From: Candidatus Poribacteria bacterium
GTDB lineage: Bacteria; Poribacteria; WGA-4E; JAJDTR01
Length of the DNA stretch: 62,492 nt
Direction: 5' to 3'
NCBI GenBank assembly: GCA_028820655.1
Contig: JAPPIK010000013.1
Coordinates: 1-62,492 of the forward strand
Both the position numbers and the translations under genes were made by a program. The notes beneath the pieces were generated by a model. It saw nothing but the letters and a program-made list of their open reading frames with translations. It was not told where the DNA came from and did no database searches. This document shows positions 1 through 62,492 of this stretch, in pieces. The first letter of the stretch is position 1; each line of letters begins with the position of its first letter.

Positions 1-478
1 CACATTGCACTCCGCTGGAGTGCGGTGATTGGACGCATCACGATTCTATTGACATGGCACTCCTCTGGAGTGCGAGACATGGGAAATATCTAACATGGAA
101 CGCTTTTTCAAAGCTAACCAGGGTGTGAATACCGGTGTTACGCGCTGATAGAATTATTCCGACAGGGATAATGGCACGCTCTCAAGTAACACTTTTCCAA
201 AACCAGTCTTAGAGAAGGAAATCTATACCACAATCTGTTTGATTGTGATCCGCAAACCAACAGTTTGCGGTACGAGTGTTCTATTGACATTGCACTTCGC
301 TGGAGTGCGAGACGCGGGAAATATGTAACATGGAAAGGTTTTTCAAAGCTAACCAAGGTGTGAATACCGGTGTTACCTGCTGAATGAGTTATACCGACAG
401 GGATAATGGCGCGCTATCACGAAGGAGCGGGAGCGCGCCCAAGAAACACACTTCATAGCACGGGGGAAGACGGCACCG
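1..478. repeat. gene-free repeat-rich leader with two ~135-bp direct repeats
   Basis: Positions 46-180 and 281-415 are diverged direct copies at a constant offset of 235 bp. Each begins with a tract around the palindrome CACTCCGCTGGAGTG (here with single-base variants) and ends with a hairpin-forming stretch around ATTATTCCGACAGGGATAAT. Between them lie two short hairpins, 229-247 (CACAATC, loop TGTTT, GATTGTG) and 250-270 (CCGCAAAC, loop CAACA, GTTTGCGG). Another GCACTCCGCTGGAGTGC palindrome sits at 7-23. Related modules recur near 3180, 3666, 7510, 7610 and 17840-18146. The short minus-strand reading frame here lies inside the repeat and is not supported as a gene. Confidence 0.85.
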
Positions 479-1279
479 ATGGAGATTAAGGATTCATTCG
501 AAGGGAACGGTTTTTACGTTTTCAACACGCGGGCAATTGAGTTGGAGCGGGTTCGGAATGCGAGCGACGGAATGGATAAGATCCGTGACGGAGAATACGA
601 CACCGGAAGACCGCCGGAGAACTCGCCTTGGAATCCCGGTGATGATCCTGCACGTCTCTGCAAAATCGAACAGCCGCAGCTTGGCAGCAAGGCAGTCGGG
701 GAACTCATTCGGTCTCCCGAAATTGGCGAATGGGCGGCCCACGTTACGGGAGCCGACATGATTCAGGTGTGGTGGGTACAATTGCTGTATAAGCCACCAG
801 CGGCGGAAAAACAGCCTACTCCAACGAAGATTGGTTGGCACACGGATTGGCAGTATTGGGGAAAAACTTGGGAGGACGGGAGCCAACTGCTCACGGCGTG
901 GGTCGCGTTAAGTGATGTGGATGACTCATCGGGACCCATGAAATTCGTGGCAGGTTCCCATCAGTGGGAGGAGATTACCGGCGGCGACTTCTACAGTCAG
1001 GACATATCCGAAGAGGAGTTCGCCCTATCACCCAATCGGCGGTGGAGGGAGATTTCGGCTCTGATGGATGCCGGCGGGATGAGCCTGCACGACAAACGGG
1101 TTTTGCACGGTAGCAGTTTCAATCTGTCCAGTTCACCGCGCAAAAGTCTGGCGGTTCATCTCCGTACCGACCGCAGTCGTCCCATTGACGGTCAACGAGC
1201 AGGATTGGCGAAGTACGTAGATGATTTGGATACCGCGCCAATCATCTATGGGAAGAAATTGAGAGCCGCCTTCAGTTAG
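479..1279 (+). CDS. phytanoyl-CoA dioxygenase (PhyH) family protein
   Basis: This is a probable Fe(II)/2-oxoglutarate-dependent oxygenase of 266 aa. The facial-triad motif H-x-D is at residues 121-123 (GWHTDW), the distal His is at about 210 (VLHGS), and a candidate 2-oxoglutarate-binding Arg is at 221. Between them is the usual segment in which the product of the sheet ends in a FVAGSH-type turn. Members of this family hydroxylate small molecules in the cytoplasm, but the substrate cannot be told from sequence. A GGGGAAG stretch lies about 9 bp before the ATG. The 3' end overlaps by 4 bp the convergent SCP2-like gene. It is one of five PhyH paralogues in the window; the other four are at 52-56 kb. 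Confidence 0.85.
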   Translation: MEIKDSFEGNGFYVFNTRAIELERVRNASDGMDKIRDGEYDTGRPPENSPWNPGDDPARLCKIEQPQLGSKAVGELIRSPEIGEWAAHVTGADMIQVWWVQLLYKPPAAEKQPTPTKIGWHTDWQYWGKTWEDGSQLLTAWVALSDVDDSSGPMKFVAGSHQWEEITGGDFYSQDISEEEFALSPNRRWREISALMDAGGMSLHDKRVLHGSSFNLSSSPRKSLAVHLRTDRSRPIDGQRAGLAKYVDDLDTAPIIYGKKLRAAFS

Positions 1280-1683
1280 CTTGCAGCGGGTGCATCGAAT
1301 TCCTTAAAGTACCGGGGATATATTTCCATTGCCGCTTTTATCAACGGTTTGAGTTCCATTATCTCTTCGAGCGGGCCGTCCGCCACAATCTGGCGTGTGA
1401 GGATTGCGCCCATTACATTGACCTCCCCCATCCAAAACCGGTGTGCGACATCGCCCGACATGGACAGTTGTACGTGGGGCGGATCGACACAATCACCACA
1501 GTGCACGGATGGATTTCCCTCTCCGGCAACCAAAGTTATGGAAGCCTCCGGATCGGTGAAATCAAACCTGATGGTTAATTCGGTTGTTTGCAGCAATCTT
1601 TGGGTTTCCGGGTGATTCCCCATCAACTCAAAAAACCCGCCCAAACAACGATAGAGTTTATCGGCAGATTCAAAAACGGGCAT
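1276..1683 (-). CDS. SCP2 sterol-binding-like protein
   Basis: A 135-aa protein resembling the SCP-2 sterol-transfer fold. It has an N-terminal helix, a beta-rich centre (LTIRFDFTDPEASITL and HVQLSMSGDVAHRFWMGEVN) and a C-terminal helix with the segment VADGPLEEIMELKPL, which is typical of bacterial SCP2-like lipid carriers. It probably binds a hydrophobic ligand in the cytosol. It lies 17 bp downstream of the MFS-type transporter on the same strand, so the two are probably co-transcribed. It ends convergently within the stop of the PhyH gene. The ligand is unknown. Confidence 0.6.
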   Translation of the reverse strand: MPVFESADKLYRCLGGFFELMGNHPETQRLLQTTELTIRFDFTDPEASITLVAGEGNPSVHCGDCVDPPHVQLSMSGDVAHRFWMGEVNVMGAILTRQIVADGPLEEIMELKPLIKAAMEIYPRYFKEFDAPAAS

Positions 1684-1700
1684 ACGCTATTATTCCCCTC

Positions 1701-2981
1701 CTAACCGTTCTCATTCATTTCCTGAACCTTCACCGCATCATCCGTATTTTCCACACTCTTCACGTTTTCCAAATCCTGATAGCGCTTTGTCACCATTGAC
1801 ACCAGAACAGACCAAATAGCCGCCATGACCATGGCTACGATGGAAAAAGCGGCGGCGGGAATCTTCGTGAAGAGACCGACGAGTGCCAACACCCCGGCGC
1901 TGCCCCCCTTTGCCGTGCGATAGCCGAAGGTATCAATTATCTGTTTCACCCGGTAGCGTTCATCGTAGGACAGAGGGATGTAGAAAATCTCTTTTCCCGA
2001 GCGAAAAATGGAATAATCGAGCGCTTTGAATAGGAGAAAGGCTGCCGCCCCGCTCCACAACGAAGGCTTGACGGTTAATATCGCGCATGTCAGCAGATGC
2101 ACTGCCGGAATGCCGACGTGCGCAGCGCGCAGCGAAACAAACCTGAGAATCAACGGCACGGCAAGAAACTGCAACAGAAGCGCGGTTGTATTGAGAGCTG
2201 CATAAAACGAACCGTAGAAAGCCGTTCTCTCATCCGGATTAACCCTCTCCATCTCTACCAACACGTTGAAGCGAAGGTCCAAGACGGTAGAGACTGTCTG
2301 TGTCGTCAAGATGAGCAACGCGATGAGTACCAGATAACGCGACTTCAGAAATAGCGCTAACCCTACGTGTCCCTTCTTGCCGCCCGCCTCCTCCTCGCTC
2401 GGCTTCGGTTCGCCGGCTAACGCATAGGCAAATCCGGAACATACCGCAGCGGGAAAAAGCGAGCCTGCGGCAAAGAGAAGCAGCGACTCGGAACCCATCG
2501 GCTCTGCCAGTTGCCTGACGAGAAGGCCTCCCGCAATGGCGCCGAGCGATGCAATTCCGCAGAATGGTCCGTTAATCCGCCGCGCTTGAACGGAACTTAG
2601 CGTGCTGTTGACAAGCGACCAGTATTGCTCAATGATAAGGACAATATAGGCTTCTCGAAAGATGTAGATGAAGGCAGTCGCAAGCGCGACTCCCCGCAAT
2701 AACAAACTGTAGCTACCGCCAATTAGAACCGCAGATAATAGTGAGGTCAGCAACAGGGCGCGACTCGACCCTAATCTCGAGAGTATGCGTCCGTAGACAT
2801 ATAGCAACAGGAAGGTGCTTGGAGGTACCGCAAACATTACCCATGGCAGATTTACGGCGCCGTATGCCTCGATAAACAGCGAGGTTGATACGGCTCGGAT
2901 AAATTCGTAACCGCACAGCAGAAAACTCGCCGCGCCTGAAATTGCGAGGGCGGCAAGAAGAATCCGTTTTGGAATGGGCAT
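1701..2981 (-). CDS. MFS-type membrane transporter, nucleotide-translocase-like
   Basis: A 426-aa polytopic inner-membrane protein with about 12 hydrophobic segments, starting at residues 8-26. The central loop (about residues 190-210) is charged and hydrophilic, as expected between two six-helix halves. Segments such as YGAVNLPWVMFAVPPSTF and FREAYIVLIIEQYWSLVNS recall the MFS branch that includes ATP/ADP translocase-like (NTT) carriers, but the known nucleotide-binding residues were not checked. The C-terminus is a charged tail. It is the first gene of a probable two-gene unit with the SCP2-like gene. The substrate is unassigned. Confidence 0.65.
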   Translation of the reverse strand: MPIPKRILLAALAISGAASFLLCGYEFIRAVSTSLFIEAYGAVNLPWVMFAVPPSTFLLLYVYGRILSRLGSSRALLLTSLLSAVLIGGSYSLLLRGVALATAFIYIFREAYIVLIIEQYWSLVNSTLSSVQARRINGPFCGIASLGAIAGGLLVRQLAEPMGSESLLLFAAGSLFPAAVCSGFAYALAGEPKPSEEEAGGKKGHVGLALFLKSRYLVLIALLILTTQTVSTVLDLRFNVLVEMERVNPDERTAFYGSFYAALNTTALLLQFLAVPLILRFVSLRAAHVGIPAVHLLTCAILTVKPSLWSGAAAFLLFKALDYSIFRSGKEIFYIPLSYDERYRVKQIIDTFGYRTAKGGSAGVLALVGLFTKIPAAAFSIVAMVMAAIWSVLVSMVTKRYQDLENVKSVENTDDAVKVQEMNENG

Positions 2982-3078
2982 AAAGGCAGTGTTTAGTGGC
3001 TAGTGATGAGTGGTCAGCAAGAATCCTAACGCCTGTAAAGAAGCTATCGCACTCATTATCCATTCGCTCGACGTGTTA

Positions 3079-3142
3079 GTTTGCGCATGCCACAATCTAA
3101 CAGATTGTGGTACAGAAGAACGCATGCGTGATTAGTGACATT
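3079..3142. repeat. direct repeat copy 1 flanking the minisatellite
   Basis: About 64 bp that recur, with a few substitutions, at 3655-3718. Both contain the perfect hairpin CCACAATC / TAACA / GATTGTGG (here 3090-3110), followed by GTACAGA and a GTGATTAGTGACA tail. Together the two copies bracket the tandem array. Confidence 0.8.
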
Positions 3143-3247
3143 GACTATGTATAACTCATCTTCCGCGAGAATCTATTGACATGGCACTCCGCTGGAGTGC
3201 GAGAATTGAGTTTTCTCCCTGCTACTGACATTCCGCTCCGCTGGTGC

Positions 3248-3575
3248 GGGGAATCGCGACCTGGAGATCGCTCCTACAGATGGAACGGGGAATCGCGTCT
3301 TGGAGATCGCTACTACAGATTGAACCGGGAAGCGCGACCTGGAGATCGCTACTACAGATGGAGCGGGGAATCGCGACCTGGAGATCGCTACTACAGATGG
3401 AACGGGGAATCGCGACCTCGAGATCGCTCCTACAGATGAAGCGGGGAATCGCGACCTCGAGATGCTCCTACAGAAGGAGCGGGGAATCGCGACCTCGAGA
3501 TCGCCACTACAGATGGAGCGGGGAATCGCGACCTCGAGATCGCTCCTACAGATGGAACGGGGAATCGCGACCTCG
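3248..3575. repeat. 39-bp minisatellite, eight full units plus a partial ninth
   Basis: Units start at 3248, 3287, 3326, 3365, 3404, 3443, 3481, 3520 and 3559. The consensus opens GGGGAATCGCGACCTSGAGA and closes with TCGCTNCTACAGATGGARC. The fifth gap shows a 38-bp unit (a one-base deletion in GAGATGCTCC). Differences between neighbouring units cluster: CTGG in the first units and CTCG in the later ones. There are no unique spacers, so it is not CRISPR-like. Each unit contains a near-palindrome centred on GCGACCTSGAGATCGC. Confidence 0.9.
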
Positions 3576-3654
3576 ATAAGATCTCTATCGCGCGAGAATT
3601 TCTTTCGGCGTCGAAATTCGCTCAGTTGATCGTATTCGGTCACTCAATGAGTTA

Positions 3655-3718
3655 CTTTGCACAAGCCACAATCTAACAGATTGTGGTACAGAGGAATGCA
3701 TACGTGATTAGTGACACT
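3655..3718. repeat. direct repeat copy 2 flanking the minisatellite
   Basis: The second copy of the element at 3079-3142, with its hairpin at 3666-3686. It ends about 55 bp before the stop codon of the convergent RraA-like gene. Confidence 0.8.
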
Positions 3719-3772
3719 GGCTCGTGCAAATATGGATTCTTTAATCGACAGTTAACTCTTCAGAGGGTGCTT

Positions 3773-4510
3773 CTATTCGCCGTCGTCTTCTTCGGCATAG
3801 GAATGTCCGCTCATGATGGCTCGCACCTGTTTTGCGGATGTGGCATTCGCCAGTTTGCCAATGCGCTCGGCTTCTTCATCGCGCAATGCCTGGACATTTT
3901 TCACGACGGCTTCAAGACTGTCTGCGGGAAATTTGCACGCGCCGTTTTCGTCCATGTGGATAAGCTCGCCCGGCGCCACATCCATCCCTGCGACCGAGAC
4001 GGGAACGTTGACCGCGCGAATCGCCATGGCTCCGTGGCCCGGGGTGATTCCACTGAGCAGATACTGAAATTTCATGGGACGAATCTCATCTATGTCGCGT
4101 GAGGGACCGTTTGATATGGCGCCGACACAACCTACCGCCTTCATCGCCGATGTCATATTTCCGCCTGCAAGCCCGGCTTTTTCCGCAATTTCGGGAGGAA
4201 ACTTCTGCTCGAACACCAGCACGGTTGGTTTCTTGGATGCGTACAGCGCGTCGATGACGTCCAAGAACGACAACTCGGAGTAGTTCGGATCGGGCAGGCC
4301 GTAGACGCAAGTCACGGCATATCCGACGAGCGGGCCCAACTCGGGATACATACAACGAATCGACGTGTCGGTATACCAATTTTCAGTCCACGGGTTATAG
4401 AGACCAAGACAGTTTTCAGTGCCGGGATAGGTGGCAACAACATTGGTTATTGAAGGGGTATCAAACTCCCGTAGAATTGCAAACATCTCCTGTTCTGACA
4501 GGTCTGGCAT
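3773..4510 (-). CDS. RraA-like family protein (putative HMG/CHA aldolase)
   Basis: A 245-aa protein of the RraA / 4-hydroxy-4-methyl-2-oxoglutarate aldolase family. The sequence shows the phosphate-anchor-like stretch LAGGNMTSAMKAVGCVGA at about 114-131, the catalytic Arg-Asp pair in PSRDIDEI (138-139) and the C-terminal PGELIHMDENGACKFP block. Family members cleave C4-hydroxylated dicarboxylates with a divalent metal. Others of the same fold are non-catalytic, and the name RraA refers to RNase E inhibition in enterobacteria, which is not implied here. An N-terminal extension of about 30 residues is longer than in E. coli RraA. It stands alone, with a repeat-rich spacer downstream. Confidence 0.8.
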   Translation of the reverse strand: MPDLSEQEMFAILREFDTPSITNVVATYPGTENCLGLYNPWTENWYTDTSIRCMYPELGPLVGYAVTCVYGLPDPNYSELSFLDVIDALYASKKPTVLVFEQKFPPEIAEKAGLAGGNMTSAMKAVGCVGAISNGPSRDIDEIRPMKFQYLLSGITPGHGAMAIRAVNVPVSVAGMDVAPGELIHMDENGACKFPADSLEAVVKNVQALRDEEAERIGKLANATSAKQVRAIMSGHSYAEEDDGE

Positions 4511-5356
4511 CAGTACCTCCGAAGTCGTGAATCATAGGATAGAATTACAAGGAGTCGGCATAGCCGCACACCAGTTGAACATCGCCGAATTATGTCACAT
4601 CTCGTCTGTTTTGTCACGCATTTATTGGCCATGTGTAATAATAGGGAAAAGCGCGGAACAATGTGAACACAGGAGTCGTCATTGTAGACACAGACTGCGT
4701 CAATGACCTGCCGCCATTTTGTGCCGCAGTCACATGCTGTTCAGGGGAAACGCATCTAATTGCAGAAGAGCTTTCATGGTGGTAGAACGTACGATTACTG
4801 TTGGGTTTCACTCGAATTTGGCGCATTCAAGCGACATAGACACTCGAAAACTGTTACAAGAATAGCGATTACTAACGAATTACCGTTCAACCCAACCTAC
4901 GAGTCTCAAAATAGTGCTACAAACTTAGCCCGACTCTCTATTTTGTGATGCAGAAAATTCAGATGCGTTGCCCCTGACATGCTGTTACGTAGCAGTTGCA
5001 ACAACACGAGAAAAGTGATATAATCCCGCGCTTTGATTTTTCCTTTCCTAGCGCTGTAGTCATGCATTTCAGATCGGACTCACGCCACTGTAATTTCAGA
5101 ACCGTATAGCCGCTAATCAACTGCCGGCGAACATTACATCCATCGTTAGAAGAATCACTCCATTTCACGTTCTTCGGCGTGGGACTTTGCTGAAGATTCC
5201 CACGCATGTCCTCAGTCTGTGTCACTATGTGATCTTGTTTCATACGATTCGTGCTATTCTCGGCCTGCCAAATAGGCGTGTATAGCCAGTCTCAAGATTC
5301 CAATCCAGCCTATTATTCTAGCGAAGCTACGCCTATAACATCCGACGGAGACCAAT
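4511..5356. other. 845-bp spacer without a recognisable gene
   Basis: The six frames were scanned. Only short open frames without familiar motifs, codon pattern or good ribosome-binding sites were seen. No tRNA-like cloverleaf or strong terminator was recognised. The right end is the upstream region of the ABC exporter operon and probably carries its promoter. Confidence 0.5.
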
Positions 5357-6343
5357 ATGCCCGTTATCAGCGTGGAACATCTGTGCAAGGACTTTAAGGT
5401 GCATAAACGCCGCAAAGGATTTTGGGGAAGCCTAAGCAGCACGGTCACTCGCGAATACGACATTATAAAAGCCGTCGAGGACGTGAATTTCACGCTTGAA
5501 CGCGGCGAATTGGTAGGATACATCGGCGCCAACGGGGCGGGGAAGTCGACGACCATCAAAATGTTGACGGGCATTCTCGTTCCAACATCGGGGCATATCG
5601 ACGTGATGAATCTGACGCCGTATCTTCACCGGAAGGAAAACGCCCGGAGGATCGGGGTGGTGTTTGGACAACGAACGCAACTCTGGTGGGATTTGCCCGT
5701 AATCGATTCGTTTGAGTTGCTCAAACACATCTACGAAATTCCCGAGAACCGGTACAAACACAATCTCGAATTTTTCAGCGAACTGCTGCAATTACGTCCG
5801 TTTCTGTGTACACCGGTACGAAAACTGAGTCTTGGTCAGCGGATGCGGTGCGATCTGACGGCGGCGCTGCTGCACGACCCCGAAATTCTATACTTGGATG
5901 AGCCGACCATCGGATTGGATGTGGTTGCCAAAGAGCAGGTTCGGCAGTTCCTCAAGCAGATAAACGCCGAACGTCAAGTCACGGTAATCCTGACAACGCA
6001 CGATCTCAACGATGTGGAGCAGGTGTGCGGACGGCTCATTATCATCGACAAGGGCAAACTCATCTACGACGGCGGGATCGATGCACTGAAGAATCAGTAC
6101 GGCAAGACCCGAATGCTCATTGTCGACCTGGCGCAGCCGTATACCGATATTGATCTTGAGGCCGTGAGTTTGACCCGGCGCGAGGAAAACCGTATCTGGC
6201 TCGCATTCGACCGAGATACGCTGCCCGCTTCGGAAGTCATCTCTCAATTGACGTCACGTTACGAAGTTCGCGATTTGACGATCTCGGAGCCGGAAATAGA
6301 GGAGATTGTCCGGCGGATTTACAAGTTCGGTATGAGTCAATAG
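5357..6343 (+). CDS. ABC-2 type exporter, ATP-binding subunit
   Basis: A 328-aa nucleotide-binding protein. Walker A GANGAGKST is at 57-65, the signature LSLGQ at 157-161, Walker B ILYLDEP at 177-183, followed by a D-loop (GLD) and a switch His in TTHD. The C-terminal ~90 residues form the extra domain usual in DrrA/NodI/ABC-2 exporters. The spacing to the first permease is 16 bp, so they are co-transcribed. The dimer should energise the two membrane proteins encoded next. The substrate is unknown; possibilities include a small molecule or a glycan/lipid. Confidence 0.9.
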   Translation: MPVISVEHLCKDFKVHKRRKGFWGSLSSTVTREYDIIKAVEDVNFTLERGELVGYIGANGAGKSTTIKMLTGILVPTSGHIDVMNLTPYLHRKENARRIGVVFGQRTQLWWDLPVIDSFELLKHIYEIPENRYKHNLEFFSELLQLRPFLCTPVRKLSLGQRMRCDLTAALLHDPEILYLDEPTIGLDVVAKEQVRQFLKQINAERQVTVILTTHDLNDVEQVCGRLIIIDKGKLIYDGGIDALKNQYGKTRMLIVDLAQPYTDIDLEAVSLTRREENRIWLAFDRDTLPASEVISQLTSRYEVRDLTISEPEIEEIVRRIYKFGMSQ

Positions 6344-6359
6344 CCACTGGAAACTATAT

Positions 6360-7157
6360 ATGAGAAAATACCTCGCTTTTTCGGCGAAAGCCTTTCAGCG
6401 GACGCTTACCTATCGGTTCGAGCTATGGATGGAACTCGCTATCAATGTGCTCTTTATGTTGATTTATGTATACCTGTGGAAGGCGTTATATACGGACCAG
6501 ACATCCGTAGAGGGATACGACCTCAACGGCATTCTGACATACATCGTCATCTCACAGTCTTTGCTGACTTTCGTGTTCACGCTTCGAATTTCACGAACGA
6601 TCCAAGCGAAGATACGCGCCGGCGAGGTCGCAACCGATTTAATGAAACCGATCGACTTTCAGATGATGACGCTCGCTACCGCAGTCGGAACTTCACTTCA
6701 CACGCTGTTATTCAACATGCTGCCGAAAGTCGTTTTGTTTTATGTGATTTTCAAGCTATCCCTTCCGCCGTCGTTCCTTACCGCAGCGCTCTTTATCGTG
6801 AGTGCGGTCTTGGGGTATGTCATTCTGTTTGGTATCGAATTCATAATCGGCGTTTTAGCTTTCTGGCTTATCGAAATCTATGGGATTTATGCGCTTGTCA
6901 TCTGGGGACTGCACATGTTGTTTTCCGGTTACTTTTTGCCTCTCGAGTTCTATCCCGCATTCTTATCCAAGGTGGCGGAGGTGTTGCCGTTTCGTGCCAT
7001 CATCTATATACCGACGGCGCTTTATACCGGAAATCTAGCAGGAAGTGACCTTTCCACGGCGCTGCTAGTTCAACTGGCGTGGGCCACTGTATTAATGGCG
7101 CTCGGACGGATAAGTTATCGTGCGGCTTTCCGCAAGCTGGTCGTCCAGGGCGGATGA
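6360..7157 (+). CDS. ABC-2 type exporter, permease subunit 1
   Basis: A 265-aa inner-membrane protein with about six hydrophobic segments (near residues 25-45, 58-78, 105-130, 138-160, 168-195 and 230-250). The N-terminal pattern MRKYLAFSAKAFQRTLTYRF followed by a cluster of membrane helices is that of the ABC-2 family permeases formerly grouped as DUF990. It follows the ATPase gene directly. The second permease comes only after a 534-bp repeat-rich spacer. Confidence 0.8.
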   Translation: MRKYLAFSAKAFQRTLTYRFELWMELAINVLFMLIYVYLWKALYTDQTSVEGYDLNGILTYIVISQSLLTFVFTLRISRTIQAKIRAGEVATDLMKPIDFQMMTLATAVGTSLHTLLFNMLPKVVLFYVIFKLSLPPSFLTAALFIVSAVLGYVILFGIEFIIGVLAFWLIEIYGIYALVIWGLHMLFSGYFLPLEFYPAFLSKVAEVLPFRAIIYIPTALYTGNLAGSDLSTALLVQLAWATVLMALGRISYRAAFRKLVVQGG

Positions 7158-7691
7158 GAAGAATGGAAGTTTGGGATTTCAATAATCTAACGTGGTGGCG
7201 TTTAACCACCAGACCGTTTGGCTTGGTTCTTGCTTTACCTCGATTAGCTTGTAGAGTTGATCTCTCGTGCATGTTTGAATAATCGATAGCAAATCTATAT
7301 TTTCTCATTTGTAGGAAGCTTCCAGTGTCTCTATTCTTGTCTTCTTCGCACCTGTGGGCTCTCTATCGCACTCACTATTCACTCGTTTGATTGCGCCCTA
7401 CAGATTCACTATTCAAACTAGCTACCAAGGCAGGGATTTCTATCGCGGTCGTTATCCACTCCCTTGATCCTCTGGAGTGCAGATGCGGTGAGGAATCGTG
7501 TTGTATTGACATTGCACTCCGCTGGAGTGAAAACCAGACCACGAAGGAACACTTTATACAGCCAGTCATAAAGCGAAAAATGAATGTGTCCCGCTGATAG
7601 ATTGTGATCGCAAACTAACAGTTTGCGGTACAATAGTGTTACGTGCTGAAAGAAATATTCCGACACGGATGATGGTGCGCTCTTAAGCATT
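7158..7691. repeat. repeat-filled spacer inside the ABC exporter operon
   Basis: 534 bp lie between two permease genes that normally sit next to each other. Readable modules are CTCTATCGCACTCACTATTC (about 7362), the GCACTCCGCTGGAGTG palindrome (7511-7527), the hairpin CGCAAAC / TAACA / GTTTGCG (7609-7627), and a diverged ATATTCCGACACGGATGATGG tail that runs to within about 12 bp of the next ATG. No gene is supported. The layout suggests a mobile or amplifying repeat landed in the operon. Confidence 0.7.
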
Positions 7692-8495
7692 ATGGGTCGA
7701 TATCTCAAGCTCTACTTTCTTCTCGCAGGCGCTTATGTGCGCTCGCGAATCCAATATCGACTGTCCTTTGGATTGAGGTGTGTCACGATCGCGGTCAGCG
7801 AAGCTTGTCTGGTCGGATTGCTGGGCGTGTTGTATACCAAGTTTCGCGCCGTAAATGGCTGGACATTGACGGAGGTCGTCTTTCTTTACGGATTAGGGAA
7901 TTTGGCGTATTCGCTCATGCGAATAGTTGCCAGCCAGTTGGATGATTTTGACCGGTACATCCTCCAAGGCGATTTGGATTCAGTTCTAACCAAACCCCTG
8001 CCGCCGCTATTCTACGTTCTCGCGAGCCGCGTGGAACTTCATCACGTCGCACGGGCGCTGACGAGTGTCGCCATCTTCATTCTCGCTTTAAACTTCGTAC
8101 AGATCCACTGGTCATTGAGCATTGCCGTGTTTACCTTCACGACTGTAGTGTGCGCCGCCGCTATCATGTTTGCCCTCATACTCGTCAGCGCCACCGCGGC
8201 GCTATGGACGACAAAGTCGGGCAAGTTGTCGGACTTGCTCATCACGGCAACCAAAGAATCGGCAACTTTTCCCATCTCCATCTACCCACTCGCCGTGCGG
8301 CTCGTGTTGACCTTTATCCTCCCCGTGGCTTTCGCGACCTATTACCCCGCCCAGAGACTGCTTCAAAAGGAAGAGTTTCTCGGAATGCCGGAAGCCTTCC
8401 AGTTCGGAGCTCCCGTGGCTGCACTGGTGATGCTGGGTGCCAGCTATCTCTGCTGGTATTACGGCTTGAGGCGTTATCAGAGCACTGGGTCATAA
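7692..8495 (+). CDS. ABC-2 type exporter, permease subunit 2
   Basis: A 267-aa membrane protein with about six hydrophobic segments, of the same broad family as permease 1 but clearly different in sequence. The region FDRYILQGDLDSVLTKPLPP is the cytoplasmic loop typical of ABC-2 (DUF990-like) permeases. No Shine-Dalgarno sequence is visible: the 20 bases upstream of the ATG are the end of a dispersed repeat. Translation may therefore depend on coupling or on repeat-derived sequence. It probably pairs with permease 1 and the ATPase. Confidence 0.8.
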   Translation: MGRYLKLYFLLAGAYVRSRIQYRLSFGLRCVTIAVSEACLVGLLGVLYTKFRAVNGWTLTEVVFLYGLGNLAYSLMRIVASQLDDFDRYILQGDLDSVLTKPLPPLFYVLASRVELHHVARALTSVAIFILALNFVQIHWSLSIAVFTFTTVVCAAAIMFALILVSATAALWTTKSGKLSDLLITATKESATFPISIYPLAVRLVLTFILPVAFATYYPAQRLLQKEEFLGMPEAFQFGAPVAALVMLGASYLCWYYGLRRYQSTGS

Positions 8496-8623
8496 GAGTT
8501 TTCAGTCAAACTCAGCTCACATCGCAACTGCCTTCTTTCGAAAAAAAGTATCGGATGTAATAATTCGGGAACGTGCGGCTTCTACAAAGACAGCAACAAC
8601 CATTTTATGACGGAAGAGCACCT

Positions 8624-11446
8624 ATGCACACCGACGACGGACATATCGTTCATCAATGTCTCTCAGGGAACACAGAGGCGTTTGCGCTGCTGGTTGACAA
8701 GGACAAGGCGCGTCTTTTCGCGGTTGTGTACACGAAGGTCGGTCAGTTTGAAGACGCCGAGGATATTACACAGGATGTCTTCCTTAACGCATATAGAAAA
8801 TTGTCAACGTTACGGCGATGGGACAATTTCTATGCGTGGCTGTATTCAATCGCCTCCAACCGATGCAAGGAGTTTCACAGAGCCAAAGGACGAAGGCTTG
8901 ACGTGGCTTACCTTGCCGATCAAAGTGAGAATTACCAAGCGGACATGGATGCGCACGCGGAAAAACTGAGGAACGAGCAGATTCATGAGGCGTTGGATTC
9001 TCTCTCCGAGATTCACCGTCAAGTACTGGTGCTCCGTTACATGGCTGGCATGAGGAGCAAGGAGATTGCCCGGACGTTGCGAGTATCTCCGAATACTGTC
9101 AATCAGCGACTCCTGCGAGCCAGAACACAGTTGAAAGCAGTCTTGAGTGAGGAGGCTATTCCCATGATACCCACCGCGTTTGCCGACCGGAAACTACAGC
9201 CCGGATTCACAGTCCGTATCCTTGAACTCATCAAAGGCACTCAAATTCAGAGCGCGCCGCACAAGACCGCCCTTCCGTTTGGGTTGTCTGCCGCTGGCGC
9301 CGTGATAGTTTTGCTTTTAAGATTGGTTATACCGCAGAGTCCGCTTTATCCGGTGGGTGAGTGGCTGGGAGGGCCATTGCCCCTGAACACGCGAGTCTTC
9401 GAAAACGGAGAGCTTGCCGTTGATGCGCAGGCGACCGAAGTTGCGATTCTCAGCGGTGAACAGCGGGCGAACGGTCTTCGCAAGCAGGAGAAGACAGTCC
9501 AAGTGCCTTCCATCACTGGCGAGAATGCGAAATCAGACGAGAAAGAGAAAGCGATTACGAGCATATATCTCCCAAAAGATGCTTCCTGGGACCTGGACAT
9601 TTCGCCTGATGGCACGAAGATGGCATACCCCGGCAGAGGGGTCACGCCCTCAGGATATGAGTTTCAACTCATTGTGTCACCTCTCGTAGACGTATCAGGC
9701 GAAGTGCCGCCTACGCAGACGGTCTTGGTACATGGAGAGAAGACAACACAGTATTTTCAACCCAAGTGGTCGCCTAACGGAAAGTGGATCGCCTTCTTTC
9801 GTCAGGATAATCAACATCAAGGCGGAGAAGATCACGGAAGTGACATCGATGTATATCTTGTCCCTGCGGCTGGCGGCAATGCGCGTTTCCTCGCTCGAAC
9901 CGATTCTCAACAGCGTATGGGAGGGTTCAGTTGGTCGCCCGATAGCAAGAATATCGCCTTTGTCAAATGGACGGCAGAAAATGCGGACATTTACATCGTG
10001 TCGATTGCCACCGGAATTGTACGCCCTTTCACAGCGGATGGAAAAGGAAACATCTCTCCATCGTGGTCGCCTGACGGAAAGTGGATTTTCTATTTGTCGC
10101 AACGCGCTTCATCTCGGGATACAGGTTTCGGTTCTAGGCCTGTGTGGAAACAGCCGGTTGATGGAGGAAATGCTACACGAATCAATGTTGTTGACCACCA
10201 ACACCCGCTCATTTCCTCGCCTAATCAAAAATGGATTGCTCACAACTATGTTGTCGGTCAGGACGGAGAATTTTTGTTTCGCGGTATTGCTGTCGATCGT
10301 CTCAACGAAAACGGTGACTTAGTTGGAGAACCGATCGTCATTGAACCGGCGAAACTCAAGGAATCATTAAAGCTGTTGCGATGGACATCGTCAGAAAGGA
10401 TTTTCGTTTTGCAAGAAGATTACAGAGAGATGCTCTATGCCACACTCAACACCACAAATGGTGAGCGAAATTATCTCGATATTGATTCGACCAGTACGAA
10501 CATGGGTTTTACGTTCATTTCGTTCAAGAATGTGCAATGGCTTTCTGGCGGAAAACGACTATTTTTCCCATCCGACGAAATTTTTTCTGGCAAAGGTTCA
10601 CATCCCGAGTACACGCAAATTGATTCGCGTCCTGGGATTCTGGACATCGAGACGAATCATTTCACTACTATGCAACTTCCCGTTAGAACGTGGATTCATG
10701 AATTCGCACTGTCTCCTGATGAGAAACGGATTGCATTCGTACGTACAGTCAGTGGCAATCGCCTTCTGTACATCATGCCGGTGGGAGGAAGAACGGCCCA
10801 TCAACTGACAAGGGATGAACTTTTTCCATACGATCTGCGTTGGTCGCCCGATGGTCAAACAATCGCTTTCACCAATAGGATAAGAGGGACAACCGAGGGG
10901 CCAGAGTCACAACTTTGTGCTGTTTCCGTATCTGATGGTCAGGTGAAGATACTGGTAGATTCAGGATTGTGCAGGGAACCGGCTTGGTCGCCCGATGGCA
11001 CAATGCTGGCATACACCCAATATCCGTTTGACGACATCCACATTGTATCGGCAACCGGCGGGGATTCAAGGCAAATCACCAACACTCCCAAGCAACAGGA
11101 GTCGGAACTCACTTGGACATCCGATGGTAAGCGGCTCGCTTACAAGGTACACGGCGTAGAGTGGTGGGTTGTATCAATAGACGGTGGAAAACCAACGAAA
11201 CTGCATAGGAATCATATTCCGTCAAGTTGGTCATCGGATGGCACGTCATACCTCGCACTCGCACCTCACGGGGAATTGCTGCGCATATCACTTGACGGTG
11301 CCATACTGTCCGAACTCTCGGTTCGTGCTCCGATGCATGCTCAACCACTCTCCATTTCACCCGACGGCGAAACAATTCTCATATGGCATGTCGACTCGGA
11401 AAAGTCGTGCTGGGGCATTGATGTTAGTCACCTGGATGGTCTATGA
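8624..11446 (+). CDS. ECF sigma factor fused through a TM helix to a PD40/WD40-like beta-propeller
   Basis: A 940-aa protein from the ATG at 8624, which has GGAAGAG about 6 bp upstream; an in-frame GTG at 8573 is less likely. Residues about 20-90 are sigma-70 region 2 (DAEDITQDVF, 44-53) and 118-172 are region 4 with its helix-turn-helix (KEIARTLRVSPNTVNQRLLR). A hydrophobic segment at 218-236 can span the membrane. Residues about 315-940 carry repeated TolB/PD40-type blades, recognisable by WSPDSKNIAF, WSPDGKWIFY, LSPDEKRIAF, WSPDGQTIAF and WSPDGTMLAY. Inference: a cytoplasmic sigma factor tethered to an extracytoplasmic sensor, with no separate anti-sigma gene nearby. The fusion is continuous with no frameshift. 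Confidence 0.85.
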   Translation: MHTDDGHIVHQCLSGNTEAFALLVDKDKARLFAVVYTKVGQFEDAEDITQDVFLNAYRKLSTLRRWDNFYAWLYSIASNRCKEFHRAKGRRLDVAYLADQSENYQADMDAHAEKLRNEQIHEALDSLSEIHRQVLVLRYMAGMRSKEIARTLRVSPNTVNQRLLRARTQLKAVLSEEAIPMIPTAFADRKLQPGFTVRILELIKGTQIQSAPHKTALPFGLSAAGAVIVLLLRLVIPQSPLYPVGEWLGGPLPLNTRVFENGELAVDAQATEVAILSGEQRANGLRKQEKTVQVPSITGENAKSDEKEKAITSIYLPKDASWDLDISPDGTKMAYPGRGVTPSGYEFQLIVSPLVDVSGEVPPTQTVLVHGEKTTQYFQPKWSPNGKWIAFFRQDNQHQGGEDHGSDIDVYLVPAAGGNARFLARTDSQQRMGGFSWSPDSKNIAFVKWTAENADIYIVSIATGIVRPFTADGKGNISPSWSPDGKWIFYLSQRASSRDTGFGSRPVWKQPVDGGNATRINVVDHQHPLISSPNQKWIAHNYVVGQDGEFLFRGIAVDRLNENGDLVGEPIVIEPAKLKESLKLLRWTSSERIFVLQEDYREMLYATLNTTNGERNYLDIDSTSTNMGFTFISFKNVQWLSGGKRLFFPSDEIFSGKGSHPEYTQIDSRPGILDIETNHFTTMQLPVRTWIHEFALSPDEKRIAFVRTVSGNRLLYIMPVGGRTAHQLTRDELFPYDLRWSPDGQTIAFTNRIRGTTEGPESQLCAVSVSDGQVKILVDSGLCREPAWSPDGTMLAYTQYPFDDIHIVSATGGDSRQITNTPKQQESELTWTSDGKRLAYKVHGVEWWVVSIDGGKPTKLHRNHIPSSWSSDGTSYLALAPHGELLRISLDGAILSELSVRAPMHAQPLSISPDGETILIWHVDSEKSCWGIDVSHLDGL

Positions 11447-11828
11447 ATCATACTGGACAGCAAGAGGACATCGTCAAAAGCAACCTTATACCATTTCTCT
11501 AATTTGACGTTGCATAAACGACGTGAATTAAGCTGTTCCAATGCGGGGCAAGATGCCCCGTCTACGGAGAAAGAGAATGATGCAATTAAAAAATCAAATG
11601 CACTGATATTTAAGCGAAATTGTATTATATTTCTTTCGCACCAGGCTGAAACACACTTCCGATACTGTGATCATCACCGCTTCTAACTTCAACGTGACAT
11701 ATGCCTCTCGTCTTTCTCAAATTGCGTTTACAGTCCTAGCGGCGCTGTGCTACACTTCAGCAGATCACGATTTCCGCTACTTTCCGAAGTAGTCGGCTAC
11801 GAAATCCCATTTCCAACGGAGGAAGCTA
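11447..11828. other. spacer with a strong GC hairpin
   Basis: No gene is supported. The perfect hairpin CGGGGCA / AGA / TGCCCCG at 11544-11560, followed by TCTACGG, also occurs at 17795-17811, so it is a dispersed element rather than a dedicated terminator. The right end contains GGAGGAAG, the ribosome-binding site of the selenoprotein gene. Confidence 0.6.
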
Positions 11829-12170
11829 ATGACGGTAAATTGGATGTATTTCAGGAAGAACTGAAACTCCTGCCGAAAAGCGCAAGAGTTTCTTGACGCC
11901 AAAGGTATCGAAGTAGAAAGGCGAACAGACGCCGGGAAGGAGAAGTTTGATTCCGGTGCAGTGTGGGAGCGTCTTGAGAGCGCTGAATCCGTGCACGTTG
12001 TAAAAGGCAAAAGAGTTGATGTGTTCAACCCAAATGATGGATCGCAAGATGATATTCTTGCGGCGGTCATGGGTCGAAGCGGCAACCTACGCGCACCGAC
12101 ATTGAAGGTCGGGGACACATTCTTTGTTGGATTCAATGAGAAGTTGTATGAGGGGACTCTTGCGAAGTGA
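11829..12170 (+). CDS. ArsC/Spx-like selenoprotein, UGA at codon 12 read as selenocysteine
   Basis: The gene is 113 residues long if the TGA at 11862-11864 is decoded. The ATG follows a strong GGAGGAAG site. The frame reads MTVNWMYFRKN-U-NSCRKAQEFLDAKGIEVE and continues without interruption to GRSGNLRAPTLKVGDTFF-VGFNEKLYEG and a TGA stop. It therefore has a thioredoxin-fold N-terminus with a U-x-x-C redox motif and the C-terminal R-x-P, VG-F pattern of ArsC/Spx-like proteins. The full length matches the family size of about 115 aa. The part after the UGA keeps the motifs, which argues against decay. The Sec-versus-Cys version of this small family is recalled from general knowledge and was not searched. 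The function is probably a thiol/selenol oxidoreductase; arsenate reduction is not shown. Confidence 0.8.
11880..11899 (+). promoter_or_regulatory. candidate bacterial SECIS hairpin
   Basis: The stem GCG-CAAGA pairs with TCTTG-CGC with one bulged A (11896) and a three-base loop GTT (11888-11890). The loop starts with G and lies 23 nt after the UGA, within the 16-37 nt window described for bacterial SECIS elements. It lies inside the coding region, as expected for bacteria. A competing fold (11863-11869 with 11886-11892) also exists. Confidence 0.65.
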
Positions 12171-12544
12171 GGCAACTGGAAGGGAACGATTCAACTGTCT
12201 GTATTGAAACTACGAATATACCGGATGCGGTCTGAAGGATTCGGCGGGACGCCTAAGCGACTATCACCTCACCTTTTTGGCTGTGACCAATGGCTCCATT
12301 CCGGCGGTAATAAAGTCGTAACGGAATCGAATTTTGCGCCCGTCATCGCGGACCCCGCCATCGCGGCGCCAACCCAATATCTTGCGTCCTATCCTGATTC
12401 ACTTGATTGTTCTCCGCAGTCCATACTACATGACAAAGTGTCCCGGCATTTGCCAACCGTGGCTTGCAGGATGCCGCCGCTAAGCAAAAACGCGAATGCG
12501 ACGCAATGTCGGACGAATGTGTTAGGTGTTGCGAGCAACTCCGC
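12171..12544. other. 374-bp spacer without a recognisable gene
   Basis: A plus-strand open frame (12204-12704) runs antisense into the methyltransferase gene and has no familiar motif. The minus strand reads short stretches such as KILGWRRDGGVRDDGRKIRF in one frame, but without a start or continuation. No gene is called. Confidence 0.5.
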
Positions 12545-13345
12545 CTACGTTAACGGCTCTCCCCAAGTGACTCTTGTCGAGACATTGAATCCAATGACGC
12601 CCTCACCGTCGGCAAAGTCGGATAGGACATGCGTTAGTTCAGTATCGAACGCTGTCACATTCTCATTACCCATCTGTTCCTTCGATAGGCTCTGTCTTGA
12701 GTGAAAGGACTCCACATAGTCCGCGATCGGTTGTGAAAAGGCAATCGGTGTCGTCCATCTGTCTTCAATCGGCTGGAAGTGGTTCCTGTCTTCAAGTTCC
12801 CGAATCAAATCCATTTCCTCATAGTGCCGGTTGGTGGAATACTTTCGGATGAGCGAAAGTTCCGCGTCATGCCATGGTGATTCAACCGGGCGATCCCCGT
12901 CTATGATTACAAGATTCCCACTCGTCGATAGGATTTCCGCAAATCTCGGAAATACGACGTTCCACCTCAGCCAGTGGATACTCGATCCCGCCGTAATCAT
13001 ATCGTACGGCGGATTCAAACTCACCTCTTCAGCGCGCCCGTGAATCCACCTGAGATTTGGGTGATTGCCGTTAGCGAGCGACTTCCCGACTTGCACCATT
13101 TCCCGCGAGAAATCAACCGCATCAACATGCCCTACTTGATTAACAAGTGCTCGTGCAATCTTTCCGGGTCCGCAACCGACATCCAAAACTCTCGAATTCT
13201 CATTCCCTAGCGATCCGACGAGAATCTCATACATCTCATCAGGATATGGTGGACGCAATTTGTACGCTTCCGCCAAACTCCGATTCTTAAACAGAGATGC
13301 GTGATCGTCCCAGAACTGCCTTGGCCGCGGAGAAGTTCTATTCAT
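12545..13345 (-). CDS. class I SAM-dependent methyltransferase
   Basis: A 266-aa methyltransferase with a Rossmann-like core. Motif I VLDVGCGPGKIARAL is at about 53-67, an acidic residue closes strand 2 (DAVDFS), and motif IV-like YDMITAGSSIHWL lies at about 114-126. HWL after the SAM pocket is common in UbiE/bioC-like methyltransferases that act on small molecules (PF13649/PF08241 type). The gene is intact, in contrast to the three damaged methyltransferases farther right. The substrate is unknown. It lies about 100 bp downstream of the divergent-oriented methionine aminopeptidase start-stop pair on the same strand. Confidence 0.8.
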   Translation of the reverse strand: MNRTSPRPRQFWDDHASLFKNRSLAEAYKLRPPYPDEMYEILVGSLGNENSRVLDVGCGPGKIARALVNQVGHVDAVDFSREMVQVGKSLANGNHPNLRWIHGRAEEVSLNPPYDMITAGSSIHWLRWNVVFPRFAEILSTSGNLVIIDGDRPVESPWHDAELSLIRKYSTNRHYEEMDLIRELEDRNHFQPIEDRWTTPIAFSQPIADYVESFHSRQSLSKEQMGNENVTAFDTELTHVLSDFADGEGVIGFNVSTRVTWGEPLT

Positions 13346-13442
13346 ATTCGGTACCCGTGCGTGATTCTCCCAGATTCGAGACTCTTGTTCCGAGTGTTTG
13401 TGCGGCGCAGCGAGAACGTAGCGTTTGCAAAACCGAAGAGAA

Positions 13443-14186
13443 TTATGCCGCCGTTAGTAGAATCGGCACACCAGTCCTAATCACTACAGTGTTTTCGTAG
13501 TGGGCGGATAAGCCGCCATCGACCGTGCGAATTGTCCAACCGTCATCGTCCTCAAAGATTCGCCCCGATCGTTCAGCAATAATGGGTTCGATTGTAAGGA
13601 CGAGACCGTCAGTCAACGGTTGTGTGTCAGTTGGCTTGAATACGTTGGAAATGAACGGAGTCTCATGAATGTGTCTGCCAACGCCGTGTCCGCCTAATTC
13701 CCTAACTACGGCGAATCCACTTTCCCTCACCTCCTGTTCGACAGCCTTTCCGATACAGTGGATAGGTCTGCCGGCACGGGCAACCGCGGTCGCTTTCTCA
13801 AACGCTGCTCTCGCACACCGGCACAGTTCAGCGGTAATTTCGGAGTAGGGCGGGAGCGGTATGGTCCTGGCGGCATCCGCAACGTATCCATCCAACTCCG
13901 CGGTGACATCGAGGGTCACCAGATCGCCGGGCAACAACATGCGATCTCCGGGAACACCGTGAACTACCTCGTCGTTCACGCTAATCAGGTTGACACCCGG
14001 GAAACCATAGAACATCTGCGGCGCCGACCGTGCCCCGTGTTGCCTGAGAACTTGCGCGCCAACGCCATCCACCTCCGCAGTCGAAACCCCCGGACGGACG
14101 TACTCCGACATCGCCTTCAACGCCGCCGCAACTGCGTGTCCGACCCGCGACATGCCTTCAAAATCGGCTGGAGATTCAATTGACAT
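13443..14186 (-). CDS. map: type I methionine aminopeptidase
   Basis: A 247-aa metalloprotease that removes the initiator methionine from new proteins. All five metal ligands are present: D93 and D104 in TLDVTAELDGYVADAA, H167 in GGHGVGRHIHE, E200 in TIEPII and E231 in HYENTV. The substrate-binding His is in EVVHGVP (76). The length is that of bacterial type I enzymes without an N-terminal extension. There is no ribosomal-protein operon next to it, so it may be an additional copy; many bacteria carry two. Confidence 0.9.
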   Translation of the reverse strand: MSIESPADFEGMSRVGHAVAAALKAMSEYVRPGVSTAEVDGVGAQVLRQHGARSAPQMFYGFPGVNLISVNDEVVHGVPGDRMLLPGDLVTLDVTAELDGYVADAARTIPLPPYSEITAELCRCARAAFEKATAVARAGRPIHCIGKAVEQEVRESGFAVVRELGGHGVGRHIHETPFISNVFKPTDTQPLTDGLVLTIEPIIAERSGRIFEDDDGWTIRTVDGGLSAHYENTVVIRTGVPILLTAA

Positions 14187-14631
14187 ATGACCTCTCTGGG
14201 GACAATTCTACCGAGGTTGGTTTCTGTGATGATGCATTCGTTTCAATCCCAAGAATCCTCTTGGAGCACGCCGTCGTGTTGCCCGCCGTCGAATCTGCTA
14301 AGATGTGAGTTGACACGTTTTAGTGCGTGTTAAAACATGATACGGCAAAGCAATTGAGGATAGGCAATTTTTCTGTCGGTGTCCGAACTACACCTGTCGT
14401 CCCCGCTGGGGCTTGAATTCTTTGTGTTGATGCGTCTCTATACACGTTCAAAATCTCTATCGCACTCCCTATACGCTCGCTTGATCCCCCGGGGCTTGCA
14501 TAAACTACCGACGGAATTTCATCTCGAACTGACGTCCAAAATCGGTTTCAGGACTATAACTCTACTCGATATGAGTTTTCAAACAATTTCTCAATAGGCG
14601 GATTTGTCTGGCGGTGTTTCGCATCTATTGA
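14187..14631. other. 445-bp spacer with one dispersed module
   Basis: It holds a copy of the ATCTCTATCGCACTCCCTAT module at about 14453-14480 and an imperfect inverted repeat near 14308-14336 (ACACGTTTTA / TGTTAAAACATG). No gene is supported; a short plus-strand frame at 14379 has no motif. Confidence 0.5.
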
Positions 14632-15528
14632 CTATTTAGGGCTATTGTAAGTCCTAAGCAAAGCGTCCTGAACCTTCAGAAACTCGAGATAGCCGGGTTG
14701 CATGGGATAAGCCGTTTTGTCGAAGGAAAGTTGCGGATTATCAATCAAACTTCTGAGGAACGCATAGAGCGCTTTCTGTTCACTCGTAGCTTCCCGAACG
14801 CTTTGAAAGGGCGTGTCACAGTGGTGGTGACACAGATCGGGATATACGGCGTCAACCATCGCATCAATGCGTGACACTCGATTGCCCAACCGAGAGTTCA
14901 GAAAGGCATCCAGTCTTAGAGCCGGCGCACGCGGCTCTCGAAGGACGTCTTCGTAGGCAATAAAGATCCTACGTGCTGACCCCGTATGTTCCAATATCTG
15001 CATCATCATGTGTTGCCACCGAAGAAGGTTCATCGGGACAAACGAGACATTGCCTTCCAACTTGGTGGGCATAATGAATCGTTGCCACGATACCGCCGTG
15101 TCAAGCGGATGTCGAACCGTGATGATATATACGGGATCTTCCCATAGCCGCTTCCAAAACGGAAGAAAATGACTCAGCGCAGGATCTTTCCAATACCAAG
15201 GGCGGTCCTCCTGCCGCATCTCATTCAGCAACTCCAACGCTTTTCTTCTGTACGCAGAGTCGGAAACTTTGCCCTCCATCCGCTCTTGAAAGTCCGTAGA
15301 CCACCAGGTGCCGCCGGAGGAAAACTCTCCCAATTCTGCCAGAAACTCCCACAACGGCAGATATTCCCAGTAACCCTTCGGAGCGTGCTCATTCGCCTCG
15401 TGCAGTTTGTCGGATTCCCCGGGGAAAGCGCCCCATCTGTAAATCATCGCCGCCACGGCGGACGTGCCGCTGCGCTCCACACCGAGCACAATGATCGGAC
15501 TATCTATGGGGCTTGCTATTTCGGACAT
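14632..15528 (-). CDS. sulfotransferase family protein
   Basis: A 298-aa PAPS-dependent sulfotransferase-like protein. The 5'-phosphosulfate-binding loop reads VLGVERSGTSAVAAMI near residues 14-29. The 3'-phosphate-binding region is represented by ITVRHPLDTAVSWQRF at about 135-150. Family members transfer sulfate to carbohydrates, lipids or small molecules in the cytoplasm. The N-terminal part is duplicated as a stub just upstream (15687-15770), so the gene probably arose in a tandem pair. The acceptor is unknown. Confidence 0.8.
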   Translation of the reverse strand: MSEIASPIDSPIIVLGVERSGTSAVAAMIYRWGAFPGESDKLHEANEHAPKGYWEYLPLWEFLAELGEFSSGGTWWSTDFQERMEGKVSDSAYRRKALELLNEMRQEDRPWYWKDPALSHFLPFWKRLWEDPVYIITVRHPLDTAVSWQRFIMPTKLEGNVSFVPMNLLRWQHMMMQILEHTGSARRIFIAYEDVLREPRAPALRLDAFLNSRLGNRVSRIDAMVDAVYPDLCHHHCDTPFQSVREATSEQKALYAFLRSLIDNPQLSFDKTAYPMQPGYLEFLKVQDALLRTYNSPK

Positions 15529-15665
15529 TCGGCCAATGGGTGGGTGTTCGTCAATTACGCTTTAATTCGATGCTGTACCTTCAAGCGGTCATTTGATCTT
15601 TTCACTCGCTTGAGCCTGGATGGTACTATCAGAGGCTGGCGCGCGCCCCTCACCTTATGAGGAAT

Positions 15666-15682
15666 GGTGGGCGGTGCCCACC
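15666..15682. repeat. GGTGGGC hairpin at the remnant breakpoint
   Basis: The perfect stem GGTGGGC / GGT / GCCCACC is flanked by CTAC, as in the GTAGGG-type dispersed hairpins elsewhere in the window. It abuts the point where the sulfotransferase remnant loses homology. Confidence 0.7.
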
Positions 15683-15686
15683 CTAC

Positions 15687-15770
15687 AATTGCTGCCACGA
15701 CGGACGTGCCGGTGCGCTCCACACCTCTTGCGACAATGGGGTGATCATTGCAGTTACCTCGTTTGGACAT
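15687..15770 (-). pseudogene. sulfotransferase N-terminal remnant
   Basis: Twenty-eight codons starting at the ATG at 15770 encode HPIVARGVERTGTSVVAAI, a clear paralogue of residues 9-27 of the intact sulfotransferase. Homology stops exactly where the dispersed hairpin at 15666-15682 begins. The frame continues for another 43 codons of repeat-derived sequence. Confidence 0.7.
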
Positions 15771-15875
15771 TGAGCCATTAAGTGGAGCGTTGGCGATCGC
15801 ACTTTAGGTTTTTATCAGGATGGAAAACCAACGAGTAGGATAGCAACCAAGTACAGCTATGCTATTCGGGGTGAG

Positions 15876-16562
15876 TCATCCCTCCAGTAAATCCAGACAC
15901 GCCTTAAATCGGCGGTCATGATCCGCAAACTGCCTCAGCCACTCAACGACCGTTTTTCCATCGCTTAGCCTCGCACCCAAATCTGCGCCATTTTCTACAA
16001 GATACCGGGTGGTTTCTAGGTGTCCATGACCGGCCGCGCAGTATAAGGGGAAGTGTCCGTGATCTGACATCGCATTCGGATCTGCACCGCGGGAGACCAG
16101 TTGTCCCACAATTTCAAGGTCACCGTTTCGAGCGGCATGGTGCAAGGCGATATCGCCTCGCGCGTAGCGCTCGCGCACTAATTCTACGTTACTACTGAGC
16201 ATGGCGTTTACCCTCGGTAGGTTGGCTAAGAAAACGGCACAGATGAACTGGCGGGCGAGTTCGGTTGACGGTTTGGCATGCGCATCCAACCCGCCGTAAG
16301 CAACGAGCAAAGCCACGACTTCCTTATTGTCCGGCACCTCGCCGGCATAGTGAATGGCGTAGCCATCGTGCGCGGCTAGATCGGCGCCGCAGTCTATGAG
16401 GTATTTGACAACATCGTAATGGCGTCTCAGTCCGGCGTGAAAGATGGGGCGCCAATCGTATTTGTCATCCTGATTGACAGACTGCGGGTGGAGTTCAACG
16501 ATTTTCTTCACCGCATCCAAATCGCCGTTTGCTGCCGCGTCATGAATTGAATCGTCTTCCAT
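15876..16562 (-). CDS. ankyrin-repeat protein
   Basis: A 228-aa protein made almost entirely of ankyrin repeats, each about 33 residues: DSIHDAAANGDLDAVKKIVE, then WRPIFHAGLRRHYDVVKYLI, HYAGEVPDNKEVVALLV, ALHHAARNGDLEIVGQLVS and PLYCAAGHGHLETTRYLVE, ending in a capping helix. It has no signal peptide. It is a protein-protein interaction module whose partner cannot be told. Ankyrin genes are frequent in sponge symbionts, which fits but does not prove the proposed lineage. Confidence 0.85.
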   Translation of the reverse strand: MEDDSIHDAAANGDLDAVKKIVELHPQSVNQDDKYDWRPIFHAGLRRHYDVVKYLIDCGADLAAHDGYAIHYAGEVPDNKEVVALLVAYGGLDAHAKPSTELARQFICAVFLANLPRVNAMLSSNVELVRERYARGDIALHHAARNGDLEIVGQLVSRGADPNAMSDHGHFPLYCAAGHGHLETTRYLVENGADLGARLSDGKTVVEWLRQFADHDRRFKACLDLLEG

Positions 16563-16740
16563 AACTTTTCTCCATTAGTCATGCGATGTGAGTTGATTTC
16601 AAGGGAAAAAGCGCAAGGTTCAATACGGAATCAAGATGTTGTTGGTCGACAAATTCAGGGCGTGTCGAGGGATTGTCTGAAGGGCAAATCCGGCTAGTAG
16701 CAAAGCACCTCAATCGGATTCACGAAACCGCGCCTTCTTC

Positions 16741-17181
16741 CTATCTTTTCCAACCGAAACTTTCGAAAAATCTGCCTTCCCGATAATTCTCGAGTGCGCG
16801 CCTAACATAAGGTACCATGTTGACGGGTAATTCGAGGACAGAATGCCAAGATAAATCGTCACATTTGTCCGGCTCCGCGTTGACGATGCTCCCGCTCCAA
16901 ATGGAAGCGGCAAGAAAGAAATCCACGCGTTCGTCGGTTCCTTTTCTGTGCATGACTCCGACGACTTCGATGTCCGATGGTTGAATTTCAATGCCTGCTT
17001 CTTCCTTCGCTTCTCGGATTGCGGCTGTCTTGACCTCTTCGTCACCGTCGATGTGTCCGGCAATCACACTGTAGTTGCCATCCTCATACCCGGTATTGAA
17101 ACGCCTCAAGAGCAGGATTTCATCTTCGTCCTTTATCAGGAAAATATGGACGGTTGCGACCAGTTTGAATTTTTCAGACAC
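16741..17181 (-). CDS. Nudix hydrolase
   Basis: A 146-aa protein with a complete Nudix box: G-x5-E-x7-REAKEEAGI in GHIDGDEEVKTAAIREAKEE, near residues 42-64, which binds the catalytic Mg2+. The N-terminus FKLVATVHIFLIKDEDEILL is the usual first strand. Such enzymes hydrolyse nucleoside diphosphates linked to another group. The specificity is unknown. It lies between an ankyrin gene and a GNAT gene on the same strand, all small accessory genes. Confidence 0.85.
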   Translation of the reverse strand: MSEKFKLVATVHIFLIKDEDEILLLRRFNTGYEDGNYSVIAGHIDGDEEVKTAAIREAKEEAGIEIQPSDIEVVGVMHRKGTDERVDFFLAASIWSGSIVNAEPDKCDDLSWHSVLELPVNMVPYVRRALENYREGRFFESFGWKR

Positions 17182-17307
17182 TTACGGCCCCCGTGGATGC
17201 ACGTGAGCGGCAGATGCTCGGGTTGTAGTAGCGCAATTCAGTGCGCGTCTCCTATCGGCTGTAACGTATAGGTTTTTAAGCCGGATCAGTTTATTCAGGC
17301 AGCTTCT

Positions 17308-17736
17308 TCATGTGGACGTGGCTGAAATCGTACCGGCGACGTCAAACCCTATTCTCTGATAGAATGCGGCGGCGCGGGCGTTGATTTTTAGCACTTGAAG
17401 CATCACGGGCTTTTTTGCGATGTTAGCTCTGTTGACAATCCTAGTCATGCAGGCCGACCCAATACCCCTGCCTTGGTACTCAGGAAGGATAAACAACTGA
17501 TGCAGCCTAAGCGCCTCGGAAGTGTTAGATGTTGCAAAGAAACCAACGTCAATTCCGCGAATCCGGATAATGCGGAAATCATGCTTAGCAAATCGCGTAT
17601 TGTGTAATTCTCTCTGACGGCTTTCGTCCCAGCCCCAGACGTGCTCCACATATTCGCGGAATGCTTGCTTCTTTGTGGCAAAGACGAATCCACCGTCGTC
17701 TAGGCGTGCTTTGCGAATACACAACTCTTCCGTCAT
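17308..17736 (-). CDS. GNAT-family N-acetyltransferase
   Basis: The start chosen is the ATG at 17736 (MTEELCIRKARLDDGGF), giving 142 aa. A longer frame would begin inside the dispersed hairpin at 17795-17811. The core shows LHQLFILPEYQGRGIGSA, the acetyl-CoA pyrophosphate loop Q-x-x-G-I-G, and NARAAAFYQRIGFDVAGT, the usual C-terminal GNAT strand. The substrate is unknown; the small size resembles enzymes that acetylate amino groups of small molecules. Confidence 0.8.
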   Translation of the reverse strand: MTEELCIRKARLDDGGFVFATKKQAFREYVEHVWGWDESRQRELHNTRFAKHDFRIIRIRGIDVGFFATSNTSEALRLHQLFILPEYQGRGIGSACMTRIVNRANIAKKPVMLQVLKINARAAAFYQRIGFDVAGTISATST

Positions 17737-17738
17737 AG

Positions 17739-18158
17739 AAATCAATGTTCCTTCTTGCGGGAGTTTCAGCAAGTAACACTCGACACCTGACAAGCGGGGC
17801 AAGATGCCCCGCCTACGGAGTCGTGGAACATGCTTCACATTGCACTCCGCTGGAGTGCGGGATTCAGGGCATATCGTCGGCTATTGGCATTGGGGATCTC
17901 TATCGCGCTCACTATTCATTCGCTTGATCTCCGCTGGAGCGCCACGATTGGACGCATCATGATTCTATTGACATTGCACTCCGCTGGAGTGCAGACGCGA
18001 TGAGGAATCGTGGTCTATTGATATCTCACTCCGCTGGAGTGAAAAGCATTTCTCGAAACAACACCTCCTCAATGCCTGTCATAGATCGAAAAATGAGTGT
18101 TACGTTCCGAAAGAATTATTCCGACAGGGATAATGGGTGCACGTTAAATACGGAATTG
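17739..18158. repeat. repeat-rich spacer between GNAT and pyrophosphatase genes
   Basis: It holds the hairpin CGGGGCA / AGA / TGCCCCG (17795-17811), the palindrome CACTCCGCTGGAGTG three times (17841-17855, 17978-17992 and 18027-18041), the module ATCTCTATCGCGCTCACTAT (from 17896), and a composite copy (18017-18146) ending in ATTATTCCGACAGGGATAAT. No gene is supported. Confidence 0.75.
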
Positions 18159-18515
18159 TTATTTTATGGGCCTTTGAGCGAATGAAATCACGTGGGAATC
18201 GAAAAAGCGTTCTTGGAACTCGGTCAACGCCATAATCTCATCCGCCCCATACCGGTCAACATGCCGTGAGACAACCAATTTATTTTCGTTGTCATCGTTG
18301 CGGACTATGATTCCAATGACAACTCCGTCGAAGTCATCCAGAGGTTCAAACTCCCCCAGAACATAGGCGTCAACCTCCTCTCCATCCTCGGCGAGGGTCC
18401 CGGGGATATAGCCGTAGTTCACGGGGTAAATGAAACCGTGTTCAGGATGCCTAGACCCCATAGGTCTGTCAATTATCACCTTTACTTTGGAGTTGGCACT
18501 ATAGCGCATTGTCAA
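18159..18515 (-). CDS. short soluble inorganic pyrophosphatase-like protein
   Basis: A 118-aa protein matching the short form of the family I pyrophosphatase fold. The block HGFIYPVNYGYIPGTLAEDG is followed by EEVDAYVLG. The usual active-site run D-x-D-P-x-D appears as D-G-E-E-V-D, so one Asp is replaced by Glu, as in other short members. The full-length enzyme has about 170 residues. It probably hydrolyses pyrophosphate, but the altered motif leaves room for another phosphoanhydride substrate. The start at ATG 18515 could be two codons later. Confidence 0.75.
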   Translation of the reverse strand: MTMRYSANSKVKVIIDRPMGSRHPEHGFIYPVNYGYIPGTLAEDGEEVDAYVLGEFEPLDDFDGVVIGIIVRNDDNENKLVVSRHVDRYGADEIMALTEFQERFFDSHVISFAQRPIK

Positions 18516-18714
18516 TTAAAATTGTCGTATACGGTTGGTAGGCACAAAAAAATAACTTAGGCGCGAACGTCAGTTTTTTCGTTCAGCGTGCGACTATATT
18601 GGTGAGTGGGTATCGTTGTCTAGCGTTACATGATATGACAAGCAGGTGATAAGTCAAGCCAAAAAGCCTCCTGGTCTCGCGACCGATTCACGGATTGCAA
18701 CGGCAAAGAATGCC

Positions 18715-19860
18715 ATGACAAATTTAGCCGATGAGACATTAGTTGAAAGAGCATTGGCCGGAGATGACACCGCATTCGGGCTCTTGGTGTTACGGCATCA
18801 ACGGGACATCTGCCAGCTCTCCATGCATTACGTAAAAAATCCTGCTGACGCACAAGACCTGACGCAGGAGGTTTTCGTTGAGGCGTACACGAGGCTATCT
18901 ACTCTTCAGGAAACCTCAAAGTTTGCAAATTGGCTATGCGGCATTACCAAAAACCTGAGCATTTCATGGCTGCGCCGACAGACGCACAGTTTATCGTATG
19001 AGGAAGTGATGCGTGACGGAGAGTTTGAGATTCAGATGACCGAAATCCTCGGTATACCCAAGCGTCTCCCTACACCCGACGAGGCGCTGGAACAAAAGGA
19101 GCTGCGTCAGCACGTCGTGAACGCGATTGAGACTCTATCTGAAAAGAACCGGTTGGTGACGAGGTTGCACTACCTTGATGGCATGTCGTACAAAGAGATT
19201 GCTCAACATTTGAACGTACCGGTGAGTACAATCGAAGGACGATTGTATCGCTCTCGAAAACAGTTGAAAGGAGAAATCTGCATGACAAAGGCAGTTAGAG
19301 ATGAATCCAAGGTCGAAGCACGGCTGGAAGAAATGCGGCGTGAGATTGACGATCTGCGAGGGCGACTTCAGGACCTCGCAGGTGAATCGGACGTTTTTCT
19401 TGGGTTAAAAAAAGGCGAGGCACTTAAAACATTGTGCCGGCTCCCAATCGATACCGAGAAGCCTATCGCGTGGGGCTATGTGGGTTCCTATCGCCCTTCT
19501 CCGGGAGACCAGAACAAACGCGTCGCATATTGGACGGGCGACATCGAAAGTTTCCTTTCCAAAGCATCAGACACGGACATCGCGAATCTTGCAAGAATTT
19601 TCACAAATCCCACCGCTGTCGCTGTTTTAAGACAGTTGGTGGAGGGCAGTAAATCCGTTACGGATTTGGCAAAGGAAAGTGGTATTTCAAAGAGTGAGAT
19701 AGACAAAGCTGTAACATCGTTAGTTGATGCGGAGTTAGTAGGCCGTACGGAAGATAATCTCATTGAACGGAAAAACGACGCCACCTCCTTTTTTCTGACG
19801 TTCGTGAGTATGACAGTCGTACATCTGGGCGATACCAAAGGAATCCCGACGGATATATAG
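18715..19860 (+). CDS. ECF sigma factor with C-terminal coiled coil and winged helix
   Basis: A 381-aa protein from the ATG at 18715; an in-frame GTG at 18646 is an alternative. Region 2 covers about 15-90 (ADAQDLTQEVFVEAYTRL) and region 4 about 128-187 (MSYKEIAQHLNVPVSTIEGR). Residues 197-224 are a charged helix likely to coil (EARLEEMRREIDDLRGRLQD). Residues about 288-350 look like an ArsR-type winged helix (VLRQLVEGSKSVTDLAKESG). It is not preceded or followed by an anti-sigma gene. Inference: a self-contained regulator in which the extra DNA-binding or sensor domain modulates the sigma part. Confidence 0.8.
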   Translation: MTNLADETLVERALAGDDTAFGLLVLRHQRDICQLSMHYVKNPADAQDLTQEVFVEAYTRLSTLQETSKFANWLCGITKNLSISWLRRQTHSLSYEEVMRDGEFEIQMTEILGIPKRLPTPDEALEQKELRQHVVNAIETLSEKNRLVTRLHYLDGMSYKEIAQHLNVPVSTIEGRLYRSRKQLKGEICMTKAVRDESKVEARLEEMRREIDDLRGRLQDLAGESDVFLGLKKGEALKTLCRLPIDTEKPIAWGYVGSYRPSPGDQNKRVAYWTGDIESFLSKASDTDIANLARIFTNPTAVAVLRQLVEGSKSVTDLAKESGISKSEIDKAVTSLVDAELVGRTEDNLIERKNDATSFFLTFVSMTVVHLGDTKGIPTDI

Positions 19861-20029
19861 CAGGGACAACAGAGTCATGAAAGCATCCGTCCTCAAATTT
19901 CCAGAAATGGCTTTGGCATTGATTATTCAAACTAGCTCTGAACCTCCGCTAACTGTATGGTTAAGGGAGTCTGTAATCTCGCATGTACAGTTGCGAAACG
20001 TCAAGGCGTAATAGCGATCAATTGTGCCG
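19861..20029. other. spacer with a 44-codon open frame
   Basis: An ATG at 19877 opens a frame MKASVLKFPEMALALII... of 44 codons ending at 20011, with a weak GGGACA upstream. It may be the start of a lost gene. No family was recognised, so no gene is called. Confidence 0.3.
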
Positions 20030-20863
20030 TTACACGATGTGCGTCTTGCTGCAAGCCATGGAAAACATAAGGGGCCAATCGCGATCCGGAATCTCCCAGT
20101 AGCCACCGGGGCGTTGAACCATGCATGGGTACTTGCGAAAATAGCAGTATGGAAACTCCTCCAAGATTTGGATTGTAAGGCCAGCGTATCCGGCCGCCGT
20201 GGCATACTCACCCATGTGGTGCGACCATTGATAGGTGGTGGAATTGACCAGGCGGCCGCCGTCGCCGGTGTAAGATTCTTCGACAGTGCACAGATCGGGT
20301 GTCTTTTCGTGGAAATATCGCCCGTTGAATGAAAGACTGTCGGCATCATAGGATAGCATGTCGAGCATTGGATGCCCATCAACGATGAAAACCCGACCAT
20401 GAGGCTTCAACATCGCGCTCGCAGCCGAAAACCATCGAAAGAGATCCGGTATCCAGCAGAACACGCCGTAAGAGGCAAAGACCAGATCGTATGAACCACA
20501 ATCTAGAATATCGCACACAGATTAGACATTTGCACAGTGGAACTCAGCACTCAGCCCAGCCACTTCGGCAATTTCGCGTGCTTTCTGAATTGCTGTGTCG
20601 GAAAAGTCCACACCGGTCACGATCCCGCCCATTCTGCTGAGAGAAAGGGTATCGAGGCCGAAGTGGCATTGCAGATGGAGAATTCGCATTCCGGTGACAT
20701 CACCAAGCGATTTGAGTTCGACCGGTCCCAACGTGGATCGGCCAGAGAGAAATCCCTGCACATCGTAGTATTTGGCTCCGACGTGGTGTTCGACCCTTTC
20801 GTTCCAATTCTCGCGATTGGCTCGAAAGTAGGTTTCATTGAGTATTGATTCGTTGATCTTCAT
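20030..20863 (-). pseudogene. class I SAM-dependent methyltransferase with one in-frame TAA
   Basis: One frame of 278 codons from ATG 20863 (MKINESILNETYFRANRENW) to TAA 20030-20032. A single internal TAA lies at 20522-20524. Before it is motif I RILHLQCHFGLDTLSLSR and FHCANV; after it is SVCDILDCGSYDLVFASYGVFCWIP, the direct continuation of the fold. In related proteins the position of the TAA is usually a Tyr within ANVYD. No frameshift is present. The upstream frame could start earlier (20935), but MKIN is the usual beginning. It is either a young pseudogene, a base error, or a read-through gene; the product is not functional if TAA stops translation. Confidence 0.75.
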
Positions 20864-20937
20864 CGGGTAACAACTCACGTGCCTCCCACACGCAGCCATT
20901 TGAGGTCTATGGACGTAGAGAATTTGGGGATCCACTG

Positions 20938-21648
20938 TTATGTGCGGTGCAAATCCCTAAGTTCAGGGTTTAGACGAAATCCTTCTTCGCGCCTCCGTCC
21001 CAGTTCTTCCCAGGTGGTGTCACACTCCACAAAACGCCTCAAGACATCCTTTGCGCCGGAACGAATGGGTGTCCCATGACCAAAACATAAGGCATTGAAC
21101 TCAAGATGTAGAAGGCTCTTGAGGGAGCGACGCGCATGGGCTAAATCTACAAGGTACGCGGGATCTTTGAATCCCAACTCCCCGTCAGGGATCCCGCAAT
21201 CCTTCCTTCCGCCGCTCATCAAATCCCCAACGATCAGCACGCCGTCCGACTTCAGATAGAAACCGACCTCTTCGCGATGTCGAACATCCGGCACACGTAT
21301 CACTTCGACGAGTCCCCAGAGCACATCGCGATCTTGAAAGGTACAGTCGAACTCAATTTCAGCCTGCCCCGCATGGTTCTCGTAGAGCAGCACTTCACAT
21401 TCCCATTTATGCTTGAATGCGAGTGACTCTCGTAGGTGCCAGTTGCAGGTAAGGATTATGTGGGTAGGTTCCCCGATTTCTTCAACTTCTCGAATTTCTT
21501 CATCGGATAGTGGAAGCGGATCTACGAGGATTAAAATGTCTCGATCTTTCACCTGAATGAGATAGCTGTTCCAAAGATAAGGTTCATTTCTAGCTGCCCC
21601 ATGAATCTCGGACCACATGTGTACGGTAGAGGAAATCCGGGTTAGCAT
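20938..21648 (-). CDS. MBL-fold hydrolase-like protein, degenerate metal site
   Basis: A 236-aa protein with the layout of the metallo-beta-lactamase fold: an early strand with VDPLPLS, the region IILTCNWHLRES at 65-74, then VGFYLKSDGVLIVGDLMSGG and FNALCFGHGTPI. In active members the third region is T-H-x-H-x-D-H; here only one His (71) remains, so the normal two-metal centre is missing. It is probably a non-zinc or altered homologue. It lies 74 bp upstream of the damaged methyltransferase on the same strand. The function is unknown. Confidence 0.65.
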   Translation of the reverse strand: MLTRISSTVHMWSEIHGAARNEPYLWNSYLIQVKDRDILILVDPLPLSDEEIREVEEIGEPTHIILTCNWHLRESLAFKHKWECEVLLYENHAGQAEIEFDCTFQDRDVLWGLVEVIRVPDVRHREEVGFYLKSDGVLIVGDLMSGGRKDCGIPDGELGFKDPAYLVDLAHARRSLKSLLHLEFNALCFGHGTPIRSGAKDVLRRFVECDTTWEELGRRREEGFRLNPELRDLHRT

Positions 21649-22317
21649 CCGAAATACTGCCTAGGTTTATTGACACTTAACTGACGTCTATCTTGAATCC
21701 GCCGAGAAATGCCGAATCGTAGGGGCGGCGTCTCCCCGCCCATATGCCAATGCGGGTTAGGAACGCCGGACCATACGGTGCAAATAGGTCGTAAGTCGAG
21801 ATTCGTATCTCTACACTGAAACAGCGATTTTGGAAAGTCGATTGGCGGGTGTCGGAAAATGGCCCGATGTGGAGCAACGCATTGGGAAACCCAATCCCTA
21901 CGAAGGGGCATGTGTCTGTGCACCGCGCTTGGTTGCCCGGTTGCAATGATAAGTCTACAGAACTTAGTACGTATATCCATCCTGCCGGATTGTGGATGGG
22001 GTTAACGGAATGGACAATCACAGCGATAGGGATCCACTAGATGCTAATCACTTAGCACTAGACACTTTCCTATAAAACGCAAGTTGTTACCCATTCCCGT
22101 AGGTCGGGCTTCTAGCCCGACCCTATTATAGGATACATCGCAAACCGGGGCGATGTAAGCTAAATCGACTGATTCTGCTCGCAGTGAATTGACAAATCCA
22201 CTGCACACATGCGGATACGGCTTGGATATGTCTATCCAAGCCGAGCAGGATTGCAATATAACACCCGGGAAAATTCAAGTTCGACTAATAACAATAGGTA
22301 GCAACTTGGGTTATATA
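21649..22317. repeat. gene-free spacer with GTAGGG-type hairpins
   Basis: 669 bp without a supported gene. It contains GTAGGGGCGGCGTCTCCCCG from 21719, TTGGGAAACCCAA near 21880-21892 followed by TCCCTACG, and the 9-bp hairpin GGTCGGGCT / TCT / AGCCCGACC at 22102-22122. These belong to one family of dispersed palindromes flanked by GTAGGG and CCCTAC. Confidence 0.7.
22102..22122. repeat. 9-bp hairpin, GTAGG family
   Basis: The perfect stem GGTCGGGCT / AGCCCGACC with a TCT loop, preceded by CCCGTA. It could act as a transcriptional stop, but there is no T-run and the element recurs elsewhere. Confidence 0.7.
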
Positions 22318-23112
22318 TTAGTCAATGAAATCATGCACCTTCTGATGTGCCGTCAATTTATTCCAATTTAGGTCTTGGAGACCATATGCCTCGAAGAACA
22401 TAGACACCCATTCAGACCCCAGATTTCTGCGAATCGTGTAGTAGGCTGATACGAAGTCGCGATATCTATCGCCGATCCCGGCGTATCCCCAGTCAATGAT
22501 ACCACTCAGGCGACCATCTTGGATCAAAATGTTTGGCAAGCAGTAATCTCCATGGGTGAATACCAAATCCTCTTCTTCAGGTAGACCTGCTTTGATACCA
22601 GACAACTCCTCCCTTAAGAAAGTTCTGGATCTTCCATCCGGAATCTGATTGTCCAGCGCACCCATTTCGATCAAGCCCTCGACCCATGAGAAATACCGCG
22701 CCATACGCCAATTCAAGGGACAGGTGTCCATGCTTATTGAATGAATTTGGCGTAAACCGAAAGCCAACTCACGTATGAGAGTGGGGATATCATCCATTGC
22801 CTCTTCGTGAATACCCGAGACACCTGCAATTTGCGTCATGACCACATATTGCGTCTCGCACTCTTCATGAAAACAGATCACGCTTGGAACGGTGAGTTTG
22901 CCTGCCAACCACGACATAGCAGTTTTCTCTGCGCGCAAATCTGGTTCCTGCGGCGCTATTTTCGCATTCCTAACTTTAAGAAACAGAGACTTCTTCGTTG
23001 GGTGGGTGTAGCGAAACACGTCAGCACGGGACTCCGTCTTAAGATTGGCGCCGTCCGACGCGTAGCCCACTAAGTGAGATTGCACCGGCTGCGGTAGATT
23101 TTTGACTTTCAT
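22318..23112 (-). CDS. APH-type phosphotransferase
   Basis: Using the ATG at 23112 (MKVKNLPQPV) the protein is 264 aa, the usual length of the APH(3')-like family; a GTG at 23148 would add 12 residues. The Brenner motif THGDYCLPNILI (catalytic Asp) and the metal-binding GIIDWGYAGIGDRYRD are both complete, and the invariant Lys lies in LFLKV. It phosphorylates a hydroxyl group, classically on aminoglycosides, although environmental members act on other small molecules. It sits in a zone with aac(3)-like and acetyltransferase genes. The resistance role is an inference. Confidence 0.8.
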   Translation of the reverse strand: MKVKNLPQPVQSHLVGYASDGANLKTESRADVFRYTHPTKKSLFLKVRNAKIAPQEPDLRAEKTAMSWLAGKLTVPSVICFHEECETQYVVMTQIAGVSGIHEEAMDDIPTLIRELAFGLRQIHSISMDTCPLNWRMARYFSWVEGLIEMGALDNQIPDGRSRTFLREELSGIKAGLPEEEDLVFTHGDYCLPNILIQDGRLSGIIDWGYAGIGDRYRDFVSAYYTIRRNLGSEWVSMFFEAYGLQDLNWNKLTAHQKVHDFID

Positions 23113-23247
23113 TGGTTGCCGCGCCAAATCCGGAAATTGCCATAACACCGTTTGTCACACGAAAGTTTCGCCGTTCGGTGAAACACGCACTCGCTCGATA
23201 CACCGTACAGATGAGGGAAATACTCGGCTTTTTTCGGTTCAAACCTC

Positions 23248-24066
23248 TTAGACACTCCGAATCAATACAATGGGCCGACTAATCTCACCTGTCACTTGTG
23301 ATAAGGGTTGTCCCAAGTCCCAATCATTCCACCAGCCCATAAATTCAAACTCGTCCATAGCATCGACCATCAGGAGAAATTCCTGTGGTTACATCACCCT
23401 ACGAAGATCCGAACTCGATATGGTCAGCGTTTTACCGCAGTCTTCCACATTTAGAGTGGCAACCTCCCGAACAATCTGCTCGGCAGCATCGATGCTGCTC
23501 AATGTATCGTTCACTTCAACTACAATCCCATCTTTCTCCATTCTCCACGACTGGCCATCATCTGAAAAGGCGGGTGTTTGACCAAACTGCACGCACCAGT
23601 CCAGGATGTAGAGCCCTCCAGGTTCGAGGACACGCGCCACCGATTTGAAATGAGTATTCAGTTCCTCCGTGTTTCGCGCGTACAGCGAGCCGAGCGTCAC
23701 GAAAGCAAACTGGTAGGTTGTGTCTAGGTCGAAAACTATCATGGAGGCTTCGTGAAACTGTGCCGTCCATGCGCCTTTAGTAACCTTCCGCCGACCGGCG
23801 GCAAGCATTTTTTCGTTCAAATCTAGCCCGTGATACTCGTAGCCTCGTTGGCACAATTATCCAAGATACTGGCTTGGGCCACAAGCCAATTCCAACACGC
23901 GCGTTACTGGCAGCTTGGCGTACTTCGTGAATAGTTGCTTAAAACACGTCACTTCACGAGGGATGTCACGAAACGAGAACGCTAACTCGTAGTAGGCTAG
24001 ATAGTCGTAGAGTGCGGTGCTTCTGCTTTCAGTCTGACTTTTTGTATGGTCTTTCACAGATTTCAT
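23248..24066 (-). pseudogene. class I SAM-dependent methyltransferase with two in-frame TAA codons
   Basis: One frame of 273 codons from ATG 24066 to TAA 23248-23250 holds a complete methyltransferase. It is interrupted by TAA at 23857-23859 and again at 23389-23391. Motif I reads VLELACGPSQYLG, then the TAA, then LCQRGYEYHGLDLNEKM. The last part PQEFLLMVDAMDEFEFMGWW follows the second TAA. There is no frameshift, so only the two nonsense codons prevent a 272-aa product. Similar proteins probably have Glu and Tyr at these sites. It is a young pseudogene or sequence error; read-through has not been shown. Confidence 0.75.
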
Positions 24067-24147
24067 ATCTTTTGGTAACGGTAGTATTGGTTCGTAAGTT
24101 CCAATGGCGTCTTCGGCAAGACACGATATATAGATTCGCCTCTACGG

Positions 24148-24837
24148 TTATACTTTTCTATTCATGACAAAACGCATAATTAAGCCCCACAGCAGGCCTC
24201 CCGCCAACCAAATTGGCAATGTTACAAACATCGTTATCAAATCCCATTCTCCTCCTTTCAAAACCTTCCATATCTCCGGCAGAACCCCAAGCATCAACCA
24301 CATGAATCCACCCCAATAGAAGACGCCTCTAAAGAGCCAATTTATGCTTGTTGCTTGAATCAAGGGACGCGCAAGGACATTTGCCAATCGTTCTTGTTCT
24401 TTGTCTAACCATCTATCGCGGAAGAACCGTGCGGGGAAATACCACAGCGGAAAAGTAAACGCCAATATGGCCAGACTAAAAATGTTCCAAAGACAGGGAA
24501 TTATTTGATGGCAATTTGGACAAACATAGCCAAACCAATGTCCAAATGCGTTCCCTCTCCCCCACAAACGCACGTCGTGCAGGATTTCGCAGCGCGGACA
24601 GGGAATGAAAGCACGTTCCAACATGGGCTTGTCGCTCTCTTTGTCAATCAGCAGGACTTTGGGGATTCGATGACCCAAAATCAGTTCGATGAATATTGCT
24701 CCCGGGTTCAATATCCAGTGTAAGACAAACGGGTGAGGTACAGCCCAAATTTTGAATCTGTTTTTGTCGTATTGCATCGTCAATTTCTCCACGTCAAACA
24801 GATACTCTTCTCCAGAGTATTCGGACAATTCAGTCAA
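24148..24837 (-). CDS. membrane protein with zinc-ribbon-like segment, unknown function
   Basis: A 229-aa protein. Two CxxC pairs, CPRC at about 78-81 and CPNC at about 107-110, would make a zinc ribbon in a cytoplasmic loop. About four hydrophobic segments follow or flank it: near 35-52, 118-140, 172-190 and 205-225. The C-terminus is basic (MNRKV). No family was recognised. It is a single gene between two accessory genes on the same strand. Confidence 0.55.
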   Translation of the reverse strand: MTELSEYSGEEYLFDVEKLTMQYDKNRFKIWAVPHPFVLHWILNPGAIFIELILGHRIPKVLLIDKESDKPMLERAFIPCPRCEILHDVRLWGRGNAFGHWFGYVCPNCHQIIPCLWNIFSLAILAFTFPLWYFPARFFRDRWLDKEQERLANVLARPLIQATSINWLFRGVFYWGGFMWLMLGVLPEIWKVLKGGEWDLITMFVTLPIWLAGGLLWGLIMRFVMNRKV

Positions 24838-24970
24838 AGCTAGATTTATGCTCTATTCTCAGAAGGTGTAAATTGCTTCATGCAAACGGATGACATTATT
24901 GGAGGACACGGATTCAACCCAAGACACTCAAGTGCCGCGGCTGCAATTAGGCATGGAGGCACTGTTTCAG

Positions 24971-25546
24971 TCACCGGGAGTTGCCTAGACTGCGGTCTTC
25001 GGGGCGATTGGAAAGCCACTCCTTCTTTGTCAGTCGAAATTCGCGAAAGGGCTCGCCCTTGAATTTGGGAATCTCGGAGGCATATTCACCGGTTTCCCGA
25101 AATCCGTTCTTTTCAAGCACACGCGCCGATGCGAGATTTCGGCTGAGGCAGCTCGATCGGACGATATCCATGTCAAGTTCGCAAAAAGCGTAACAGAGCG
25201 CGAGCGACAGCGCCTTGGTGGTAATTCCCTTGCCCCAGTGGGATACGGCAATCGCGTATCCGCATTCGAGACTTCGATCTGCACGATCAATTGAACGAAA
25301 GTCTAGGGCGCCAACTAGCTCGCCATTAGCAAGGATTCCAAAGTAGAATTCTTTCCCGTTCGCGTGCGCTTCAACCGCCTTCTCGACAAACGTCTCGCCG
25401 CCGTCCGGAGGGTAGGGTTCGGGAATTGTCGTCGTGCGAGCGAGGCGTACGTCCGAAGCGTAGCGTTGGACTGCTTCGGCATCGTTAAGCTGCAACGGAC
25501 GTATTGTGACCTCTGGTTTGGTTCTTGCGGTTTTCTCTCTACTCAT
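24971..25546 (-). CDS. GNAT acetyltransferase, RimJ/RimL-like
   Basis: The ATG at 25546 is preferred because GAGGAGT lies about 9 bp upstream; an in-frame ATG at 25609 would make the protein 21 residues longer. From the later start it is 191 aa. The order of features is that of the RimJ/RimL branch: VTIRPLQLNDAEAVQRYAS, YFGILANGELVGALDFR, AISHWGKGITTKALSLAL (reading AVSHWGKGITT), and NLASARVLEKNGFRETGEY. It probably acetylates an amino group of a peptide or small molecule. It is one of two GNAT genes in the window. Confidence 0.8.
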   Translation of the reverse strand: MSREKTARTKPEVTIRPLQLNDAEAVQRYASDVRLARTTTIPEPYPPDGGETFVEKAVEAHANGKEFYFGILANGELVGALDFRSIDRADRSLECGYAIAVSHWGKGITTKALSLALCYAFCELDMDIVRSSCLSRNLASARVLEKNGFRETGEYASEIPKFKGEPFREFRLTKKEWLSNRPEDRSLGNSR

Positions 25547-25680
25547 ACGATAGTACTCCTCAGGCGCAAAATTATCGTCGCTGAATATACTGAATCTCTC
25601 CTCCTCCACCCGACTCTTTATGTTACTGAATAGACGGCGGCACCTCCGACATCGCCTTCAAATTAAGCGAGCGGTGAGTC

Positions 25681-26670
25681 TCAATTCGGTTCTTCTATTG
25701 ATACATATATAGTTTTCGCTGCGGTCGACCCGAAAGCGCCCATTACGGGTTTTCCATCTTGATCTCGAAGATTCGACCTTCGCGCATCGTTCAACGGCAA
25801 CGATAAAAAAATATAGCGGCCATACTCGGGGTTAAGCGACTCAACCGTGATTTTCAGAGTCTTACCGGCATTCAATCTGCGGCCCACATAAAAATTCTCT
25901 TTTCCGATAGACACACCGTGCGTTTCCGTCAAGTCTCTTTCCCTGGAGGATAGATATGAAGCAACGAATGCAGATTCTATTCGATTTTCACGGATGCGCT
26001 CCGGCACTTCAACGGTAATGATGTATGAAGTCACACTAAAATCCGATTTCCAATAGATTGCCTTTTCATCATCGCTCTTGAGCGTTATGCGATCGCCGTC
26101 AAAGACCGAAAGTGTGTCAATATCAATGAATTCAACCGGTGGATAAACCGTCGTCTCACCGGTTATCGTCTTTTCGGACATTTTGGATTGAATCTCTATT
26201 CGATATCGGGCATAGAGTTCCACTTGGAACCTACTCGATATTGGTTTGTAGCCGCCGTCGGGGATTACAATTGCGGCACCTTCTCCGTCGAAATCATTAC
26301 GGTACCGAACAGTCTCCCTATCAACTAGTTCAACATACTGAAATTCGAACTTTTCGCCTGAATCTAAATTTGTCACTGTAACGGTAGCCGTCGTATCTTG
26401 GATAAGCGGGAGGGTTTCGTCGTATTCGTCGATTTCGCCATCGCCGTCGTCATCAATACCGTTAAACACATCGGCATCCGTGATCGCTTCGGTTCTGATT
26501 ATCCGCACAATCGAATCGTGCGGCTTCTCCTGCCGGAGTCGTCCCGTAACCTTTAATTCCGGCTGGTAATTCCCGAAATCATCTTCAAAGTCGGAAATAT
26601 CCAGATCTCGTTCACACGAGAGACATATCGCCGAAAGGAGCAGGATTGCCGAAATTCTTATCGTCTGCAA
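25681..26670 (-). CDS. DUF4249-type lipoprotein next to TonB receptor
   Basis: A 329-aa predicted lipoprotein with signal MQTIRISAILLLSAICLSC and a Cys at 19. The C-terminal part matches the general layout of DUF4249 proteins, which accompany TonB-dependent receptors in Bacteroidetes-like genomes. A calcium-type acidic loop, GIDDDGDGEIDE, lies near 72-83. It follows the receptor gene by 10 bp on the same strand, so the two are one operon. It is probably an outer-membrane partner in uptake. The ligand is unknown. Confidence 0.65.
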   Translation of the reverse strand: MQTIRISAILLLSAICLSCERDLDISDFEDDFGNYQPELKVTGRLRQEKPHDSIVRIIRTEAITDADVFNGIDDDGDGEIDEYDETLPLIQDTTATVTVTNLDSGEKFEFQYVELVDRETVRYRNDFDGEGAAIVIPDGGYKPISSRFQVELYARYRIEIQSKMSEKTITGETTVYPPVEFIDIDTLSVFDGDRITLKSDDEKAIYWKSDFSVTSYIITVEVPERIRENRIESAFVASYLSSRERDLTETHGVSIGKENFYVGRRLNAGKTLKITVESLNPEYGRYIFLSLPLNDARRSNLRDQDGKPVMGAFGSTAAKTIYVSIEEPN

Positions 26671-26680
26671 AGTATTGCTC

Positions 26681-29008
26681 CTAGAATTCGAACTCTATTC
26701 CAAAAGTGGGGACAATCGGAAACATGCTAATCGCGCTCACTTCCGATGGCGAACTATCGTGATTCCACAGATAGATTAGATAGTTGTAATGATTTGTGAA
26801 GTTGATGACCTGCAACTTGAATCTTCCGTTCACCCCAAAGGGTGAGATGTCTCTAAGCCAAGCGATGTCACCCCGAACATAGGGAGGATAACGCGATGAA
26901 TTCCTCCTGCCCTCGATGCTGATAATTCTCGCGTAGGGATCGTCCAGCGTGTCCCACTCGTGGTAAACTTTTCCGACGACCGGCGTATACGGTTGACCGC
27001 TTGACATGGTCCAAGAAAGCGCGATTCGATTGTTTTTGCTGATCTGATAGCTGCCAACCAAGTTGAGTGAATGCGGCCTTGAATATTTGGGCGTGTAAAT
27101 CTCGGACGCTTGGTTCTCAGTTTTTTCAATCCTGCCATCGTCGTTGAAATCAAATCGTCTTTCAATGTTCGAATACGAATAACCGAGCCAGCCCGAAACT
27201 CTTCCGGTGGTTTTCTTCAGAAAAAACTCCAATCCCCAGACGCGCCCCGTGCCGGCAATGAACTCGTCGAACTCAATACCCGGATCGTTATCCGGATTGT
27301 TTGCGAGGACATTACCGTAGGGTTTGTAATAGGCTTCCAGGGATCCGGTAAATCCGGTATTGAACCATCTTTCTATTCCAAGAATAAAATGCTGGTTCTG
27401 TATCGCATCAAAATCCTCGGGTATTGGCAGCCAGAAATCGACAATTTGCAACACTTGATCTTCATCATTGATAGTGAAGAGGAATTGATTGAACTTTCCC
27501 CAACTCCCTTTAAGCGCCCAGTCTTCCGATAATAAGTATTTGAATCCGAGACGCGGATCAAGATAGACGTTGTCATGCAGTTCATATCTGGAACCGCGCA
27601 ATCCCAATTGAATCGAAAGCGGGTCGTTGACCTTCCATCTATCCTGAACGAAAGCGCTAAGGACATAGGGGCTTTGCTTGATGTCGAAGAAATTGACGTT
27701 GTCCACCTGAAAGTTGAATTTCATGTTGAGATTCTTTAACGCCGCTCCCATTTTGAGGGTGTGCTTGGGAGACAGATACCATGTTAATTGTTCCGAGACG
27801 GAAAAATCCTGAATCTGATTGATTGCGCTTGCGGTTGTTTCATCTTGATTTCCATCGTCGTCAAATTCCGAGTTTTTCAGATTTACATCAAAATCAAAAT
27901 TGGAGTGTGTGACGACGAATTCCGAGAAGAACTTAGCGTTCGGAACAAACCGCCACTTCAGACTGGGAGCGTTGTTTCCCCATTCCCATATAAAATCTAT
28001 GTTTTCATCAGAATCCTCATCATCAAAGAAAAACCTGAGGACATCGCGTCCATCGAAGGTCGAAAACGTCAACCTGTTTTCCGAATTCAAATCACTGAAA
28101 ATTTTGATTTGACCGTCCCAGAAATAGTATTTCCAGTCCTGATCCTCTCCTCTCGCGCGATTGAACCGCTCAGCAATAAGATCAAAATAGGTTCTTCGCC
28201 CGGATATAATCCAAGCGCCCTTATAGAATGGTCCCTCCAGCATCATTTTGCTACTGAGGAGTGAAATCTCTCCCTTTCCCTTGATTTGTTTTCCCTCTCT
28301 GGATGTAATGTCCAAAACCGATGACAGTCTGCCGGGGTATTCCGCGGGATAACCTCCCGCCAGAAATTTCGCATCGGCAATCGTATCCGCGTTAAAAGTC
28401 GAGAACAACCCGACCAGATGATACGGATTATAAATTTCCGCACCATCGACCAATATCAGGTTCTCGTCAGGACTTCCACCACGCACCACGAGTGCGGAAC
28501 TAAAGTCGCTTTGCGAAGTGACGCTGGGGAGTTGCTGTATTGTCCGGAATACATCCGCTTCAACAAAAGCCGGTGTACTGACAATCTCCTCGGAACTGAT
28601 ATTTGTACGGCTGATCTCCACATCTTCCTTGAACCGCGTTTTTTCGCCGGTCACTTCCACTTCATCAAGTTGAATCGCTTCTGGAGCGACCTCAACATCA
28701 AACCTGATACCGCCGCCCATAGGGACTTCCAGTTCCTTCTCGACCTGCTCATACCCTGTCCTAGAAACGACCATTATGTATTTGCCCGGCGGAATGCCGT
28801 TCAACACATAGTACCCGCTTACATCGGTCGTCGCGGTGAACTGAGTGTCTTGTAGCATTACTCTGGCGTAGGCCAATGGCTCTCCGGTGACGCTGTCATG
28901 CAGGTAACCATTGATACGGCCTAGGCTTTGAGCGAATAGGATCCCGGGGGAGAAAACCATCAACAACGCTATCAAAACAATGGCTTTGCGGTTAAAAGTC
29001 TGGCACAT
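26681..29008 (-). CDS. TonB-dependent receptor with CarboxypepD_reg-like N-terminal domain
   Basis: A 775-aa outer-membrane receptor. The signal peptide ends near FAQ (27). Residues about 30-110 form the carboxypeptidase-regulatory-like domain (VTGEPLAYARVMLQDTQ, GYYVLNGIPPGKY). A plug follows (SALVVRGGSPDENLILVDGA) and then a long beta-barrel ending in an aromatic residue (FGIEFEF). No TonB-box-like sequence was identified with certainty. It imports an unknown ligand powered by TonB. It is paired with the DUF4249 lipoprotein. Confidence 0.85.
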   Translation of the reverse strand: MCQTFNRKAIVLIALLMVFSPGILFAQSLGRINGYLHDSVTGEPLAYARVMLQDTQFTATTDVSGYYVLNGIPPGKYIMVVSRTGYEQVEKELEVPMGGGIRFDVEVAPEAIQLDEVEVTGEKTRFKEDVEISRTNISSEEIVSTPAFVEADVFRTIQQLPSVTSQSDFSSALVVRGGSPDENLILVDGAEIYNPYHLVGLFSTFNADTIADAKFLAGGYPAEYPGRLSSVLDITSREGKQIKGKGEISLLSSKMMLEGPFYKGAWIISGRRTYFDLIAERFNRARGEDQDWKYYFWDGQIKIFSDLNSENRLTFSTFDGRDVLRFFFDDEDSDENIDFIWEWGNNAPSLKWRFVPNAKFFSEFVVTHSNFDFDVNLKNSEFDDDGNQDETTASAINQIQDFSVSEQLTWYLSPKHTLKMGAALKNLNMKFNFQVDNVNFFDIKQSPYVLSAFVQDRWKVNDPLSIQLGLRGSRYELHDNVYLDPRLGFKYLLSEDWALKGSWGKFNQFLFTINDEDQVLQIVDFWLPIPEDFDAIQNQHFILGIERWFNTGFTGSLEAYYKPYGNVLANNPDNDPGIEFDEFIAGTGRVWGLEFFLKKTTGRVSGWLGYSYSNIERRFDFNDDGRIEKTENQASEIYTPKYSRPHSLNLVGSYQISKNNRIALSWTMSSGQPYTPVVGKVYHEWDTLDDPYARIISIEGRRNSSRYPPYVRGDIAWLRDISPFGVNGRFKLQVINFTNHYNYLIYLWNHDSSPSEVSAISMFPIVPTFGIEFEF

Positions 29009-29416
29009 CGGACTTCGTTACTTTCGGCTATGAGCCAATAAGAATATTCTCAAACTTCAAAATTTTAACTTTAAAGATCGGAAGACGAATTTAATTGCGA
29101 CTTAAAACGATGGCTGGCTTCCTAGGTTGAGATCATTCACTGAACGCGTGTTCGCCCTTAAAGGTCTTTTTCCCATGACGATTAAAACAACCAAGTCCAA
29201 AGGCGGCTTGAAGCCGCAATCTTTGCCATCCGGGACAGCAGCGTTGCTGCATTCATCTGAACGAGCTCACCGTTCTTTTCGGCGATGAATCCACCCAAGT
29301 CGATCCTGTGCAAAACATAGACCAATCACTCACAAACGGTACGGTAAGGCCCCAGAACAAAGTAACAGCCATCAATCTGTAGAAAGTGCGCAGTTCTTAC
29401 GACGAGTAGTAACATT
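29009..29416. other. 408-bp spacer with two short hairpins
   Basis: GCGGCTTGAAGCCGC (29203-29217) and CAGCAGCGTTGCTG (29238-29251) can fold into hairpins. No gene is supported. Confidence 0.5.
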
Positions 29417-29812
29417 TTAGTAACGGCACTGCGGAAACCGATCTGACCGCTCGGGAAGGTGATAGAAGGAGTCTAGCGAGACCAACGCATTCATGGGGGC
29501 GGACTCGAAATTAAGATTTCGCGCATCCCCTGAGCTGATGCCGGCTAAAATCTCATAACTGTCCTCAGCCTTAACCTGTTCCACATGCAACGGGACATTG
29601 TCCATCAGGTGCACTCGGCACATTCTCTCCGCAAGCCAGAAGGCATGGGCGCCCGGCCCGCCTCCAACATCAAGGATTTGGGCGGGCGGGGACGGCAGAT
29701 ATCTCAGGAGGAATTCTTTCGTTCTTTCAAATTCCAGGCGGTGGGATCCCTGAGAGAGTCGAGCCGCTTCTCCTTTGACAGTCTCGTAGTATCTGACCGT
29801 CTTCGAGTCCAT
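29417..29812 (-). pseudogene. truncated class I SAM-dependent methyltransferase
   Basis: 131 codons beginning [20 protein letters not shown] contain motif I ILDVGGGPGAHAFWLAER and the post-motif SFYHLPERSDRF, where homology ends in an unrelated PQCRY tail and a stop. Intact relatives run to about 260 aa, so the C-terminal half is missing, probably through a deletion. It lies 60 bp downstream of the HTH gene on the same strand and was probably co-transcribed with it. Confidence 0.65.
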
Positions 29813-29872
29813 CGTCGAATTCCCCGAGATTGGGAATTTATCCGCCGCAAAACTGAAATGAATGTTCTTCTA

Positions 29873-30457
29873 TCATGACTTAATGGGAGCGAGATCTATC
29901 GGAGTTAGTACCCCGAAAAAGCCGTACTTGATTCTGGAAGGATCTCCCTTACCGGGTGGAAAGTACTCCTCTATGAGGTTTAGGAGCCGGCGATTGAATT
30001 CTGCAGCCTGGTCTTCCGAGAGTCGAGCGCGGTTATGGTTGACGGAACTTTGAGAATTTGGACCGAATATGCCGTCCGAAGTTTCGCGAAACGCTTGATT
30101 AAACTGGCAAACGACCTCCGTAGACATTGGATGGGAGGGGGTTGCCGCCTTATCACTTCGGTTCGGGAATCGAATCTTGCCCACCGCCGGGAGGCAGCGC
30201 CAAGTCCTCGGGTCACTACCAGACTTGCGAAGATGTACGACACTTGATTCCGCGAGTCGTTCCAAGTGGCGGAGAATCCGAGTATCGGTAATGCCCAACA
30301 TGGATGAAATCTCCGCCACGGATTTCCCTTCGCCAAGCGTTGTCAGGATGCGCCAACGAAGGGGATCTGCGAGCAATTTGAGTCGCTCGCCATCAATAAC
30401 AATCACCGATTCTTTTCTCGTGACACCCGGGAATGTCAATTCACGCCAGCCAGTCAT
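29873..30457 (-). CDS. ArsR-like winged-helix regulator
   Basis: A 194-aa protein with a winged helix near residues 20-85: LKLLADPLRWRILTTLGEGK, SVAEISSMLGITDTRILRHL. Downstream, residues 100-194 have no clear match. It may regulate the adjacent truncated methyltransferase operon. The frame has no conserved Cys pair of metal-sensing ArsR. The ligand is unknown. Confidence 0.7.
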   Translation of the reverse strand: MTGWRELTFPGVTRKESVIVIDGERLKLLADPLRWRILTTLGEGKSVAEISSMLGITDTRILRHLERLAESSVVHLRKSGSDPRTWRCLPAVGKIRFPNRSDKAATPSHPMSTEVVCQFNQAFRETSDGIFGPNSQSSVNHNRARLSEDQAAEFNRRLLNLIEEYFPPGKGDPSRIKYGFFGVLTPIDLAPIKS

Positions 30458-30573
30458 TTAGATCCTCCATCGGACCGTCATTGCTGCGGTCCCATCTATT
30501 TTAATATTTCTTGGTTTGCAAATCCCGAACTTGTCAAGGGGTTGCCGAATGCTGCGAAGCGCAAGCGGCTACC

Positions 30574-31440
30574 TCAGCCATCCAAAACCAATCTCAGCCC
30601 GTCAAACGCCACTCGGTAGCCGTATTTGCCAGCATTCTTATCAAGCTCATCATGTTCCGCGTTTCCCTCGTGAGATATGTGAGTCGCATAGACTATTCCA
30701 GTGTCCTTGAGCAGTCCACTTTCGCGAAATCGATCAGCGTGAGCAATGACATCTCGTGATCCCAGATGATCTTCCGGTCTTGACTCAAGACCGATTCCAT
30801 AGGTGTGATCGAGAATGATCAAGTCATACCGTGTGCGGTAGCTTAGAAGATGTTCCCATACTTCTTCGGACAGAACCGACGTGTCCGTACCATAGAATAC
30901 TGCGCGGTCCCCTTGCTCTATCGAATATAGCAGTGATGCTTGATCGGTGGCGTGATTGGCAGGATATCCGGTTGCACGGTAGTTTCCTACCGTACACGTC
31001 TCGTACGGCGCAACAGTTAGCACATTCATCTTCAGCGCCGCCTGCGTGTTTGGGTCGAAAATGCTCCCGTATTCACATCTTCGACGCACAATCTCATCGA
31101 CAACTCTCAGGGTTTCACCGGAGCCAACAAAGAGCAAACCATTGGCGACCTCCGTTCCGTATTCTGTGTGCCTAGAGATGATGAACTCAACATCTAAATG
31201 GTCTTCGTGAGCGTGAGTTTGTAGACAAACGCTAATGTTAGCGAGAAAGAGATTGTGCTCGTATGACGCGGTTGCCAGGTCGGGTCCGATGTCAACCAGC
31301 AAATCAGCGTTTATGATGATTGACGACCGCCGCCGTAGGTTTTTTCCGCCGACCCTTCTGGCATTCATGCACACGCGGCAGGTGCAGAACGGAATTGGCA
31401 TGGATGGCGCCGCCCCTGTTCCGAGAAAAGTCACTTGCAT
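30574..31440 (-). CDS. PhnP-like MBL-fold phosphodiesterase
   Basis: A 288-aa MBL-fold hydrolase. The N-terminus MQVTFLGTGAAPSMPIPFC is followed by CRVCMNARRVGGKNLRRRSS, the two-Cys and Arg-rich segment found in PhnP-type enzymes. The zinc motif THAHEDHLD near residues 75-83 is complete. The later DHTYGIG and YATHISHEGN supply further ligands. PhnP cleaves cyclic ribose phosphates; here the substrate is not known. The gene is isolated on the minus strand. Confidence 0.75.
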   Translation of the reverse strand: MQVTFLGTGAAPSMPIPFCTCRVCMNARRVGGKNLRRRSSIIINADLLVDIGPDLATASYEHNLFLANISVCLQTHAHEDHLDVEFIISRHTEYGTEVANGLLFVGSGETLRVVDEIVRRRCEYGSIFDPNTQAALKMNVLTVAPYETCTVGNYRATGYPANHATDQASLLYSIEQGDRAVFYGTDTSVLSEEVWEHLLSYRTRYDLIILDHTYGIGLESRPEDHLGSRDVIAHADRFRESGLLKDTGIVYATHISHEGNAEHDELDKNAGKYGYRVAFDGLRLVLDG

Positions 31441-31529
31441 CCGTTAGGCTGTCCTCTGTTTTTCGTCCTCAATAGATACTTTCTGTCACTGCCGATCAGG
31501 GTGTACCTGCCCGGGGCGGCAGTCAGATA

Positions 31530-32027
31530 TCAATTGGCTCTGTTGTTTGCAAGTTCCTGAAAGACATCCTTTGGCATGCCACTATCCAAATACGACATTG
31601 GGCATTCGTTAAGGAGAAAGGAAATCTCATTCAGTGACAGTTCTGGTTCTATCAGTTCGTATTTCGCCTGAAATATGAAATCATTCATTGAGCCTGTTAC
31701 CGACCGGTTGATCGCCTTTGAAAAACGGACGGTATCCATTGATGGAACGATGCACTTTTCAAATATCGATTCAAGTCCATCGGAGCAAATGACACCGCGC
31801 ATACGGTCTGTAACCCCATCTAGGAACAAACGTTCATCCTTCAGTCCTCGTCCGAGCATGACCATGGAATAGAGCGAGATCGTGTTCGTGACGAGGACGT
31901 ATTGGGTGCGGTCCACGGCGAACAGATGCGCCGACCAATCCGCAAATGGATTGGGATCAACAGGCAAGATCTCGTCCGGAGTCACATGTATCTTCTTGCC
32001 CAGTTTAGTTGAAATTCGAAAAATCAT
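31530..32027 (-). CDS. DUF6933-like protein
   Basis: A 165-aa protein with the layout MIFRISTKLGKKI, FADWSAHLFAVDRTQYVLVT and VRFSKAINRSVTGSMNDFI, recalling the uncharacterised DUF6933 family of small proteins. No catalytic residues or membrane segments are visible. It neighbours the VOC gene on the same strand, with 76 bp between them. Confidence 0.5.
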   Translation of the reverse strand: MIFRISTKLGKKIHVTPDEILPVDPNPFADWSAHLFAVDRTQYVLVTNTISLYSMVMLGRGLKDERLFLDGVTDRMRGVICSDGLESIFEKCIVPSMDTVRFSKAINRSVTGSMNDFIFQAKYELIEPELSLNEISFLLNECPMSYLDSGMPKDVFQELANNRAN

Positions 32028-32103
32028 TTGTTTGTCCTTGCGTGGTGTTAGTTACCAACATCACCATGTTTTCTGTCGTTGCCCGTAGGGTTTCATCAAA
32101 GCT

Positions 32104-32475
32104 CTATACGTGTTGGTCAACAAGAATGGGATTACCGTCCGGATCTACCACAACAAAACTTGCCGGGCCCGCAGTCCTCTCGTCTGCTTCCGTCTCTAAT
32201 TTGATACCCTTTGTCTTAATCTGTTGTTGGAGTTCTCTCACATCAGTAAATGAATCGAGTTTGGTGGCATTTTCGTCCCAGCCCGGATTGAAAGTCAGGA
32301 TGTTCTTTTCAAACATGCCTTCAAACAATCCAATCGTGCAACTGCCATTTTTCATAATGAGCCAATTTTGGGATAAATCGCCGCCAAAGACCTGAAAGCC
32401 AAGTTTCTGATAGAATGACTTTGAAGCCTCGATGTCTTTGACATTCAGACTTACCGAGAACGCACCTAATATCAT
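32104..32475 (-). CDS. VOC-family (glyoxalase/bleomycin-resistance-like) protein
   Basis: The ATG at 32475 is preceded by GGAGG six bases upstream; a longer frame from 32604 would run through a methyltransferase stub. The 123-aa product has the paired beta-alpha-beta-beta-beta modules of the VOC fold: [20 protein letters not shown], then [14 protein letters not shown]. Residues that bind metal in glyoxalase I are not obvious. It may bind or modify a small molecule. The start codon overlaps the stop of the 23-codon stub (ATGA). Confidence 0.75.
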
Positions 32476-32543
32476 ATTTCCTCCTTTATATCTGCCGCCT
32501 CTCCTTTGACCGTTTCGAAGTGTCTGATTGCTCTGGTGTCCAT
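32472..32543 (-). pseudogene. methyltransferase N-terminal stub fused to the VOC ribosome-binding site
   Basis: Twenty-four codons, ATG 32543 to TGA 32472-32474: [17 protein letters not shown], then DIKEEI. The first 17 match [17 protein letters not shown] at the start of the truncated methyltransferase at 29812. Its TGA overlaps the ATG of the VOC gene, and its last codons contain the GGAGG. It is the result of a deletion that placed a methyltransferase start upstream of the VOC gene. Confidence 0.65.
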
Positions 32544-32649
32544 CGTAGGTTATTCCGATATGAACCTTAACCTCTACAACGATGGTATAAGCAAGTCTCC
32601 GCATGCCTATCCCGTGCAGCGGGAGGTATCCGATACGGCTTATCTGCCG

Positions 32650-33417
32650 TTATCGTATCCTAAATCCTCGTGGAGGCGTACAATTGAACGCGACATCTCT
32701 GAATAACGCTGCAGTAGTTGATACTACTTCGTTCCAAAACGTGCGCCCCAACTCAGTGCTCGCTTTAGTCGCGTCACCAATGACACCGGTTTCCGAGTAA
32801 TTCGTGAAATCAAGATGTGGATTATTCCAGTCCACCACACCGGAGTTGGGGGAAGGTATTCTATCGAGTCGGACAGCCTGCGGGCGGTGATACATGTCGA
32901 TTGATGTCGCAAAACTGTCTGCGTGACCGCACGGAACAGCGAGATCACCCACACGCAGCCAAATGTCGCGGTACGGTAGAGATGGAAGGTATGCCGTGCA
33001 TTGAGAACGACATTTCGCATTGAACCTGTCCACCGCGCCCTGTAGCCGATGCTCGCCGCATCCCCGCCAGACAACGATGGCACTAAAGCCCTGTTCTGCG
33101 AGCGATACAAGGGCGAAATAAACGCATTCTTCATGAACCGAGTGCGGGAGGTTCACATAGCCTGAGCCGAATCCTTTATGTTCCGGCGTTGGTCCAAATG
33201 GCATTGCCGGCAGCACCAAAGCACACACTTGATAACAACGTCCAGCATGCTTTGCAGCCGCCAAGGCAACAGTCTCGGAAAACCATGTGTCGAAATCTAT
33301 CGGCAAGTGCGGTCCCTGCTGTTCGGTACATCCTGTCGGTACGATTGCCAAGCACCTTGCGTCAACAAAGTCCTTGATTTCCAAGTATGTATAATCTGTA
33401 AATTTGTAGGATTTCAC
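32650..33417 (-). CDS. creatininase-family protein with altered metal ligands
   Basis: A 255-aa protein with the creatininase layout. The first motif reads VPTGCTEQQGPHLPIDFDTW, with Glu and Asp retained but the usual EQHG His replaced by Gln. The second, normally GHGGN or GHYEN, reads RGCGEH, with the His replaced by Cys. The third, normally H-A-G-E-x-E-T-S, reads HADSFATS. The fold is likely kept but the metal site is incomplete, so amidohydrolase activity is uncertain. Confidence 0.7.
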   Translation of the reverse strand: MKSYKFTDYTYLEIKDFVDARCLAIVPTGCTEQQGPHLPIDFDTWFSETVALAAAKHAGRCYQVCALVLPAMPFGPTPEHKGFGSGYVNLPHSVHEECVYFALVSLAEQGFSAIVVWRGCGEHRLQGAVDRFNAKCRSQCTAYLPSLPYRDIWLRVGDLAVPCGHADSFATSIDMYHRPQAVRLDRIPSPNSGVVDWNNPHLDFTNYSETGVIGDATKASTELGRTFWNEVVSTTAALFRDVAFNCTPPRGFRIR

Positions 33418-33468
33418 TCGGTCAATCTTATGTTGCCGATACAGCGCGGTCTTGCGTGACGCTTCAGA

Positions 33469-34116
33469 TTACGAGCCATCCCGAATCATGTTCGCAAGCA
33501 CCGTCGGAAGTGACCTCCACCACGACTCATCGCCGCAAACGCGCAAAACATGTGTGTTGCCCGGGACATCATTTGCCCCCAAGCCGCGCTCGATAACCTG
33601 CGTGTGTGGATCCTGCTCTAGCTTCTTGGCGAGTCTGTCTTCCAATCGCGCCGAGGAACGAATTGCGGAGAACCCCTCGATCTCCGCCGACTCCAAGTCC
33701 AAGAGAAAATCAATATTCCAGAACAAGGTCTTGCCCCGTTTTGGCAGCAGATTTCCATCTCCCAATCCGCACTCTGCGAATTGCTCCACCATTCTATTTC
33801 GAATTCCGTGTGGACGCTTATCACCGCTCCGCGTGGCGTGCCGGACGAGCCGCCTAGCCAAAGAAGTGGCGCCCTTTTCCGAGAGCGCGGAGCCAACGTA
33901 GGCATAATCCCCGGCGGGAAGTGAAATCAGTTTGCCTTTCTTGAAGCGTCCGATTTGTAACGCCTTGTCTTCCCTGAGGCGAATTCGCAGGACATAAGTT
34001 CCAGCTTGCGATTTATCGCCAATGATAATAACACTTGGAATATTCACTGCTTCTCTCGATAATCGCGCAATCTCTGTCTGAAGCACGGAGTCTTTCGGAT
34101 TCATGGATGGCACCAA
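33469..34116 (-). CDS. DUF123 / GIY-YIG-like nuclease-domain protein
   Basis: A 215-aa protein. The region GTYVLRIRLREDKALQIGRF, LPAGDYAYVGSALSEKG and SLARRLVRHATRSGDKRPH matches the DUF123 branch of GIY-YIG-like proteins, with AGDYAYVGSA in place of the GIY-YIG signature. Archaeal homologues accompany endonuclease III-type enzymes. It may bind or nick nucleic acid; no activity is implied. The C-terminal half, DPHTQVIERGLGANDVPGN onward, is part of the family too. Confidence 0.7.
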   Translation of the reverse strand: MVPSMNPKDSVLQTEIARLSREAVNIPSVIIIGDKSQAGTYVLRIRLREDKALQIGRFKKGKLISLPAGDYAYVGSALSEKGATSLARRLVRHATRSGDKRPHGIRNRMVEQFAECGLGDGNLLPKRGKTLFWNIDFLLDLESAEIEGFSAIRSSARLEDRLAKKLEQDPHTQVIERGLGANDVPGNTHVLRVCGDESWWRSLPTVLANMIRDGS

Positions 34117-34136
34117 TTTGCCAACTGGGCTTTGAA

Positions 34137-34510
34137 TTATTGGATTAGTAAATGGCGCACGCGCACCGTTAGATGATTAATGGTTACAGCGCAACCTCCC
34201 ATGAGCGCCTCTTCGATTTGAGGCATGACTGCCCGCAACGTCCGCGTAATTGTCTCGGGATCAGAGACGAATAAGCGAGGGTAATCAAGCTAGGTCTTGC
34301 ATACCCTCTCAACGCCACTAATTCGGAGAAGTCCAAATCTTGTGTAACAATAACACGGTTTTGTTAACGGGCAAACTTGAGGATTTCAGAATCTTTGGTA
34401 TTCATCGGCAAAACCTGCGAAACTCGGAGTATGTCCCAGCCCTGTTCGCGCAAATCAGCGACAGTCGCCGGTGAAAGATTCATATCAGCCAGAAAACGGA
34501 GTGAAGTCAT
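34137..34510 (-). pseudogene. DUF5615 PIN-like toxin, one TAA and one frameshift
   Basis: Starting at ATG 34510: MTSLRFLADMNLSPATVADL, then VLPMNTKDSEILKFAR. A TAA at 34364-34366 follows, then QNRVIVTQDLDFSELVALRG in the same frame. Near 34275-34280 the frame slips by one base: ITL must be followed by RLFVSDPETITRTLRAVMPQ in another frame, ending at the TAA 34137-34139. A DUF5615 toxin is normally encoded directly after a DUF433 antitoxin, as here. The reading is a dead toxin next to a live antitoxin. Confidence 0.75.
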
Positions 34511-34519
34511 CCGGAATCC

Positions 34520-34750
34520 CTACATTGATGGAGTCGTGGAAAGCCGGTCCGAAACTACCCATGCAGCGTACCTCATCGTCTGCTGTACATCATCAACCTC
34601 TAATTCCGGATAGGCTTTAATGACATCTTCAACCGACTTGCCGCCTGCCAGCATTTTAAGAATCACGCTTAACGTGATTCGCGTACCTCGAATTACAGGT
34701 TGACCAAGGCAAACTTTGGGATTGATTTGGATTCGATCCAGTTTCTCCAT
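34520..34750 (-). CDS. DUF433 antitoxin-like protein
   Basis: A 76-aa protein with the DUF433 signature: RIQINPKVCLGQPVIRGTRI, then EDVIKAYPELEVDDVQQTMR, a helix-turn-helix-like small protein. GAGGAG lies about 8 bp before the ATG. DUF433 genes are usually the antitoxin of a PIN-like (DUF5615) pair. The partner here is a pseudogene 9 bp downstream. Confidence 0.8.
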   Translation of the reverse strand: MEKLDRIQINPKVCLGQPVIRGTRITLSVILKMLAGGKSVEDVIKAYPELEVDDVQQTMRYAAWVVSDRLSTTPSM

Positions 34751-34979
34751 TTTTATCTCCTCTTAACTTGGGATAGCAGGATTGAAAACAGTATCGTTCT
34801 AGCGACCAGAGATGCACGAAAACGCATAAGCGAATAAGAAATCAAATGTGATTGAGAAATTCAATCCTAACAAATCAATTAATATTCAATCGAAATCAAT
34901 TGAGGAGCAAATATCTCGCAATTCTGATTGAAAATCCTTTTTGCTTCATGCCCTTTGTTGCCAGCTCGCAAATGGAGAG

Positions 34980-35806
34980 TCACTTCGCACTATACACCTC
35001 AATCCAATCTACAGCGAAGACCACAATCTCTCGCTGCGGCATGAGTTGGCAATCTGCCAAACCAACTTTCCCGTGATGAGTCATGTTTCCTGCCTCGGAA
35101 TTCACAAAGTCGTCGCCAATGTGCTCAAAGTCGGAAGCATCCAAGTCTATATATTCAAAGATAGTCCAAGTTCTCGCGCCCGACGTGCGTATGGGCGCAC
35201 CTTGCTGCGCGATGCGTTTGGTTGGATAGGTCGCCCGATATTCAGCGAGGTGCAGGGATGAATTGCGTTCATGTCCAACAACGAGGAGAAGCATATGACC
35301 GCCCAAATCGTAGATTCTGGCAAGCGGCGATTCTTCAGCCATGCCAAATGCCAACGAATGATTGTCCGTGATTTCCTCCGCGTGGGCTCCAAACGCACAG
35401 AACGAGACATGTGGATGATTGCTGCGGCGCACCTGTTTTGCTATCGAAAAGTTTCAGCGATCACTCCCATTTTGCGGGTCGCAGTCAAATCCGGACGGTA
35501 GGCTGGCATTGTTTCACGGATGATGTCCCACCATGACCGGGGGACGGGCGGGTTTTCCCATTCACTCGGATCGGATAGCCCCGTTGAATGGGCTGGCATC
35601 ACGAGAGTGCCGGTAAATCCGATCACGTTCTGAAAGGTGACGATGACTGCTACGGGGCCGCCGTTGACCCATCCCAAGGCGCTCAAGGAGGCATGAACCA
35701 ACAAGACCGTCCCCGATCCAACACCGAGATCCGAGACATCCGCCTGCAACGAATCAACCGTGACAGGAATTTTTGATTTCTGAACGGCCTGACCTTCAGA
35801 TGTCAT
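34980..35806 (-). pseudogene. aminoglycoside N(3)-acetyltransferase-like gene, frameshifted
   Basis: The N-terminal part (ATG 35806 to TAG 35441-35443) reads GSGTVLLVHASLSALGWVNG, GTLVMPAHSTGLSDP and KMGVIAETFR. The C-terminal part in another frame reads VRRSNHPHVSFCAFGAHAEE and ARIYDLGGHMLLLVVGH, the two halves of AAC(3)/YokD-like enzymes that acetylate aminoglycosides. One missing base near 35435-35445 (between ETFR and RRSNH) separates them. The start overlaps the stop of the antiporter gene (ATGA), so translation was coupled. It is a pseudogene unless a frameshift is programmed; resistance is not implied. Confidence 0.75.
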
Positions 35807-36819
35807 ACCGATCGGAACACGTAACTCACGATCATCACGGCAACATACGCGCCAATCAACACAACGCCGAAAGGCCGTTTCAGCGTATCTCCCGAGGTGA
35901 AGATGCCAATACGAAAAACAACCAAAATAAATAGCATTGTCGGGAAAAGGATGACGAAGAAATGAGATGCGGCAACCAGGCCTCCAGTTGTCACAGCGGC
36001 GGACACCCCGGCGACAAAGAGCACATTGAGAATGTCGGCGCCGATAACATTTCCGACTGCCAGTTCGCCATGCCCCCTTCTCGCTGCGGTGACTGCCGTG
36101 ACAAACTCCGGCAATGACGTGCCCAACGCAACGATTGAGGCAGCGATGATACTTTGGGGTACGTGTAACCGTAAGGCGGTCTCTTTCGCAGCAGGGATAA
36201 GAATCCATGAGGAGGCTACCACGACCGCAATGGCGAACACCAGCTTAAGGACCACGAAAATTGCGTTGGCATTGCCTTCGGCTGATTCTACGTCTTCGGC
36301 TATTGCGTCTTGATCCACATCACGAGACCAACGAATCGACTGCCACAAGTAAGCGACAAGAAGAATCAAGAACACGAAGCCCATGAATTGCGGCAAATGC
36401 CTTCCCTCCGAGCCGACGAATAGACAGGAGACAACGAGGAGAACCCCTGCGCCGAGTTGCAGCCAGCCCTGGCGGTTTACAATTCTTCGGTTCAACGGCA
36501 GCGGCGCGATTAAGGCGGCGGTTCCAAGTATAAGCCCCGTGTCACAGATGATTGATCCAACCGCATTTCCGAGTGCAAAATCGGGGTTGCCTTTGATGGC
36601 TGCCAACACCGAAACGGCGGCTTCCGGAGTCGTGGTGCCCAAACTCACGATAGTCGCACCAATCAGCACTTTGGGGACTCCCCAACGGACGGACAGGATC
36701 ACGGCTTCCTCAACCAGCCAATCCGCCCCTTTGCCCAAGGTGTATAGGGTAACAACGATGATGGCAAAAAGTGCGTACAGAGGCAGTTCTTGTATGACGT
36801 GGTGAATCCACTGTTCCAT
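35803..36819 (-). CDS. CaCA-family Na+/Ca2+ antiporter
   Basis: The ATG at 36819 overlaps the stop of gltX (TGATG); an in-frame ATG at 36843 inside gltX is less likely. The protein is 338 aa with about ten hydrophobic segments and the two alpha repeats of the CaCA family: VSLGTTTPEAAVSVLAAIKG near 60-85 and VALGTSLPEFVTAVTAARRG near 230-255. The loop between the halves is acidic (DQDAIAEDVESAEGN). It probably exports Ca2+ in exchange for Na+ or H+ at the inner membrane. The gene is in an operon with gltX and the damaged aac(3). Confidence 0.85.
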   Translation of the reverse strand: MEQWIHHVIQELPLYALFAIIVVTLYTLGKGADWLVEEAVILSVRWGVPKVLIGATIVSLGTTTPEAAVSVLAAIKGNPDFALGNAVGSIICDTGLILGTAALIAPLPLNRRIVNRQGWLQLGAGVLLVVSCLFVGSEGRHLPQFMGFVFLILLVAYLWQSIRWSRDVDQDAIAEDVESAEGNANAIFVVLKLVFAIAVVVASSWILIPAAKETALRLHVPQSIIAASIVALGTSLPEFVTAVTAARRGHGELAVGNVIGADILNVLFVAGVSAAVTTGGLVAASHFFVILFPTMLFILVVFRIGIFTSGDTLKRPFGVVLIGAYVAVMIVSYVFRSV

Positions 36820-38306
36820 CACGCACCTCCATTCACATGACAAATCGCTCGGTCAAGTCTTTGCATCACCTTATCCCTGCCGAGCAAGGCAATAATGTCA
36901 AAGAGTCCGGGACCAAACGAAACCCCGGTAAGAGCGATTCGCAAGGGCTGCATAGCTTGCACACGCTTAACGCCGTTCGTGTCGGTATATTCCCAGATAG
37001 CGGTTTCAACCTCCTCAAGGTTGAATGTCTTGAGGGGCGCCATCACGTCCCGCAAACCACCCAATATTTCAAGGGCAGAATCTTTTTTCCACCATTTCTT
37101 GACTGCCTTCGGGTCATACTCAAAGTTATCAACGAAGAAAAAGCTTGTCTGCGGGATAATGTCTGCCAACGTCGTCAAGCGATCACCTACGGATTCAACG
37201 ATTTTCTCTAGCCAAGCCCTGCGGTCTGGCGTAAGATTAGTTTTCAATAACAAACCCTCCTGCTGCAAGAACGGAATCACGGCATTGGTTCGCGCCGCGA
37301 TGTCCATGTCCGTAATATAGTGTCCGTTTAACCATTGCAATTTCTGAATGTCGAATACACTGTTGGTCTTTCCGACCCGTCCCAAGTCGAATATGTCTAT
37401 GAGTTCGTCAATCGAAAAGATTTCCGTTTTATCATCATACGACCACCCAAGCCGCGCCAAAAAGTTGATTACCGCCCGCGGAAGATACCCATCCTGCCGG
37501 TACTTTCCGACAGATACCAAATCGCCGTGTCGCCGCTTGCTGAGTTTTTCACCTTTTGCGCTATTGAGCACCAGTGGAACGTGCGCGAATCGGGGCGGCT
37601 GCATACCCAGCGCTCGGCATATCAACACCTGCTTCGGCATGTTGTTGACGTGGTCTGCGCCTCTGATAACATGCGTAATCCCCATTTCCAAATCGTCGAC
37701 GGTTGAGGTCAGATTGTAAAGCGGCGATCCGTTCGATTTCACAATTACTTCATCTTGGAGCGCGTCCGCTTCAACTCGAATGTCACCCAAAATCAAGTCT
37801 TCCACCGTAATCGGCTCCGGTGGAACTTTGAGACGAACTACCGGTCTGCGTCCTTCCGCTTCCAATCTCTGGCAGTCTGCGGGCGTCAAGTTACGGCATT
37901 TGCCCGCATAGGTCTGATCCCGTTTTTCGGCTCTCGCCTGCTCACGCATCGCCGCCAATTCCTCCGGAGTACAGTAACAGCGATAGGCGTTTCCGTCATC
38001 CAGCAGTTGCGCCACATGCTTCTCGTAGATTTCTCCACGTTGAGATTGAACGTAAGGAGCGTGGGGACCACCAGCAGTTTCGCCTTCATCCCACTCCAGA
38101 CCGAGCCACTTTAGCGAATCGTAAATTTCGCGCATCGATTCTTCGGTCGATCGCTGTTCGTCCGTGTCATCAATCCGTAGAATGAATGTCCCGCCATGGT
38201 GTCTTGCAAAGAGCCAGTTGAATAGCGCCGTTCTCGCGGAACCAATATGCAGGAACCCGGTCGGAGAGGGGGCAAAACGCACCCTGACTCCTGAATCTCC
38301 CGTCAT
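36819..38306 (-). CDS. gltX: glutamyl-tRNA synthetase
   Basis: A 495-aa class I synthetase. The HIGH motif appears as PSPTGFLHIGSA at 14-24 and the KMSKS motif as KLSKRRHGD. The zinc-type knuckle C-x-C near 107-122 (YRCYCTPEELAAM) is present. It attaches glutamate to tRNA-Glu. The presence of glnS next to it indicates that Gln-tRNA is made directly, so gatCAB is not required for Gln. It is in a tight operon with the downstream antiporter. Confidence 0.95.
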   Translation of the reverse strand: MTGDSGVRVRFAPSPTGFLHIGSARTALFNWLFARHHGGTFILRIDDTDEQRSTEESMREIYDSLKWLGLEWDEGETAGGPHAPYVQSQRGEIYEKHVAQLLDDGNAYRCYCTPEELAAMREQARAEKRDQTYAGKCRNLTPADCQRLEAEGRRPVVRLKVPPEPITVEDLILGDIRVEADALQDEVIVKSNGSPLYNLTSTVDDLEMGITHVIRGADHVNNMPKQVLICRALGMQPPRFAHVPLVLNSAKGEKLSKRRHGDLVSVGKYRQDGYLPRAVINFLARLGWSYDDKTEIFSIDELIDIFDLGRVGKTNSVFDIQKLQWLNGHYITDMDIAARTNAVIPFLQQEGLLLKTNLTPDRRAWLEKIVESVGDRLTTLADIIPQTSFFFVDNFEYDPKAVKKWWKKDSALEILGGLRDVMAPLKTFNLEEVETAIWEYTDTNGVKRVQAMQPLRIALTGVSFGPGLFDIIALLGRDKVMQRLDRAICHVNGGA

Positions 38307-38361
38307 AGTTTTTGAAATAAACTCCTTTCTTCCGTAGGAATCCTATACCATCTGCAGATCA

Positions 38362-40113
38362 CTAAGTGTTTTTTTGCGTTTTTTGAATCTTTGCCCACGT
38401 GTCTCGCAATGTCACCGTTCGATTGAACACCGGTTTCTGTTCGGAAGAATCGGGATCTACGCAGAAATATCCCTTCCGAAGAAACTGGTAGTGACTACCA
38501 GGCTTTGCGTCAGCGAGGCTTGGCTCAACTCTCGCGGAATCCTGTATTTGAAGCGAGTTCGGGTTAAGATAGTCGGTGAATTCGTCTCCTTCCTCAACAT
38601 CATTGGGATTTTCCTTGGAGAACAGGTGTTCATACAAGCGCACCTCAGCCTCCATCGCATGAGGGGCGGAGACCCAATGCAATGTGCCGCGAACTTTTCG
38701 ACCGTCTTCGGACCATCCCCCGCGTGTTGCCGGGTCGTAGGTGCAGTGGACTTCGACAATCTCGCCGGTGTTATCATCCCTGACCACACGCTCGCATCTG
38801 ATGTAATAAGCGTGCTTGAGGCGTACTTCACGTCCCGGCGCCAGACGAAAATACTTCTTTGGCGGATCTTCCATGAAGTCCTCGCGTTCAATATAAAGTT
38901 CTCGCGAGAAAGGGATCTCACGTGCTCCCATCGCCTCGTCTTCCGGATTGTTTTCGGCTTCCAGAAATTCCACTTCGTCTTCGGGATAGTTATCAATAAT
39001 GACTTTGAGCGGATCTAACACCGCCATGACGCGCAGCGCTCGTTGGTTCAAGTCTTGGCGAAGGCAGTATTCCAACAACGAGATCTCAACGAGATTGTCC
39101 GCCTTTGCGATTCCAATCCGCCTACAAAAGTCTCGGATGGCTTCAGGGGTGTAGCCGCCGCGGCGCAACCCCGCCAACGTAGGCATCCGGGGATCGTCCC
39201 ACCCGCTAACGTGCCCGTCTTCTACCAACTGAATCAGTTTCCGTTTGCCGAGTACAGTGTTGGTGAGATACAACTTCGCAAACTCAATCTGTTGCGGATG
39301 ATAGATGTCCAACTGATCGAGGAACCAGTCGTAAAGGGGGCGATTGATCTCAAACTCAAGGGAACACAGAGAGTGCGTAATGCCTTCGATGGAGTCGGAA
39401 ATACAGTGCGTGAAGTCGTACATGGGATAGATGCACCACTCGTCACCGGTGTTATGATGCGTCGCGTAAAGGATTCGATACATGACGGGATCACGCATGA
39501 CCAGATTCGGAGATGCCATATCGATTTTCGCTCGAAGCGTGCGCGACCCCTCTTCGAACTCGCCTGCTCTCATGCGCTCGAAGAGGTCTAGGTTCTCTTC
39601 GATGGAGCGGTCGCGAAATGGGCTATCCACTCCCGGTTCGGTTAACGTACCCCGATATTTTCCGTAGCTTATTTCTTCCGCCGTCAAGTCACAAACATAG
39701 GCGACGCCCTTCTTGATCAATTGCGCGGCATATTGATAGAGTTGCTCGAAGTAGCCCGATGCGTAGAACTCGCGATCTTCCCAATCGAAGCCAAGCCATC
39801 GAATATCTTCTTTGATCGACTCCACATACTCGACATCTTCCTTGGTGGGATTGGTATCATCAAATCGAAGGTTGTACAGTCCCTCGTAATCTTCCGCGAT
39901 ACCGAAATTGATGCAAATGGCTTTTGCGCTCCCAAGGTGTATGTAACCGTTCGGCTCCGGCGGAAATCGCGTGTGCACACGACCGCCGTGTTTGTCGGCC
40001 CTTAAATCTTGCTCGACAATCTGTCGGATAAAGTCAGTGGGCACCGCAGAGGGAATAGCAGAATTGCCTTTGTTGTCAACCCCGACTCCATCTGCGGTCG
40101 TTTCGTCAATCAT
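38362..40113 (-). CDS. glnS: glutaminyl-tRNA synthetase
   Basis: A 583-aa class I synthetase. Motif [13 protein letters not shown] is at 51-63 (HIGH class). The second class I motif, normally VMSKRKL, reads VLGKRKL, so the MSK is replaced by LGK while the following Lys-Arg-Lys is kept. The anticodon-binding beta barrels cover the C-terminal ~220 residues. It charges tRNA-Gln in the cytoplasm. It lies 55 bp upstream of gltX on the same strand. Confidence 0.95.
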
Positions 40114-40454
40114 TGAATCACTCCTCTAAATGGGGAAAAGTGTCCCGTTGAATCCTGCCAATTGAATGACTCGGCACCAGAATTCTTTGATTTCCTTACG
40201 CATTCCGGTGGGCACTAAGCAGAACAACATTATACCACAGGCTTTTCTGTAAGTCACGTAAGACCATCGGAGAATTGCAGGAAGAGCAGATGAAAACGCC
40301 TATTTCGTTCGTGTTTCAAAGAGTTAGCGGCGCCTAACACGCAACTTGATAGATTGAGGCATCTATGATATAATTTGACGTGATCGCACGGCCTCGTTCA
40401 AACGTATAAACTCATCTCGTGTCTAACAGAAACCATTTGCGGAGAAATCCTTTT
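40114..40454. other. divergent spacer between glnS and the large protease
   Basis: About 340 bp. It should carry both divergent promoters, but no unambiguous -35/-10 pair was identified. No tRNA or gene was seen. Confidence 0.5.
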
Positions 40455-43400
40455 ATGTCACGAAAACTGATCCTTGTTTTTTGCGTAATTAGTTTAAGTA
40501 CAATCTGCTGTATTGAAAGTATTGCGCAGTTTTTCCCGGATGCGGCGGTGCACACGCCGCTTCACAAATTAGATCCCGTGCTGAAGCCGCTTGTTTTGAG
40601 ACCCAAAGGCTCTCTTCAAACAAGCTACGCCTCACCGTTCATCCAATTCTCCGAACTGTATGGTACGGATGTAATCAATGCCATGCTATTGATGTCGGAC
40701 TCGCCGCACTCCCTTCGTGCATTTGGCGTGGAGTCACATTCGGTTATTCGATTAAACGATCATTCGTACGGTTTTTTGGTTACGACGGTACTCCCCGTAG
40801 ATTCTCTGTCCGCGGTTGCCGACATGCGGAACGTAGCATATATTCACGCATCCCGGCGGGGTGAATTGGCTGCTCCCGCATTGGACAGAAGTGCTATCGC
40901 TACCGGCGCAAATCAGGTATGGGAAAGCAATCCCGCCTTTACCGGGAAGGATGTTGTCGTCGGAATTATCGATACCGGGATTGATTGGTCTCACGAAGAT
41001 TTCAAGAATCCGGACGGCAGCTCGAGAATTCTGTGGATTTGGGATCAGACGCAAACGGCGACCGATCAAACCCCTCAAGACTACGGGTATGGAACAGAAT
41101 GGACGCAGATGCAGGTCGACGAGGGAACTCCGACTCAGAACGATTATAATGGACATGGCACGTATGTGGCTTCGGTTGCCGCCGGCAACGGCAGGGGGAC
41201 GAGTGTGCAACGGTCAAGTCCAAGGTTCGTGGGCATGGCCCCGGAAGCGGACATAATTGTGGTGAAATCACATCTGTTCGAGAATCAGGTATTGGATGGG
41301 GTGCGTTACATCTTCGAAAAGGCGGAATCGCTCGGAAAACCGGCAGTGGTAAATTTGAGTTTCGATTACCAAATAGGACCGCACGATGGTCGAACGCTTC
41401 TGGAACAGGGGTTGAATCAATTGGTGGAGGAGACGTCCGGCAGGGCGCTAGTTGCTAGCGCGGGAAACAGAGGAGAAAGTACAATCCATGCCGGCACAGT
41501 CTTGCTGCCGCCGGATGGAGAAAATTACCAAAAGCTAATTCCGGTGCCTGACTTTAACGATTCCACCCTGTATACGGAGATTTGGTATTCATCAAAGGAA
41601 TCCATTTCGGTGCGGGTGAGAGTTCCGGGGACCAATCCGGGAGAAACCGTTGATTTCGAGTGGGTTCCTCCCGGACAGGTGGATGATTTCGATATCCCGA
41701 AAGGCCCTTGGGAAGGCGCGACGTTGATTGTCGATTCTCAACAGCAGCACCCGGTTTATCCCGATCTCTCCTCTATCATCGTTTGGTTATGGAATGGCGG
41801 CGATATAAGCTTGCCACTTGATCGGTACGAGATGACGATAGAACTTGACGGGCCGGGAGTTCCTTTCGATGCCTACTATTTGTCCAGTGAAATCGACGGC
41901 GGGTTCAGGACAGAAAGCCCCGATCCATGGCTAATTCCGGGCGACGCCAACAAAACTGTCGGATCGCCATCCACGGCCAGAGGTGTCATCAGTGTCGCCT
42001 CCCATATCACACGAAACGACTGGGTGGACCAATTCGGCATCGGTAGAGCGGTCAATTCACTCGTAGGTGAAATTTCTACCATATCCAGCGTCGGACCACG
42101 CCGTGATGAGGGAGAAAAGCCCGATATCGCTGCGCCGGGAGAGATGATTGTGGGTGCGCTTTCGGGGAGGAGCTGGGAATTTCCGCCATACGTTCTTCAT
42201 GACCAAAGTCATTTCGCACATCGGGGATCGAGTGTTGCCGCCGCTCATGTCGCCGGAGCGGCGGCGCTTTTGCTGCAGCAAGATCCGGGGCGAACAGCGA
42301 TAGAGTTGCAGCGACTCCTGATTGAGAGTGCGGTCGATAGCGGTGTTCCGGGCTGGGATAGCCACTGGGGTGCGGGACGACTGAATATCTTAGCGTCGTT
42401 AAACGTACCCGCAGCCCCCCGGGGTTTTACCGGTGTATCCGAAAACGGAGCGGTGGGTTTAAGTTGGTCGGCGAATCTCGAATCGAACATTGCCGGGTAC
42501 AGGATCTACATCTTCGACCAAATTATCGAGGCTGGTAATGTCGAGGCTTTTAGGTTGGCGGGCCTCACGAACGATGCACCTGTCGTCGTCTCGTTGAGCG
42601 CGTTCAACACCGCTGGAAATGAGAGCGCCAAGACGCGGCCCTTGGTTGTTATCCCAACGGCAGATCCGGGAGTAGTAGACTTGACTTTACCGACTCCACC
42701 TACCGGCTTGATTGCGACACGTGGGGATGGAACCGTTTTTCTATTCTGGACGGCAAGCCCCGAGACGGATGTTGCCGGCTATTTGGTTTTTTTCGGTCCT
42801 GCGCCTCGATCGTATTTCGAGCCCTATGAAGTAAGGGATGATACCGCTATTGGACTATCGGGGGCAGACAATGATGTGCCCATTTACGCCTCCGTCGCTG
42901 CTTTTGATGCGGCGGGAAATGTGAGCAGACTCTCCGAGGAAGTGGTATTCACTCCGAGGGCTCAAGATGCTACGCTGATTCCCGAGCAAGAAGGCTGGCC
43001 GTTTCGCACAGAGAGCGAAGTATTCTCCTCGCCGGTGCTTGTGGACCTGGAAGGAGACGGTACGCTCGAGGTTGTTGTAGGTTCTAAGGATGGATTGCTC
43101 CAAGTTTGGAATCACGACGGCTCATCGGTTGCGGGTTGGCCGCAAGAGACCGATGGCGAATTGATAGCCGCACCGTCTGTGGCCGATCTTGATGCCGACG
43201 GCAGCCTCGAAATTGTGATACCGGTCGAGCAGCGAGTACACATATTCCGCTCCGACGGCACACGATTCAACTCGGAATGGCCAAAACGCTTCAGGAGCCG
43301 AATCGTCGCGGCGGCTACACTGGCCGATCTCGACGAAGATTTTGACAAAGAAATCATCATTGTCACCAAAACGGACGGCGTGCACGTGCTTCATCATGAC

Positions 43401-44909
43401 GGAGACGACTTTGACGGTTGGCCGCAGGAAATAGAGGATTTCGGTTTAACCCCCGCTGCAGTTGGCGACTTAAACGGAGACGCTTCCCTAGAGCTAGTCC
43501 TCACTACGAGCGGAGCCAACGTATATGTATGGGAATCCGACGGCACCGCATTGGAGGGCTGGCCTATTGAACCACGCCCGGGAACCGGAGCCAACGCACC
43601 ACCGGTGTTGGCTGACCTCGATACGGACGGCACACTGGAAATAATATTAATGTTCAGGAACGGAAGTATCTACGTTCTTTCTCAAAAAGGCGAGGTCCGA
43701 GAAGGATGGCCCCAGCGGATAGGATACACGCCGTACGGCGCACCGGCGGTCGGCGATCTGAACAGTGATGGACAACTCGAGATTATCACCGGTGATTTGG
43801 GCACATCAAGCATTGTCGCTTTGAGTGAAGACGGTACATTGGCACAGGGATGGCCAATTTCAATATTCGGATCATCGGTTACATCGATACCCGTGCTGGG
43901 CGACATTAACGGTGATGGCGAAATTGAAGTGATCGTTGCAACCAACTATGGAAGGATTTTTGGACAATTGCACGCGTTCAGTTCCAGCGGTGTCGAGTTG
44001 GAGGGATGGCCCCTGATTACCTCGGGCAATCTTCAATCATCACCAGCTATCGGCGACCTTGATAACGACGGGGACATAGAAGTCTGCATCGGCTCATTAC
44101 GGGCGCCCAATCAGGATTCGTTTACTCCCGGATCAGTCTACATTTGGGACTTGGAAGGTCAATCCACGGACGCACCGATTGAGTGGGGAATGTTTCAAGC
44201 AAATCCGGAACATACCGGTGTCTACGTTAACAACCTCCCTCCCTCTAACGTGCTCGCAGGGTTCACAGGCACGCGTGAATTCAATCAGATACGACTGAAC
44301 TGGACGACTGACGGAGAATACGGTAATCTCGGCTGGCGAATCTATCGCAGGGAAGCGCCGGATGGGGAGTTTGAACCGCTCCTAGACGCTTTCCGGTCGA
44401 CCATTGACCGCCCGGTTAAAGTCTTGGTGAAAGGCAGAGGATACAGTAGTTCCGAACGCGATTATGTCTTTTTTGACGAGGATACATCGCCGCTTGGAAG
44501 CTATTCCTATTATTTGGAGAATAGAGGGCTATTGGGCAGAATCAGTCTATCACCCATTGTCACTGTCGAGGGCTTGAAAGCCGTCACCATCGGCGGACTC
44601 AAGACCGAACTTTATCAGAGTTTTCCGAATCCGGGCAATCCCGAAACTTGGCTTCCATTTGCACTTGGCACCACGGCCCAAGTCTCGGTTACCATACGCA
44701 ATACATCTGGCGATCTGGTTAGGGAACTCGATTTGGGAGAAAGACCGGAGGGATTGTATACCACCAAGTCAAACGCCGGATATTGGGATGGGCGAAACGA
44801 CCTGGGTGAATTAGTCGCCAGCGGTGCATATTATTATACATTTACGATTTCAGATCGAGATGGCTCTGGTGCTCGGGAAATGACCCGACGGCTCGTTATC
44901 TTAAAGTAA
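40455..44909 (+). CDS. secreted subtilisin-like (S8) protease with FN3, FG-GAP/VCBS-like repeats and a FlgD-type tail
   Basis: 1,484 aa from the ATG at 40455, which has GGAGAAA upstream; a GTG at 40419 would add 12 residues. In the longer numbering: a signal peptide at 13-37, then the catalytic Asp 185 (GIIDTGIDW), His 246 (NGHGTYVAS) and Ser 605 (RGSSVAAAHVAGAA). The segment between His and Ser is long, with an inserted beta domain. FN3-like domains follow at about 660-850, then about seven FG-GAP/VCBS-like beta-propeller repeats (LADLDEDFDKEIIIV type) to about 1270, a further Ig-like domain, and a C-terminal region with FPNPGNPETWLPFALG and GYWDGRNDLGELVASGAYYY. This last part resembles FlgD-like/T9SS-type C-terminal domains, suggesting cell-surface attachment. 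Degradation of external protein is inferred. Confidence 0.9.
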   Translation: MSRKLILVFCVISLSTICCIESIAQFFPDAAVHTPLHKLDPVLKPLVLRPKGSLQTSYASPFIQFSELYGTDVINAMLLMSDSPHSLRAFGVESHSVIRLNDHSYGFLVTTVLPVDSLSAVADMRNVAYIHASRRGELAAPALDRSAIATGANQVWESNPAFTGKDVVVGIIDTGIDWSHEDFKNPDGSSRILWIWDQTQTATDQTPQDYGYGTEWTQMQVDEGTPTQNDYNGHGTYVASVAAGNGRGTSVQRSSPRFVGMAPEADIIVVKSHLFENQVLDGVRYIFEKAESLGKPAVVNLSFDYQIGPHDGRTLLEQGLNQLVEETSGRALVASAGNRGESTIHAGTVLLPPDGENYQKLIPVPDFNDSTLYTEIWYSSKESISVRVRVPGTNPGETVDFEWVPPGQVDDFDIPKGPWEGATLIVDSQQQHPVYPDLSSIIVWLWNGGDISLPLDRYEMTIELDGPGVPFDAYYLSSEIDGGFRTESPDPWLIPGDANKTVGSPSTARGVISVASHITRNDWVDQFGIGRAVNSLVGEISTISSVGPRRDEGEKPDIAAPGEMIVGALSGRSWEFPPYVLHDQSHFAHRGSSVAAAHVAGAAALLLQQDPGRTAIELQRLLIESAVDSGVPGWDSHWGAGRLNILASLNVPAAPRGFTGVSENGAVGLSWSANLESNIAGYRIYIFDQIIEAGNVEAFRLAGLTNDAPVVVSLSAFNTAGNESAKTRPLVVIPTADPGVVDLTLPTPPTGLIATRGDGTVFLFWTASPETDVAGYLVFFGPAPRSYFEPYEVRDDTAIGLSGADNDVPIYASVAAFDAAGNVSRLSEEVVFTPRAQDATLIPEQEGWPFRTESEVFSSPVLVDLEGDGTLEVVVGSKDGLLQVWNHDGSSVAGWPQETDGELIAAPSVADLDADGSLEIVIPVEQRVHIFRSDGTRFNSEWPKRFRSRIVAAATLADLDEDFDKEIIIVTKTDGVHVLHHDGDDFDGWPQEIEDFGLTPAAVGDLNGDASLELVLTTSGANVYVWESDGTALEGWPIEPRPGTGANAPPVLADLDTDGTLEIILMFRNGSIYVLSQKGEVREGWPQRIGYTPYGAPAVGDLNSDGQLEIITGDLGTSSIVALSEDGTLAQGWPISIFGSSVTSIPVLGDINGDGEIEVIVATNYGRIFGQLHAFSSSGVELEGWPLITSGNLQSSPAIGDLDNDGDIEVCIGSLRAPNQDSFTPGSVYIWDLEGQSTDAPIEWGMFQANPEHTGVYVNNLPPSNVLAGFTGTREFNQIRLNWTTDGEYGNLGWRIYRREAPDGEFEPLLDAFRSTIDRPVKVLVKGRGYSSSERDYVFFDEDTSPLGSYSYYLENRGLLGRISLSPIVTVEGLKAVTIGGLKTELYQSFPNPGNPETWLPFALGTTAQVSVTIRNTSGDLVRELDLGERPEGLYTTKSNAGYWDGRNDLGELVASGAYYYTFTISDRDGSGAREMTRRLVILK

Positions 44910-45022
44910 GTACCGAAACACACAGAAGTCGAGACAGTCAGGAGAAACCAGATTTCCAGAAAATTCGGGCCGTTTTCGCGTGTGGCCAATCCAGGTCGCG
45001 GAACCCATGTGTGGCTTGCCAG

Positions 45023-45910
45023 TCAATTGCTGCCATGCCATTTGAAACGCTTCCGGTATTTTCCGTCAGGCAGGCGAGTGGGGAAGTTGTAATCCCGATT
45101 TGTTAACAATGTGTAAATGCGCGAATCGCGATTGCGTACCAATTCCAGGGTGTGCAGACTCCACTCATCGTCAATCTCTTCCTTCCGTCCGCAGTAACTC
45201 TGAGCACCCAGAATCGATGTTAATGCCCAATAGATATACTCGGTGATTTGGCACCCATAGTCGCATGTTCGGTCGTAATTGGTAAACCACGCGCTTTCCG
45301 GATATGCGCGGGGGACTCGCCTAAAATGCCCGCCTCTCGCAATGTCCATCGCCTTCGCAACGTTCGTGTTCGGCTTTTCGCCAAAAATATCCGGATACAC
45401 ACCAGCGTAGCCCGCGCTGGTGATTAAGTGCAGTATTTCCTCCAAGGCGGCATCAAATTTTCCTTCCACCGCACCGTTTGGATGCGTTTCATCACCGTAC
45501 AGATCTTGTAGGCTCATCCCATTCAACACGTGTGCAGGTATGTAGGTTTCTAGGTCAATCTCCTCCCGATCTCGCTCGGTAGCAAACATGATAATGGCGG
45601 CGCGGTTGCGCCGCATCTGTGCTACGATTGCAGGATTGTCGGGCAATCCGTCTTCATCGTTATCCAAATATTGGGCTAACACGTTCGCCGCGTGTAGCGC
45701 TTTGTTATCTGAAGTATTCGCAGAAGCGTATACCTGAATCCCGAACACACTTGCCTGTTTGTGAAAAACGTGAGAAAATCCTACAGGCGCATCGTTGCTG
45801 AGGGGCTGAATCTTCAACGGCGTGGTAATCATGTCTCCGGGCCAATTGCTTATGCAAATCAACGTGCTAACTAAGAATAGGTATCCCATACGTTTGTTGA
45901 TGAAGTGCAT
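45023..45910 (-). CDS. conserved secreted protein of unknown function
   Basis: A 295-aa protein with an N-terminal signal segment. An EF-hand- or dockerin-like acidic loop, YLDNDEDGLPDN, lies at about 82-93. Other conserved-looking stretches are KFDAALEEILHLITSAGYAG and CDYGCQITEYIYWALTSILG. The EEILH pattern could be a metal site, but no HExxH motif is present. Three Cys near 217-242 may form disulfides after export. No family is recognised with confidence. Confidence 0.55.
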   Translation of the reverse strand: MHFINKRMGYLFLVSTLICISNWPGDMITTPLKIQPLSNDAPVGFSHVFHKQASVFGIQVYASANTSDNKALHAANVLAQYLDNDEDGLPDNPAIVAQMRRNRAAIIMFATERDREEIDLETYIPAHVLNGMSLQDLYGDETHPNGAVEGKFDAALEEILHLITSAGYAGVYPDIFGEKPNTNVAKAMDIARGGHFRRVPRAYPESAWFTNYDRTCDYGCQITEYIYWALTSILGAQSYCGRKEEIDDEWSLHTLELVRNRDSRIYTLLTNRDYNFPTRLPDGKYRKRFKWHGSN

Positions 45911-46162
45911 CCTTGATGAGGATTGTTCTCTGTTGAAGAGGCATTCTTTGCACTGTCGTTATCTGTTGTGATTGGTGGAAAACTGTATTTGTTGCCAAAA
46001 AGGGAAATCATGACACACATCTAGCATGAACGCAAGCTGATTGTTGCCTCGTCTGAGAGAATATACGGTCCATTTTGTTACGATAATACGGTTGTATGAC
46101 TTGCTGTTGAGAGTTTATAATGATAGCTATAATCAGAATCGACAGACGACGAGAGGATGATT

Positions 46163-47188
46163 ATGTCTGACGGATTGTCTGCGCCGAGGTATCGAATCGG
46201 CATCGTGGGAACAGGCGGAATCGCAAAGGCGCACGGCAGGGCGTGTAAGGAACTTGAATGCGCCGAACTCTACGCCATTTGTGATATTTCCGAAGAAGCT
46301 CTGCATCGCTACGCCGAAGCGTTTGGCGTGAAACGTCTTTACCGCGACCTCGATCAGATGTTGGCTAGCGAAGAACTCGATATTGCCATTGTCGCCAACT
46401 GGGGTGCGTTTCATGCAGAAACAGGCATCCAAATTGCCAAGTCTCGCCGAGTTAAAGCCATTATATGTGAAAAGCCGTTTACATCGAATGCGGCGGAGGC
46501 GGAACAGCTCGTATTCGCCGCGGATGCAAACGGTATTCTTGTTACGGAAGCCTTCAAGTTCCGACATCATCCGATGCATTTAAGGGCGAAAGAACTGATT
46601 GAGGCAGGACATATTGGAGAGGTAAAAACAGTGCGCAGCACGTTCTGCACCGGGGGCAAGGGCGGAGGTCCTGAATCTCGCCCACCGGAAAGGAATTGGC
46701 GCTTCAACAAGGCGAAGGGCGGCGGAAGCATTTATGACCTAGGGTGCTACTGCATTCATCATGCGCGGTTTGTTTTTGATGCAGAACCGGTGACGGTATT
46801 CGCGACCCAGCAGTGGGGAATAGAGGTAGATGACGCGATGTATATGCTTCTCACCTTTCCGGGCGCGCGAACCGCACAGATTTCCGTCGGCTTCAATTCG
46901 GCAAACGCACAATACGCCGAAATCTGCGGCACTGAGGGGATGTTGCGCTTGGACAGAATCTGGAACAATGAAGATCGCGCCGTGTCAATCGAAAAGCACA
47001 CGGTTGATGGATTGGAATCCATCGAATTTGAGCCGGTGTTTCAGTTCACGAACCAGCTTCGGCATCTCTGCGATTGTTTGACAACGGGACGGCCGCACCG
47101 CATTTCACCCGAGAACTGCGTCCGCCAAATGAAAGTGATAGATGCCATTCGCGAATCAGTGGAGACCGGGAACGCCGTGGCGATTTAA
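46163..47188 (+). CDS. Gfo/Idh/MocA-family oxidoreductase
   Basis: 341 aa from the ATG at 46163, which has GAGAGG just upstream; an in-frame ATG two codons earlier is possible. The N-terminal Rossmann fold has YRIGIVGTGGIAKAHGRACK, and AIICEKPFTSNAAEA carries the conserved E-K-P Lys. The C-terminal alpha/beta domain has the GGGSIYDLGCYCIHH motif. Family members oxidise sugars or sugar derivatives with NAD(P). The substrate is unknown. Confidence 0.9.
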   Translation: MSDGLSAPRYRIGIVGTGGIAKAHGRACKELECAELYAICDISEEALHRYAEAFGVKRLYRDLDQMLASEELDIAIVANWGAFHAETGIQIAKSRRVKAIICEKPFTSNAAEAEQLVFAADANGILVTEAFKFRHHPMHLRAKELIEAGHIGEVKTVRSTFCTGGKGGGPESRPPERNWRFNKAKGGGSIYDLGCYCIHHARFVFDAEPVTVFATQQWGIEVDDAMYMLLTFPGARTAQISVGFNSANAQYAEICGTEGMLRLDRIWNNEDRAVSIEKHTVDGLESIEFEPVFQFTNQLRHLCDCLTTGRPHRISPENCVRQMKVIDAIRESVETGNAVAI

Positions 47189-47249
47189 AGAATAAAACGA
47201 ACCTTGGAAGTTAACACCATCGCCGACAGTTACATCGACGTGATTGGTC

Positions 47250-49112
47250 CTATCTGGTCGCATGTTCCATAATCTCGGTCATGCGCGCGACAAACTCGGT
47301 CGGAGAATCCACATTACCGTCAATCAGAAGCGCCCCTTCAAATACCTGCAACACACAACTCTTGAGAAGCGATTCATCACCGTTCTTCTCGTGAATCTGA
47401 GCAAGGTTCTTTATTAACGGGTGAGAAGGATTAATCTCAAGAATCTTTTTCGAACCGGGAATTTCTTGGTTCATCATCTTCATCATCCGTTCCATCTGCC
47501 TATCCATTCCGCTAGCGCCGACGACTAGAGTTGCCGCGGAATCGACAAGCCTCTTGGATTCGACCACGTCCTCCACTTTGTCCCCGAGTGTATCTTTGAA
47601 AAGCGATATTAGCGACTTGGACTCATCCTCGGTTAAGCTATCAGCCTCGCTCTCTTTATCCGACTTAAGGTCTAGGTCTGCGGCTTCAATTCCTTTTATC
47701 GGTTTTTCGTCATATTCATGCAACTGCGGAATATTGAAGATATCCGCCGGATCAATGAAAAACAGAACTTCGATTCCCCTTTTCCTGAAATACTCCAGAT
47801 TTGGATTCAGTTCCACCGCTTCCCTGTTCTCCCCGGTCAAGTAGTAAATCTCCTTTTGATCCTCCTGCATACCAGCCGCATAATCCTTTAGCGAAGTGAA
47901 CTTCCCTTTTTCGGTCTTCGTGGATTCAAACCGCAAGAGATCAATCAACCGGTCTCGGTTTCCAAAGTCTGTGCTTAGCCCGGTCTTGAACAACAACCCA
48001 AAGTTCGCGAAAAATTTGTCGTACTTTTCTTGGTCGTTCTTCGCCCAATCCTCCAGAAGCGACAAAATTCTTCCGGTGAGCACGTTTTTGATTTTTCCCA
48101 TTACCGGGCTTGACTGTGTTACTTCACGAGAGACGTTTAACGGCAAATCTTCCGTGTCCACAACCCCCGCGACGAAACGCAGATACTCGGGCAGCAATTC
48201 CTTGCAATCCTCTTGGATAAAGATTCTGTTCGCGTAGAGTTGCAACGACTTCAAGTCATCTCCCCTCAGAAAATTGAACGGAGCCGACTCGGGCACAAAG
48301 ACCATCGCCTTGAAGTTTACCTGCCCCTCTATAGCCAAATGCATATGACCGAGTATCGAGCCGAAGTCATTGGAAATGAACTTATAAAACTCCTCCAACT
48401 CTTCATCGGTCACTTCGTTTTTGCTTTTCTGCCATAGCGCGCTTATGGTGTTGACCTGCTCGCCATTGACATGAATGGGGAAATCAGCGAAGTTGGAGTA
48501 TTTTTTGATGGTCTCGTTTACCTGGTGTTCCTCACCAAACTCCTTTGCATCGTCCTTGAGTTTGAACGAGATTTTCGTCCCCCGCTCCTCACGCGGGAAT
48601 TCTTCAACAGTGAATTTGCTCTCCCCCGTTGATTCCCACCGGTACCCCTTTGACCCCTGATCTGCATGACGCGTTTCGATGACCACCTGATCTGTCACCA
48701 TGAAGACTGAATAAAAGCCGATGCCGAACTGACCGATCATATTCGCGTCGAAGGGTTTTCCCTCCTCTTTCAGTCTCTCCAAGAATGCCACGGTGCCCGA
48801 ACTTGCAATGGTGCCGACTCTATCCACGAGATCTTCTTTCGTCATGCCGATGCCGGTGTCGGCAATCGAGAAGGTTTGGGCTTCCGAGTCAACACTGATG
48901 TTGATTCGCAAAGGCGCATCGGGACTTACAATATCCTTATCAGTCAACTGTCTGAAACGCACCTGATTTAGGGCATCTGAAGCGTTGGAAATCACTTCGC
49001 GGAGAAAGACTTCGCGATGGCTGTAGAGCGAATGAACGATAAGATGAAGAAGCTGCTTCATCTCCGCTTGGTATTCAAATTCCTCCAAGGCTTGAGGCTT
49101 GTCACTGGACAT
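47250..49112 (-). CDS. htpG: molecular chaperone HtpG (Hsp90)
   Basis: A 620-aa Hsp90. The N-terminal ATPase domain has LREVISNASDAL, FSIADTGIGMTKEDL and IGQFGIGFYSVFMVTD. The middle domain has LPLNVSREVTQ and the C-terminal dimerisation domain ends the protein. The length is typical of bacterial HtpG. No CIRCE or other heat-shock operator was recognised in the short upstream region. Confidence 0.95.
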   Translation of the reverse strand: MSSDKPQALEEFEYQAEMKQLLHLIVHSLYSHREVFLREVISNASDALNQVRFRQLTDKDIVSPDAPLRINISVDSEAQTFSIADTGIGMTKEDLVDRVGTIASSGTVAFLERLKEEGKPFDANMIGQFGIGFYSVFMVTDQVVIETRHADQGSKGYRWESTGESKFTVEEFPREERGTKISFKLKDDAKEFGEEHQVNETIKKYSNFADFPIHVNGEQVNTISALWQKSKNEVTDEELEEFYKFISNDFGSILGHMHLAIEGQVNFKAMVFVPESAPFNFLRGDDLKSLQLYANRIFIQEDCKELLPEYLRFVAGVVDTEDLPLNVSREVTQSSPVMGKIKNVLTGRILSLLEDWAKNDQEKYDKFFANFGLLFKTGLSTDFGNRDRLIDLLRFESTKTEKGKFTSLKDYAAGMQEDQKEIYYLTGENREAVELNPNLEYFRKRGIEVLFFIDPADIFNIPQLHEYDEKPIKGIEAADLDLKSDKESEADSLTEDESKSLISLFKDTLGDKVEDVVESKRLVDSAATLVVGASGMDRQMERMMKMMNQEIPGSKKILEINPSHPLIKNLAQIHEKNGDESLLKSCVLQVFEGALLIDGNVDSPTEFVARMTEIMEHATR

Positions 49113-49226
49113 AGTCGAAAAATCCTCCTAATGATGATGAAGGTAGGTATTATGCATGGTTGACGGTTCTGAATGCATACAGTATTTTACTGTAACAGAA
49201 TGTGAATCCCCATGCAAGGCTTGTCA

Positions 49227-49529
49227 TTACTCGACACTCACGGTCAACGCTGAAAATCGTATGGTGAGCGACCGTTCGCCTTCCGGTGCTTCAATTCGAA
49301 TAGGGCTTCCGTAGGGTACACCGTCGGATCCTTCGCGTCCCGCCCGCGAAGACAAAACATCCGCGCCAGGTCGATCCCCTCCTATCGCATCGGCCAGGAA
49401 TGGCGCACCGGGCGTCGCCAACTCGATTTCAGACAGCTCGGACATATTATCCCAGTCACAGTCCAAGCAGAATAGCTTGTCCTCGTCTATAGTTTTGATC
49501 GAATCATGTTTACAATTCGGACATAGCAT
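49227..49529 (-). CDS. small zinc-ribbon protein
   Basis: A 100-aa protein with an N-terminal zinc ribbon (CPNCKHDS..., then CLDCDWDN) and a low-complexity central part followed by a short beta-like tail SLTIRFSALTVSVE. The function is unknown. It lies 114 bp upstream of htpG on the same strand. Confidence 0.6.
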   Translation of the reverse strand: MLCPNCKHDSIKTIDEDKLFCLDCDWDNMSELSEIELATPGAPFLADAIGGDRPGADVLSSRAGREGSDGVPYGSPIRIEAPEGERSLTIRFSALTVSVE

Positions 49530-49660
49530 TTATTGTCTCCCGCCCAAGAAACGATGTGAATCTTGTTGGGGTTGCAAGAGTTAATTTTGTACCGTTAGCG
49601 GGCAATTGAATCCGCACCGGCACAAATCAGAAATCATTCGTAATGGATAGCCTAGATGAT

Positions 49661-51181
49661 TCATAGCCCATCGAGTTCTTTAACGGCTTGGATGCCGCTA
49701 TCCAACGCTTCAAATAGAAGCGGCAACCGGCTATTGTCTACTCCGGCATAGACAAGATTGGGTTCGGACCGATGCGGGTTCTTGTCACTGAACAGGTAAT
49801 GAGGTTTCGGAACCGGCATCGCATGCCCCAGCACCTTAAAAAAAACCTTCTCCACGAGATGCACGACATCTTTATCGAAGAACTGGTTGATCGTCCCTAC
49901 CGTCTTTCGGGCAATCTCTTGGGCGTTGCGCCGAATATTGGCGAGATACGGTCTCTGGTCGGGCGAGAAGCAGTAGTATGCCGTAAACACCCGAGCGTCG
50001 GTCGCGCGAAATTGAGAGGCGCTATCCACGAATCCCATGTAGGTCGAATCCTGTCCCAAGAGTTCGTTTTGCCAAAACGCGTCCGATTGAAGATCGTCTT
50101 TAAGGACGATGTTTAGCACCAGCCATGGTGCATATATGTTATCTTGAAAAAGATGGGCGTCGGATGGATACACGTATTTCAGCGCGTGTTTACCGCCTGC
50201 ATAGATGATATTCTTTGCAAGGTAGCGGTCAATCCGAGAGTTCTCAATATTTACTACCAGCACCTCAAAACCGCTCTCGCTCTTCTGTACACTTTTCACC
50301 AAGTGGCTTGTCTTGATCCTGCCGCCGGGGAGGGTCGCCTCCATTCTGTTCACAAAATATGCGTTTCCTTCCGGCGGCGAAAACAGTTCCACGGATTGGG
50401 TGTAGTACGGTCTACAGGTGTAGTAGTGGATGCCGGCGAGCGCGGAGACCGTTGCCGCGTCGGCGCCGTAGTCATCCCTCATCTGGTAATCCACCCCCTG
50501 CTTAAAGGACGAGTTTAATCTCAAAGCACGCTCAAGAAAGTCAAGAAAACTTATCTCGTCAAGCGTCCAAAACTCCTCCTTAATAATCCGCGACGGCTGC
50601 CTCATTTCCCCCAAATAGGGAAGTAAAAGTTCCAAGAATTCGGTTCTGAGTTGGCTCGGTTCAAGAATGTCCTCTCGCATTCCTTCCGAGGTGAGGGTTT
50701 GACCTTCCCGCCGAACATCAATCAGATACCGACGGTCGACAAAATTCCATGAATCAACCAGATTATCGTAACGAATTATCCCCAGTTCTTCAAGGAAGTC
50801 TAAGGTCTCGTCCCCATAATAGTTTGGGTAAGCCAAATCGTAATGTGCGCCTTGAGAAAAGACTTCACCGGCGTAAGATTCGCTCGATGACGTGCCGCCG
50901 AGTTGCGCCGACAGTTCGCACAAGACGAAGTCCCTGTCCCGCAGTTGGCATGCCGCCGATAGCCCGGAGATGCCGCCGCCCACGACAAGATATTCGGTAG
51001 AGAACGTGTTCCCTGCCGGCATAGCGGTACTATTCAAAAGCAGATGTCCCGCCCTCATGTCAGAGTTGATCGATATGTCATATAACTGCGAGTTGGGCTT
51101 CTCGGAATTTGAATCGCATGATTGAGTGAGGATTCCTGCGAGGGCGAGCGAGGAAAGTTTAATGAAGGTTCGGCGGTTCAT
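49661..51181 (-). CDS. Tat-exported FAD-dependent oxidoreductase
   Basis: 506 aa from the ATG at 51181; a longer frame begins at 51277 inside an unlikely extension. MNRRTFIKLSSLALAGILTQ is a twin-arginine signal and the Cys at 22 may be lipidated. The Rossmann motif YLVVGGGISGLSAACQL near 49-65 binds FAD. The later ARVFTAYYC and NLVYAGVDNSRLPLLFEALD belong to the amine-oxidase/phytoene-desaturase type. It acts in the periplasm or at its membrane face. The substrate is not known. Confidence 0.8.
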   Translation of the reverse strand: MNRRTFIKLSSLALAGILTQSCDSNSEKPNSQLYDISINSDMRAGHLLLNSTAMPAGNTFSTEYLVVGGGISGLSAACQLRDRDFVLCELSAQLGGTSSSESYAGEVFSQGAHYDLAYPNYYGDETLDFLEELGIIRYDNLVDSWNFVDRRYLIDVRREGQTLTSEGMREDILEPSQLRTEFLELLLPYLGEMRQPSRIIKEEFWTLDEISFLDFLERALRLNSSFKQGVDYQMRDDYGADAATVSALAGIHYYTCRPYYTQSVELFSPPEGNAYFVNRMEATLPGGRIKTSHLVKSVQKSESGFEVLVVNIENSRIDRYLAKNIIYAGGKHALKYVYPSDAHLFQDNIYAPWLVLNIVLKDDLQSDAFWQNELLGQDSTYMGFVDSASQFRATDARVFTAYYCFSPDQRPYLANIRRNAQEIARKTVGTINQFFDKDVVHLVEKVFFKVLGHAMPVPKPHYLFSDKNPHRSEPNLVYAGVDNSRLPLLFEALDSGIQAVKELDGL

Positions 51182-51409
51182 GGTAGGAGCGATAGGACTG
51201 TAGGGATCAGTGCTGTCAGGAAAGAATGAGTACTCCACAACACTTAACAAAATAACCAAGAAATGATATAATACCACACACGCTTGAAAATATACATCGG
51301 AGGAGACGGCAAGTCAACGATATTTGGCGTCGGATAGTTTGTCTCTTTCTCCGAGAACAGCGCAACCACCTTCAGAAGACCGCGAAATTCAACTAGGGAG
51401 AAAACCGAT

Positions 51410-52219
51410 ATGAGACAAAATCGAGTGAGGGAAATTTTTAATTCGGACGAACTTCTGCTTGACACCCGCATGCACAGCCCATGGGGCAACGAGATTGATA
51501 TGATCGGCTGTACCGCCCTGAACACGGTGCAGGTCGTCGCGGAATACGGAGCACTCGAAACTTTGGATTTTGAGAACCTGTGCCGCGCCGCGGAAGCAAA
51601 CAACCTCGGTAAAATCATCAAGATTGATAGCGCCGGGCAGGAACTCCGCGTACAGAGGGCGATCGGTGCCGGCTTTGAAGCCGTGGTCTTCGTGGATGTG
51701 CATGATCGCGCCGAGGCGGAGGAATGCGTCCGTATTATCCGCGCTTCGACGCCGGGGGATGACGGATTGAATCCGGTGCGGCTCGTTCGGGCGTTCTATC
51801 CCGGGTACGGCGGGACGCAAGCCTATATTGAACAGTTGAGAGAGATCGTGGTTATCCTCATGATCGAGAAAGCCGAAGCCGTCGAAAACCTGAACTCGAT
51901 CCTTGACGTCGAAGGCATCGATGGAATCATCTGGGGACCCGGCGATTATTGGCAGAGCATGGGACAACCGGAAAAGAGGGGTACGGACGAGGACCGCGCG
52001 ATACAGACGCATGTGCACCGCGCCGCTTTGGATCGGGGCGTCGAGCCGATTGTAGAAATCAACTCGTTTGAGGAAGCGGCGCCGTGGCTCGATATGGGCA
52101 TCCGTATGTTCTCATTGGGAACCACCGTCAGCATTCTTCACAGGTATTGGCGCCAACACGGCGACGGTGTCCGAGAACTGCACGCGCAACGCAAACAAAC
52201 CGCCGCTGCAGCCGATTGA
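51410..52219 (+). CDS. HpcH/HpaI aldolase family protein
   Basis: A 269-aa TIM-barrel protein of the HpcH/HpaI class II aldolase family. AGGGAGA lies upstream of the ATG. The signature residues are in VVILMIEKAEAVENLNSIL (Glu metal ligand) and GIIWGPGDYWQSMG (the GPxDxxxSMG block with the Asp ligand). Such enzymes retro-aldol cleave 2-keto-3-deoxy or 4-hydroxy-2-oxo acids. The gene is transcribed towards the PhyH gene at 52249 and ends 29 bp before its stop codon. Confidence 0.85.
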   Translation: MRQNRVREIFNSDELLLDTRMHSPWGNEIDMIGCTALNTVQVVAEYGALETLDFENLCRAAEANNLGKIIKIDSAGQELRVQRAIGAGFEAVVFVDVHDRAEAEECVRIIRASTPGDDGLNPVRLVRAFYPGYGGTQAYIEQLREIVVILMIEKAEAVENLNSILDVEGIDGIIWGPGDYWQSMGQPEKRGTDEDRAIQTHVHRAALDRGVEPIVEINSFEEAAPWLDMGIRMFSLGTTVSILHRYWRQHGDGVRELHAQRKQTAAAAD

Positions 52220-52248
52220 CGCTAAGACGATTTTCCTCAACGGAATCG

Positions 52249-53106
52249 TCAGACATGCACCGGTTCGTCCGTCACGTTCCTGCCGCTTTGACGATACTCC
52301 CGCCACATCTCCCACGACTCGACCGAGTCAGGGTTCTTCCTGCTTCTGGCGACGAAACCGGGGTATCGTTCAAACAGCCACTCCATGTCGTATCCGGTCG
52401 GACTGTAGCGGAGATCGATACTCCAGCGCACCTCTTCGCTTGAATTTTCCCCGGAGGCGTGAAACGTGTACTGCCCAAATGCCAGTATGTCGCCAGCTCG
52501 CATCGGCAGCGTCCGAGGTTTGCCTCGCGCTTCTACGTCTTCGGTCGGCTCAAGGTGGGTTCCGTTGGATTGACTCTGAAGCAATCCCCATTTATTGCTC
52601 CCCGGAATGACCTTGAGACAGCCGTTTCTCTCATTAACGTCAACCAGAGGAATCCAGAGACTGAGTATGGGGACGGCAAGCGATGCGGGCCCATAGTACC
52701 CGCTATCTTGGTGCCACGGGAGGGTAGTGAGTCGTGCGCCGGGCAACTTTGGACGAACCCAGTAGTCTCCGTTGACCGTCAATTCGGGACCGAGCAGTGA
52801 TTCCGCCACGTCGAGCACCGCGGGCGTCATCAATAGGTCGTATATTGCACGGCTGAAAACTTGGTTATTCCACGAGAAATCCTCGGTCCCGGTATCTTCG
52901 TAGATATTCACCAAGCGGCGAGTGAACGACGCGTCCTTATACAGGTCAACAATTCCTTTTTCGGTATAGAGTTCGTGCGCCTTAATATCTACGGCTGCGG
53001 CACATGCGCCGCGAACGGGATCCAGTTCAGCATCGCCCAAAACGTCCCGTGCCACGACATAGCCCCAATCTTCATAGTGGCGAATCTGCTCTTCGTTCAG
53101 CAACAT
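52249..53106 (-). CDS. phytanoyl-CoA dioxygenase family protein, canonical H-x-D
   Basis: A 285-aa Fe(II)/2-oxoglutarate oxygenase. The iron motif PWHQDSGYYG gives H132 and D134; the distal His is 216 (YTFHASGEN) and the candidate Arg is 227. Segments PVILSLWIPLVDVNERNGCL-type strands (here PILSLWIPLVDVNERNGCL) and KVIPGSNKWG are typical of the family. It is a full-length member with all residues needed for activity. The substrate is unknown. Confidence 0.85.
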   Translation of the reverse strand: MLLNEEQIRHYEDWGYVVARDVLGDAELDPVRGACAAAVDIKAHELYTEKGIVDLYKDASFTRRLVNIYEDTGTEDFSWNNQVFSRAIYDLLMTPAVLDVAESLLGPELTVNGDYWVRPKLPGARLTTLPWHQDSGYYGPASLAVPILSLWIPLVDVNERNGCLKVIPGSNKWGLLQSQSNGTHLEPTEDVEARGKPRTLPMRAGDILAFGQYTFHASGENSSEEVRWSIDLRYSPTGYDMEWLFERYPGFVARSRKNPDSVESWEMWREYRQSGRNVTDEPVHV

Positions 53107-53456
53107 TGAATCTCGTCTCCACTGTTCCGTAGGTCAAGCTCTTTACGCAGCGTCTGGTACGCTTCTTCAGGGAGCGCACCCGCTAGTCGAATTGATTCAT
53201 CAGCATGTCTCTCCGCATCACCGGCAATTGGAAAGCAAATAAACCGAATAGAAATCCGGGTCGGATGCTAGGTGCTGTTGACATTTGAAAATTGAGCCAA
53301 TATTGATTCACTTGACCCAATGTCGGATCGATTCCCGTAGGGGTTGGGTTTCCCAACCCGTTGGGCGAGGAAACCTCGGCCCTACGATAGGGGCTTATCG
53401 ACGAATTGTGGACACGCCTTACATAAATGTCAACATGCCCCAGGAGCTACCATCGC
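53107..53456. other. 350-bp spacer with a composite hairpin element
   Basis: It holds the compound palindrome at 53336-53386. No gene is supported. Confidence 0.6.
53336..53386. repeat. branched GTAGGG-type palindrome
   Basis: The outer arms CGTAGGG and CCCTACG enclose two hairpins, GGGTTGGG / TTT / CCCAACCC (53341-53359) and CGAGG / AAA / CCTCG (53366-53378). It resembles the elements near 21719-21905 and 22102-22122. As RNA or single-stranded DNA it would fold as a three-way structure. Confidence 0.75.
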
Positions 53457-54221
53457 TTAAATCGTCCAATATTTCCAGAGATCTTCAGGTATTTCGAATC
53501 GCATCCTCTCCTTCTCACGGTAAGACCAACGCGAAAAAACTCCGAATCGCGGCACATCTTGGATGTTTGGGGATCCGGTATGGCAGAGGAAGCAGTGCCA
53601 AAACATGACATCGCCCGCACGTGCAATAAATTCGCGGGGAGGTTCGGGCGACCGGTCGGAGAAGATTTCCCAGCCCCAACCTTCATCCTCTTTGAAGCTG
53701 CCGTCGATGTGGCTTGGTTGTTCCAAGAAATAGGTGTGTGTCGTCATATGGCTTTTGGGCCAATAAATGAACGCCCCACCGCTCGGTTGAACGTCATACA
53801 TGTAGGTGGTCGCACCAAGCATAAAACCTCCGCTCCACCCGTTCGGCCCGTATCCGTCAATATGGCCGTCGGTCGGTATGCTCCACGTTTCTTTTTCCTT
53901 TTCGGGCCACTTGATAAGCAACTGTCCACCGCCGCCGTCGAACATGCCGCCGCCAAGCTGATTTACGACTGCGCGGACTCGCGGAAGTTGTCCGAAAATC
54001 TGTGACTCGGGCTCAATCTTCAATCCGTCGGCAACATACTGATCCGGCCAGCCGCTTGGATCGGATGGGTCCGCATCAAGGTGATTCCAAGTCTGTTTTC
54101 GCCAACTTTGGACAACATCATTTCCGACGAAATCTTCCAGAATCAGATAGCCGTTGGTTTTAAAGTATTCAATTTGCTCGCGCGTCAGAACTCCGTTATC
54201 AATCGCTGTTCCAGCAACCAT
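53457..54221 (-). CDS. phytanoyl-CoA dioxygenase family protein
   Basis: A 254-aa PhyH-type oxygenase. The triad is H120 and D122 (DGHIDGYG), with the distal His 214 (FLCHTGSPN) and Arg 225. The spacing fits the family. It lies about 30 bp upstream of the RhaM-like gene's stop side, on the same strand, and may belong to the same transcript. Confidence 0.8.
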   Translation of the reverse strand: MVAGTAIDNGVLTREQIEYFKTNGYLILEDFVGNDVVQSWRKQTWNHLDADPSDPSGWPDQYVADGLKIEPESQIFGQLPRVRAVVNQLGGGMFDGGGGQLLIKWPEKEKETWSIPTDGHIDGYGPNGWSGGFMLGATTYMYDVQPSGGAFIYWPKSHMTTHTYFLEQPSHIDGSFKEDEGWGWEIFSDRSPEPPREFIARAGDVMFWHCFLCHTGSPNIQDVPRFGVFSRWSYREKERMRFEIPEDLWKYWTI

Positions 54222-54248
54222 CCGAATTCAACTCAACCTCCTTCTCTG

Positions 54249-54581
54249 TCAGAGTTCAAAAACCTGTTCCATAGTTGCCCACCACTCACCCGGTTCGGCT
54301 TCCGGCACCCGTTCTTGAAAGTTTCGCATGAGCACATCCCACTCGCGGCAGCGTGGATGCATCTCCAAGTGACGCGGGAAGTCGTGGACGGGGTCGAAAT
54401 CATCGACGGTGTCTATCGCCATGAACAGGCGGTTCCCGAGAAGGTAAATATCCATCTGCGTGATGCCAACCTCCCGCAGACTATCTAGCACTTCGGGCCA
54501 AACATTGCGATGGTACGTTTTGTACTGTTCAATGACGTCCGGGTCGTCTTTCAGATTCAAGGTTAGTCCAAATCGCGGCAT
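54249..54581 (-). CDS. L-rhamnose mutarotase-like protein
   Basis: 110 aa from the ATG at 54581, where AAGGAGAGGG gives a good ribosome-binding site; a longer frame starts at 54635. The sequence MPRFGLTLNLKDDPDVIEQ, then YHRNVWPEVLDSLREVGITQ, with the catalytic-type His 24 region and MHPRCREWDVLM, matches the RhaM family, which interconverts anomers of L-rhamnose. It supports a deoxy-sugar role for this locus. Confidence 0.8.
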   Translation of the reverse strand: MPRFGLTLNLKDDPDVIEQYKTYHRNVWPEVLDSLREVGITQMDIYLLGNRLFMAIDTVDDFDPVHDFPRHLEMHPRCREWDVLMRNFQERVPEAEPGEWWATMEQVFEL

Positions 54582-54732
54582 GGGTATTCCCTCTCCTTTG
54601 CGCGACTTCATGTGTTTGTAGGGTACAGTCGGCAACTAAACGATCGCATTTAATGCATGGATTGCGATTGCACTTACTGTCCAGCCGGTTGATCGACAGA
54701 CAACCTTCTGTGGTGCAGAGAAGCAACTTGCT

Positions 54733-55464
54733 TTAGTTAGGACCGTCCAGCATTGCGCGCAAAAGAGGCAAATTGGCTCTGTGCTCGTTGACAGTCGGGT
54801 TGTCGGCGGTGTTGTCCTCGGGGTGCGGTGTCGGATTGCTCCATCCCTGATAGTGTCCGCCCCAGATGTGACGCGGTCCACGGCTTGTGCCTCGCCGAGA
54901 ACAGTGCCACAAAGCGGTGTCAAAGATAACCGAGTCTCCGGGCGACATCATCACTTCCTCCTCGCCTTCCCACGCTGCGTCCCCATCACCTTTTGCGTCA
55001 GTTGGGTCGTTCAACTGCCGCGGAAGCACAATGAGGGGGCCAATGCCGCGATCAGAGCCGTCAATATAGATGCCGCAAAGAATCCGCTCGGGATTTTCGC
55101 GCTGCAAACCACCCGACGGAATCTCCCAAGCGTAGTGGTCATGCCATGTAGTTAGGATGGGTTGAGTAGGGGCGTTGCTGAAAACTGCCGCGCCTGTGTG
55201 TGCTAGTCGTACATCGTCTTGAAGCACTTCCTCCATCGCATCGATCAGAATGGATTTCACGAAGAACGGCGCCATTTCCGGCCCTAACTCCAACAACGGG
55301 TGAAATCCCATGCTGGCTTGTTCCTCTGAGAGCCCTCCCCTGTCGTCGCACAGCCCTTTGAAAATTGTGCGAATCTGGTCGCACTCCTTTTCGTCGTAAA
55401 CCGACTCGATTAAACAATACCCGCGCTCTTTCACCTCGCGCGCCTTCGACTTTAGGTCAATCAT
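54733..55464 (-). CDS. PhyH-family protein with H-x-H in place of H-x-D (copy 1)
   Basis: 243 aa from the ATG at 55464 (MIDLKSKAREVKERGYC), which has AAGGTGA upstream. The iron motif reads TWHDHYAW: H108, D109, H110. The position normally held by Asp (two after the first His) is His. The distal His is 187 (LWHCSRRG) and Arg 198 follows. The flanking segments CGIYIDGSDRGIGPLIVLPR and SPGDSVIFDTALWHCS are normal for the family. The tandem copy at 55704 shares the H-x-H with about 66% identity over its length and no gaps. A three-His iron site or loss of activity are alternatives. Confidence 0.8.
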   Translation of the reverse strand: MIDLKSKAREVKERGYCLIESVYDEKECDQIRTIFKGLCDDRGGLSEEQASMGFHPLLELGPEMAPFFVKSILIDAMEEVLQDDVRLAHTGAAVFSNAPTQPILTTWHDHYAWEIPSGGLQRENPERILCGIYIDGSDRGIGPLIVLPRQLNDPTDAKGDGDAAWEGEEEVMMSPGDSVIFDTALWHCSRRGTSRGPRHIWGGHYQGWSNPTPHPEDNTADNPTVNEHRANLPLLRAMLDGPN

Positions 55465-55703
55465 CCGTATCACCTTTCTTCGGTCAGTTCTATTCGTATT
55501 TTCACGCATTTCGTTCGGTGCGATCTCCAACCGGACCTACGAGAACGAACAAACGCCGGTTCAGTTGGGAAACCGAACTTGCGGCAGTGAATGAATGAAC
55601 ATTGGTTTTATTAAAACGAGATATGTAGCTGCAGATGGGTGCGATTCAGCCCAATTTGCGCCCGAAATCAATCCCAGGTCTAGAAACCATGATTCGGGGA
55701 GGA

Positions 55704-56435
55704 TTATTCCGGTCCGTCCAACAGCGATCGGAGGAGCGGTAACTCATTCCTGAATCCGGTTAGCTTCGGATTATCGGAGGTGTTGTCCTCGGGATGGGGC
55801 GTAGGGTTGTTCCAGCCCTGATAATGCCCACCCCAGATACGGCGTATGCCCTTGGCGCTCCCGCGCTGCGAGCAATGCCATACAGCCGTGTCAAAAATGA
55901 CGGCTGCACCGGGCGGCACCTGTACCACGTCTTGCCCCTCCCAATCGACCGACACATCGTCTTTGCAGTCGACAGATTCATTCAGTTGCCGAGGAAACAC
56001 TATGAGAGGACCGACATCAAGACTGGAGCCGTCTACATAGATGTTACACAGGATACGCTCCGGATTGTCGCGCTGGAGTCCCCCGTCGGGAATGTCCCAA
56101 GCGTAGTGCACATGCCATTGAGTGAGATAGGGCTTCGTGTACGAGTTGTCAAAAACGGCTGCGCCGCTGTGCGAGAGCCGAACATCGTCCTGCAACACCT
56201 CCTCCATCGCGTCCACGAGCACCGATTTTGCATAATAGGGTGCCATCTCGGGTCCCCACTCGAGGAGCGGGTGGAAGCCTACGGACGGCTGATCGGCGGA
56301 AAGCCCTCCCTTTTTCACGCAAAGTGCGTCAAAGATAGCTCGCATCCCTTCGCACTCCCGGTCGTCGTAAGCCGATTCAATGACACAGTAACCGTGATCC
56401 TTAACCTCTTTCGCTTTTGATTTTAGGTCAACCAT
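55704..56435 (-). CDS. PhyH-family protein with H-x-H in place of H-x-D (copy 2)
   Basis: 243 aa from the ATG at 56435 (MVDLKSKAKEVKDHGYC), with AAAGG upstream. The motif reads QWHVHYAW: H108, V109, H110. Since D109 of copy 1 is Val here, only the two His are conserved. The distal His 187 (VWHCSQRG) and Arg 198 are present. It is a tandem duplicate of the gene at 54733. It lies directly downstream of the GHL6-like gene on the same strand, 132 bp apart. Confidence 0.8.
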   Translation of the reverse strand: MVDLKSKAKEVKDHGYCVIESAYDDRECEGMRAIFDALCVKKGGLSADQPSVGFHPLLEWGPEMAPYYAKSVLVDAMEEVLQDDVRLSHSGAAVFDNSYTKPYLTQWHVHYAWDIPDGGLQRDNPERILCNIYVDGSSLDVGPLIVFPRQLNESVDCKDDVSVDWEGQDVVQVPPGAAVIFDTAVWHCSQRGSAKGIRRIWGGHYQGWNNPTPHPEDNTSDNPKLTGFRNELPLLRSLLDGPE

Positions 56436-56567
56436 ATGCGTTGCCTTTCTGATGAAATTATGAGCAAGATTCTGCCACAAAATCTATGCGGTTGTCTATG
56501 ATTTTCAACTCGGAGGGAATATCATTGCGCACTTACGCTGATCCAATCGGCAATCGATCCACTTTCT

Positions 56568-58715
56568 CTATGCCTCAATAATTAGCACTTCGTGAATCTG
56601 CGAAGTCCGAAGCGTTACGGTATTACCTGTCACGGAGACAGTGGAATCCGCACTTTCGCCGCTTGCCTTCGAAATCGGTCTCTTCACCGTAACCGCCGCC
56701 GTGTAGCCAAAAGTCTCCTCCATCAATGGCGGTAATACCATTCGTCCTTGCCCCTGTTTTCCCATGGCGGAAGTTGCCGTGCCCCAGAATGCTATAAAAT
56801 GCACAAACAGGCGCTGGCGATCTCTGTCTTCAGTCACGACAGTTTCGACGTTCAGCGGCGCCTCAATCAACACCTCCGGATTCGGATTCAGATAGCGCAC
56901 TATGTTTCGAATAGCGTCACGGTGTTCCGGCATTCTATACGACTCGCCCCAGGCGGCATCCACGCAACAGGCGACGAAGACGGCTTTGCCTTTCCCGTAT
57001 TCGTTGAGTGTTATCGCCGGGCCAATCACGCGGCCGGCGGACATGTGATCGCGCCAAGGATTGTCGGCGCCTTCGACGGAACGATGAGCGGCGAGCACCT
57101 CGCCGTAACCGCGTGCCGAACTTGTCTCCACTTCGACGATCGGTCCATGCGTCAAGATGGAGTGGTCGGTTGGCAGCCCGTCCACAAGCGACGCTGCTTC
57201 ACTACTACTTAGGTTCGACGGAAATCGCAGGTAATTATCCCGGTGGTCGGTAAACGCCTTTACGGATTGCAGTCCAAGAAGCTGGGCAAGATCACAAGTA
57301 TCCCCCAATTCGCCATGTGAATCGCACATTCCCGTCATCGCGGTTGCGATCAGGTTTCCCCCATCCGCCACATAGTCACGGAACAACTCCACCTCCCGCT
57401 CCGTCAAGATGACGGCATTGGGAACAAATACCACGGGAAACTCCCGCAGCCTCTCCGCCGAGACATTTTCGTCCATAACCATGCCCATAGGGATGTGCGA
57501 CTGAAGCAGCGCCTTGTGCGCCCCTACGAAAGCCGAAAAATACTTGGGGCCATCCTCGCGGCCGAACCAATTGCGGCTGCGGGAGGAATAGTACAGCCCC
57601 ACCTCGGGTAATGTTGGATATCCAAAAAACTCGCGTTTTCGCCGGCCCTCGCCAAACGCTTCGCCGATACGCTCGAAAGCGACCGGTGCCAAGCACCCAT
57701 CGTAGTCGGCTTTGTCGACAATTGTGCATTGGCACCCGTGGGATAGATAAGTCAAGACTTCCCACGTCATGTCCGCGGCGGGGCGTACGGTGTAATCATG
57801 GTAGTTGAAAACGAAGCGAGAGGTAACTCCTTGTACCAGTCCCTCCGGTTTGGCGCCACGCATGAAGAGTGAAAGCAGGCTGGGGTTTGTGTTTCCGAAC
57901 GCCCACGGCAATCCTTCCGCAGTCACGAAGTCACCGCTCTGTGCGTGTTGTACCGGCAATTCACCCGCCTCCCACGAGAAGGGAGGGTAGCCGTGGTAGT
58001 TGAAATCGACGCTCAGCGCCGGGTTCCGGTTTTTGACGAAAGCCTCCAATTCTTGGCAAAAGTTTGCATTGGAGTTGCACCGAAATTCGAGCATCTTATC
58101 CCAAGCTTCGTCCCAAGCGACGCCATCGGGCATTTCAATGCCATATGTCTCCCTGAATTGTTCCCGGCAGCAGTCGCACCAGCATCCGATGGGCGCGCCG
58201 AAGCCGAAATCGAGCATATCGAAGTGGAAGCCTACAATTTCATATTCCATCATCTCCGCGGCAAACACTTTTCGATCTTCCAAGTATCCGGAGTTATAGC
58301 AAAGGCGGCTCGGAATATCCTGTCCGGTGCTGTCCTTCATACGCCATTCGGGATGATCGTGCCACGAAGAGTTGTCATACTGAATCTGGAGATAGGCTGC
58401 CACCGCAATTTCGTGCTCTTTCGCTTCGTCAATGCACTCTTGAAGTAAATCTCTCTCCCCGAGGTTCGGCGCTTTTCTTCCCGCCTTGGAGTTGTAATAC
58501 GCAAAGTCATGGTCTTTCATGAATACAATGATATATTCGGCATTGGCTCGCCGCACATTGTCAATAATTTCTCGACCGGTAATGCCAGCCATGTACACAT
58601 CATCGCCATCGTTTGCGCCGGTAGGACCGTATTCCAGACCGACCAACATTCGGCGGAACCACGGTTGTTCACCCGTTTCGGCTGGTGATTCGGTTTCGTT
58701 GCCTGAGATGCTCAC
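56568..58715 (-). CDS. glycoside-hydrolase-like protein (GHL6-type barrel plus trimerisation-type domain)
   Basis: A 715-aa cytoplasmic protein without a signal peptide. The N-terminal half is a TIM-barrel-like domain: GREIIDNVRRANAEYIIVFM, YEIVGFHFDMLDFGFG, and CWCDCCREQFRETYG near 175-190, the Cys-rich block of hypothetical glycosyl-hydrolase family 6 (GHL6/PF14871). Residues about 395-560 resemble the beta-galactosidase trimerisation (GATase-like) domain (FPVVFVPNAVILTEREVELF, DYVADGGNLIATAMTGM). The C-terminal part is beta-rich. The substrate may be a fucose- or rhamnose-containing glycan, by analogy and by its rhaM-like neighbour; this is inference. Confidence 0.7.
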   Translation of the reverse strand: MSISGNETESPAETGEQPWFRRMLVGLEYGPTGANDGDDVYMAGITGREIIDNVRRANAEYIIVFMKDHDFAYYNSKAGRKAPNLGERDLLQECIDEAKEHEIAVAAYLQIQYDNSSWHDHPEWRMKDSTGQDIPSRLCYNSGYLEDRKVFAAEMMEYEIVGFHFDMLDFGFGAPIGCWCDCCREQFRETYGIEMPDGVAWDEAWDKMLEFRCNSNANFCQELEAFVKNRNPALSVDFNYHGYPPFSWEAGELPVQHAQSGDFVTAEGLPWAFGNTNPSLLSLFMRGAKPEGLVQGVTSRFVFNYHDYTVRPAADMTWEVLTYLSHGCQCTIVDKADYDGCLAPVAFERIGEAFGEGRRKREFFGYPTLPEVGLYYSSRSRNWFGREDGPKYFSAFVGAHKALLQSHIPMGMVMDENVSAERLREFPVVFVPNAVILTEREVELFRDYVADGGNLIATAMTGMCDSHGELGDTCDLAQLLGLQSVKAFTDHRDNYLRFPSNLSSSEAASLVDGLPTDHSILTHGPIVEVETSSARGYGEVLAAHRSVEGADNPWRDHMSAGRVIGPAITLNEYGKGKAVFVACCVDAAWGESYRMPEHRDAIRNIVRYLNPNPEVLIEAPLNVETVVTEDRDRQRLFVHFIAFWGTATSAMGKQGQGRMVLPPLMEETFGYTAAVTVKRPISKASGESADSTVSVTGNTVTLRTSQIHEVLIIEA

Positions 58716-58778
58716 GAAAGTTGCCTCCTCTTGCTTAAACTTGCAGTTATCGTGGGGGACTGCGCAAAATAAGATGCA

Positions 58779-59504
58779 CTAACACTTGCGAAGGATTGCC
58801 GGTCTTGCCGGTGTTCGCACGTGAATCTTGCTAATCTTTTTGGGGGAAAGATGACCTCTCAACTTGCGTCTCACCGTGTATTTATCGAGTTTCTCCAGTT
58901 GGATGAGCACACATTGCGTACGGGACGGGAGCAGCCATAGGCGCTCAAATTCGGATTCCGATTTTCTGTTCGTGTTAGGTCCACGTGGATCTTCCAAAAT
59001 GATGTGCCCGGAATCGTCATAGCCTACGACCAACCATGGGTTTGACTCCAATAGCACAAGAGACCACCAACCCGCGTCAATAAAGGCTTTCAACACTTCT
59101 ACGTCGCAATGAGTTATAACAGCGACATTGTAATTCTTTGGAATGAGTGCGGTATCGGGATTTTCTGTGTTTTGTTGCTTCCGAAGTCCTCCGGTTAAGC
59201 GGGGATATTCTTTCACCAGGATAGTTTCGAGTTCATTCAAACTCTTCAACTGAAGTAGCGGCTTCGTCCTGAATAGTCGATCTAACCACATCCGCTCGCG
59301 TAGGTCCGTATAGACTCTCTTGGCTTGACCTGAGGTTGACGACGCGTTCGAAACCGAGTTGGAAACTGATAAAGACTTCGCAGTCTCCGTCGACGATGGC
59401 AGTTCGGCAATATAACGCCGCCGATCTTGCGGCGAAGACGCACAACCAAGAGCGATAATGCCAATCAGCACAGCCAAAGCGATTCGCGACGTATGACTCC
59501 GCAT
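58779..59504 (-). CDS. lipoprotein with C39-like peptidase fold, catalytic residues not evident
   Basis: 241 aa from the ATG at 59504, with AGGAGAG upstream; a longer frame from 59525 adds 7 residues. The signal ends in the lipobox LGCASS (Cys about 21). The C-terminal part shows FIDAGWWSLVLLESNPWLVV, GYDDSGHIILEDPRGPN, the DP-type turn of the C39 cysteine-peptidase fold. The Cys-His pair of active members is not visible; W occupies the usual His site (NPWLVVGYD). It is probably a membrane-anchored non-catalytic homologue. Confidence 0.6.
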   Translation of the reverse strand: MRSHTSRIALAVLIGIIALGCASSPQDRRRYIAELPSSTETAKSLSVSNSVSNASSTSGQAKRVYTDLRERMWLDRLFRTKPLLQLKSLNELETILVKEYPRLTGGLRKQQNTENPDTALIPKNYNVAVITHCDVEVLKAFIDAGWWSLVLLESNPWLVVGYDDSGHIILEDPRGPNTNRKSESEFERLWLLPSRTQCVLIQLEKLDKYTVRRKLRGHLSPKKISKIHVRTPARPAILRKC

Positions 59505-59583
59505 GATTCTCTCCTCTTGAGTCACGATAGTTAGGGGCCTCGTATTATCATTTTAATTGGTTCCGCAGTCAACCGGAAAATGA

Positions 59584-62076
59584 TCACCGCCGCTCCTGAT
59601 AGGACGCATCCATAAGTCGAACGTCATCCACCCAAGCACTGCCGGTTGCGCCTTCCATCTGAAACCTTATCTGGGCACGCAAAGCACCCGGCGGGGCAAT
59701 GCTCTCACACGTTACAAGTTTCCAGTCACTAGCGGACGCGAGTTGGGTGACTGACGTGGTATCAATAATCGTACCATTCTCATCCAGATATTCAATTGCG
59801 GCATGTATCGCTTCATTGCCCCCTATCTCCGAAAATTTGACATAGAACTCAAGCCGGCATCTTATCCCGTCAGGAATATCCACCGGAAGTGAATACTGTT
59901 TGCGTTCAGTCACGCGAAGAGAATACTCGCCGTTACGCTTTTCCTCACTATCCGGACGGCTTACCCTTGGCCAATCTCCCTCCTCCCGCCAGTCGGCGAG
60001 ATCTCTGCCGTCTCCAATCTCGCATCCCGATTCGAGCAGTATCCCTTGGTCTCGAAGGATCGCCCGTCTTCGATTAAGTTCCGCTCTTTCGGCTTCAAGT
60101 CGGGCGGTCAACTGTTCGGCCCGCTGATTCGCAAGGTGTCGCAATATACCGAAGCGTCTACCAAGTTCCGCACCGACTTTAAGCGTTCCGATCACGATCA
60201 ATTCTGCCGTTATCAATTCCGGAAGATACAGAGTCATTGAGCGGTCGCCGCCATCGGTCGAGAACTCAAGCTCTCGAATCCCATTGCCGTCCATTGCAAG
60301 TGCCATTTGGTGATGTTCCCACGGCGGCAGTTGGAGTTCAAGTCGGACATCGTTTAGTGGGGTATTTGTAAACTTTTCTTTCTCGGAGGTGAAGTCATGA
60401 TTGACCAGAATAAGTATTACCGTCCCATCCGCACACAAAAGCGCCCGATGCCACAACGCATCAGAATTGTCTTCCGATTCCACGCTGTGCCGTGACACTA
60501 TACCATCACATGGGTACGCGCTTAAGAGCAACGGCGTTAGTGTCTGAACGGTGAGGTTTATCTGCCCTATCGCGCTGAGCAGCGTTGGATTCGCCTCGAC
60601 GCCGTGGTCCCCCGAACCTTCCGGTTTTGAATCGTCATACGTATAGTAACACAGCCCCTTACCGCCGGAAGCCAAGCAGTAGTACGCCATCATCTTTTCT
60701 TCCTGAGGCGTGGGGAAGCGCGGCACGCCGATACTGTGTTCCCACGCAGCATAGATAAGTGTATTAAACCCTCCCGGCATTGCTGCCCAGCGCAAGGCGT
60801 TCACTGCATTATAGACCTCAATGGGCTGTTTTGCGCCTTGCCCCGCATAATCTCCGCTGGATGAGATGTCCGCGCCTCTTGCGTGGATAAAGTAGTTTGC
60901 GGGATGTCCCCAACCGTCAAGTTGAAGCCAGCCAAGCGCCGCCGTGTCCTCACTTAGCTTATGCCTCATAAAATCGATGACGTCGGTCTGCGCCATGCAC
61001 CCCAGGCGTTTTGACTCGGGGAAGTCTTTGAGATGAACCCCCTCCCAGATGTCTATCTCGTCTCGCACGTACCAGTGCTTGTCGTCCGCGTCAAGCAGCA
61101 TGATATCGTTACGTTTAGCCAATTCGCGCCCTTCAACCGAATTACGCATTGCGCTGTCTTTCGGCCAGACAAAGACTAAGCCGGTGTTGAAGTGGTGCGC
61201 CTTTAGCGAGCGGTAGAAGTCATACATGCGTTCAACGGCTGTCTCCCCCTTGGAACTCCAACCGTAGACGCCAACCGGAAAGAAATCGTTTCTCGCCCTG
61301 ACCATGTCCGTGATCTCGACGCCCTGTTTTGTGGTTAGCCGGAGCAGGTGATGCGATCCCTCTTTGAGCGGTGTATCCAAGGCAACCGTCAGAATTCCCA
61401 AATCGTTCCAGAAGTCTTGCGACTCAAACTTACATCGTGCGGTGATATCAACGTCGTCAAGGTATACCCCGTCCAGTGTCAAATCCTCGGGCGTCAGTTT
61501 CCGGACAAAGACAGTCATGCGTTCACAGCTTGCACCGAATCCCACGAACGCAATCCGAGCCATGGGTTCTTCCGTCGCAACGACCGCGGTATATGCGGAG
61601 TCCCTATTGTCGATAACACTGACCTTGACTGGTTTACCCGGAACGAACCGTGTCCGAATCAGGACGAATCCCAATGCGCCGGGATCTATGGAAGCCGGTC
61701 TAATTTTGTACCATATTGGCTCTCCGGCATCCCTCAAGGTCTTTGTTTGCGCTGATGGTTTGGTTAAGTCTTCCCCATTCCAAATGCTAACCGTCTTGAG
61801 GTTTCCTTGCGTTTTTAGTCCGTCGACTACAGACATCTCGTCAAGGCGGATGTCCTTTACCTCCACGGGCGATTTTCCGGTATTGCGGACGGCAATCAGA
61901 TAGTGACCGCCGGGAGGCCATCTCCAATTCTCCAGTTCAGGCATCGTATCCGGAAGGAATTTCGCAGTCATTAAGGGGATGCCCCCGCTTCTCGCAAGAT
62001 CGCTACTGCTTGTGACGCCGATGTTAGCAACTCCAAAAATGAATAGCGTGGCAATCGACCCTGAAATTTGGATCAT
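59584..62076 (-). CDS. secreted glycoside-hydrolase-like protein with C-terminal carbohydrate-binding-like domain
   Basis: An 830-aa protein with an N-terminal hydrophobic signal (MIQISGSIATLFIFGVANIG). Residues about 40-260 are beta-rich domains, about 270-520 a barrel-like part (FFPVGVYGWSSKGETAVERM, DTAALGWLQLDGWGHPANYF, LASGGKGLCYYTYDD), then a beta domain. Residues about 625-670 are a helical stretch (RRFGILRHLANQRAEQLTAR). The C-terminus (CRLEFYVKFSEIGGNEAIHA to GSAWVDDVRLMD) resembles a carbohydrate-binding module ending in a WVDDV motif. The enzyme family is not recognised; it probably acts on an external polysaccharide. Confidence 0.6.
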   Translation of the reverse strand: MIQISGSIATLFIFGVANIGVTSSSDLARSGGIPLMTAKFLPDTMPELENWRWPPGGHYLIAVRNTGKSPVEVKDIRLDEMSVVDGLKTQGNLKTVSIWNGEDLTKPSAQTKTLRDAGEPIWYKIRPASIDPGALGFVLIRTRFVPGKPVKVSVIDNRDSAYTAVVATEEPMARIAFVGFGASCERMTVFVRKLTPEDLTLDGVYLDDVDITARCKFESQDFWNDLGILTVALDTPLKEGSHHLLRLTTKQGVEITDMVRARNDFFPVGVYGWSSKGETAVERMYDFYRSLKAHHFNTGLVFVWPKDSAMRNSVEGRELAKRNDIMLLDADDKHWYVRDEIDIWEGVHLKDFPESKRLGCMAQTDVIDFMRHKLSEDTAALGWLQLDGWGHPANYFIHARGADISSSGDYAGQGAKQPIEVYNAVNALRWAAMPGGFNTLIYAAWEHSIGVPRFPTPQEEKMMAYYCLASGGKGLCYYTYDDSKPEGSGDHGVEANPTLLSAIGQINLTVQTLTPLLLSAYPCDGIVSRHSVESEDNSDALWHRALLCADGTVILILVNHDFTSEKEKFTNTPLNDVRLELQLPPWEHHQMALAMDGNGIRELEFSTDGGDRSMTLYLPELITAELIVIGTLKVGAELGRRFGILRHLANQRAEQLTARLEAERAELNRRRAILRDQGILLESGCEIGDGRDLADWREEGDWPRVSRPDSEEKRNGEYSLRVTERKQYSLPVDIPDGIRCRLEFYVKFSEIGGNEAIHAAIEYLDENGTIIDTTSVTQLASASDWKLVTCESIAPPGALRAQIRFQMEGATGSAWVDDVRLMDASYQERR

Positions 62077-62492
62077 TTTCGTCTGTCATACCAGTTCACT
62101 AAAATGGCAGTGCGTAATTGAGGTAATTCAGGCCTCCCCAAAGCGGGGCAAGGGGATCTCTATCAGGCTAAGATCTCTATCGCGTTCCTTATTAGACATC
62201 TTTCCAAAATAATGTCAATCGTATCAGACATTGTTCACGGTGTTGAGGGACCAAGGGCGCAATGCACAGTCGAGAGATTCGGAGGATTTACCTCTGTGCC
62301 TCTTAACCTGCGGAGCCATTCAATTCCCGCTTGGCGCTTCTGAAGATTCATGGTTTGATTAATGCAAGTTGCAACCCGTGAGACCTCTATGGGAACTCTA
62401 CGGGATTTCTACCGCGTTCGCTATTCACTCACTTGCTGGATTTCTACCGCGTTCGCTATTCACTCACTTGCTGGATTTCTACCGCGTTCGCT
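62077..62492. other. gene-free right end with dispersed modules
   Basis: It contains GGATCTCTATCAGGCTAAGA and ATCTCTATCGCGTTCCTTAT modules near 62153-62190 and the 35-bp tandem repeat at 62403-62492. No gene is supported. Confidence 0.6.
62403..62492. repeat. 35-bp tandem repeat running off the window end
   Basis: Units start at 62403, 62438 and 62473 and are identical as far as seen: GGATTTCTACCGCGTTCGCT followed by ATTCACTCACTTGCT. The unit is a variant of the dispersed ATCTCTATCGCGCTCACTAT module. The array continues beyond the window. Confidence 0.85.

Follow-up and report, generated by a model that had tools for sequence, protein, structure and literature searches.

An ArsC/Spx-like gene with a conserved in-frame UGA in Candidatus Poribacteria, a predicted new member of a catalogued UxxC selenoprotein family

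Relationship to described families

Selenoproteins related to arsenate reductases have been catalogued before. The Global Ocean Sampling selenoproteome of Zhang and Gladyshev (2008; PMC2398784) contains 42 sequences named "Arsenate reductase 2" (cd03032), with a UxxC motif, and a 2026 review (PMC13188914) lists NF041106 as an "arsenate reductase-like protein" with the motif UxxC, with a citation of that 2008 work. "Arsenate reductase 2," likewise an ArsC/Spx-related selenoprotein with UxxC, is equated here with NF041106 through the review's citation and not by sequence comparison. In Spx, a disulfide between C10 and C13 serves as a redox switch (PMC2801614).

The window analyzed here, a stretch of 62,492 nucleotides from Candidatus Poribacteria bacterium (contig JAPPIK010000013.1 of assembly GCA_028820655.1), carries a gene of this kind at positions 11829 to 12170 of the forward strand. 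Its conceptual protein matches NF041106 (ArsC_rel_Se_1, "ArsC family (seleno)protein") over model positions 1 to 107 of 107, with 123.1 bits against a curated cutoff of 85 and an E value of 7e-36, and all 13 members aligned in this study match the same model. The U/C-x-x-C motif expected near the N terminus of NF041106 is found at the same place, U12-x-S-C15 being invariant, and no difference from that family was found in this Poribacteria member. An earlier reading of the window from sequence only (the sequence-only reading) had presented the gene as a hidden selenoprotein. Since NF041106 exists and is already listed as a UxxC selenoprotein, the family is known, and the Poribacteria gene is a new, well-supported member of it and not a new kind.

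The Pfam model ArsC (PF03960) gives 16.5 bits, under its 24-bit gathering cutoff; glutaredoxin also matches under its cutoff, and TIGR01617 (Spx/MgsR) gives 27 bits against a cutoff of 75.05 and matches 8 of the 13 members, again below cutoff. The protein shares the fold and the position of the nucleophile with the ArsC arsenate reductases and YffB of PF03960, but it differs from them in its subthreshold score and in having Ala before the Pro where Spx and ArsC-type proteins have Arg. With Spx (PDB entries 1z3e, 3gfk, 6ghb, and 7f75), it shares the ArsC-type thioredoxin-fold architecture, a segment UNSCRKA that aligns with CTSCRKA of Spx, and a GYN motif near the C terminus. It differs from Spx in the predicted Sec, where Spx has Cys, in RAP in place of RRP, and in its length of 113 residues against 131 to 132, and the identity between the two is about 20%.

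The gene and its in-frame TGA

The gene starts with ATG at 11829 and stops with TGA at 12168 to 12170. With the in-frame TGA read as Sec, positions 11829 to 12167 (forward strand) translate into a 113-residue protein, MTVNWMYFRKN-U-NSCRK..., with Sec predicted at residue 12. That TGA (11862 to 11864, forward strand) is codon 12, opens the U-x-x-C motif (U12-N-S-C15), and is conserved in the homologues. The region of the ribosome-binding site, AACGGAGGAAGCTA (11815 to 11828, forward strand), contains a Shine-Dalgarno-like GGAGG directly 5' of the ATG, and GGAGG-like sites likewise lie upstream of the gene in many homologues. The start codon, the TGA, the MTVNWMYFRKN start, and the ribosome-binding site had all been given by the sequence-only reading, and they came out the same on re-reading. 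It had also anticipated that ordinary annotation would report only the last 69 residues or the antisense frame, and standard-code ORF calling gave exactly those two: a truncated ORF of 69 amino acids (11961 to 12170, forward strand), which is only the C-terminal portion of the real gene, and an antisense ORF of 132 amino acids (11777 to 12175, reverse strand), which had no match in a Pfam search and is judged spurious. Present in nearly every genome of its order, the gene illustrates how ordinary ORF calling can cut a predicted selenoprotein short or put an antisense ORF in its place.

Of 59 close genomes, including that of the window, 57 have the gene, always with a single TGA. A family-model search of 85 genomes across the phylum found it in 71, all of which belong to the order (73 genomes searched); the 12 genomes from outside the order gave no match. 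Every one of the 71 homologues has exactly one TGA, and within the order, the gene is near-universal and single-copy. Reading of 73 distinct loci placed the TGA at the identical codon every time; these loci include two from Desulfobacterales (L059 and L060) with 49% and 44% identity. The relatives carry TGA at residue 12 and Cys at residue 15, which bears out the proposal, made from the window's letters, that the UGA is the first position of a C-x-x-C-type redox motif. No Cys form of the subfamily was seen among the homologues, whose sampling outside Poribacteria is thin. In a profile search, Cys occupied the Sec position in distant Spx (CxxC) and glutaredoxin matches, and the classic pairing of Sec with Cys homologues therefore leans on these more distant families.

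The SECIS hairpin

A bacterial SECIS hairpin is assigned to positions 11880 to 11899 (forward strand) on the basis of conservation, covariation, and folding. It consists of the arm GCG-CAAGA, a GUU loop, and the arm UCUUG-(A)-CGC, and its invariant loop G, at 11888, is 23 nt after the UGA. The hairpin folds at -8.0 kcal/mol, and 5 of 200 shuffled sequences fold as well; by its energy, taken alone, it stands out only modestly. All 64 distinct sequences retain the four inner pairs and the loop G, and 55 of them retain the pair adjoining the loop. Covariation of the paired positions scores 0.246 in a set of 22 representatives; 500 shuffles average 0.094 and none reaches the observed value, and pairing with slid partners scores at most 0.096; RNAalifold, run on 22 sequences, independently picks the 11883 to 11895 core. 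Compensatory changes include A-U to C-G beside the loop at three loci (L062, L083, and L104), G-C to A-U and A-U to U-G in the two Desulfobacterales loci (L060 and L059, respectively), and a U-A/C-G exchange in the lower stem. At the first three loci, residue 20 changes from Glu to Ala along with the compensatory C-G pair at the loop, as if RNA pairing drove the amino acid change.

Codons 19 to 23 (CAA GAG TTT CTT GAC) show zero synonymous variation in 70 genes, whereas synonymous entropy averages 1.29 bits over 64 later well-conserved codons of the same genes. Kinship among the genomes is common to both codon sets and cannot explain this contrast, and we read the invariant codons as probable selection at the RNA level and as the strongest signal of the SECIS element. 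The hairpin is not attributed to chance because the TGA is conserved, codons 19 to 23 are invariant, and the covariation exceeds all shuffled and slid controls. A search of the window with Rfam at gathering scores gave zero hits; bacterial SECIS elements are short and varied, and this result is therefore given little weight. The hairpin at this position, with a G-first loop 23 nt from the UGA, had been proposed by the sequence-only reading; it is present, it forms on folding, and its inner pairs and loop G are conserved with covariation. The alignment provides a clean natural data set on SECIS elements: synonymous choice is lost under the RNA constraint, which is also accompanied by amino acid changes.

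Two other readings of this part of the gene were weighed and rejected. In one, the functional RNA signal is a different hairpin, GAAACUC/GAGUUUC, whose first arm begins inside the UGA codon and which gives the lowest energy when positions 11862 to 11901 are folded (-12.5 kcal/mol; z score, -3.2). However, this pairing cannot form in the genomes of family f4 (TGAACTTCT...) or in Desulfobacterales, RNAalifold favors the core of the other hairpin over it, and in a 102-nt fold of positions 11829 to 11930 it is the hairpin at 11880 to 11899 that forms. As the UGA-codon hairpin is not kept across families, whereas that at 11880 to 11899 is, we regard it as very improbable. The other reading treats the gene as a pseudogene stopped at the TGA, or the TGA as an assembly error, and sees a remnant in the conserved tail; the stop that a standard ORF caller meets at codon 12 would fit this. 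The comparative data refute it: the reading frame is intact on both sides of the TGA, the SECIS element is conserved, and the same TGA recurs in 71 separate genomes of the phylum as well as in Desulfobacterales, which excludes sequencing error and pseudogene decay and leaves this reading with virtually no probability.

Selenocysteine machinery

The genome to which the window belongs (5.88 Mb in 61 contigs, 95% complete), whose closest named relatives are metagenome-assembled genomes of Candidatus Poribacteria, has the complete set of genes dedicated to Sec insertion in bacteria. SelA (517 bits), SelB (351 bits), and tRNA-Sec (76.6 bits; anticodon tca by ARAGORN) are encoded in one cluster on contig 51 (30802 to 34063), and the gene for SelD (363 bits) likewise contains an in-frame TGA, which falls in a C-A-G-U motif. 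The search for selA, selB, selC, and selD that the sequence-only reading had suggested thus found all four. SelD itself would be a selenoprotein, with the in-frame TGA falling in VECAGUASKLDPG (locus L109, 1113 to 2183, on contig 22 of the same genome, G000). Most genomes carrying the gene have a full-length selA; a clear selA hit is absent in eight gene-bearing metagenome-assembled genomes (G021, G034, G043, G051, G071, G072, G076, and G083), which is likely explained by missing contigs. Eight of the twelve genomes outside the order have a full-length selA without the gene. Poribacteria encode selenocysteine machinery and appear to use it, and in the literature searched only two papers mention both Poribacteria and selenocysteine, each naming the latter once.

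We consider it very probable, from the comparative sequence data, that the gene encodes a genuine selenoprotein in which U-x-x-C forms the redox site. The sequence-only reading had interpreted the gene in this way and had named three findings that would speak against it, namely, homologues lacking Cys or Sec at residue 12, a genome without sel genes, and a TGA in error for TGC or TGT; none of these was encountered, and its interpretation appears sound.

Predicted fold and function

The AlphaFold model of the protein (pLDDT, 92.9; pTM, 0.86) has the order beta-alpha-beta-alpha-beta-beta-alpha-beta-beta-alpha, with U12 immediately before helix 1. Its best fold matches in the PDB are Spx, YffB, and ArsC-related structures, at moderate TM-scores of 0.50 to 0.58, and Spx also comes first in a sequence-profile search of the PDB. 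In the alignment of 13 diverse members, the invariant residues are W5, R9, U12, S14, C15, K37, E38, K59, G60, G82, R83, G85, L87-R88-A89-P90, F98, G101, and Y107. In the profile alignment, the family segment GRSGNLRAP places Ala89 at R92 of Spx (LRAPt against LLRRPI), and the ArsC-type Arg before the active-site proline is absent, Ala89-Pro90 being invariant. The equivalent Arg is one that we take to belong to the arsenate site of Escherichia coli ArsC. The Ala at this position argues against arsenate reduction and, weakly, against an Spx-type switch. The ArsC-like label given by the sequence-only reading holds for the fold and the family and not for the ArsC-type Arg position.

The product is best understood as a small redox protein of the thioredoxin fold, with an active site of the U-x-x-C type and its nearest kin among Spx/ArsC-related proteins; we think it fairly likely that its role is that of a thiol/selenol oxidoreductase as opposed to a regulator. 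Alongside the gene, the conservation of its UGA and SECIS element, the Sec machinery, and the predicted fold, all obtained by computation, we infer Sec insertion, redox chemistry, and substrate in the following scheme. During translation, the hairpin at 11880 to 11899 would recruit SelB carrying Sec-tRNA(Sec), and SelB-dependent insertion would place Sec at residue 12. The completed chain of 113 residues would have the U12-N-S-C15 active site at the N terminus of helix 1, where the Sec selenolate may attack an oxidized substrate (a disulfide or another oxidized thiol or metalloid substrate). Cys15 would then resolve the intermediate as an intramolecular Se-S bond, to be reduced by thioredoxin or a small thiol.

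Other functions have been weighed against this role. The name used in the 2026 review (PMC13188914), the ArsC-like fold, and the subthreshold Pfam ArsC match could all suit a true selenium-containing arsenate reductase, one that uses U12 to reduce arsenate and draws its electrons from glutathione or thioredoxin, but the family has Ala89 in GRSGNLRAP where Spx has Arg before the proline, Spx comes ahead of arsenate reductases in both the fold and the profile searches, no ars genes were recognized among the neighbors scanned in the window, and no neighbor is common to all families. The protein is probably not an arsenate reductase, and we consider such a function unlikely. The closeness of Spx among solved structures and profiles, the below-cutoff TIGR01617 matches in 8 of 13 members, the CxxC disulfide that acts as the switch in Spx (PMC2801614), and the near-universal, single-copy presence of the gene in the order would suit an Spx-like redox-sensing regulator that binds RNA polymerase, with an Se-S bond in place of the C10-C13 disulfide. 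This regulator is a doubtful candidate given the Ala at the position of Spx R92, the 27 bits against the TIGR01617 cutoff of 75, and the identity of only about 20% to Spx in the structural matches. In a related idea, which we regard as distinctly unlikely, the proteins form a Sec-only Spx-like subfamily, near-universal in one Poribacteria order and encoded directly downstream of selA in some genomes, whose function would be that of a redox switch based on selenium or the control of the selenium system.

Genomic context

The gene stands alone in the window: an ECF sigma factor/beta-propeller protein lies upstream on the same strand, and a methyltransferase lies downstream on the other strand. 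The upstream protein (8573 to 11446, forward strand; 957 amino acids) combines an ECF-type sigma factor (Sigma70 r2 and r4_2) with a PD40/TolB-like beta-propeller. In 54 genomes of family f2, the gene is flanked by a fixed pair of seemingly unrelated metabolic genes, oxidoreductase-like upstream and epimerase-like downstream, named by eye from their sequences. In the comparison of flanks, this pair was not common to families f1, f3, and f4, and no neighbor was common to all families, so no function follows from the flanks; the absence of a common neighborhood points to a putatively self-standing redox protein. Searches for plasmid DNA and plasmid proteins gave zero matches, and a scan of the window for further genes having both an in-frame TGA and a Cys close to it gave seven candidates, none of them convincing by eye.

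In both genomes of family f3 (loci L091 and L092; genomes G006 and G003), selA precedes the gene on the same strand, at a distance of about 73 bp. This neighborhood, together with the lack of Cys forms, makes the gene a reasonable target for functional work. A palindrome-containing repeat of 27 nt, GCGGGGCAAGATGCCCCGyCTACGGAG, also occurs in the window in two near-identical copies (11543 to 11569 and 17794 to 17820).
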